Shown here: positions 1 through 33,803 of the stretch, piece by piece
Numbering within the stretch: position 1 is the first letter of the stretch
Layout: each line of letters opens with the position of its first letter
NCBI GenBank assembly: GCA_903934285.1
Contig: CAIZNN010000188.1
Location: 1 to 33,803, forward strand
Origin: Akkermansiaceae bacterium
Lineage (GTDB): Bacteria > Verrucomicrobiota > Verrucomicrobiia > Verrucomicrobiales > Akkermansiaceae
Length of the DNA: 33,803 nt
Direction: 5' to 3'
Translations under genes and position numbers: made by a program
Notes under the pieces: generated by a model
The model's input: only the letters and a program-made list of their open reading frames with translations
Database searches by the model: none
Told to the model about the DNA's origin: nothing

Positions 1-679
1 TCGCGTCATACGCCGCTGCGTGCGTGGCGTAGAGCACGCGTTCCTTGCCGCCCACACCACGCGTCTTGCCGCTGTCCTTTTCCGCGATGCGCGTGACATA
101 GTTGGCAAAGAGCACGATGTCGGCCCATTCCTTGAGCAGCGGCGCCACCGATTTGCTCAACTTCAGTTCAAACCGGTCGTAGCTGCCCGCTTGGTCCGGA
201 GCCTCGAATTTCTTCACTGTCGAGTGGGCGAGGAAGACGACGTTCATGCCGCGGGCGAGCAGGGCGTCGAGCGAATTGAGGAAGCGGGCGAATTCCTCGG
301 TCAGCAGGACCCAGCCCTTGCCGTAGCCGAAATCCTCGATGCTGTCCTTGTTAGCCTTCCGGCACAGGTGCTCGGAAAGCCGCTTCTCCAGCCAGTCCGC
401 TGTGTCGATAATCAGCGATTTGAACGGATGTTCCGCCTTGGCGAGTTGGGCAACGGCCGCCGTGATTTCGTCCCAGGTCGATGCCGCGTCGAGGCGGATC
501 ACGTCGAGGTGGTGGGTGCCGCCTTCCGTGTCGAGAAAGACGGGGGATGGTGTCAGGCTGGCGAGCGTCGATTTGCCGACGCCTTCAGGTCCATAAATGA
601 CGGCCTTTTGTGGCCGGGTGATTCTGCCGCGGCTGATTGCCAGGGCACCTTTGTTGGTGGGGGTGGTGGTTGTTTCCAT
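1..679 (-). CDS. AAA_24/Sak4-like P-loop ATP-binding protein (3' end off window)
   Basis: The leftward frame starts at an ATG on 679 and stays open to the window edge, so the C-terminus is missing; 226 codons are visible. A Walker A motif GPEGVGKST lies at residues 30-38, a hydrophobic strand ending in Asp (SLIID, 88-92) fits Walker B, and a GYGKGW motif follows. This combination is typical of the AAA_24 family of phage-type nucleotide-binding proteins, which includes RecA-like Sak4 single-strand annealing proteins. The family binds ATP and DNA and is often found in prophages and other mobile elements. The assignment as a Sak4-like annealing protein is inference; the P-loop ATPase call is firm. 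It is transcribed divergently from the genes to its right, and an 18-bp palindrome ends 46 bp upstream of its start. Confidence 0.8.
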   Translation of the reverse strand, partial: METTTTPTNKGALAISRGRITRPQKAVIYGPEGVGKSTLASLTPSPVFLDTEGGTHHLDVIRLDAASTWDEITAAVAQLAKAEHPFKSLIIDTADWLEKRLSEHLCRKANKDSIEDFGYGKGWVLLTEEFARFLNSLDALLARGMNVVFLAHSTVKKFEAPDQAGSYDRFELKLSKSVAPLLKEWADIVLFANYVTRIAEKDSGKTRGVGGKERVLYATHAAAYDA

Positions 680-724
680 CTTGGTGAGCGAGGCGGGGTG
701 TCAATTGCCCGCCGTCACCCCCTC

Positions 725-872
725 AGTCGGACATGTCCGACTTTTGCCGATTTTTCCGGCCGGAAAGTCCGCAAACCCTTGATAAATCAACGAAAAATAA
801 TTTCAGAAAAATCCCGGAGCGGAGTCGGACATGTCCGACTTTGGGGTTTTCGGGAGTCGGACATGTCCGACT
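725..872. promoter_or_regulatory. Three copies of a perfect 18-bp palindrome
   Basis: The palindrome AGTCGGACATGTCCGACT occurs exactly at 725-742, 823-840 and 855-872. The last two are 32 bp apart, close to three helical turns, so a dimer on each would face the same side of the DNA. An AT-rich stretch lies between copies one and two (about 780-812). The array sits in the divergent region between the leftward P-loop gene and the rightward unknown genes. This placement suggests operators for a dimeric repressor, although a dispersed genomic palindrome family is also possible. A shorter 14-bp relative lies inside a coding region at 2542-2555. Confidence 0.6.
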
Positions 873-1001
873 TTGGATGGCACCCAGATTGCCATTCGCA
901 GGCAGTCCGGCGAAAATCGGTTCGGGTTTCCTAATGATTTGAACCCTTCAAAATCCTTGCATTTACAAGGGTTTCGATTATTGGCTTGTCGCATGTTGGC
1001 T

Positions 1002-1027
1002 AGTAGGTGTTCATAATAACACCTACT
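1002..1027. promoter_or_regulatory. 10-bp perfect inverted repeat just upstream of a start codon
   Basis: Arms AGTAGGTGTT (1002-1011) and AACACCTACT (1018-1027) pair perfectly around the six-base spacer CATAAT. The spacer resembles a -10 hexamer. The structure ends 6 bp before the ATG at 1034, so it could be an operator over a promoter or a hairpin in the 5' leader. I see no convincing -35 box at standard spacing. A weaker pair of AACCCTT/AAGGGTT and CCTTG/CAAGG repeats lies just upstream (about 938-973). Confidence 0.5.
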
Positions 1028-1033
1028 CACACC

Positions 1034-2188
1034 ATGCCTACGATTCGCCACCCACGACTTGTGCGACCCGGAGTGCTCTCCGGTCTCAAACGGACGAGCA
1101 TCCTGATGCTGCTTTCCCCATACTCCGATTACTTTGCCGCCCGAGGTGCCCCGCTGGACGAGATTGGCGACGACAGCGTTCCCCTTCACGACGTGGTGTC
1201 CGTCATCACGTCGCCGGTCGAATCCACGCCGCCCGACTTGGTTGAGCGCCTGGAGTTGATCGATTTGATTTCCGGCACGCAGAGCGCCATCAATTTTGAG
1301 GATGGCTACCAGCAGCTCGTGGAGAAACTTCGCGAGGATGGCGACTCTACGGACGACCTGGCGGTGAAGATCCTGATCCATGCTCCTGATGTGGCGTGGC
1401 GGGAGTTCGACCGTCAGGCAATTCAGGCGCCGCGCTCCCTGGTCGCATTGGGCGTTCGTCCGGGGCTGAAGTTCCGGCTGCCGAACGCCCGCCGGATCGA
1501 ACATTTCCGTGAGTTGGTCATTCCATGGTTCAAAGCCAATGACCGTTCCGGAATCTGCCACGTCCATGTCCGCGAGGAGTCCAACGGCGTGTCGTTCGTC
1601 ATTCGCCATGGCGACCCGCTCAGGCGCATCGGCGTCTATGAAGAGGACGGGAAACCCGGCTCCCGCCTCCTTCGCCCGGAACGGGTGGACGTGGCGCATT
1701 ACCGCCACCTGACTGGTGAGTGGCAAATCTCAGGGATCGGAGTGCGGCTGCAGGAACTCTACCGGCAGGCGTTCGGAACGGCTTTCCATGGCTCGGCAAA
1801 CGCCTTGGTGCATTCCAAGCGCTACTCACTGGAGCCGCTCCGTGACGGTCCATCGTGTCTCAAATGTGACATCAACTCCCGCATCCAGATCGCCGACTTG
1901 GTGTCCCTCAAGATCGAGCTTCCAAGCGGCAATCACGTCACCATCGGCGGCGGCGACGCGTTCAAGGGGATTCTGGAAATGAATCCCATGCTATTGCAGA
2001 CCGCGACCCTGCTCGAAGCCAAGATCAACCTCAAAATCTCCAACCGCCGCCGCCTGGCGCCGGTCATTCTTAATCCGCTGTGTGACAAAGTGTCCGGAAT
2101 CCACCTCGATGACGCCATCGAACCCTGGCTGAAGGCATGCCACTTCGCAAATGATTCCCATGAAGGCTTCGTTCTGGAAAGCGCTTGA
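1034..2188 (+). CDS. Hypothetical protein, first gene of an unknown two-gene module
   Basis: This is an open frame of 384 residues that I do not recognise. I chose the ATG at 1034 because it follows the inverted repeat directly; an in-frame start at 1007 would lie inside that repeat. The protein has no predicted signal peptide or membrane segment by eye. It is mixed alpha/beta in character, with a SCLKCD segment about two thirds along. Its 3' end overlaps the next gene by 38 bp, which points to translational coupling. It lies between the palindrome-bearing divergent region and hsdM, so a role in the defence island is possible but unproven. No function is proposed. Confidence 0.7.
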   Translation: MPTIRHPRLVRPGVLSGLKRTSILMLLSPYSDYFAARGAPLDEIGDDSVPLHDVVSVITSPVESTPPDLVERLELIDLISGTQSAINFEDGYQQLVEKLREDGDSTDDLAVKILIHAPDVAWREFDRQAIQAPRSLVALGVRPGLKFRLPNARRIEHFRELVIPWFKANDRSGICHVHVREESNGVSFVIRHGDPLRRIGVYEEDGKPGSRLLRPERVDVAHYRHLTGEWQISGIGVRLQELYRQAFGTAFHGSANALVHSKRYSLEPLRDGPSCLKCDINSRIQIADLVSLKIELPSGNHVTIGGGDAFKGILEMNPMLLQTATLLEAKINLKISNRRRLAPVILNPLCDKVSGIHLDDAIEPWLKACHFANDSHEGFVLESA

Positions 2189-3194
2189 GGCCCTCGGGGC
2201 ATCCGGTTCGGCGCTGTGCGACTGGAAACATCACCTCGACGACGACTGGGACGCGTGCGCCCGTTTCCTCAAACCCACCGGTCGAACCGCATTCAGCGTG
2301 ATTGACCCGCGGCAGCCGAAACGCCGATTGACCGTGGGCGTCGATGGAGACGAGGATTTCGTCGGCTACGGCGAAGATGAGCCGAGCCTCCCACCGGTCC
2401 CTTTCAGTGCCGGGGACGTCGCTGAGTTCAGTCCCCAATGGAATCCCATCGCCCAGGCGCTGGCACCCGCAGTTCCGTTTGACCACGGCGCATGGGAAAC
2501 CGAGGGGCAAATGCGACGGATCGGCTCGCTGCAGGACAAATTCGGACATGTCCGGCCGGTGCTTCTTTTCCTACCCGGCGGTCACCTGGGGGACTACACC
2601 GTTTTACTCCGGTCGCTTTCGGCGCGAACCGACAGCACGGTGCTGTTTCCGTCCGGTCGCTGGCTCACTGCCGACATCGAGAACCTGCGTGAACGCAACG
2701 GGTTGTCATTCGTGAACATTGCCGAGCGGCTGGCGCAGTTCGAGGCGGATCCAGCCTCCCGCGTCCCACTCCCTGCCGCAGGGGGTCGGCCGTCAGGCAG
2801 TGGTCCGGCTGTCCGGGCGTTGATCCATGCCGGAAACGACCTGACCTGGAATCAGGTCCGGATCGAGGTGAACGGCAGCAAGATGATCCTCCTGAAAGCA
2901 CCGGGCCAAGAGAGGGAATTCCATTTCCCGCCGAATGTCCAAGTGACGGCGGACCACGCCCTCGGAATGCTAATGCGCCTTGCCGCCGACGGCGAGTGGC
3001 GAAACCCGCCGCTCGGTTCTCTTGAATACGAACGGGTCAGCAGGGCATTCCGTCGTTTAAGACAACTGCTTCAAGCGCTCGTTCCGCTGCCAGGCGACCC
3101 GTTCAGTAAGCTGCACGGAGCGTTCATCCCGCTGTTTCAGATCCGCCTGCATCCGGGCCTTGAGGCTGAAATCTGCCGACGGACACCGCGATGA
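2151..3194 (+). CDS. Hypothetical protein, second gene of an unknown two-gene module
   Basis: This is a 347-residue open frame with no family I recognise. It begins inside the end of the preceding gene (38-bp overlap); a second ATG at 2160 is equally plausible as the start. A Gly/Pro-rich linker near the middle (about residues 200-220) separates an N-terminal half from a C-terminal half. The C-terminal half ends in an Arg/Leu-rich helical stretch (RAFRRLRQLLQAL). No signal peptide or membrane helix is apparent. About 190 bp separate it from hsdM. Codon use resembles its partner, so the two probably arrived and act together. A 14-bp version of the upstream palindrome lies within the gene at 2542-2555. 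Confidence 0.7.
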   Translation: MIPMKASFWKALEALGASGSALCDWKHHLDDDWDACARFLKPTGRTAFSVIDPRQPKRRLTVGVDGDEDFVGYGEDEPSLPPVPFSAGDVAEFSPQWNPIAQALAPAVPFDHGAWETEGQMRRIGSLQDKFGHVRPVLLFLPGGHLGDYTVLLRSLSARTDSTVLFPSGRWLTADIENLRERNGLSFVNIAERLAQFEADPASRVPLPAAGGRPSGSGPAVRALIHAGNDLTWNQVRIEVNGSKMILLKAPGQEREFHFPPNVQVTADHALGMLMRLAADGEWRNPPLGSLEYERVSRAFRRLRQLLQALVPLPGDPFSKLHGAFIPLFQIRLHPGLEAEICRRTPR

Positions 3195-3387
3195 CCTAGC
3201 GAAACTCAGGCACAGGATGTGCAAAAGCCACATGATCAACTCCCGTGGCCGAACGAACCGCGATGATTTCGGCGAAGATCGCGTGGCTGACGGGTCGATT
3301 ATTCTGGATATGGCCGATTGGTCTGGCTAATTTTTCCACGGAACCTAACGGGATTTCTCCGGGTATCCGAATTTCATCTTCTGAATC
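3195..3387. other. Spacer before hsdM, no clear gene
   Basis: This 193-bp gap separates the unknown gene pair from hsdM. A 69-residue leftward frame (3196-3405) and a 32-codon rightward frame starting at 3232 cross it. Neither has a recognisable domain and the leftward one runs into the hsdM start, so I do not call them. A promoter for the RM operon would be expected here but none stands out. Confidence 0.4.
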
Positions 3388-5685
3388 ATGGACCAAGCCA
3401 CCCACAACAAAATAGTCTCCTTCATTTGGGGCATCGCCGACGATGTGCTGCGCGACCTCTTCCGGCGCGGCAAATACCCCGACGTCATCCTGCCGATGTG
3501 CGTGCTGCGCCGCATGGATGCCGTGTTGGAACCGACAAAGAAGGCAGTCCTTGAAACCAAGGAGATGCTCGACAAAGCCGGCATCACCGAGCAGACCGCC
3601 GCCGTTTGTTCCGCCGCCGGCCAGGCGTTCTACAATACATCCAAGTTCACACTGCGCGATTTGAAGTCACGCGGCAACCAGCAGTTGCTGCTCGCCGATT
3701 TCGAGGACTACCTCAATGGCTTCTCGCCCAACGTCCAAGACATCCTCGAAAACTTCAAGTTTCGCAACCAGCTCTCCACCCTCTCCAAGGCCGATGCCCT
3801 GGGCACCCTCATCGCCAAGTTCCTGGATCCCGAGATCGACCTCAGCCCCGCGGGCATCGACAACCACTCGATGGGGATGATCTTCGAGGAACTGGTTAGG
3901 AAGTTCAACGAGGACAACAACGAGGAGGCCGGGGAGCACTGGACTCCCCGCGACGCGGTCCGCCTGATGGCCAACCTGATCTACCTGCCCATCGCCGATC
4001 AAATCAAATCCGGTGCCTATCTGCTCTATGATGGCGCGCTCGGCACCGGCGGGATGGTCACCGAGGGCGAAGAAAACCTCCAGAGACTCGCCGTAGAGCG
4101 CAAACTCCAGATCACCACCCACCTCTACGGGCAGGAGATCAACCCTGAGACCTACGCCATCTGCAAGGCCGACATGCTGCTCAAGGGCGAGGGCGACAAC
4201 GCCGACCACATCGTCGGCGGCGCGGAGTGGTCCACACTTTCCCACGATGCCTTCCCCGCCCTCTGCTTCGACTTCATGATGTCGAATCCGCCCTATGGCA
4301 AGAGCTGGAAGAAGGACCTCGAACTCATGGGCGGCAAGGACGGCATGCGCGACCCGCGCTACAAGGTCATGCACAAGGGCGAGGAACTGTCGCTCGTCAC
4401 CCGTTCCAGCGATGGCCAGATGCTGTTCCTCGCTAACATGGTGTCGAAGATGCAGCATGGCACTCCGCTCGGCAGCCGCATCACCGAAGTTCACAACGGC
4501 TCCTCGCTCTTCACCGGTGATGCCGGCCAGGGAGAAAGCAACATCCGCAGGTGGATCATCGAAAACGACTGGTTGGAAGCCATCGTCGCCCTGCCCTTGA
4601 ACCTCTTCTACAACACCGGCATCGCTACCTATATCTGGGTGCTTTCCAACCGTAAGCCGAAGCCGCGCAAGGGCCGCGTCCAGCTCATCGACGCCAGCCA
4701 GTGGTTCAAGCCGCTGCGCAAAAACCTCGGCAAGAAAAACTGCGAGCTGGCCCCGGAGGACATTGAACGAATCACCCGCACTTTCCTCGACTTCAAGGAA
4801 GCGCCCGAATCGAAAATTTTCCCTAATGAGGCATTTGGCTATTGGAAGGTCGTCGTCGAGCGCCCGCTGCGGCTGCACAGCCAGCTCACACTGCCGCGCA
4901 TCGAGTCCCTGCGCTTCGCTTCCGGCGACGAGGATTTGCGCGCCCAGCTCTACGAGGAGTTTGGCGATGCGCTTTTCAAAGACTTTGAAAAAATTGCCGA
5001 TGCCGTTGGAAAATACGTGTCGGAATGGTCGGACGGGGCGGACGAGTCCGATGATGAAGACTCTCCCAAAAAAGGCCTGCCCGAGAAAAAGCAAAAGAAA
5101 TTGTTGGATCCGAAAACCTGGGAGCGCGACGGCCGTCTGGTAGAGACCGCCACCCGTCTTCGGGAGGAACTTGGCGGCGATCTCTTCACGGACCACAATG
5201 TCTTTCGCGAACAGGTCTTTGCCGCCCTCTGGAAACTCGACATCAAACTGCCCGCCGCTGATAGCAAGCAACTCTACAAGGCTGTTAGTTGGCGCGAGGA
5301 AAACGCCCCGCCCATTATCTCCAAAATTCACAAGCCCGGCAAAGCCAAGCCCGACCCGCTCCGCGGTCTATATGAAGTCATCGTCGGAGGGAAAAAATGC
5401 GTGGTCGAATATGAAACGGACGGCGACCTGCGCGACAGCGAGCAGATCCCGTTGTTGGAAGACGGCGGCATCGAGGCCTTTATCCGCCGCGAGGTTTTGC
5501 CTTACACTCCCGACGCTTGGGTGAAGCCGGATGCCACCAAGATCGGTTACGAAATCAGCTTCACCCGCCACTTCTATCAGCCGCCGGAATTGCGAACCCT
5601 CGCCCAAATCAGCGCCGACATCCTTGCGTTGGAGCAGGAAACGGAAGGACTGTTGAGCGAAATCACGAAAGGAGCTACGGCATGA
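3388..5685 (+). CDS. hsdM: Type I restriction-modification system DNA methyltransferase subunit
   Basis: HsdM is the SAM-dependent N6-adenine methylase of a type I RM complex; with HsdS it methylates the host recognition site and with HsdR it forms the nuclease. The N-terminus carries the HsdM_N helical domain (about residues 1-140). The methylase domain follows: a GEHWTPRD motif near 185, the SAM-binding motif DGALGTGGM at about 215-223, and the catalytic NPPY motif at 300-303. The SAM motif reads DGALGTGG rather than the commoner DPACGTGG. At 765 residues it is longer than classical HsdM (about 500-530); the extra C-terminal part contains an acidic Lys-rich linker near 550-570. Its stop overlaps the hsdS start by 4 bp (ATGA). 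Confidence 0.95.
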   Translation: MDQATHNKIVSFIWGIADDVLRDLFRRGKYPDVILPMCVLRRMDAVLEPTKKAVLETKEMLDKAGITEQTAAVCSAAGQAFYNTSKFTLRDLKSRGNQQLLLADFEDYLNGFSPNVQDILENFKFRNQLSTLSKADALGTLIAKFLDPEIDLSPAGIDNHSMGMIFEELVRKFNEDNNEEAGEHWTPRDAVRLMANLIYLPIADQIKSGAYLLYDGALGTGGMVTEGEENLQRLAVERKLQITTHLYGQEINPETYAICKADMLLKGEGDNADHIVGGAEWSTLSHDAFPALCFDFMMSNPPYGKSWKKDLELMGGKDGMRDPRYKVMHKGEELSLVTRSSDGQMLFLANMVSKMQHGTPLGSRITEVHNGSSLFTGDAGQGESNIRRWIIENDWLEAIVALPLNLFYNTGIATYIWVLSNRKPKPRKGRVQLIDASQWFKPLRKNLGKKNCELAPEDIERITRTFLDFKEAPESKIFPNEAFGYWKVVVERPLRLHSQLTLPRIESLRFASGDEDLRAQLYEEFGDALFKDFEKIADAVGKYVSEWSDGADESDDEDSPKKGLPEKKQKKLLDPKTWERDGRLVETATRLREELGGDLFTDHNVFREQVFAALWKLDIKLPAADSKQLYKAVSWREENAPPIISKIHKPGKAKPDPLRGLYEVIVGGKKCVVEYETDGDLRDSEQIPLLEDGGIEAFIRREVLPYTPDAWVKPDATKIGYEISFTRHFYQPPELRTLAQISADILALEQETEGLLSEITKGATA

Positions 5686-7061
5686 TAGAAGGGCTCAAAC
5701 CGTATGCGGAATATATGGAGTCGGGCCTGCCGTGGGTGCCCCGAGTCCCAGCGCATTGGGGACTTATCCCGAATCGAGCTGTGCTCAGGAAACGAAAGGT
5801 CCTTGTGGGTGCGAATTTCAAGAACTTCCAGCTTCTATCTCTCACAAAGGGAGGTGTGATCGTTAGAGACATTTCGACCGGCAAAGGCAAGTTCTCATCG
5901 GACATGGGAACAAGCCAAGAGGTTCGCAAAGGAGACTTTGTCTTCTGCCTTTTCGATGTTCCGGAAACCCCGCGTACCGTCGGATTATCTGCACACAACG
6001 GTATGATCACGAGCGCTTACACAGTGTTTGAACCACGAGCTCTGTCGCCAGAGCGTGTTCGTTACCTTGAACTCTTCTACATTGCGATGGATGATCGGAA
6101 ACTGCTGAGCCCGCTCTATTCCGGCCTTCGTCATACGATTCCGCCACCGCGGCTTCTCGGCACTAAAACACCTCAGCCGCCCCCCTCCGAACAAGATGCC
6201 ATCGTGCGCTTTCTGGACCACGCCAACCGCAAGATCGACGGCTTCATCCGCGCCAAGCGCATGCTGATTGGGCTGCTTAACGAGCAGAAGCAGGCCATCA
6301 TCCACCGCGCCGTCACCCGCGGCCTCAACCCCGATGTCCCCCTCAAGCCCTCCGGCATCCCCTGGCTCGGCGACATCCCGAAGCATTGGGAGGTGAAGAG
6401 GATGAAATACCTTCTCAAAGAGATCGATGACCGTTCGTCTGATGGGAGTGAAACATTGCTTCGTGTTTCTCAATATACGGGAATTACACCACGCATGGCG
6501 CAGGACGGCTCAGGTGAAGCCGATACGCGAGCAGAGTCGTTAGTCGGGTACAAGCTTGCTCGGAAAGGCGACATGGTCATAAATATCATGTTGGCATGGA
6601 ACGGCAGCCTTGCAGTGTCGGAACAGGAGGGGATCGTCAGTCCGGCCTACTGTGTTTATCGCTTCAAAAATGAGTTCCACCCTTGGTTTTTCCACCACCT
6701 GTTGCGCACGACGACCTACAAGAGCCGTATACGTATTGCATCAACTGGTGTGATTGAAAGCCGCCTGCGCCTCTACTCAGATGATTTGGGCCGAATTGAA
6801 GCGATCGTTCCGCCGCCCGATGAGCAGCGGTCAATCTGTAGTTCTATCCTTGGTGAAACACGCCATCTCTCCGCCGCCATCGCCCGGACCGAGCGAGAAA
6901 TCGCTCTGATGCAGGAATACCGCACCCGCCTGACCGCCGACATCGTGACGGGCAAGCTGGACGTGCGCGAAGCCGCCGCGAAGCTGCCGGAGCCAGTGGT
7001 AGAAGAAGCCAGCAATTCCGAAATCATCGAGGAAGAAACCGAACTGGAGGAAGCCGAATGA
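5682..7061 (+). CDS. hsdS: Type I restriction-modification system specificity subunit
   Basis: HsdS supplies DNA sequence recognition to the type I complex. The start at 5682 overlaps the hsdM stop and is preceded by a GGAG ribosome-binding site. The 459-residue protein has the expected two-fold layout. Each target-recognition domain opens with a W-x-P-x-HW-like segment (VPRVPAHWG near residue 20, GDIPKHWEVKR near 230). Each is followed by a PPPxEQ motif and a long helix (about 170-220 and 380-440). The two TRDs are more AT-rich than the conserved helices, as is usual for exchanged recognition domains. The C-terminal tail after the second helix is acidic and low complexity. The stop overlaps the next gene by 4 bp. 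Confidence 0.93.
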   Translation: MIEGLKPYAEYMESGLPWVPRVPAHWGLIPNRAVLRKRKVLVGANFKNFQLLSLTKGGVIVRDISTGKGKFSSDMGTSQEVRKGDFVFCLFDVPETPRTVGLSAHNGMITSAYTVFEPRALSPERVRYLELFYIAMDDRKLLSPLYSGLRHTIPPPRLLGTKTPQPPPSEQDAIVRFLDHANRKIDGFIRAKRMLIGLLNEQKQAIIHRAVTRGLNPDVPLKPSGIPWLGDIPKHWEVKRMKYLLKEIDDRSSDGSETLLRVSQYTGITPRMAQDGSGEADTRAESLVGYKLARKGDMVINIMLAWNGSLAVSEQEGIVSPAYCVYRFKNEFHPWFFHHLLRTTTYKSRIRIASTGVIESRLRLYSDDLGRIEAIVPPPDEQRSICSSILGETRHLSAAIARTEREIALMQEYRTRLTADIVTGKLDVREAAAKLPEPVVEEASNSEIIEEETELEEAE

Positions 7062-7966
7062 CACCACCAAGCTACGACACGTTTTCCCAAAAAGACAGGC
7101 TCTTCAGCCGCGAGCAAATCGACGATTTTGCTGCTCTCATGGCTCGTCTTAGAGATCTGAAATTGGCCGGCTTTTATTTCAGGGGGCAGAGAGATGCTGG
7201 CTGGAAACTCTACTCTTGGATTCAGCGCGAATGGATTCAGAAGGATGAATTGGCTACCAAATTGTCATCGGTAGCAGATTTCAATGAGCAACACCTTCGC
7301 TATCAGCAAGAACATGCGGCAAGGTCTCTCACGGAGCATACAAGGCAGCGGAACGACTTGGCCGACTTAAGCGGCTTGCAGCACTACGGAGCCCCCACTC
7401 CCTTTCTTGATTTCACCTCGGAGATCGACAGTGCCCTGTTCTTTGCTACCGACGGTATGGCTTCAGCTAACGATCGAGAGACCAGCCAGCGGGTTTCGAT
7501 TTACGCATGGAAGCCAGGCAGTGGTCCTGCCACAGCTTCTCACAACGACATGACAAACTGGGAAACCGTTGTCGACAACTCGGGCTGCATTGATGGAGCT
7601 GTCAGCCTCCATGTCTTGTGCCCGATCAGCGTCATCTATATCAAACAGGATTCAGGAAAGTTCCTCCAGATTGCCAACGACCGGATCGACTTGCAGAACG
7701 GGCTGTTTGTATACTCGCCCAAGGCAATCCGTGAGGGAATGCCTTATGAGGAGCTTTTCACCGGCATGACCATTGATGACGTCGTGGACGATTACCATGG
7801 CCTGTTCATCCCAAAAATGCTGTGCCTTGATGTGGACAAGGGAGTCGCAGCCAAAGCCATTGATTACGTGCGTGATCAAGGAGTCTCAAAAGAGTCCCTC
7901 GGCTTGGCCTCAGGCGATTGGGCGAGAGACACTTATGATGCTTTTTTGAAAATGATTACCGGTTGA
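7058..7966 (+). CDS. FRG-domain protein embedded in the type I RM operon
   Basis: The 302-residue product has an FRG domain (PF08867), named for the Phe-Arg-Gly motif seen here as FYFRGQRD with the motif at residues 41-43. A second family signature, QHYGAPTPFLDFT followed by ALFFAT, lies near 107-130. FRG proteins are common in phage-defence islands and prophages; their biochemical activity is not established in the general case. The start overlaps the hsdS stop by 4 bp (ATGA), so it is translated with the RM genes. The next gene begins 3 bp after its stop. Base composition is less GC-rich than hsdM, hinting at a separate origin. A role as an accessory effector or guard of the RM system is inference. 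Confidence 0.88.
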   Translation: MTPPSYDTFSQKDRLFSREQIDDFAALMARLRDLKLAGFYFRGQRDAGWKLYSWIQREWIQKDELATKLSSVADFNEQHLRYQQEHAARSLTEHTRQRNDLADLSGLQHYGAPTPFLDFTSEIDSALFFATDGMASANDRETSQRVSIYAWKPGSGPATASHNDMTNWETVVDNSGCIDGAVSLHVLCPISVIYIKQDSGKFLQIANDRIDLQNGLFVYSPKAIREGMPYEELFTGMTIDDVVDDYHGLFIPKMLCLDVDKGVAAKAIDYVRDQGVSKESLGLASGDWARDTYDAFLKMITG

Positions 7967-7969
7967 ACC

Positions 7970-8749
7970 ATGCTTCCTCTCCTGTCAGCCACTCGCTTCA
8001 CCAAGGTCATGGGTTCCGGGCGGACCCAGCCCTGCCTGATGGGTTGCGAGAACGAGGCGGGCGATGAGGTCGAGGTGGTGGTGAAGCTGCGCAAGCATCC
8101 GCAGATCCTGCCGGGCGGTTGCGTGGCGGAGTCGATGGCCTCGTTTCTGGCTCTCGACCTGGGATTGGCGGTGCGGCAGCCCTACCGCGTGCATATCAGC
8201 AAGGACTTCGCTCAGACGGTGCCGGATACAGGGCTGCGGGCGATTCTTGAAAAGAGCGAGGGCCTGAATTTCGGCTGTGCCAAGTGGGGGCCGGGTTACA
8301 CGATCTGGCCGCGGGACCAGTCGCTCCCCAAATCGATGAAACGGACGGCGATGGAGATTTTCGCCTTCGACGGGCTGATCCAGAACCCGGACCGTCGGGC
8401 GGCGAACCCAAATTGCGTGTTTCTGGGCGACGAATTCATGATTTACGACCACGAGACCGCGTTTTCCCACTTCATCACCCTGTTTGCCAGGCCCCCTTGG
8501 GAGCCCGGTGGGGTGGATTTTCTGAAGGATCACATTTTCCGGGTGGTTCTCCGGGGCGAGCACTTGGAGCTGGACCGGTTCCAGGGGGCGCTGGAAGCGC
8601 TCGACGAGAGCCGGTTCCGGGCGTATGTTGACGCCGTTCCCGTCGAATGGAACGGGGAGGCGATCACCGGGGAGCGAATCGCCGAATATCTCCTGAATTG
8701 CATTCCCCACTTCAACCGTATCAAGCTGCAACTCCAGACCGTCCTATGA
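7970..8749 (+). CDS. HipA-like kinase-fold protein (HipA_2 type)
   Basis: This 259-residue protein resembles the HipA-like kinase family (PF20613). Kinase-type motifs are visible: a Lys in VVVKLR near residue 38-43 could bind ATP, DGLIQNPDRRAANPN at 134-148 matches the HipA catalytic loop and metal-binding Asn, and YDHETAF at 159-165 occupies the DFG-like position (Asp160). It is much shorter than HipA (about 440 residues), lacking the N-terminal HipA subdomain. It follows the FRG gene by 3 bp and overlaps the DUF3037 gene by 4 bp. HipA_2 and DUF3037 genes are, to my knowledge, often adjacent. Ser/Thr kinase activity and a toxin-like role are inferences from the family. Confidence 0.85.
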   Translation: MLPLLSATRFTKVMGSGRTQPCLMGCENEAGDEVEVVVKLRKHPQILPGGCVAESMASFLALDLGLAVRQPYRVHISKDFAQTVPDTGLRAILEKSEGLNFGCAKWGPGYTIWPRDQSLPKSMKRTAMEIFAFDGLIQNPDRRAANPNCVFLGDEFMIYDHETAFSHFITLFARPPWEPGGVDFLKDHIFRVVLRGEHLELDRFQGALEALDESRFRAYVDAVPVEWNGEAITGERIAEYLLNCIPHFNRIKLQLQTVL

Positions 8750-9609
8750 CTAAGCAACCCTATACCTACACCGTGCTCCGGTATGTCCATGACACCGGCA
8801 CGGGCGAATTTGCCAATGTGGGAGTGGTGCTGACATCTCCCGCTGCCCACTACGCCGCCGCCATCCTGCGCCCAACATACGGGCGGCTTTCCAAGATGTT
8901 CCCCGGCATGGACGGGGATCATTTCCGCCGGGTGATCCGGCATTTGCAGGGCCGTTTAGACGAACTTGCGGCCCGCCTCCGTGAGGAAATCGACCTCGGC
9001 CAGACGCCGGGAAGTGCGCTCGAAATGGCCCATGGGGTGATCGCGGCGGACGACAGCGCGTTCCAATGGTCGCAGATGGGTAGCGGTCTCGCGGCGGATC
9101 TGCCCGCCGCCCTGCAATCCATTTACGAGCGGATGGTGGAACGCTACGACGAGAAGCCGAAGTCAGAGAGCCGCAGCGACGAAGAAGTGTGGCGGACGTT
9201 CAAGAAAGGGTTTGAGGAACGGAAGGTGCTGTCGCGGTTCCACTCAAAAGCCATCGCTGTGGAGGATGACGAGGTGGTATTCTCCCATGTCTGGCAGAAC
9301 CACCAATGGCACTGCATGGAGACCGTCTCTTTCGACCTCATGCAGCCGCAAAGCATTAAGGACAAAGCACATTCTTGGCTGGGCCGGATGACGAGTATCC
9401 AGGGAGCGCCGGAAGAGTTCCGGGTTTATTACCTAGTGGGCGAGCCGCAGCACGAAGGCAGCCGCAAGGCCTTCGGGCAAGCCCTGAATGTTCTCCACAA
9501 GACCCCCGTGCCGCACGAGATCGTCCGCGAGCATGATGCCGAGGGGTTCGCTTCCGAGATGGCGGAGAAGATTGCGGCCCATGATGAGGAGCTCCGCAAA
9601 AGCGAGTGA
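8746..9609 (+). CDS. DUF3037 family protein, partner of the HipA-like kinase
   Basis: The 287-residue product matches the DUF3037 family by its N-terminus: an aromatic YTYTVLRYVHD segment, then FANVGVVL near residue 24 and LRPTYGRL near 45. Family function is unknown. The ATG at 8746 overlaps the kinase stop (ATGA), which defines this start and indicates coupled translation. The middle is Asp/Glu-rich helix and the C-terminal half begins with an SRFHSK segment. By analogy with toxin-antitoxin pairs it might restrain or target the kinase, but this is inference from gene order only. It is the last gene of the cluster before a 197-bp gap and hsdR. Confidence 0.85.
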   Translation: MTKQPYTYTVLRYVHDTGTGEFANVGVVLTSPAAHYAAAILRPTYGRLSKMFPGMDGDHFRRVIRHLQGRLDELAARLREEIDLGQTPGSALEMAHGVIAADDSAFQWSQMGSGLAADLPAALQSIYERMVERYDEKPKSESRSDEEVWRTFKKGFEERKVLSRFHSKAIAVEDDEVVFSHVWQNHQWHCMETVSFDLMQPQSIKDKAHSWLGRMTSIQGAPEEFRVYYLVGEPQHEGSRKAFGQALNVLHKTPVPHEIVREHDAEGFASEMAEKIAAHDEELRKSE

Positions 9610-9629
9610 CCCACTCCTAGAAGCCCTTG

Positions 9630-9662
9630 CGCAAAGGCCTACGCAAAGGCCTACGCAAAGGC
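9630..9662. repeat. 12-bp direct tandem repeat
   Basis: The unit CGCAAAGGCCTA occurs at 9630-9641 and 9642-9653, and a third partial copy (nine bases) follows. It lies in the 197-bp gap between the DUF3037 gene and hsdR. The gap holds no other gene. A TTGACG hexamer near 9755 could be a -35 element for hsdR but no good -10 follows at standard spacing. Confidence 0.75.
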
Positions 9663-9806
9663 AAAGCGTTCATTCAATGAACTGAGGGAGATAAACCCCG
9701 TTTTTGAGATCACCCGCTGGTTTTCGATAGGAAAACGGTACCGCAGAAGTCGCGATTGACGCTGGCCTGAAATCCGGGCACTCTATCAGCCAAGTCTGAT
9801 TAGCGT

Positions 9807-12800
9807 ATGCCCCCCACCACCGACATCTCCGAAAGAGGCCTCGAAACCCTGATACTCTGCGACATGACCGGCGAGGACGGCCTTTTCGAGGATGCCACCG
9901 CAACGGTTGCCGAAACGCCGGACGGGATGGCGGCGCGAAAGGCCGAGGGGGGCGGGTGGTATGCCGGACGTCCGGCCGATTACGACCGCGTGTATTGCCT
10001 CGATGTGCCGCAGCTTTTTGCCTTTCTGCGGGCGTCCCAGCCGGACACGCTGGCCAAGCTCGGAATTGCCGATTACCGGGACCCGAAGAACATCGCCCGC
10101 CAAAAGTTCCTCGCTCGGCTCAGCTCGGAACTCGGCAAGCGGGGTGTGATAGACGTGCTCCGCCGGGGCTTGGAAGACGGTCCGCTTCACTTCGAGTTGT
10201 TCTACGGCACGCCATCACCGGGTAACGAGACTGCGGCCGGACTCTATGCGCATAACCGCTTCAGCATCACCCGGCAAGTGCGTTACAGCCAGGACGAAAC
10301 GCGGCGTGCGCTTGACCTCGCTGCCTTCATCAACGGTCTGCCGGTGATCACCTTTGAGCTGAAAAACAGCCTCACGAAGCAGACTGTGGAAGACGCCGTG
10401 GAGCAGTACCGGCGCGACCGCGACCCACGGGAGAAGCTTTTCTGCTTTGGCCGTTGCATGGTCCACTTCGCGGTGGATGATGCGGAGGTGCGGATGTGCA
10501 CCGAACTGAAAGGCAAGGCATCCTGGTTCCTGCCCTTCAATAAGGGTTGGAACGACGGTGCCGGCAATCCGCCCAATCCAGACGGCCTGAAAACCGATTA
10601 CCTGTGGAAGCTCGTGCTCGCGCCACCCAGCCTGACCAACATCCTGGAAAACTACGCGCAGATCATCGAGGTCAAGAATCATAAAACCGGCAAAAAAAAG
10701 TTGGTGCAGATATTTCCTCGCTTCCATCAGCTCGGCGTGGTCCGAGAATTGTTAGGTGATGTGGAGGACCACGGGGCGGGCAGTCGCTACCTTGTCCAAC
10801 AGTCCGCCGGCAGCGGAAAATCCAACTCCATTGCCTGGCTCGCCCATCAATTGGTCCGCGTGCGTCACTTGGGAAGCGAAGTCTTCGATTCTGTCATCGT
10901 CGTCACCGACCGCCGGATTCTTGATGACCAGCTTCAAAGGACGGTCAAACAGTTCATGCAGGTGCGGGCCACGGTTGGCCACGCGGAGCGCTCCGGCGAC
11001 TTGCGCCGCTTCATCGCTGAAGGCCGCAAGATCATCATTACCACCGTCCAGAAGTTTCCCTTCATTCTCGATGAAATGGAGGGTGAAGGGGCTGGGAAAA
11101 CCTTCGCAATTGTGATCGACGAGGCCCACAGCAGCCAGGGCGGCAAGGCATCCATCGCCGTGAGCAAGGCTCTGGCCGATCCCGAAGACGAGATCAACGA
11201 TGCCATCGAACAGCGGATCAAATCCCGCCGCTTGCTCAAGAATGCCAGCTACTTCGCCTTCACGGCAACGCCCAAAAACAAGACCTTGGAGCTGTTCGGC
11301 ACCCCCTTGCCGCCGGATGCCGAGGGCAAAATCAAGCACCGGCCATTCAACACCTACACAATGAAGCAGGCCATTCAGGAGGGCTTCATCCTCGATGTAT
11401 TGCGCAGCTACACGCCGGTCAACAGTTATTACCGGTTGGTCAAACGAATCGAAGACGACCCGGAGTTCGATACCCGCAAGGCCCGCAAAAAACTACGCCG
11501 CTACGTCGAGAGTCACGACCACGCCATCCGCCTCAAGGCCGAGATCATGGTGGATCATTTTCACGACCATGTACTTACCGTTGGCAAGATCGGCGGCAAA
11601 GCGCGGGCCATGGTGGTGTGCAGCGGCATCGAGCGTGCCATCCAGTATTACCACGCCTTCAAGGATTACCTGGCAGAGCGTAAGAGCCCATATCAAGCCA
11701 TCGTCGCCTTTTCCGGCGAGCCCGAATACAAAGGCGAAAAGGTCACCGAGTTCTCGCTCAATGGCTTCCCGAGTTCCGAAATCGCCGACAAGGTTCAAGA
11801 GGATCCGTATCGCTTCCTGATTTGTGCCGACAAGTTCCAAACCGGTTACGACGAACCGCTCCTCCACACCATGTATGTGGATAAGGTGCTGTCCGGCATT
11901 AAGGCCGTGCAAACACTCTCCCGCCTCAACCGCGCCCACCCGGACAAGCGGGATGTCTTCGTCCTCGATTTCCAGAACAACACCGAGACGATCACCGAAG
12001 CCTTCTCCGCCTATTATCGCACCACCATACTCAGCGACGAGACCGACCCGAACAAGCTTCACGATCTCAAGCTGGCGCTAGACGCGGCCCAGGTCTATTC
12101 ACAGGACCAGATCGACAATATCGTCGAACTCTTCCTCGCCGGAGCCGGTCGCGAAAAGCTGGACCCGATCCTCGATGTCTGCGTGGCCACTTATCTCGAA
12201 CAGCTCGATGAAGACGGTCAAGTGGATTTCAAGAGCAAGGCAAAGGTGTTCACCCGCGCATACGATTTCCTCGGTTCCATCTTGCCCTACGGCAACAGGG
12301 AATGGGAAAAACTCTCCATTCTTCTAAACCTGCTGATCCCGAAGCTGCCGGCCCCCGAAGAAGAAGACCTTGCCAAAGGCATCCTTGAATCCATCGATAT
12401 GGACAGCTACCGCGTGGAGAAAAAGCAGGCGATCAAGGTGGCCGTTTCAGATGAAGACGCCGAAATCGACCCGATGCCCGTTGAAGGTGGTGGCCGCAAA
12501 CCTGAACCTGATCTTGATCGCCTAAGCAATATCCTCAAGGCCTTCAACGAACAGTTCGGCACGCTATTCACCGACGCCGACCGCATCTTCACACGCATCA
12601 AGGACGAAATAGTCCCGCTGGTTGCCGCCGACCAAGCCTTCCGCAACGCCCGTGAAAACACCCCGGCAGCCGCACGCATTGAGCACGACAAGGCCCTCGC
12701 GAAAGTGATGCTCACTCTGCTCAAAGACGACACCCAAGTTTACAAGCAATTCGTCGAAAACGAGGCATTTCGCAGAGCCGTGAGTGATTTTGTGTATTCT

Positions 12801-12815
12801 CTGACGGCAGCTTGA
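9807..12815 (+). CDS. hsdR: Type I restriction-modification system restriction subunit
   Basis: HsdR is the ATP-dependent translocase and endonuclease of the type I complex. The 1002-residue length is normal. The N-terminal nuclease domain shows the PD-(D/E)xK core as Asp170 with Glu184-x-Lys186 in ITFELKN. The helicase part has Walker A (SAGSGKS, about 333-339), the DEAH box at 438-441 (IVIDEAHSSQ), a FTATP motif near 488, and later motor motifs including QTGYDEP and the SRLNR segment. The C-terminus is helical, as expected for contact with HsdM/HsdS. The ATG at 9807 has no obvious Shine-Dalgarno sequence. It is separated from hsdS by three accessory genes, an unusual order. All catalytic motifs look intact. 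Confidence 0.95.
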   Translation: MPPTTDISERGLETLILCDMTGEDGLFEDATATVAETPDGMAARKAEGGGWYAGRPADYDRVYCLDVPQLFAFLRASQPDTLAKLGIADYRDPKNIARQKFLARLSSELGKRGVIDVLRRGLEDGPLHFELFYGTPSPGNETAAGLYAHNRFSITRQVRYSQDETRRALDLAAFINGLPVITFELKNSLTKQTVEDAVEQYRRDRDPREKLFCFGRCMVHFAVDDAEVRMCTELKGKASWFLPFNKGWNDGAGNPPNPDGLKTDYLWKLVLAPPSLTNILENYAQIIEVKNHKTGKKKLVQIFPRFHQLGVVRELLGDVEDHGAGSRYLVQQSAGSGKSNSIAWLAHQLVRVRHLGSEVFDSVIVVTDRRILDDQLQRTVKQFMQVRATVGHAERSGDLRRFIAEGRKIIITTVQKFPFILDEMEGEGAGKTFAIVIDEAHSSQGGKASIAVSKALADPEDEINDAIEQRIKSRRLLKNASYFAFTATPKNKTLELFGTPLPPDAEGKIKHRPFNTYTMKQAIQEGFILDVLRSYTPVNSYYRLVKRIEDDPEFDTRKARKKLRRYVESHDHAIRLKAEIMVDHFHDHVLTVGKIGGKARAMVVCSGIERAIQYYHAFKDYLAERKSPYQAIVAFSGEPEYKGEKVTEFSLNGFPSSEIADKVQEDPYRFLICADKFQTGYDEPLLHTMYVDKVLSGIKAVQTLSRLNRAHPDKRDVFVLDFQNNTETITEAFSAYYRTTILSDETDPNKLHDLKLALDAAQVYSQDQIDNIVELFLAGAGREKLDPILDVCVATYLEQLDEDGQVDFKSKAKVFTRAYDFLGSILPYGNREWEKLSILLNLLIPKLPAPEEEDLAKGILESIDMDSYRVEKKQAIKVAVSDEDAEIDPMPVEGGGRKPEPDLDRLSNILKAFNEQFGTLFTDADRIFTRIKDEIVPLVAADQAFRNARENTPAAARIEHDKALAKVMLTLLKDDTQVYKQFVENEAFRRAVSDFVYSLTAA

Positions 12816-12847
12816 GAGCAGGGATCTAAATCTAGCACATTCGAATC

Positions 12848-13666
12848 ATGCGCCTTCACCGCTACTTCGGAAGTCACTCCGACACCACTCTCGGAGAGAA
12901 ACGTCTGTTACTTGCAAAAGTTTCCGACTTCAATGATCCATTTGAATTTATTCACCGTTTTGTTGGTGACTACACCGTAGATCATGCGGAAAAAGACCTC
13001 CAGTGGATGACAGACACCGATGTGCATATCTTTCTTTCTAAGATCGAGGGTTCACTGGATTCAAATTATCTCAAGGAATGTTTGCCACGGCGGCGCTTGG
13101 CAGAATTCTTTGTCAGTTCCGGCGGGAGGCCGCCTATAGATCCACATTATAGTCACAAATTGGCGGACAATTATTTTCGACTTTGCTGCTTTAGCATGAC
13201 TGATGTCACCCCTGATTCAGAGATTTTGCTGTGGTCACATTACGCGAAAAGCCACCAGGGAGTCAGAATCGAATTCGATTTTGATGAACAAACACTCCCG
13301 CTTTTCAAGGTGAATTATTCGCACTACCGTTGTGCTGTTGAATTCGCTAAAGCATACGATGGAACCCATACAAATGAGGTTCTCAAGCAAACATTCCACA
13401 CCAAGGCGCTTGCCTGGGCATATGAGAACGAGGTGCGACTTGTCATCTACAAGGATTCTGTAGTGAAAAGGCCGATTCCGCTTGGTTACAAATACTATTT
13501 GCAATTCGATCCACACTGCGTGAAATCAGTGGATTTCGGAATTAACTGCGATTCAGAGACGATCGAAGTCGTGAGCACCATTCTCAAATCGGATTACCCC
13601 CACGTTCCGATGAGGAAGGCATTTCACCACACTGAAGATTACGCGATTGAATATCGCCCGACATAG
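12848..13666 (+). CDS. DUF2971 family protein
   Basis: The 272-residue product carries the DUF2971 signature: an N-terminal RYF with FNDPFE near residues 33-38, then CFSM followed by LLWSHYAKSHQGVRIEFD (about 118-150). DUF2971 proteins are common in defence islands and are often found singly beside restriction systems; their activity is not known to me. It starts 32 bp after hsdR on the same strand and may be cotranscribed. Its codon use is clearly more AT-rich than hsdR, which suggests a separate and later acquisition. No membrane segment or signal peptide is seen. Confidence 0.85.
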   Translation: MRLHRYFGSHSDTTLGEKRLLLAKVSDFNDPFEFIHRFVGDYTVDHAEKDLQWMTDTDVHIFLSKIEGSLDSNYLKECLPRRRLAEFFVSSGGRPPIDPHYSHKLADNYFRLCCFSMTDVTPDSEILLWSHYAKSHQGVRIEFDFDEQTLPLFKVNYSHYRCAVEFAKAYDGTHTNEVLKQTFHTKALAWAYENEVRLVIYKDSVVKRPIPLGYKYYLQFDPHCVKSVDFGINCDSETIEVVSTILKSDYPHVPMRKAFHHTEDYAIEYRPT

Positions 13667-14433
13667 TTGCGATTGTATTCAAGACCGCCTCAGTTGGCTA
13701 ATGGCGGATGCAATCAGACCTTGATCGGCGGCGCCGATCTGGTAAATGTGTGACGGATGGGGTGGATTCCACACGGATTCCACCCAAGAACGAACCGGGC
13801 GCGACGCCTCATCCAGCGCCGTCCCCAACCCTGAAAGACCACACACCAATGAGATCAATGATAGCCCAACGAAGTCGGAGTCAAATCCCGACCAACTACC
13901 GCGACAGATTCCGTGAATTCCATACGGATTCCATACAACCCGCCGGTTTCAAATTCGTCGCAATGCGACAGCCGGTGAACCCTAACCCGAACCCACGCCC
14001 ATGAAATCAACGATTGCAGCATGTTCGCCCATGAATCACCCATGCCCACCATCTTCCTGGGTTCAAACCCCGGCCCGATTCAGCGACAGAATGACCTCAC
14101 GATTTCTGACGCATTTCTGACAACCAGCCGTTTCACCAGTCACAACCATGCATCACCAACAAAATCCAGAGACGCACCAATGCCCGCAGAATCAACGATT
14201 GACGCAAGAATCACCCCAAATCCAACACCCGGCTCACGCAGTGGTAAATCACGGGCTTGTCCGTCGAATCCTTCCAGGGTGCTATGAATCGTGCGTGTGG
14301 CATGCCCGAACCTATCAAATCGATCCACCCGCGCAAGCACATTTTATTTAAAAGGACCCTCCTCATCAAGCTGAGGTGCTCTATCAGGAAGACCTCAGCC
14401 GCTAGGGGCGCTGCGGGCGGCAATTTCGATTCT
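13667..14433. other. Gene-poor spacer with degenerate repeated segments
   Basis: No frame in this 767-bp stretch looks like a real protein. It holds two related doublets of the type ATTCCAYACGGATTCCA, near 13769-13787 and 13917-13938. Three loosely similar segments follow an ATG-rich pattern: ATGAGATCAATGAT near 13849, ATGAAATCAACGATTG near 14001 and CAGAATCAACGATTGACG near 14186. The composition is less GC-rich than either side. This looks like decayed or repeat-derived DNA at the edge of the defence island. Confidence 0.5.
14370..14399 (-). terminator. Candidate hairpin terminator for the leftward sigma/anti-sigma operon
   Basis: Arms GCTGAGGT (14370-14377) and ACCTCAGC (14392-14399) pair perfectly around a 14-base loop. 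It lies 35 bp past the anti-sigma stop on the leftward strand. A short T/A-rich tract (TTTTAAATAAAA) follows only after about 16 more bases, so an intrinsic terminator is uncertain. Confidence 0.35.
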
Positions 14434-15807
14434 CTACCTATCCTTCAGCGCCAGCGATTGGGCGATGAGGGTGAGGAGGTCGGCGCGGTCGGTGGGGAGG
14501 GTGGCGGAGGCGGTTTCGCGGGCGAGGGCGGCGAGCAGTTCGGCGTCGATGAGTGCGGGTTGGTCGTGGACGAGCCACTGGGCGTAGGTGCACACCAGCG
14601 AGGCGAAACGGGCGTCATCGGAGGGCTCGGCATCGAGGTGGAGGTTGATCGGTACGGCGGCGGCGGGTTTGCCGTCGACGGTCCACTCGATCGCGCCGAG
14701 GGCGGTGGCGGCCGAGGACGGTTCGATCTCGAGGGCGAGGGTGGTGATGGCTTTGGCGGGGAGACGCGAGGGCAACGGGCCGGGGCTGAGGCCGCTGATT
14801 GGGGCGAACCCGAGCAAGCGATAGAGTGCGACCGCGGCGGGGTCGGCATGGAAGGTGGCGGTGACTTCGCGGGCGGAATCGGCGGCACCGCGGATGGAGA
14901 TGAGGAGGAGGGAGGCGGAGGGTTTCCAAGGGCAGGGCAGCGACTCGGTGGCGATGCTGACCCCTTGCGCGATGGCCGCCGAACCGGCCGGTCGGAGGGT
15001 GAAAGCGTTGAGGAGTTCCTCAAGGCGGACGGCATTGGGCGAGGGCAATTTGTGCTCGTTGCGGACCGCCTGGGTGATCCAGCCGAGGCTGGCGCGCCCG
15101 GCATGGATGGGCAACGCAAGGGTGGGCGTGGCGCTTGCAGGCACCGAGCTGCGCCGAGTGAGGGCTGGCAGCGCGGCGGCGGCGGGTGGCGGCGATTGTT
15201 GGAGACGCTCCGCGACTCTGTGCAGGAATTCATCCCCAGTCTGGGCCAGCGCGGTATCGCGCGCCGCGGCTTGCCCGGCCAGCGCACTGTCGGTCGCAGT
15301 GCCGGGGGCGGGGTCGGGGTCGCTGCCGGTGCCGCCCGCATTGCGGCTGGCATCAGCCGGGCCGGGCGCGGGCAGCAAGGCGATTTCTAGCGGGATGCGG
15401 CCCCAGTCCTTGTTAGGTCCGGGGGTTGGGTGGTTGGCGAGTTTGTCGCCATCTGGGGCGGGGCTGTGGATGAGGACGAAAACGGCCAGAGTGATGAGGG
15501 CGGCGGCGCTCAGTGGCACCAGCCAGGATTTCCAGGATCGGCGTTGGGAGGCGAGGGTGACGACCTTGCCGGCTTGGTCGGCTTCGCGGGCTTTGCGGCG
15601 GACCATTTCGCGCTGGTGGGGCAGCAGGGTGTTGGTGGTGCTGGCGAGGGTGTTGCTGAGGAGGCGTTGCACGCTGGTCAAATCCCGCAGGGCCAGCCGG
15701 ATGGCGGGATCGACGGCAGCAGCATGCTCGACGGCAGCGGTCTCATGCGCCGACAGTTCGCCCAGCAGATAAGCGGTGAGGCGGGGATCGTCGGGGTGGA
15801 GCTTCAT
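14434..15807 (-). CDS. Membrane anti-sigma factor with YfbK-like segments
   Basis: This 457-residue protein begins with a short helical cytoplasmic part typical of anti-sigma factors, including LTAYLLGEL near residues 10-18. One membrane helix follows (about 95-114), then a Pro/Ala-rich linker (115-235). The outer part contains VRLEELLNAF (260-269) and ESLPCPWKP (288-296), which match the region preceding the vWA domain in YfbK-type proteins. A C-terminal part (RFASLVCTYAQWL) resembles the segment after that vWA domain. The vWA domain itself is absent. Its start overlaps the sigma factor stop by 4 bp, the classical sigma/anti-sigma arrangement. It probably sequesters that sigma factor at the membrane and senses an envelope signal; the signal is unknown. 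Confidence 0.8.
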   Translation of the reverse strand: MKLHPDDPRLTAYLLGELSAHETAAVEHAAAVDPAIRLALRDLTSVQRLLSNTLASTTNTLLPHQREMVRRKAREADQAGKVVTLASQRRSWKSWLVPLSAAALITLAVFVLIHSPAPDGDKLANHPTPGPNKDWGRIPLEIALLPAPGPADASRNAGGTGSDPDPAPGTATDSALAGQAAARDTALAQTGDEFLHRVAERLQQSPPPAAAALPALTRRSSVPASATPTLALPIHAGRASLGWITQAVRNEHKLPSPNAVRLEELLNAFTLRPAGSAAIAQGVSIATESLPCPWKPSASLLLISIRGAADSAREVTATFHADPAAVALYRLLGFAPISGLSPGPLPSRLPAKAITTLALEIEPSSAATALGAIEWTVDGKPAAAVPINLHLDAEPSDDARFASLVCTYAQWLVHDQPALIDAELLAALARETASATLPTDRADLLTLIAQSLALKDR

Positions 15808-16316
15808 GAGCGCAGGTCGTTGGGGAGGAGTTCGCGGAGGCGTTTGAGGCCGGTATGGATGAGGAAGCCGATATTGCCGGCGCTCAGGCCGGTAAGTTTG
15901 CTGATTTCCTGATAACTGAGGGCCTGCTGGAATTTGAGGAGGATAACTTCACGTTGGTTGGCCGAGAGGCGGTCGAGGTGTTTCATCACCTCGGCGAGGC
16001 GCTCGTGCTGATCGGTCTGGTGGTCGGGTTGGGGGGTGGCGGCGGCGAGGCGTTGCCAGTGGAGGTCATCAAGGGGTTGGAGATGCTTGTCTTTGCGGAG
16101 GAGGTCGAGGGCGCGGTTGCGACAGACGGTGAAGAGCCAACTCTTGAGGTTGTCGCGGACTTTGACGATGTCTTGATGGCAGAGGCGGATGAAGGTGTCT
16201 TGGACGACATCGCGGGCGCGATCGAAGTCGTTAAGGATGGTGGTGGCGTAGCCGAGCAGCGGGGACTCGAAGTCGGCCATGGCTTGTGCGATGAATTGTT
16301 CTTTGGAATCCGGCAT
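15804..16316 (-). CDS. ECF-family RNA polymerase sigma factor
   Basis: The 170-residue protein has sigma-70 region 2 (DRARDVVQDTFIRL near residue 34-47, then LKSWLFTVCRNRALDLLRK) and region 4 (LSANQREVILLKF, SYQEISKLTGLS, then a recognition helix with GLKRLRELL). There is no region 3, as in ECF sigma factors. I chose the ATG at 16316; an upstream in-frame start at 16448 would add 44 Pro-rich residues not seen in the family. It overlaps the anti-sigma gene by 4 bp and follows the E2 gene with a 148-bp gap, so it may have its own promoter. Confidence 0.92.
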   Translation of the reverse strand: MPDSKEQFIAQAMADFESPLLGYATTILNDFDRARDVVQDTFIRLCHQDIVKVRDNLKSWLFTVCRNRALDLLRKDKHLQPLDDLHWQRLAAATPQPDHQTDQHERLAEVMKHLDRLSANQREVILLKFQQALSYQEISKLTGLSAGNIGFLIHTGLKRLRELLPNDLRS

Positions 16317-16464
16317 CGGGATGGCCGCCCCAGATGGCGGCGGACACGCGGTGGAAACGCGCGGCAGCGCGGAATCTTGGGGAAATTTTCCAGATGGCGC
16401 GGCCGGAGTCGTTGGGCCGGGCGGATCGAGCGGATCGGGCGGATACATGGCGGGGCCGCCTTGG

Positions 16465-17712
16465 CTACAGCGCCTGCGGGTTTTGCATCAGGGCGGCGAC
16501 CCGGTTGAGGAGCACGCCGGCGCCGCCGCCATCGACGACGCGGTGGTCGAAGGTGAGGACGAGGGCGGCTTCGGTGGCGGGGAGGAAGGCGCGCACCTGC
16601 TCGCTCCAGACCGGTTTTTTGACGCCGGCGCCGAGGCCGAGGATGAGGGTTTCGTTGGGCAGGGGGATCGGGGTGCCCAAGGACAGGCCGAAGGTGCCGA
16701 AGTTGGTGACCGTGGCGATGCCGCCTTTGCAGTCCGCCTCGGTGAGCCGGCGCTGGCGGGCGCGGTCGACCAGATCGTCGTATTCGGCGATGAGTTCGGC
16801 CAGCGGTTTTTGATCCGCCTTGCGCACCACGGGGACGACCACCCCGTCTTTGACCTGGACCGCCACGCCGATGTCGAACGAGCGGGGATGGACGATTTTC
16901 TCGCCGATGAGGTAGCCGGCGGTGGCGGGCAGTTCGCTGAGGGCCAAGGCAAAGGCGCGCAGCAGGTAAAGCGTCAGTCCGGGCTTGGGGGCTTGCAGGC
17001 TGCGGTGGTCGATGGCCCGATCCAGCAGCAGCGGCAGGCCGACGGTGGCCAGCGGCCGGGTCCAACTGCGGCGCATGGCATCGGCCACGGCGAGGCGCAT
17101 CGAGGAGGCGTGGCTGCTGGGCCAGGCTTCCAGGTAATCGAGGAAGCCTTCGAGGTCTTCCACGGTGACGCGGCCGCCGGCGCCGGTGCCGACCACGGCG
17201 GAGATGTCCGCCTCGCGCAGGCCGAGGTCGTCCATGCGGGCGCGCATTCGCGGCGAGATATAATGCGCGCCCATGACGCCGATGGGGACCGGCAGCCCCT
17301 TAACGCTGGGGACCACGGCGGGGGCTTCCTCGTAGCCATCGTCTTCCAGCGCGAAGTGGACGTTGGCATCCTTGGCGCCGGAGCTTTGGGATGGGCCGGC
17401 GGGTTTGGAGGCGCTGCGTTTGGCTTCCACGGATTCGAGGGTTTCCACGCCGGTGCGGGCGATTTCCTCGGCGGTGACGTCCAGCAGGCCGAGCAAGGTG
17501 CCGACCGAGTAGGAAACCCCCTCTTTGGCGCGGATGTCCGCCACGGTGCCATTGCAGAGGGTGGTCACGCTCATGATCGCCTTGTTGGTTTCCACTTCAA
17601 TGATGTCCTGGTCGGCACGCACGGTGTCGCCCACGGCCACTTGCAGGCGGACAATGGTCGCCTCGGCAATGGATTCGCCAAGCTGCGGCATGAGGATGGG
17701 GACGGTGGGCAT
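16465..17712 (-). CDS. pdhC: 2-oxoacid dehydrogenase E2 (dihydrolipoamide acyltransferase)
   Basis: E2 transfers the acyl group from E1 to coenzyme A through a lipoyl-lysine arm and forms the core of the complex. The 415-residue protein has one lipoyl domain (residues 1-80) with the modified lysine at 44 in VETNKAIMS. An E1/E3-binding domain lies at about 150-190 (YISPRMRARM, GTGAGGRVTVEDL). The catalytic domain ends with DHRVVDGG, giving His390 and Asp394. The lipoyl motif has Asn where Asp is usual (ETDKA). It follows E1 beta with a 42-bp gap on the same strand. Pyruvate is the most likely substrate, but branched-chain 2-oxoacids cannot be excluded. No E3 (lipoamide dehydrogenase) gene is present in the window. 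Confidence 0.92.
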   Translation of the reverse strand: MPTVPILMPQLGESIAEATIVRLQVAVGDTVRADQDIIEVETNKAIMSVTTLCNGTVADIRAKEGVSYSVGTLLGLLDVTAEEIARTGVETLESVEAKRSASKPAGPSQSSGAKDANVHFALEDDGYEEAPAVVPSVKGLPVPIGVMGAHYISPRMRARMDDLGLREADISAVVGTGAGGRVTVEDLEGFLDYLEAWPSSHASSMRLAVADAMRRSWTRPLATVGLPLLLDRAIDHRSLQAPKPGLTLYLLRAFALALSELPATAGYLIGEKIVHPRSFDIGVAVQVKDGVVVPVVRKADQKPLAELIAEYDDLVDRARQRRLTEADCKGGIATVTNFGTFGLSLGTPIPLPNETLILGLGAGVKKPVWSEQVRAFLPATEAALVLTFDHRVVDGGGAGVLLNRVAALMQNPQAL

Positions 17713-17754
17713 GGGCGCGACGAATTGAAATTTGAGATTGGCGAATTGAGATTC

Positions 17755-18720
17755 TCAGAACGAGAGCAAGTGGCGGAGCGCTTCGCAGATGGATTCCGGG
17801 GTCGGGCGGTGGGAGGCCCACAATTTCGGGTGATAGGGAATCGGGGTATCGCGGGCGTTGAGGCGCTGTGGCGGGGCGTCGAGCAGGTGGAAGCCGTGTT
17901 CGGCGACGCGCGCCACCACTTCGGCAGTCACGCCACCCCACGGGAAGGCCTCGCCAAGGGCCAGCAACCGGCCGGTGCGGGCGACGGAGGCGAGGATGGT
18001 ATCGAGGTCCAGCGGTTTGACCGAGCGCAGATCGACCACTTCGATTTCCCAGCCGTCGGCTTGGAGGCGGTCGGCGGCGCGCACCGCCTCATGCACCATG
18101 GCGCTGTAGGCGACGACGGTGGCGTGTTTGCCGGGGCGTGCGATGCGGGCCTGGCCGATGGGCAGGTGTTCGTTGTTGATGGACTTGGCCTTGAGCCAGC
18201 GGTAGAGGAATTTGTGTTCGCAATAGATGACCGGGTCATTGAGGGCCACCCCATCGATGAGCATGTGATAGGCATCGGCGACGGTGGCTGGGGTGAGCAC
18301 GATGAGGCCGGGGTATTGGGCGTAAATGCCTTCCATGTTTTGGCTGTGGAAGGGGCCGGAGCCGGGGGTGCCGCCGGAGGGCAGGCGCACGGTGATGGGA
18401 ATGGGCACGCCGGTGCGGTAAAAATGGGTGGCCGCCTGATTGACGATTTGGTTGAAAGCGATGGCCGAGAAATCCGCGAACTGCATTTCCACGATCGGGC
18501 GCAGGCCTTCGATGGCGGCGCCCACGGCGAGGCCGATCATGGCGTCCTCCGAGATCGGGCAATCAAACACCCGGCCGGGGAATGCCGCCGCCAACCCTTT
18601 GGTGGCCTTGAAGGCGCCGCCGAACACGCCGATGTCCTGGCCATAAAGAAACACCCGCTCGTCGTCGCGCAGGAGTTTTTCCTGGGCTTCACGGATGGCG
18701 TCGATGTAGGTCACACTCAC
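17755..18720 (-). CDS. pdhB: Pyruvate/2-oxoacid dehydrogenase E1 component, beta subunit
   Basis: The beta subunit completes the thiamine-diphosphate active site of heterotetrameric E1. The 321-residue length is typical. Family motifs include YIDAIREAQ at the N-terminus, FLYGQDIGVFGGAFKATKG, PISEDAMIGLAVGAA, PSGGTPGSGPFHSQ and the C-terminal transketolase segment with EVVDLRSVKPLD. I chose the GTG at 18720, which overlaps the E1 alpha stop (GTGA). A longer frame up to 18906 is only the shadow of E1 alpha. A second GTG at 18714 is possible. The 4-bp overlap indicates coupled production of the two E1 subunits. Confidence 0.92.
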   Translation of the reverse strand: MSVTYIDAIREAQEKLLRDDERVFLYGQDIGVFGGAFKATKGLAAAFPGRVFDCPISEDAMIGLAVGAAIEGLRPIVEMQFADFSAIAFNQIVNQAATHFYRTGVPIPITVRLPSGGTPGSGPFHSQNMEGIYAQYPGLIVLTPATVADAYHMLIDGVALNDPVIYCEHKFLYRWLKAKSINNEHLPIGQARIARPGKHATVVAYSAMVHEAVRAADRLQADGWEIEVVDLRSVKPLDLDTILASVARTGRLLALGEAFPWGGVTAEVVARVAEHGFHLLDAPPQRLNARDTPIPYHPKLWASHRPTPESICEALRHLLSF

Positions 18721-19778
18721 TGGCTGATAGGGAATCGGGTGGAGAGGGCCGTCCAGTCCTCGCGGTAGGGATCCGGCGGTGCTTCTTGCTGGGCTTGGGC
18801 CACCGCGCGTTGCACGTCTGCGGCGTATTGGTCCTGCCAGGCGACGATTTCGTCGACGCTGGTGATGCCGGCGGCGACCAGTTGGCGGATGGCCACCTCG
18901 ATGCAATCCTGGCCATAGTGGCCGTGGCGCAGGCTGTCGGGGACGTAAAACGCGTCATCATGCTCGCCATGGCCGGCCAATCGCAGCAAGTGGGCCACGA
19001 TCAACTGCGGTTCGCCGCGCTCGCGGGCGCGGCGCACCGCCTCACGGATCACGGTGGAGCAGGCAAGCAAGTCGGTGCCATCCACCGACCAGCCGCCAAA
19101 GCCGTAGCCACGGGCGCGTTCGACCAGATCGCCGCAGGCGAACTGGCGGTCATTGGGAGTGGAATAGGCAAATTGATTGTTGGTCACCAAAACCACCAGC
19201 GGCAACTTCTCGACCGCGGTGAGATTGAGGGCCTCATGAAACGCCCCGGTGGAGGTGGCGCCGTCACCGATGCAGGTGGCACCGACCACACCCGCAAGCT
19301 GGCCTTTGAGGCGTTTGGCAAAAAGCATCCCGGTGACCACTGCGATCTGCGCGCCGAGGTGGGAAATCATGGCCGGCATGCCCTCCAACGGCCGGCCGCG
19401 GTGGACATTGCCGTCGCGTCCGCGCATCGGGCCCAGCGCGGAGCCCAGGTAGGTGCGGGTGCAATCGAGCAGCGACTCGCCGAATGCGGTGCGTCCGGCC
19501 TGGTCGCGGATCAGCGGGGAGAACACATCCGTGCCGCGGATCAGCGCGGTGCCCAGCGCGGCGCTGACCGCTTCCTGGCCGCGCCCGAGGTACACGCCGC
19601 CGACGATTTTGCCTGCCTTATAAAGGCTGGAGAGCTTGTTTTCCAAAATCCGCGCCAGCAACATCGATTGAAACGCGGACCGGAGAAAATCCCGGTCAAT
19701 CGCGAATTTCCCGGTGGCAGAAGGCAGGTCCAAGGTCGGCACAGGCGGAGCATAAAACGATGCGGGCCGCGCCTGCAA
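18717..19778 (-). CDS. pdhA: Pyruvate/2-oxoacid dehydrogenase E1 component, alpha subunit
   Basis: E1 alpha binds thiamine diphosphate and decarboxylates the 2-oxoacid. The ThDP motif starts with GDGATSTG at 171-178 and ends with the Asn pair at 200-201. A GRGQEA motif near 65-70 and HLGAQI near 140-145 are also family features. The start is uncertain: a TTG at 19778 is preceded by GGAAAG, while a GTG at 19742 would shorten the protein by 12 residues; no in-frame ATG lies nearby. It begins 16 bp after the hisA stop, so it may be cotranscribed with hisA. It overlaps E1 beta by 4 bp. Confidence 0.92.
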   Translation of the reverse strand: MQARPASFYAPPVPTLDLPSATGKFAIDRDFLRSAFQSMLLARILENKLSSLYKAGKIVGGVYLGRGQEAVSAALGTALIRGTDVFSPLIRDQAGRTAFGESLLDCTRTYLGSALGPMRGRDGNVHRGRPLEGMPAMISHLGAQIAVVTGMLFAKRLKGQLAGVVGATCIGDGATSTGAFHEALNLTAVEKLPLVVLVTNNQFAYSTPNDRQFACGDLVERARGYGFGGWSVDGTDLLACSTVIREAVRRARERGEPQLIVAHLLRLAGHGEHDDAFYVPDSLRHGHYGQDCIEVAIRQLVAAGITSVDEIVAWQDQYAADVQRAVAQAQQEAPPDPYREDWTALSTRFPISQ

Positions 19779-19794
19779 CCGCTTTCCATCCGTC

Positions 19795-20565
19795 TCACGA
19801 ATTCCTTCGGTTCCACGCCAGCAAATCGTGGTAGCTCACGCCCGAGCCGCCAAAAAGATCCAGCGCGCTGCCCACCGTGACGTCCACCCGCCCTTGGCCG
19901 GCCTGTTCCACCAAGGCGACATCGGCGAGGCTGGCGGCGCCGCCGGCGTAGGTGATGGGCAGTTTGCCCCAAGCGCCCAAGAGGGCGACAAGTTCGGCGT
20001 CGATGCCCCGGCACAGGCCTTCCACATCGGCGGCGTGGATGAGGAATTCGGCGCAACTCGGGGCGAAGTGGTCGAGGGTGGCGTGATCGACGGGCACGCG
20101 GGTGAGGGTTTGCCAGCGGTTCATCGCCACGGTCCAGCCGGCGGCGGTGCGGCGGCACGACAGGTCGATGACGATCCTCTCGCGGCCCACGGCTTTGACC
20201 AAGGCGGCGAGCGCCTCCGGCAGCGGGCAGCCTTGGGCATCAAACAAGGCCGAGGTGACGATCACGTGGGAGGCGCCGGTATCCAGCCAGCTGGCGGCCT
20301 GGGTGGCATCGATGCCGCCGCCGAGTTGCAGGCCGCCGGGCCAGGCGGCGAGCGCCTCGCGGGCGGCGGCGTCATTGCCGGGGCCGAGCTTGATGACATG
20401 TCCGCCGCTGAGCTCATCGGCCCGGAAGGTAGCCGCAAACCAGCCGGCGGGATGTTCCGAAACAAAATTTTCCAGCGGTGCCGAGCCATCGTCGCGCAAG
20501 CTGCCACCGACGATTTGTTTCACCCGTCCTTGGTGGAGATCGATGCATGGGCGGAAGCGGGTCAT
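19795..20565 (-). CDS. hisA: Phosphoribosylformimino-AICAR-phosphate isomerase, eukaryote type
   Basis: HisA catalyses the Amadori rearrangement of ProFAR in histidine biosynthesis. This 256-residue protein follows the fungal His6 form rather than the usual bacterial form: RPCIDLHQGRVKQIVGG at the N-terminus, then HVIKLGPGNDAAAREAL, LQLGGGI, IVIDLSCRR, MNRWQTLT, EFLIHAADVEGLC, ITYAGGA and VGSALDLFGG. The catalytic Asp residues are expected at 9 and in IVIDLSCR. I chose the ATG at 20565 because it matches the family N-terminus; a longer frame to 20646 adds unrelated residues. No other his gene is nearby, and it sits directly upstream of the E1 alpha gene. Confidence 0.9.
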   Translation of the reverse strand: MTRFRPCIDLHQGRVKQIVGGSLRDDGSAPLENFVSEHPAGWFAATFRADELSGGHVIKLGPGNDAAAREALAAWPGGLQLGGGIDATQAASWLDTGASHVIVTSALFDAQGCPLPEALAALVKAVGRERIVIDLSCRRTAAGWTVAMNRWQTLTRVPVDHATLDHFAPSCAEFLIHAADVEGLCRGIDAELVALLGAWGKLPITYAGGAASLADVALVEQAGQGRVDVTVGSALDLFGGSGVSYHDLLAWNRRNS

Positions 20566-20676
20566 GGCGGCTTGCTGGCGGGGTATTGAAGAATGGACTG
20601 CTATCTCAAAAAAGGAAAATGGCGGGTGGATGCGGCCGTTTCCCAACCACGGATTGCACGGATTTTCCCAGTGGTG
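20566..20676. other. Spacer with a CACGGATT repeat motif
   Basis: This 111-bp gap between riboflavin synthase and hisA holds the doublet ACCACGGATTGCACGGATTT (about 20647-20666). A related segment, GGCCACGGAT followed by ACACAGATTCCACAGAT, occurs downstream of nuoI near 27475-27511. The similarity suggests a dispersed intergenic repeat. No gene is seen. Confidence 0.45.
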
Positions 20677-21324
20677 TCATTCATCACCCATCTTCTGAGC
20701 CTCGCGTGTTGCATTTGAAGCCGGTTCCTGCGCCGCCATCCGCGCTGCCAGCAGGTGGTCGACGTGCTTGGCGAGCATGTCGGCTTCCAGATTCACCGGT
20801 TGGCCGACGCGCGCCGTGTGCAGGTGGGTTTGCTGCCAAGTGTGTGGGGTGATCCAGAAAATGGCGGCGGCAGGCGTGAGTTCCGCGATGGTGAGGGAGA
20901 TGCCGTCGACTGCCAGCGACCCCTTGTCGATGCACAGGCGGTGGATGGCTGGTGGCAGGGAAACTTCGACCACGTGGTCCTGGCCGCGCGTTTCGAGGCG
21001 GGTGATGGTGCCGGTGGCGTCCACATGGCCCTGCACGAAATGGCCGCCGAAGCGGTCACCCACTTGCAAGGCGCGTTCGAGATTGACCAATGACGCCGGG
21101 CACAGCGCGCCGAGGGAGGTGACGCGCAACGTTTGCCCCAGCAAATCAAAGGCGATGCCGTGTGCGGATAGCCCGGCCACCGTCAGGCAGCACCCGTTGA
21201 TCGCCACCGAATCGCCCAGCGCCAGCTCGGCGGCAAACGGGATGGCCAAGGTGAGGCGGGCCTGCTCGCCGCGGGACTCGAGGGTGACGACGCTGCCGGT
21301 GGATTCGACAAGACCAGTGAACAT
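20677..21324 (-). CDS. ribE: Riboflavin synthase, alpha chain
   Basis: Riboflavin synthase dismutates two molecules of 6,7-dimethyl-8-ribityllumazine to riboflavin in the cytoplasm. The 215-residue protein starts with the invariant MFTGLVES and has two homologous lumazine-binding halves. The first contains GDSVAINGCCLTV (about 38-50) and the second GSLAVDGISLTI (about 134-145). GHFVQGHVD near 95-103 is a further family motif. The ATG at 21324 is fixed by the conserved N-terminus; the frame continues upstream but without homology. It stands apart from other rib genes, 111 bp upstream of hisA. Confidence 0.95.
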   Translation of the reverse strand: MFTGLVESTGSVVTLESRGEQARLTLAIPFAAELALGDSVAINGCCLTVAGLSAHGIAFDLLGQTLRVTSLGALCPASLVNLERALQVGDRFGGHFVQGHVDATGTITRLETRGQDHVVEVSLPPAIHRLCIDKGSLAVDGISLTIAELTPAAAIFWITPHTWQQTHLHTARVGQPVNLEADMLAKHVDHLLAARMAAQEPASNATREAQKMGDE

Positions 21325-21407
21325 GTGGTGAAAAAATGGGGGGCTAGTGGGATCGCCAGGGGCGCTTGGAAAATGCCAGTGTGATTTGCCGGCACGCGCT
21401 GGGCAAG

Positions 21408-21443
21408 CCTTGGTTTGGGCCTTGGTTTGGGCCTTGGTTTGGG
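21408..21443. repeat. Three perfect 12-bp tandem repeats
   Basis: The unit CCTTGGTTTGGG occurs three times without mismatch at 21408-21419, 21420-21431 and 21432-21443. It lies in the 337-bp gap between the divergent ribE and the helicase gene. It may be slipped-strand DNA or part of the divergent promoter region. Apart from this the gap holds nothing I recognise. Confidence 0.85.
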
Positions 21444-21661
21444 CATGCGCGTCAAGTGAGCGCACGACAAAGGGAGGGGGCTCTCCGCATCGCCCGGACC
21501 ATGAGAAGTCCATGGGAAGCGCCTTGCCTCCACCCATTGGCTCACCATGGGCGCGGCGGATCGGAGTGCCGCCGCTCCTTGAACGCGCGCCACCACAATT
21601 TGTGCCTTTTGCCACCGCGTGATTGCCAAGCGCTCCCATCCCCGCTTCCATCCGCCTGCCG

Positions 21662-23665
21662 ATGGCCAACCCATTCTCATTTGACTCCCTCAACCAAGCC
21701 CAGCGCGAAGCCGTCGGCGCGCTGGATGGCCCGGTCATGATCCTGGCCGGCGCCGGCACCGGCAAAACCCGCACCGTCACCTGCCGCATCGCCCACATGC
21801 TGGAGAAACGCATCCCGCCTGCCGACATCCTCGCCGTCACCTTCACCAACAAAGCCGCCAGCGAAATGCGCGAACGCATCGCCGGCATGGTCTCGAAAAA
21901 AGCCGCCGCCGACATGACGGTCTGCACGTTCCACTCGCTCTGCGTGCGCATCCTGCGCGGCGGCATCGACAAACTCGGCTACAAACGCAATTTCTCCATC
22001 TGCTCGCACTCCGACCAGGTCGGGCTCATGAAACAATTGTTAGTCCGCAAGGGCGGCAGCGACGAGAAGGTCAAGCCCGACGACGTGCTGGCCGCCATCT
22101 CCAAGGCCAAAAACAAGGGTGCCGACCCCGCCGACCTCGAGGACGACTATTTCGCCACCCTCGCCGTCGCCTATCAAAACGAACTGCGCGCCCAGAACGC
22201 CGTCGATTTCGACGACCTGTTGTTACTCGCCGAGCAGGTCCTGCGCGAGCATGCCGACGTCCGCGAGCATTTCCGCCAGCGCTACAAACGCGTCACCGTG
22301 GATGAATTCCAGGACACCAACGCGCTCCAAATGCGCCTGCTCCAACAACTTGTCACCGCCCCCTATCATGTCTGCGTGGTCGGTGACGACGACCAGTCGA
22401 TCTACGGCTGGCGCGGCGCGGAAGTCGCCAACATCCTGCAGTTCGAGAAATTCTTCCCCGACCCGAAGATCATTCGGTTAGAAGAGAACTATCGTTCGAC
22501 CCACGCGGTGCTGCACACCGCCAACAGCCTGATCAAGCACAACCGCGGCCGCCGCGAGAAGACCCTGCGCTCCACCCGCAAGGGCGGGGATCCGGTGCGC
22601 ATTGTGGCGATGCCCGGCGATGACGAGGAGGCCGAATTCATCGCCGAGGAAATCATCGCCGAAAAGGGTGCCGTCGGCCGCGAGTGGGAAGACTTCGCCG
22701 TGTTGTTCCGCACCAACGGCCAAAGCCGCAAACTCGAACTCGCCCTGCGCGAACGCAAAGTCCCCTACCGCATGGTCGGCGCGCAGAGTTTTTATGACCG
22801 CCGCGAAGTGCGCGACGTGCTTGCCTACACCCAACTCCTCGTCTCGCCCGAGGCCGACGTGCCGTTGCTGCGCATCCTCAACGCGCCTAACCGCGGCATC
22901 GGCCAGGCCACCGCCGTGCTCGCCACCGAGTGGAGCCGCGACCACGACCAAAGCGTGTGGCAGGCGCTCTGCGACCCGGACTTCACCTATCAACTCGGGG
23001 GCAAGACCCGCCACTGCATCGAGGCGTTCGTCGCCCTCATCGCCGGCGCCAAAAACCGCATCGATCTCAACCACGAAAACCCCGCCGATGTCCTCGACGG
23101 CCTGATCAAGCAAATCGAATACCTGGCGTGGATCGAGCGCGCGTGCAAGACCGACAGCGAGCGCCAGCAACGCGGCGAAGGCATCCACAGCGTCATCGAC
23201 AGCCTCCGCAACCACACCGCCAAGGGCAAGAAACTCCAAGCCTTCCTCGACGACAGCGCGCTGGCGTCCGAGCGCGAGGACGAGGATCTGGAAAAAAAGC
23301 AAGGTGCCACCCTGATCACCCTGCACGCCTCCAAGGGCCTGGAGTTTCCCATCGTCTATCTGGTCGGCCTGGAGGAGGGGTTCCTGCCGCACACCCGCTC
23401 CATCGCCGAGGGCACCAAGGATGAGGAGCGGCGGCTCCTCTACGTCGGCATCACCCGCGCCCAGGACCAACTCACCATGACCTATTGCGCCAGCCGCATC
23501 AAATGGGGCCAGCAAACCGGTTGCCAACCCAGCTCCTTCATCGGCGAACTCGATGACGAGCACCTCACTCACACCAGTTACGATGACATCCTCGGCGCCG
23601 AACCCAGCACCGCGGAACTCGACAACTTTTTCGGCAGTCTCAAGGGTCTGCTCAATGATATCTGA
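21662..23665 (+). CDS. UvrD/PcrA/Rep-type superfamily 1A DNA helicase
   Basis: This is an ATP-dependent 3'-5' DNA helicase of the UvrD/Rep family, acting in repair and replication restart. The 667-residue protein has the full motif set: Q-motif LNQAQREAV (10-18), Walker A GAGTGKT (30-36), motif Ia FTNKAASEM, motif II VDEFQDTN, motif III GDDDQSIYGWRGA, motif IV RLEENYRST, motif V LHASKGLEFPIVYL and motif VI RRLLYVGITRAQ. The start at ATG 21662 fits the family; a longer frame from a TTG at 21623 adds 13 residues. I cannot choose between UvrD, PcrA and Rep from sequence alone. It is transcribed away from ribE and lies 360 bp upstream of nuoB. Confidence 0.93.
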   Translation: MANPFSFDSLNQAQREAVGALDGPVMILAGAGTGKTRTVTCRIAHMLEKRIPPADILAVTFTNKAASEMRERIAGMVSKKAAADMTVCTFHSLCVRILRGGIDKLGYKRNFSICSHSDQVGLMKQLLVRKGGSDEKVKPDDVLAAISKAKNKGADPADLEDDYFATLAVAYQNELRAQNAVDFDDLLLLAEQVLREHADVREHFRQRYKRVTVDEFQDTNALQMRLLQQLVTAPYHVCVVGDDDQSIYGWRGAEVANILQFEKFFPDPKIIRLEENYRSTHAVLHTANSLIKHNRGRREKTLRSTRKGGDPVRIVAMPGDDEEAEFIAEEIIAEKGAVGREWEDFAVLFRTNGQSRKLELALRERKVPYRMVGAQSFYDRREVRDVLAYTQLLVSPEADVPLLRILNAPNRGIGQATAVLATEWSRDHDQSVWQALCDPDFTYQLGGKTRHCIEAFVALIAGAKNRIDLNHENPADVLDGLIKQIEYLAWIERACKTDSERQQRGEGIHSVIDSLRNHTAKGKKLQAFLDDSALASEREDEDLEKKQGATLITLHASKGLEFPIVYLVGLEEGFLPHTRSIAEGTKDEERRLLYVGITRAQDQLTMTYCASRIKWGQQTGCQPSSFIGELDDEHLTHTSYDDILGAEPSTAELDNFFGSLKGLLNDI

Positions 23666-24025
23666 TGGGCCGGGGGCGCTTGTCGCACCCCGCCCGCCAT
23701 AATCTAACAACCCTGGCGGGTGCCGGTGGGGCCCTGCGCAGCCACCTCGATTGCCGGCCAGCCTGGCCAGGCCGTTGCAGAAGCCGATTCCTCTGGCAAG
23801 CTCAAAGGCGCGCTCCATGGCCCGATTTCGCGGGGGGCTTTGGATTTTTGTTGCTTGACGTGGGCGGCACCCCTGTGCTTCTTGCGGCAGCCGCAACTGC
23901 CGGTCCATTGCGATGGATCGAGGGTCGCGGCGGTGGTCGTTTGGTTGCTGCTCGCCGAGGGTTGGTGCGGGCGGGCGGCGGCGGCTGGCACTCGAGAAGC
24001 ACCCGGAGAACCCGAATTGAGACGC
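23666..24025. other. Spacer between the helicase and nuoB, no clear gene
   Basis: The nuoB frame stays open upstream to 23720, but the extra 102 residues show no NuoB homology and are low-complexity Ala/Gly/Trp-rich. A leftward frame here has a Cys-containing [10 protein letters not shown] segment that recalls SEC-C type zinc motifs, but it lacks a family-like context. A TTGACG hexamer near 23854 could belong to a nuo promoter. I assign nothing firmly. Confidence 0.4.
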
Positions 24026-24655
24026 ATGGCGATTGACCCAAAACTGGCGGAAGACCTGAAATCGCAGGGAGTGCATGTCACTTCCTTCGAGAGCTTGATC
24101 AATTGGGGCCGTGCCAGCTCACTGTGGCCGCTGCAATTCGGCCTGGCCTGTTGCGCCATTGAAATGATCGCCGCCACCATGGCCAAGTACGACATGGCGC
24201 GCTTTGGCGCCGAAGTGTTTCGCCCGTCGCCGCGGCAGGCGGACTTGATGATCGTGGCCGGCACGGTGACCAAGAAAATGGCGCCGCAAGTCGTTCGTCT
24301 CTACAACCAGATGGCCGAGCCGAAATACGTCATCGCCATGGGTGCCTGCGCGATTTCCGGCGGCCCGTTCAAGGATGGTTACAACGTGCTCAAAGGCATC
24401 GACCGCTTCATTCCCGTCGACGTGTCCATCCCCGGCTGCCCGCCGCGACCGGAAGCATTGCTCCACGGCCTCATCACGCTGCGCGAACAAATCGCCAAGG
24501 AAAAACTCCTGGGGCGCACCCGCGCCCGCCATGCCGATCCCAATGCCGGCGCCGAACTGCCGGTGCCGACATTCGGCCCCCACGATCTGGAACCCACCTT
24601 CAACCCGGACCTTTGGAATCCGCCCGCCATCACCCGCCACGCCAGCGAATCATGA
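24026..24655 (+). CDS. nuoB: NADH-quinone oxidoreductase subunit B
   Basis: NuoB carries the terminal [4Fe-4S] cluster N2 of respiratory complex I, next to the quinone site in the peripheral arm. The 209-residue protein has the four ligands: the tandem Cys pair in GLACCAIEM, one Cys in MGACAISGG and one in IPGCPPRPE. The ATG at 24026 fits the family; the frame extends upstream without homology. A C-terminal extension of about 35 residues follows the conserved core. It overlaps nuoC by 4 bp (ATGA). Confidence 0.95.
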
Positions 24656-25260
24656 TGCCCGACCTTGCCGCCATCCTCAGCCGCGTGCAGACGGCTCTGC
24701 CCGCCGCTGCCCTCGCGCTGCGCCGCAACCCCGGCCCCGCCGGCCAGGATTCCCTCCTCGTCGCCCCCGCCGACCTCGTCGCAGTCTGCCGATTTCTGCG
24801 CGACACCCCGGAACTCGCGTTTGATCTTCTATCCAATGTGACCGGGGTGGACTGGCCCGATCCGGCCACAGCCGACGCGGTGGCCGTGCCGGCGGAGGCA
24901 ACCGCGCCGGCCGCGTGCGGCTTTCTCGAAGTTGTCTATCATCTTTACTCGACCCCCCGCCGCGTCGGCCCGCTGGTGTTGCGCGCCCGCACCGCGGACC
25001 GCGCCGCCGCGGTGCAACTCCCCTCGGTGGTGGCGGTCTATCGCAGTGCCGAGTTCCAGGAGCGCGAAATCTACGATTTGTTCGGGGTGATCTTCACGGG
25101 GCATCCCGACCTGCGCCGGATTTTGATGTGGGATGAATTCCTGGACCACCCGCTGCGCAAGGATTACGTGGCGCCGGATGACTACCAATACGAGCCGACC
25201 CCTCACGATGCCGTGTTGGAAAAAGCCAAACTGCATTACCCCGCCAAAGCTGAAAGTTGA
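24652..25260 (+). CDS. nuoC: NADH-quinone oxidoreductase subunit C
   Basis: NuoC is the 30-kDa peripheral-arm subunit of complex I. The 202-residue protein shows the family signature [18 protein letters not shown] followed by RRILMWDEF and HPLRKDY near the C-terminus. The start at 24652 overlaps the nuoB stop; a second ATG at 24655 is directly adjacent. The last Gly of the usual GHPLRKDY is Asp here (DHPLRKDY). The gene is followed by a 44-bp gap and nuoD. Confidence 0.95.
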
Positions 25261-25304
25261 AATTTTGAATCTGCAAGCCGTGGTTTCCAACTGAGTTTAC
25301 GAGA

Positions 25305-26462
25305 ATGATTTCCAACCCGTTCATGGCTCCTGCCACCAACCCCGCCGCGCCGGAGCTGGATGAGGATCAATTGCTGCATGTCTCGTTAGGCCCGCAGCAC
25401 CCGTCCACCCACGGCGTGTTCCGCATGAATGTGGTGCTCGACGGCGAAACCGTCGTCAGCCTCAAGCCGGTCTTCGGCTACCTCCACCGCAACCACGAGA
25501 AAATCGCCGAGGCCGTCACCTATCTGTCGTCGATGCCGTTCACCGACCGGCTGGATTACATCTGCCCGCTGACTAACAACTGGGCCTACGCCCGGGCGGT
25601 GGAGCAACTCGCCGGCATCGAGGTGCCGGAACGCGCCGAATTCATCCGCGTCATCACCGCCGAGCTCACCCGCCTGATCAACCACACCGCCTTCGTCGGC
25701 TTCTTCCTCGGCGACATGGGCGCCTGGGGCTCCGCGCTGATGTATGCCTTCCGCGAACGCGAGAAAATCCTCGATTTGTTCGAGGACCTAACAGGCGCGC
25801 GGATGATGTCCAATTTCATGCGGTTCGGCGGTTGCCGCAACGACTTGCCGGCCGGTTGGGCGGCCCGGGCCAGCGAGTTGGTCAACGGCTTCCCGCGCTT
25901 CCTCGATGAATTGGAAAACCTCATCATCGGCAACGAAGTGCTGCTGGCCAGAACCCAGAACGTCGGCGCCCTCCCCAAGGAGGCCCTCATCAACGGTGGC
26001 ATCACCGGGCCGATGTTGCGCGCGGCGGGGGTGGCCTATGACATCCGCAAGGCCGAGCCATACGGGATCTACGAGCGCTTCGAGTTCCGCGTTCCGTTAG
26101 GTGAAACCGGCGATTGCTACGACCGGCTCATGATCCGGTTTTTGGAATTGCGCGAGTCGCTGGCCATCCTGCGCCAGGCGCTGGCGCAACTGCCGGACGG
26201 GCCGTATATCAACCCGAAGTCGAAGGTCCGCAACTTCAAGCCGCCGGTGGGCGAGGCCTATGCCCGCATCGAGGGGCCCAAGGGCGAACTCGGGTTCCAC
26301 CTCATCAGCGATGGCTCGGTCAATCCGTTCCGTTACCGCATCCGCCCGCCCAGTTTCATCAATCTGACATTGATCGAGGACATGTGCCTCGGCCTCGACC
26401 TCGCGGACGTGGTGGTCATCCTCGGCAGCGTCGATATCGTGTTAGGGGAGGTGGACCGGTGA
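25305..26462 (+). CDS. nuoD: NADH-quinone oxidoreductase subunit D
   Basis: NuoD is the 49-kDa subunit that forms the quinone pocket of complex I together with NuoB. The 385-residue protein has the conserved [10 protein letters not shown] near residue 29-38 with the quinone-site His residues, [18 protein letters not shown], then [12 protein letters not shown], and the C-terminal DIVLGEVDR ending. It belongs to the family related to NiFe hydrogenase large subunits but lacks their metal-binding Cys residues. The start at 25305 allows nine residues before a second ATG at 25323, which is also possible. Confidence 0.95.
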
Positions 26463-26660
26463 ACCCGAGTCTGGCAAGACGGTGGCGCGGGCATCCCGCC
26501 CGCCGCCCCATGCATCCTGCCCGCGGTGGCGCGGCAATGATATCTCTCGCAGCCTGGCGCTGGGCCGAATGTCCGCGCCTCAGGGGTCCGGGCATCCGGC
26601 CCGGAGTGGGCCGCTGTCTTGTCAGTCCCGCCCCCGCCTTTCATCTTGCCGCCTAAGTCC
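26463..26660. other. Spacer between nuoD and nuoI with GC-rich inverted repeats
   Basis: This 198-bp gap interrupts the nuo cluster. It contains GCGGGCATCCCGC (about 26487-26499) and CCGGGCATCCGGCCCGG (about 26587-26603), both imperfect GC-rich palindromes. They resemble in style the GCGGGCTTGCCCGC palindrome of the 156-bp repeats in the right-hand zone. No gene is seen. Confidence 0.5.
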
Positions 26661-27326
26661 ATGGAACATTCAGCAGCCATCAAGCGCCTGTCCGATCCCA
26701 AACCACAGGGTCGCTGGTCCCTGCCCGGCATCGGCCTGGTCAAAGGCCTGCTCGTGACGGCGACCAACATGCTGCAGAGCTATTACCGCAAGGATCGCAT
26801 GACCACCGTGCAGTATCCCGAGCAGCGCGCCCCGATCAGCCCGAATTTCCGCAACTTCCCGTTTCTGGTTTATGACGGTGACGACGCGATGGCCGGGTTG
26901 CGCTGCACGGCGTGTTCGATTTGCGAGAAGGAATGTCCGCCGCAATGTATCTATATCGTGTTGGACCGCGATGAAAACGGCAAGTCACTCAAGCGCCCCA
27001 AAGTGTTTGATATCGATGTGTCGGTGTGCATGAACTGCGGCATCTGCGCCGAGGTGTGTCCGTTCGATTCGATCTATATGGATGGCGAGTATGAGTTGAG
27101 CACCTCCGACCGCTTCGGCGGCTTGTTGTTCAACAAGCAGCGCCTGGCGCGCTCGACCAACTACCACGCCAAACTCCGCCCGCTGCAAGCCGCCGAAGTC
27201 GCCACCCGCCGCAAGGCCGACGAAGACAAAAAACTCGCCGCCCAAGCCGCCAAGGAAGCCAAGGCCGAGGCCGCCAAGGAAGCCAAGGCCGAGGCCGACA
27301 AGGAAGCCAAGGCCGCCGAAGCGTAA
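26661..27326 (+). CDS. nuoI: NADH-quinone oxidoreductase subunit I
   Basis: NuoI binds clusters N6a and N6b in complex I. The 221-residue protein has two ferredoxin-type motifs, CTACSICEKECPP and CMNCGICAEVCPF, each with four Cys. The ATG at 26661 fits the family. After the conserved part, the last 50 residues are a charged Lys/Ala/Glu tail with three copies of the eight-residue unit AAKEAKAE. This tail is unusual for NuoI and probably solvent exposed. No nuoE, F, G or H lies between nuoD and nuoI. Confidence 0.94.
   Translation: MEHSAAIKRLSDPKPQGRWSLPGIGLVKGLLVTATNMLQSYYRKDRMTTVQYPEQRAPISPNFRNFPFLVYDGDDAMAGLRCTACSICEKECPPQCIYIVLDRDENGKSLKRPKVFDIDVSVCMNCGICAEVCPFDSIYMDGEYELSTSDRFGGLLFNKQRLARSTNYHAKLRPLQAAEVATRRKADEDKKLAAQAAKEAKAEAAKEAKAEADKEAKAAEA
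27246..27317 (+). repeat. Three 24-bp tandem repeats inside nuoI
   Basis: Units at 27246-27269, 27270-27293 and 27294-27317 each encode AAKEAKAE or a close variant (ADKEAKAA in the third). The nucleotide units are almost identical, indicating recent in-frame expansion of the NuoI tail. Confidence 0.8.
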
Positions 27327-27909
27327 GCGGCCACCAGTTCGGGCCCGACCGTTCTTCCGCAACCCGCGGGACGGGGCCAGTCCTGCAAAGTTCACAGTTC
27401 CTGATCCCGGTGGAAAATGATTTGGCACATTTGCGCGCGGTTCGCGGGCTTGAATGGTAATGCGGGACGAAGATGGCCACGGATGAAGAGGACTACACAG
27501 ATTCCACAGATAATGAATGAGTTATAATTTATATGGCGGGCACCTTTAGGGGGAGCCGAAGAGTAGATGGATTGCGGTCATATTTTCCGTGTAATCGTTC
27601 GACTGAGCTCACGCCGAAGTCCTCTTCAATCCGAAATCTGTGGTACCCCCCCCCACCCTAACCGGTTCCCTTTCCCTTTTTTAGGATTATGCGCAGGGAG
27701 AGTCGGCGCCATGATTGGAGATCAACCGGGTGCTGGCGGCAAGAGGCAGCCACCCTTGTGGCCATGATCGACAAGCCACCCAAGCCGAACAAGCAAATGC
27801 TGGATGCGGCAAAGCTCGCCGCCCGCCATGTCGTCATACGCGCTTGAGATCCTGGCGGAGTGCCACGACCAGGCGGGTTCCACCAGTGGCTTGGAATCGG
27901 TGGACCTTA
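27327..27909. other. Intergenic zone with repeat motifs and a possible antitoxin remnant
   Basis: No intact gene is supported in this 583-bp stretch. It holds a CACGGAT/CACAGAT-type repeat near 27475-27511 and a run of nine C at 27646-27654. A frame around 27747-27845 encodes MIDKPPKPNKQMLDAAK, which resembles the C-terminal tail of DUF1778 antitoxins (a PPxPN motif after a helix). If so it is a remnant, since the upstream RHH part is missing and no GNAT toxin follows. This last point is a weak inference. Confidence 0.35.
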
Positions 27910-28362
27910 TCACAGCGGCACACGCAGCCCCTCAGCCGCAGCGAGTTTTCGTTGGTTGGCATCAAAGGTGAGGAATTCACCGGCACCCAATTCCTGGGCC
28001 GTTGCCACGTGGAGGATATCCATGGCACGGTGGCCATGGGTAACAGTGTAAAGCTCGCTCAGGCGTTCGGCAGCCGCATGCACCTGTGGCCAAGGACAGG
28101 GGACTAACACAACCGCGCCGCCGGCCAAATCCGCCTTCAGGTCGGCCAGCATTTTCATGCCTTGGGCTTTGGGAAATCCTTTGCTGGCATGCTGGCGGTG
28201 CAGGCGGACCTGAAAGCGCACCGACTGCCGGAACTCGAAAAGCAACAAGGTCGTCACCTCCAAGGGGCCGGCCATCGTTGCGAAAGCGGCCGCCGCCTTG
28301 GCGGAGTTTTCCTGCAAGCGATAAAGCGCGCAAAGAAAGGAAGTGTCCGGGTAACTTGTCAT
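27910..28362 (-). CDS. PIN-domain (VapC-like) ribonuclease toxin
   Basis: This 150-residue PIN protein probably cleaves RNA as the toxin of a type II pair. The four acidic positions are present: Asp in YPDTSFL (residue 6), Glu in LLFEFRQS (about 43), Asp in HRAMDILHVATA (about 114) and Asp in FLTFDANQRKL (about 134). Its ATG overlaps the stop of the upstream Phd-like antitoxin by 4 bp. Length is normal and no damage is seen, so it may be active. Confidence 0.85.
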   Translation of the reverse strand: MTSYPDTSFLCALYRLQENSAKAAAAFATMAGPLEVTTLLLFEFRQSVRFQVRLHRQHASKGFPKAQGMKMLADLKADLAGGAVVLVPCPWPQVHAAAERLSELYTVTHGHRAMDILHVATAQELGAGEFLTFDANQRKLAAAEGLRVPL

Positions 28363-28622
28363 CCCTCCTCACCCTCCAGTTCATCGGCGCGCATCGCTGC
28401 CACCTCCTTCAGGGAGAAAGTCCTTTCACCCCAAGTCTCACGCAGCCTGGCCATGATGTCGGGTTTTGCGGGCACGCCAGAGCCAAGGGATGTCGCCAGC
28501 GCGGGCACCAAGGTGGCAATGATGCGTCCTCGTTTGCTGATGGACACCGACTCGCCCTCGTGAACCCACGCCTCAATGCGCGGGAATTCATTGCGCAATT
28601 CTCGAACGGATGCCGTCTTCAT
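28359..28622 (-). CDS. Phd/YefM-family antitoxin
   Basis: The 87-residue product begins MKTASVRELRNEFPRIEAW and continues with VSISKRGRIIATLVP, the fold signature of Phd/YefM antitoxins: an N-terminal DNA-binding dimer and a C-terminal toxin-binding tail. I chose the ATG at 28622; others at 28631 and 28643 are possible. It overlaps the PIN toxin gene by 4 bp. It probably neutralises the toxin and represses the shared promoter. Confidence 0.85.
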   Translation of the reverse strand: MKTASVRELRNEFPRIEAWVHEGESVSISKRGRIIATLVPALATSLGSGVPAKPDIMARLRETWGERTFSLKEVAAMRADELEGEEG

Positions 28623-28785
28623 GTGAATCATATTTTGTCTCACATTGCTGATTTGTCAAACCAAAATATCGCCCGTAGTGGTCACCCGACTAACAGCCTT
28701 CTCCGCAGCTTGTTTTTTGGTGCCTCAGTCGTTTGCTGAGTTCTGAGCCTGGACGATTTCCCTGGACTATTCCTCTGTCCCATAA

Positions 28786-29073
28786 TCTGCCGCCCTCGAC
28801 CCCAATAGCGCCGCGCAGGTTGCCGAACTCACCCTCACCCTCATCCGCCAGGAAAAACCCACCGCCCTGATGGTTACCCACTCGGGGCAGCAGGCCGTGC
28901 AACTGCCCGAGCGCATCATCATGAGGCACAAGGGCCGGGTGGTGCGCCAATACGTGGGCCAGGAAGAAGACCGCGTGCGCGTCCCCGATCTGTTAGCTGC
29001 GTTCGACCAAGTCCGCCGCCGCGAACAACTCGATCCCGCTGTGGCCGCCTTGCTCGCCAACCAATACGGCTGA
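28786..29073 (+). pseudogene. C-terminal remnant of an ABC transporter ATPase
   Basis: The open stretch reads SAALDPNSAAQVAELT followed by KPTALMVTHSGQQAVQ, which is the region after Walker B of an ABC ATPase: the D-loop (ALDP) and the H-loop His in MVTHS. It ends with a normal-looking C-terminus and a TGA at 29071-29073. Walker A, the signature motif and Walker B are missing; an in-frame stop at 28783-28785 lies just before the homology. Only about 95 residues remain, so this is a truncated gene that cannot bind ATP alone. The exact transporter type cannot be told. Confidence 0.75.
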
Positions 29074-29311
29074 GCCGCTAACAGACAGGGCTGGCGGCGG
29101 AGGTTTCAGCCCGAAATCCGCAGTTCAATTCCTGCAATGGGGACAGAAAACCAGGTTCAGACGCGCCGCCAAGGCACAGTTGCCGGCGCCTTCATGCCAT
29201 CCGATTGATTGAGAAATCTAGGCGCCGCGCGATTTCCCTACTATTTGTCTGTGGCCAGATTACTGCAATTCGCGTATTGCCCCATGTCTGTGCGTGTATT
29301 ACAATCCGGCC
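29074..29311. other. Spacer upstream of an RHH/PIN pair
   Basis: This 238-bp stretch between the ABC-ATPase remnant and the RHH antitoxin contains no supported gene. It must hold the promoter for the RHH/PIN operon; a TTACAAT hexamer region near 29300 is the only promoter-like element I noticed and is weak. Confidence 0.35.
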
Positions 29312-29572
29312 ATGCCAACGCTGGTTCTACGAATTCCAGACGACTTGGCCAGGGAGCTGGAAGCCGAGGCTCGGAGCTGCGATCTTACGAAATCGGAAAT
29401 CGCCCGCCGCCGGTTGATCGCCGCGGGCGTGCAAAATACGCACACGGCCTCCGGCTTTGACCTCATTGCCGATCTGATCGGCACTGTGGAAGGCGGCCCC
29501 ACCGATATGAGCGCCCGCAAAAGGCACTACTTGAAAACCCAAGGTTATGGAAAGTCTCGGCTCCCGCAGTGA
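29312..29572 (+). CDS. Ribbon-helix-helix antitoxin
   Basis: The 86-residue product starts MPTLVLRIPDDLARELEAEA and continues DLTKSEIARRRLI, a CopG/Arc-type ribbon-helix-helix DNA-binding domain. The C-terminal half (about residues 50-86) would wrap the toxin. It overlaps the following PIN gene by 26 bp, so the two are coupled. It is likely to repress its own operon. Confidence 0.82.
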   Translation: MPTLVLRIPDDLARELEAEARSCDLTKSEIARRRLIAAGVQNTHTASGFDLIADLIGTVEGGPTDMSARKRHYLKTQGYGKSRLPQ

Positions 29573-30167
29573 GGTGCCCACTCCCGGCGTCGTCATTGAT
29601 GCATCGTTCCTCGTCGCGCTGTGGCGCAAGAATGATCAACACCACTTGTGGGCGGTCCGGCAGGCCCGCCGCCATCCCCCGCCTTGGCTCACCTGTGAGT
29701 CGGTTCTCTCCGAGGCTGATCACCTCCTCACGCCTGAGGGTTGCGCCACCCTCCGCCTTGCCTATCGCCGAGGTGCCTTGCGGATTGTGGCTGTCGGTGG
29801 CGACGCTTTCCTACCGGTCCTGGACCTGCTCGACAAGTATGCGGATGTGCCGATGAGCGTCGCCGACGCGTGCTTGGTCCGCCTCACGGAAACTCTGCCC
29901 GATCCGCTCTTGCTCACCACCGACGCAGACTTCGCGATCTATCGACGCTTTCAACCGATACCAAATTTGATGTTGCGCCATGATCGAGTTCACGGTAGAG
30001 TTTTACATGACTGCGAACGGACAGTGTCCCGTGCGGGACTTCCTGCTGGAACTCAAGGTCAGTGCCCCAGGCGACTTCGCGGCGGTAGCTGCAGGGTTGG
30101 AGAGGCTGCGTCATCGCCAGTGTCACCGCGAGCCGCTCACCAAGGCACTCAACGACGGGCTGTTTGA
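29547..30167 (+). CDS. PIN-domain (VapC-like) toxin with an anomalous C-terminal run-on
   Basis: The PIN domain occupies about residues 14-145 of 206: Asp in VVIDASFLVAL (18), Glu in CESVLSEADHL, Asp in SVADACLVRL and Asp in LLTTDADFAIYRRF. After residue 145 the sequence becomes Arg/Gly/Cys-rich and non-homologous, running 188 bp into the RelE-type gene at 29980. Another frame stops at 29981-29983, overlapping the RelE start as ATGA. A single-base indel near 29950 would therefore restore a normal PIN length and coupling. I read this as a frameshift that lost the natural stop, or a simple stop-loss. The catalytic core is intact. Confidence 0.7.
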   Translation: MESLGSRSEVPTPGVVIDASFLVALWRKNDQHHLWAVRQARRHPPPWLTCESVLSEADHLLTPEGCATLRLAYRRGALRIVAVGGDAFLPVLDLLDKYADVPMSVADACLVRLTETLPDPLLLTTDADFAIYRRFQPIPNLMLRHDRVHGRVLHDCERTVSRAGLPAGTQGQCPRRLRGGSCRVGEAASSPVSPRAAHQGTQRRAV

Positions 30168-30336
30168 GTTGAGGCACGTCGGGAAGTTGAACACGCGGGT
30201 GTTGTGGTTTTTCATGAAAGGGCGGCGCATCGTGGCCGTCCACGGTATCCGGAACAAGAGCCGGGCCATACCGGCCCGCGACTTGGATACGGCGCGGGCA
30301 AGGATGCGCGAGTGGAAAGAAAGGAACGAATCATGA
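29980..30336 (+). CDS. RelE/HigB-type (phage Gp49-like) toxin
   Basis: The 118-residue protein resembles the phage-derived Gp49-like/HigB family (PF05973): VEFYMTANGQCPVRDFL near the start, then LEDGLFELR-like NDGLFELRH (about 58-66), RVLWFF and VAVHGIRNKS. These toxins cleave mRNA at the ribosome. It overlaps the XRE gene by 4 bp (ATGA), in the toxin-first order typical of HigBA-like pairs. The C-terminal AREWKERN-like helix is present. Confidence 0.85.
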   Translation: MIEFTVEFYMTANGQCPVRDFLLELKVSAPGDFAAVAAGLERLRHRQCHREPLTKALNDGLFELRHVGKLNTRVLWFFMKGRRIVAVHGIRNKSRAIPARDLDTARARMREWKERNES

Positions 30337-30686
30337 GTAAAACGAACTTTGATGTCTTTTTGGAAGAGCAACTTCGCGATCCTGATTTCGCGCGACGGTT
30401 CGAGCGGGCGGGTGAGGCATGGGATGTCGCGCTGCAAATTGCGGCACTGCGTGAGAAGGCCGGTCTCTCCCAACGCGAGTTAGCGCTTAAACTCGGGACT
30501 TCCCAGCAGCAGATCAGCCGCCTCGAATCGCCAGCTTACGAGGGTCATTCATTGAGCATGCTTCGCCGCGTAGCCGGGGTTCTGAGCGCAAAGGTGCGCG
30601 TGGTGCTGGAGCCGGATCAACCCCCGCCAGCCAGCCGCCTCGCGGACACGCAGGTCCAGTATCGACCGACGATCTCGGAAGAATAA
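30333..30686 (+). CDS. XRE-family helix-turn-helix antitoxin
   Basis: The 117-residue product contains a Cro/C1-type HTH: LREKAGLSQRELALKLGTS then QQQISRLES (about residues 39-69). The start at 30333 overlaps the toxin stop. It is the expected DNA-binding antitoxin for the preceding RelE-type toxin and probable repressor of the operon. The tail after residue 95 is Pro-rich and likely flexible. Confidence 0.87.
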   Translation: MSKTNFDVFLEEQLRDPDFARRFERAGEAWDVALQIAALREKAGLSQRELALKLGTSQQQISRLESPAYEGHSLSMLRRVAGVLSAKVRVVLEPDQPPPASRLADTQVQYRPTISEE

Positions 30687-31136
30687 TACGTGAGGAAGCT
30701 GACAGATCTTGGGCGATTCAGGTTTCGATGCCTGAGAACACCGTTCTGAAGGATTGACGTCAATCGGGTTGAGAGCCAATTTGACACCTCCCATGGTGCC
30801 ATGGACTTCAGCGTCCATATTTTTGAGGATCCTGAGAAATGAGCAAGCCAGGAGAGTCCCCTTCCCATGGCGTCACCGCTTGCAGCACCTCCTGCGCGGT
30901 TGCCGCCGCCATCCCGACGGCGGGGGACTGGCCTGGCGGGTTGCCGGAACCCATGCATCTTCCCAAAGCGGTGCGGCGCTGGCACCTTCAGTCCAAAGCC
31001 GACTGGTCCCACGCCAGCCCGTTTGTCGAGATTTGCACCCCGACACCGATTTCTCGACTCCGGTTTCCGGCACCGTAACCGCAAGTCTTGCGCCGGAGGC
31101 CTGACAATCGGACCGTAGAGCTGTATTTACGGTCCC
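30687..31136. other. Spacer with a palindrome and an inverted copy of a repeat end
   Basis: No gene is convincing in this 450-bp stretch; frames at 30754-31118 lack recognisable domains. It contains a perfect 14-bp palindrome GATTGACGTCAATC (30752-30765) and a small hairpin ATGGAC/GTCCAT followed by ATTTTT (30801-30823), which may end the RelE/XRE transcript. At 30963-30985 it also has an inverted, imperfect copy of the terminal part of the 156-bp repeat described at 31587 and 33176. Confidence 0.45.
31110..31135. promoter_or_regulatory. 8-bp inverted repeat abutting an antitoxin start
   Basis: Arms GGACCGTA (31110-31117) and TACGGTCC (31128-31135) flank a ten-base spacer. The right arm ends one base before the GTG start at 31137. 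This is where an autoregulated RHH antitoxin would bind; binding is inferred, not shown. Confidence 0.5.
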
Positions 31137-31367
31137 GTGAAAACCACTATCGAACTTCCCGATGTCATTGTGCGCCAGATGAAGATCCTGGCGGCCGAAA
31201 GGCGGGTGACTTTGCGCGAATTGGTTTTGCAGGGACTGGAGCAGGTGTTGACCGAGAAGCAGGTGACCGCCCGAAGCCGGGCCAAGAAACTGTTTGCCGC
31301 AATGGATGGCCTCCCCGCATTTGCCGCCAAAGATCGTCTCAGTCGCCCGGATGCCAATGCGCGCTGA
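31137..31367 (+). CDS. Ribbon-helix-helix-like antitoxin, orphaned
   Basis: The 76-residue product starts at a GTG and reads MKTTIELPDVIVRQMKILAAE then RRVTLRELVLQGLEQVL, a short strand followed by two helices as in VapB/RHH antitoxins. Its C-terminal end overlaps the start of the following truncated PIN gene. As the partner toxin has lost most of its length, this antitoxin is probably an orphan. Confidence 0.75.
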   Translation: MKTTIELPDVIVRQMKILAAERRVTLRELVLQGLEQVLTEKQVTARSRAKKLFAAMDGLPAFAAKDRLSRPDANAR

Positions 31368-31461
31368 CCTTTTCCTCGGTTGCCACACCGTCTATTCCCA
31401 GGATCTCAACCACGGACAAATCTACAGCGGGGTTCGTGTGCTCAATCCCTTCCTGGAATGA
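31357..31461 (+). pseudogene. Internally deleted PIN toxin remnant
   Basis: A 34-codon frame begins at ATG 31357 inside the end of the antitoxin gene, exactly where a VapC partner should start. It reads MRADLFLG and then jumps to CHTVYSQDLNHGQIYSGV, which is the C-terminal end of PIN-domain toxins (the last catalytic Asp in SQDLNHG). About 100 residues between are missing. The frame ends with a TGA at 31459-31461. This is a dead toxin. Confidence 0.75.
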
Positions 31462-31586
31462 GACCTCTCACTTGCTCTGGGAGAAACTCCGGTCTCTGGA
31501 CACAGCCGGGCGTTCCGCAGTCACGGCCTCGCCTCGACAGCAATGGGCGGGAGCACTTACCCTATCGCCGGAGGCCACCTCTCCTT
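31462..31586. other. Spacer before the first 156-bp repeat
   Basis: No gene is supported. The segment GCAATGGGCGGGAGCACTTA (31541-31560) recurs at 33399-33418 near the second 156-bp repeat. In the first case it lies upstream of the repeat and in the second downstream. Confidence 0.5.
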
Positions 31587-31742
31587 GAGTGCGGTGGCTC
31601 GTCACCGCCTGGGAGGCCACGGCGGGCTTGCCCGCCGTGGCGCGGAGCGTCGCCAGAATCTGCCGCTGCATTTCCAATGCGTTAGAGTGCGTGTGATAAG
31701 CGCCAGCGCGACACCGCTGTGGCTCAATCAGGTATTTCCCTG
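31587..31742 (+). repeat. 156-bp dispersed repeat, copy 1
   Basis: This segment and 33176-33331 are the same length and largely identical. It contains a perfect 12-bp palindrome, GCCACGGCGGGC (31616-31627) and GCCCGCCGTGGC (31630-31641), with two central bases. It ends in GCCAGCGCGACACCGCTGTG followed by GCTCAATC. No coding frame stands out. It is REP-like in style. It lies 45 bp before a small gene of the HEPN pair. Confidence 0.85.
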
Positions 31743-31787
31743 CAGCAAAGGGTTTACAAACCAACCCGATGCCGATATAGTTCTCGC

Positions 31788-32087
31788 ATGGTCAAGCCCG
31801 TTCCAAAACTCTCAACAGTCGAAATCGCGCGGCTAATTGCGCAGGCGGGCAAGGTTCCGGCTCCCGCCAGCGTGAGGGTGGAACGCATGGAGGACCAGTA
31901 TGGCGATGAGGCGCTGCGCCTTGTGGTCGTCTTTCCCGCCAATCTTCCAGTGGAAAAAGCCATGTGGAATGATGTGAAACCACTCGTGGAGAAACTGCGC
32001 GATTTCGTTTATAGCAAGGACAACGAGGATCGTTTCGTCTATCTCAAGATCATTCGTCTTGCCGAGGAACCCGTAGCTGCGGAATGA
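31788..32087 (+). CDS. Hypothetical partner of a HEPN protein
   Basis: This 99-residue protein has no domain I can name. It starts MVKPVPKLSTVEIARLI and has a strand-like LRLVVVFPA segment and a helical MWNDVKPLVEKLRDF segment. Its stop overlaps the HEPN gene start by 4 bp (ATGA), so the two form a coupled pair. By position it is the candidate antitoxin or regulatory subunit; that is inference only. Confidence 0.7.
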   Translation: MVKPVPKLSTVEIARLIAQAGKVPAPASVRVERMEDQYGDEALRLVVVFPANLPVEKAMWNDVKPLVEKLRDFVYSKDNEDRFVYLKIIRLAEEPVAAE

Positions 32088-32623
32088 GCCTGCACCATGA
32101 CCTCTTGGAACAGGCCGGGCATTTGGCCATAAGGGAATCCAAACGCCCGCGGCAGGCGAGTCTCTGTCGGGCTGTCTCCACTGCTTACTATGCCTTGTTT
32201 CATTTTATTGGAGAGGAGTCCGCCCGGGCTCTCATCGGAGGCGGGGCCCCTCACAAGGGGCTGCGCCAGTTGGCGTGCCGTTCCCTCGCGCACGGCAAGG
32301 TCAAGTCGGTATGCATCGAATTTCAGAAAACCACACCGAGACAATCGCTTGAGCCATTTTGGACCTCCATGCGCGTCGCCGCGAATGCCGATTTGAGGGA
32401 GATTTGCAAAACCTTTGCCGATCTCCAGCAGGCTCGCCACGCAGCGGACTATGATCAATCTCAGTCGGTGAGCCGGGCGAGCGCCCTCGACGCCTGCAAG
32501 CAGGCAAGAGAAGCCATCGATGCTTGGTACCGCCTGAAATCCTCGGACCCAGTCCTCCTCCACTTCTTTGCCACGGTACTCATCCTCTGGCCCGGCCTCA
32601 CCCAGCCCGGCGCGGGCGGGTAA
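32084..32623 (+). CDS. HEPN-domain protein
   Basis: The 179-residue protein shows HEPN features: an N-terminal helix ending in RAVSTAYYALFHFI (about residues 29-42) and a later helix with QQARHAADYD (about 115-124), where the Arg/Asp-Tyr residues fit the HEPN core. HEPN proteins are often RNases in toxin-antitoxin and defence systems, with an R-x4-6-H motif; I cannot place that motif with certainty here. The last 25 residues (LLHFFATVLILW then a Pro/Gly tail) look unlike a family end and may be a run-on into neighbouring DNA. It is flanked by the two 156-bp repeats. Confidence 0.75.
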   Translation: MSLHHDLLEQAGHLAIRESKRPRQASLCRAVSTAYYALFHFIGEESARALIGGGAPHKGLRQLACRSLAHGKVKSVCIEFQKTTPRQSLEPFWTSMRVAANADLREICKTFADLQQARHAADYDQSQSVSRASALDACKQAREAIDAWYRLKSSDPVLLHFFATVLILWPGLTQPGAGG

Positions 32624-33175
32624 AACCGCTCTTCGTCCATGCCCGGCAGCGGTCCCAGAGCCGGGCGGGTCATGCCTCTCCGCGGGGCATGCTGCGACCC
32701 CATCCGGGGTCGGATGCGCGGGCAACGAATCGTTCCCGGGGTGGTCGGCCGCACGGCGGCCTCGACCCCGGGCTAATCGCTGCAATCCCTCCGGGATCGG
32801 TTGGCCACTGCGGCGCGGCGGAGTCGCGCAGGTGTGGACTGCGTGTGCCAAGCGCCAGCGCGACACCGCTGTGGCTCAATCAGACGGGTGGCGAATTTCT
32901 AACATTCTCTCACCCTGTCATGCACGCAAACCGCTCGATAAAGCCACAGAGAAATAGACCTGTCCGAGCCGTGAGTCGTTTGATCCGGCAGGGGGCACGG
33001 ACCACAAAGAAGTGCGGAAGTATTTGTAACGCATCTAACGAATGTCACCACGCGAGGACTGGTTCGACGCCGAACAAAAAAGCCGGCAGCTGTCAGGCGC
33101 CTCTTCTCTTCGGTTCGACGTTGGTTGTTCGACGTTCACATTGCAATCGGCGCGGGCGGTGCCATGGCGCAGATA
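32624..33175. other. Gene-poor stretch with a partial repeat copy
   Basis: Frames that cross this stretch have no family features. It is GC-rich and full of short inverted repeats, such as CCCGGGGTGG near 32737 against CGACCCCGGG near 32762. A 47-bp partial copy of the 156-bp repeat end lies at 32837-32883, near-identical to 31685-31731. Confidence 0.5.
32837..32883 (+). repeat. 47-bp partial copy of the 156-bp repeat
   Basis: This segment matches the last third of copy 1 (31685-31731), including GCGCCAGCGCGACACCGCTG and the following GGCTCAATCAG. It is in the same orientation as the full copies. Confidence 0.75.
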
Positions 33176-33331
33176 GAGTGCGGTGGCTCGTCACCGCCTG
33201 GGAGGCTGGGGCGGGCTTGCCCGCCGTGGCGCGGAGCGTCGCCAGAATCTGCCGCTGCATTTCCAATGCGTTAGAGTGCGTGCGGCGAGAGCCAGCGCGA
33301 CACCACTTTGGCTCAATCCGGTATTTCCCTG
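33176..33331 (+). repeat. 156-bp dispersed repeat, copy 2
   Basis: This is the second full-length copy, in direct orientation to 31587-31742 and 1589 bp away from it start to start. It differs mainly in the central palindrome, whose left arm is degraded (GGCTGGGGCGGGC), and near GCGGCGAGAGCC. The two copies enclose the HEPN pair. Confidence 0.85.
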
Positions 33332-33721
33332 TCGGGTATTTCTCTTGGTAAGGAAAAAAACTAGGTTATCGTCCCTCGCCAGCCCGAATTCCTCATGGCA
33401 ATGGGCGGGAGCACTTACGTCAGCACACTGGTCAACCGCCTACTGCGCGACGCCAGGGAGCAGCGGACTCTGGCGGCACACGGTGGGTGCTGGATGCGCA
33501 AAGCAAGACACCGCATAGGATAACTTGCGACTGAGGTCTATCAAACCAAATGCAAGTTTTGAAGGACTGGTTCCACTGGCGGTGGTCATCACCGACATGA
33601 TGAGAATGCGCGGCAGAAAGGAGGCGGAGGATGCCGCGTAAGAGGGATGAAGTCGGAATCAGAGTAAGCGTCCTAAAATCACCCCCCAGGGGCGGGCCGG
33701 AATTTTCGCGATTGGGCGGGC
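33332..33721. other. Spacer before the right-edge gene
   Basis: No gene is convincing. A 42-codon frame at 33395-33523 reads MAMGGSTYVSTLVNRLLRD and could be the start of a lost small DNA-binding protein; its first bases are shared with 31541-31560. Near 33677-33695 a GGGG/CCCC-type hairpin faces the leftward gene and might terminate it. Confidence 0.35.
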
Positions 33722-33803
33722 TCAGGCGATCTGCTGAGCTGCGGCGGCCAGGGCGGCAGCAAAGCGGGCCGGGGTCAACTCGGCGGCTTGTTCCGGGGTG
33801 GCA
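33722..33803 (-). CDS. C-terminal end of an unidentified leftward gene
   Basis: A leftward frame is open from the window edge to a TGA (complement of 33722-33724). Its 26 visible residues end in ATPEQAAELTPARFAAALAA and AAQQIA, an Ala-rich helical tail. Its protein-like composition and the preceding gap support a real gene, but no family can be named. Confidence 0.45.
   Translation of the reverse strand, partial: ATPEQAAELTPARFAAALAAAAQQIA

Follow-up and report, generated by a model that had tools for sequence, protein, structure and literature searches.

The closest described counterpart of the gene pair analysed here is the Rex module of phage lambda. Lambda RexA is reported to have an RdgC fold and to resemble IML3/CHL4 (PMC11077077); the same article and PMC4080450 place RexA in the immunity region and describe it as a DNA-binding protein that biases the switch towards lysis. 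Exclusion of other phages is reported for the Rex proteins of actinophages (PMC11077077), and a prophage RexAB defence system of Pseudomonas putida is the subject of PMC12894663. Single features of the pair also recall RdgC, of which there are chromosomal, plasmid and phage copies, and the kinetochore proteins CENP-N and CENP-L (Chl4/Iml3). A further point of comparison is the arrangement of an HTH repressor with an ImmA/IrrE peptidase, of the ImmR–ImmA type.

Here we analyse two overlapping genes, P1 and P2, in a window of 33,803 nt from an Akkermansiaceae bacterium (GCA_903934285.1, contig CAIZNN010000188.1, positions 1–33,803 of the forward strand; 'the window' below). On balance, P1–P2 probably represents the immunity-region cassette of temperate tailed Verrucomicrobiota phages and works like the lambda Rex module. 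Its likeness to RexA–RexB, and to Sbash gp30, CarolAnn gp44 and Sejanus gp46, lies in the two-gene composition, the putative immunity region and the operators, and P1, like RexA, is a first protein of RdgC-type fold, as judged from a predicted model. The place within the immunity region is likewise that of RexAB, with operators in the upstream gap to which one of two subfamilies, subfamily 2, adds an HTH gene. We take P1–P2 to be a Rex-like switch module because both the place and the first protein are of the same kind. Unlike lambda RexA, however, which matches the Pfam family RexA (PF15969), P1 does not match this family and shares no sequence similarity with RexA, and P2, unlike RexB, is not a multi-pass membrane protein. 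As the tests of sequence family and membrane partner both fail, we do not file the pair as RexAB.

Two genes conserved side by side

An initial annotation of the DNA had described two genes of about 385 and 347 residues overlapping by 38 bp, and both the genes and their overlap (2151–2188) stand, with 384 residues for P1 (Table 1). A GTG at 1007 offers an alternative P1 start that would add 9 residues. Searching with a P1 profile yielded 37 loci, 32 of them distinct (five are the same record found twice), and P2 adjoins P1 in 36 of the 37, the sole exception (L049) stopping at a contig edge; we therefore regard both as real genes. The window P1 is 22–68% identical to 27 aligned homologues. P1 proteins form two near subfamilies with about 25% identity between them, and the window belongs to subfamily 1.

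Table 1 Features of the cassette and its surroundings (positions in the window)
Feature	Position	Strand	Remarks
AAA_24 ATPase gene, phage replication module	2–679	−	Pfam AAA_24, E 8e-54; truncated at the contig edge
Operator-like palindrome 1	725–742		Core GGACATGTCC; centre 54 bp from the AAA_24 start
Operator-like palindrome 2	823–840		98 bp from palindrome 1
Operator-like palindrome 3	855–872		32 bp from palindrome 2
Inverted repeat, 26 bp, 10-bp arms	1002–1027		Just upstream of P1; contains the LexA-box-like site 1008–1021
P1	1034–2188	+	384 aa; ATG 1034, stop 2188; predicted RdgC/CENP-N fold
P2	2151–3194	+	347 aa; ATG 2151; 1–216 weakly restriction-endonuclease-like, 235–335 weakly winged-HTH-like

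The initial annotation held that the two proteins match no known family, and indeed neither window P1 nor window P2 matched a Pfam or PADLOC family at E ≤ 1. Pfam likewise gave no family for any of the seven P1s scanned, and two of eight P2s showed one sub-threshold match apiece. In PHROGs, which was run on P1s, the window protein had no match and 28 P1s gave weak matches only (best E 0.0078). A housekeeping or virion gene is thereby ruled out: the clear match to a housekeeping or phage structural family against which the initial annotation had set its reading was found neither by Pfam for P1 and P2 nor by PHROGs for the P1s.

Of 59 genomes from the host's genus and order, 5 carry P1, the host's own among them; across the phylum, P1 was present in 21 of 387 sampled genomes (16 of 197 genera). 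One conserved pattern retrieved 10 P1 loci from a species-genome collection, all in Verrucomicrobia or subgroups thereof and four in Akkermansiaceae or Akkermansia. Alignment queries recovered 20 and then 25 IMG/VR contigs with P1; a single-sequence P1 scan of viral contigs found none, and the gene was absent from the plasmid and isolated-phage collections searched. Among the matches listed from open-licence papers, there was no published description of the pair.

Of a further 24 P1 genes examined as a set, 16 have P2 (separated by one gene in L118), 2 have a weak P2 (L121 and L129) and 1 (L123) has only a shorter gene that by eye resembles the P2 of L129; contig ends cut 4 others (L087, L090, L120 and L130). 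In the remaining locus, L124, P1 and P2 are naturally fused into a single protein of 709 aa, which gives good support to joint action of the pair. This fusion ends in an HTH of the Sigma70_r4_2 family (28.4 bits; cut-off 25.7), a type that differs from the weakly predicted winged HTH of the window P2, and suggests that the C-terminal end of P2 binds DNA.

Phage context of the locus

P1 is divergent from AAA_24, and the right neighbour of P2 encodes HsdM (N6_Mtase and HsdM_N above cut-off) of a type I restriction–modification (RM) locus; the location between a mobile-element-type ATPase and hsdM given by the initial annotation is thus correct. Leftward on the opposite strand, AAA_24 is joined by genes for a DUF2800 protein (weak PD-(D/E)XK match) and a sub-threshold DUF669 protein and, further along the same module, for a helicase and a primase-like AAA_25 protein. 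This phage replication module is the constant neighbour in both near subfamilies. Among ten hand-picked proteins run against PHROGs, terminase large subunit, portal and major head protein were identified on both contigs tested for them (G068 and G060), together with a head protease (G068), tape measure proteins (G068 and G066) and an integrase (G068). In this phage setting, the reading as mainly a defence system beside a chromosomal defence island is not supported.

The window's contig breaks inside AAA_24, and no tRNA marking an att site was found in the window. Elsewhere in the same genome, we found one matching terminase (contig C173), two primase copies (C11 and C269; query, a 500-aa part of primase c3) and a second cassette, of subfamily 2 (C13), whose AAA_24 is 96% identical to that of the window. 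In subfamily 2, P1 is preceded by an HTH gene and usually also by an M78 (IrrE-type) peptidase gene, an order reminiscent of the HTH repressor and ImmA/IrrE arrangement; unlike in that arrangement, those genes were not found in the window's subfamily, and no separate repressor gene was recognised in subfamily 1. The distant locus L130 has, overlapping the P1 start, an S24 gene whose match to a LexA-type DNA-binding domain stays below threshold.

Predicted structures of P1 and P2

Structure prediction and fold search, the route proposed in the initial annotation, led from P1 to CENP-N and RdgC (Z of about 11) and from P2 to weak matches only. Using the P1 model (pLDDT 83, pTM 0.77), Foldseek returned five PDB matches at E ≤ 0.001, all of them RdgC or CENP-N/Chl4 chains; their TM-scores are low (0.29–0.35), which we read as a common fold with altered geometry. 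VIA-align ranked CENP-N (Z 11.2), Chl4 (10.9), RdgC (10.8), CENP-L (9.4) and Iml3 (9.3) well apart from the next unrelated fold (5.4). For this predicted model, the RdgC alignment (221 residues, 5.9 Å) covers P1 residues 128–380, and the alignment with CENP-N chain 7bxt_M, a likeness at fold level, starts at residue 67 (181 residues, 4.5 Å). CENP-N alignments in general begin at P1 residues 65–68 and RdgC alignments at 128–131, the former covering extra helices. The RexA structure 8twq was not among the 50 VIA-align matches listed for P1. The best 12 viral models at E ≤ 0.001 comprised four named recombination-associated protein/RdgC, two exonucleases and six with no telling name. Taken together, P1 is predicted to have the fold of RdgC and CENP-N, reported also for RexA, and we infer that it binds DNA.

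At the level of sequence, P1 is ruled out as a homologue of RexA or RdgC, as hhalign gave a probability below 1% for P1 against RexA and of 0.03% for 36 P1s against 7 RdgCs; RexA and RdgC were likewise undetectable to one another by hhalign. We regard a resemblance between IEPL in RexA and LEPLR in P1 as chance, the motif not being conserved in Sbash, CarolAnn and Sejanus. P1 thus resembles RdgC in the fold of its second part and differs from it in having about 130 additional N-terminal residues, in its operator region and in the partner that constantly accompanies it. With CENP-N and CENP-L, which give the best structural matches, it has in common a predicted order of N-terminal helices followed by the CENP-N fold; unlike these proteins, it comes from a bacterial phage context and its sequence matches no PDB chain, and no CENP-L-like entry is among the Foldseek and VIA-align matches listed for P2.

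The P2 model (pLDDT 86, pTM 0.65) gave no Foldseek match at E ≤ 0.001. VIA-align found weak resemblances of its C-terminal part to OmpR-type winged-HTH proteins (Z up to 6.2) and of its N-terminal part to restriction-endonuclease folds (Z up to 5.8), over the residues given in Table 1. P2 as a catalytic PD-(D/E)XK nuclease is ruled out, since 29 P2s share no conserved catalytic set: no basic column reaches 75% conservation, and the acidic columns that do, E13 and D89 alone, both lie outside the core strands 121–140. Hydropathy analysis assigned no membrane segment to 19 of 24 P2s, that of the window included, and one marginal segment to the other 5, compared with five in RexB. For P2, which we take to be the partner of P1, a C-terminal winged HTH is weakly predicted.

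Operator-like palindromes and LexA-box-like sites

The initial annotation had also noted a separate upstream control region with palindromes and an inverted repeat, both of which we recovered (725–872 and 1002–1027). Upstream of P1, in the gap to AAA_24, lie three perfect palindromes, each of 18 bp and with the core GGACATGTCC. The 4.8-Mb genome contains six copies of this core, four of them in the window (three in the gap and one within P2), and no copy of the control pattern, GGACATGTCC read backwards; the repeats therefore exceed chance. Among 15 related records, 10 contain the core (nine virus records of subfamily 1 and the genome of L030), invariably in the same gap, with L040 adding one copy within P2, and it was found in none of the five subfamily-2 records. 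Subfamily-1 operators carry the outer flanks C..G or G..C, as assigned by hand, and those of subfamily 2 read GTGAG-CTCAC, seen in 8 of 13 loci with a simple pattern.

Although its sequence differs between the subfamilies, the first operator keeps its position, 49–55 bp from the AAA_24 start in all 12 subfamily-1 loci measured (of 14, L043 and L047 being left out) and in 6 of 8 from subfamily 2. In subfamily 1, the next operator follows 87–88 or 97–98 bp beyond the first, two spacings that lie about one helical turn apart. Neither P1 nor AAA_24 showed a clear promoter in a promoter scan. Small ORFs, none longer than 69 aa, also lie in the gap and leave room for a further small regulator; short common matches among these ORFs track shared DNA, and no common small gene was established.

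Repeated palindromes next to a protein of CENP-N-like fold might also be expected of a partition (centromere-like) system carried by a phage-plasmid. Such a role is very improbable, however, given that the gap holds just 1–4 sites, placed ahead of an operon, that no ParA-like gene was seen by eye in the near neighbourhood lists and that one related contig carries an integrase.

The LexA box of Verrucomicrobia was reportedly described by Erill in 2016, in a study cited in PMC8565304, as TGTTC-N4-GAACA. Perfect copies number three in the host genome, compared with one for the control; one lies 14 bp upstream of the start of lexA (S24 and LexA_DNA_bind domains) and another about 60 bp ahead of the likely recA start (123 bp ahead of the match to the RecA domain), which calibrates the motif for this host. 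The window site inside the inverted repeat departs from this box by one mismatch. Across the genome, one-mismatch sites show no enrichment, with 27 compared with 36 control sites, so the case for this site is made by its position and its relatives. Within 80 bp upstream of P1, 6 of 21 subfamily-1 loci have a site with no mismatch, 7 one with a single mismatch and 8 none closer than at least 3 mismatches, so that a LexA-box-like site precedes P1 in 13 of the 21. Scanning 11 subfamily-2 loci produced a single one-mismatch site, within cargo. By sequence, these putative sites link P1–P2 to DNA damage in part of subfamily 1, and the S24/LexA-like gene ahead of P1 in L130 points the same way.

Exchange of operators with P1–P2

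We compared operator flank type with the similarity of individual genes in 14 of 16 subfamily-1 loci, omitting L033 (short contig) and L035 (two extra gap genes). L087–L090 and L128, which lie outside these 16, have flanks of C-type (L087, L088 and L128), G-type (L089) and mixed type (L090). Counting kin phages as independent, which makes the shuffle numbers guides rather than probabilities, flank type followed P1 (3 of 2,000 shuffles) and P2 (0 of 2,000) but not AAA_24 (794) or the genes c3 (1,585), c4 (1,372), c5 (1,516), c6 (1,663), c7 (1,813) and c8 (1,969).

Between subfamilies (27 loci, including 13 of the 16 distinct subfamily-2 loci; L038/L019, L051 and L052 were left out), the same kind of shuffle, again a guide only, separated P1 and P2 fully (0 of 1,000 each). 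Body genes were about as similar across subfamilies as within them (c2, 161; c4, 672; c5, 514; c6, 430; c7, 297 of 1,000), with a slight subfamily trend for c3 (46) and c8 (38). The best pairs of body genes across subfamilies are 96–100% identical (c7 and c8 of L043/L055; AAA_24 of the window/L021), compared with at most 28% for P1 and 25% for P2. Operators are thus swapped together with the candidate regulator genes on a common phage body, a pattern expected of the immunity cassette of a temperate phage. Operators and P1–P2 behave, on this sequence evidence, like an immunity region exchanged as a unit, with the reservation that a second operator lies between the first operator and P1, so the co-inheritance of operators and P1 may be mere linkage.

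The exchange pattern also bears on whether P1–P2 acts as a DNA-damage-induced, RdgC-like modulator of RecA or of phage recombination or replication, with the operators belonging to an unseen regulator. The predicted RdgC fold of P1, the adjoining replication module and the LexA-box-like sites before P1 would suit such a modulator. We nonetheless consider it quite unlikely: operator type tracks P1–P2 rather than the replication genes, P1 has no sequence similarity to RdgC and, to our knowledge, RdgC has no P2-like partner.

Defence genes beyond P2

Recognisable defence genes lie beyond P2 in 22 of 31 distinct loci from the two subfamilies, a count that covers P1–P2 loci alone and in which 8 of the 22 carry the same kind of type III methylase gene (L018, L040, L051–L054, L056 and L089). 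They comprise type I RM, type III RM, BREX, DISARM, Mokosh-like, HNH and PDC-S11 genes. Representative loci were assigned with PADLOC and all others through their BLAST clusters, read by hand; the RM genes of L017 lie some 2 kb away, on the opposite strand. No defence gene was recognised among the partly scanned genes of eight loci (L019, L020, L021, L030, L031, L041, L042 and L045), and in L059 the contig ends beyond P2. The count omits loci that lack a gene past P2 (L002, L043, L049, L055, L087 and L090), second copies (L033–L035, L038 and L039), P2-only loci (L022–L026) and more distant loci (L091, L111–L127, L129 and L130). Partly by eye, defence genes were seen on the P1 side in the distant loci L117, L118, L120 and L121, and none were recognised in L111–L116.

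The neighbourhood survey suggested in the initial annotation thus places homologues near defence genes, and the absence that was to refute its reading did not occur. Because the kind of defence varies while P1–P2 stays constant, we regard these genes as prophage cargo rather than as part of the module. The question is then whether P1–P2 is itself mainly a superinfection-exclusion or abortive-infection system, expressed in the lysogen like RexAB, in which P1 would be the sensor, of foreign DNA or of intermediates of recombination, and P2 the effector. The frequency of neighbouring defence genes speaks for it, as does the reported exclusion of other phages by actinophage Rex homologues (PMC11077077). 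We judge this unlikely, given that neither protein matches a known defence family (PADLOC, E ≤ 1), that P2 lacks obvious effector marks such as a conserved catalytic set or a membrane segment, and that the operator region is constant and the cargo is not. Of the initial suggestion of a candidate defence or regulatory system, the regulatory half is therefore the better fit, as the genes are exchanged like an immunity cassette, and a system devoted mainly to defence is not what emerged.

Proposed function and implications

In the Rex-like reading that we prefer, P1 would bind DNA through its RdgC/RexA/CENP-N fold, and P2 would partner P1 and supply the winged HTH. The pair, most likely via P2, would read the GGACATGTCC operators ahead of the replication operon (AAA_24 onward) and so help to set the lysis/lysogeny state. 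We assign operator reading to P1–P2 because, operators aside, no other sizeable gene was recognised in the subfamily-1 cassette; in subfamily 2, the HTH protein is the likelier operator reader. In part of the subfamily, DNA damage would bring about SOS induction of P1–P2 via the LexA-box-like site. By analogy with RexA, we tentatively suggest, at rather less than even likelihood, that SOS-induced P1–P2 might push or lock the switch towards lysis; since SOS control would be unusual for a repressor, the effect of P1–P2 may be of either sign. P1–P2 may exert an extra exclusion effect, as lambda Rex does.

A bolder view, which we hold to be doubtful though worth stating, is that P1–P2 represents a novel type of phage immunity regulator, built from a DNA clamp of RdgC/CENP-N fold and a winged-HTH partner instead of a CI-like HTH repressor. 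Its operator specificity would travel with the pair, it would be SOS-coupled in part, and in architecture it would come closest, among prokaryotic systems, to the CENP-N half of the CENP-N/L pair at the kinetochore.

If P1–P2 is indeed a Rex-like module, RdgC-fold modules of this type would recur beyond lambda and the actinophages, in an unrelated phage group, with their operators exchanged alongside. The role of the RexA/RdgC fold at the lysis/lysogeny switch would then be testable with a natural cassette series that comprises two operator flank types and, in the sister subfamily, cassettes that add HTH and M78 peptidase genes. The spot just beyond P2 appears as a collection point for defence systems, and P1–P2 could be used as bait for more of them. 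Finally, the predicted link to the CENP-N fold bears on the origin of the kinetochore fold.

Variant P1–P2 loci and ParB_N-type genes on related contigs

The core shared by the three operator-like palindromes before P1, GGACATGTCC, has an extra copy within the P2 genes of the window and of L040, the window's closest relative.

P1 and P2 are naturally fused at locus L124; the resulting protein has 709 aa and carries a different kind of HTH at its C-terminus. At L130, P1 shares its first stretch with an overlapping S24/LexA-like gene. Large serine recombinases lie near P1–P2 in more distant loci, with Pfam confirmation for L111 only. On contig L077, two neighbouring phage genes upstream of the terminase gave ParB_N-type matches, one slightly over the cut-off and the other below it; genes resembling this pair were recognized by eye on other contigs.

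Coordinates of features in the window and related loci
Locus	Positions	Feature	Match
Window	2544-2553	Extra core in P2	
L040	8485-8494	Extra core in P2	
L077	11458-13625	ParB_N-type gene pair	
L124	9452-11581	Fused P1–P2	
L130	1361-2074	S24/LexA-like gene	
L111	12804-14327	Large serine recombinase	Pfam
L114	7531-8442	Large serine recombinase	
L115	3379-4956	Large serine recombinase	
L116	11462-13039	Large serine recombinase	
Window	5682-7058	Gene at hsdS position	
Window	7058-9609	FRG-domain gene; HipA-like kinase and DUF3037 pair	Pfam; PADLOC PDC-S15; PDC-M66A, PDC-M66B
Window	12848-13666	DUF2971 gene	Pfam; PADLOC PDC-S31

Candidate defence genes at the type I RM locus

The gene at the hsdS position had no Pfam match at E≤0.01; inspected by eye, it looks like HsdS. 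Directly past hsdR, the DUF2971 gene matches a candidate defence family. The interval from the hsdS position to hsdR contains the FRG-domain gene and the HipA-like kinase–DUF3037 pair, all of them candidate defence genes within the RM locus.
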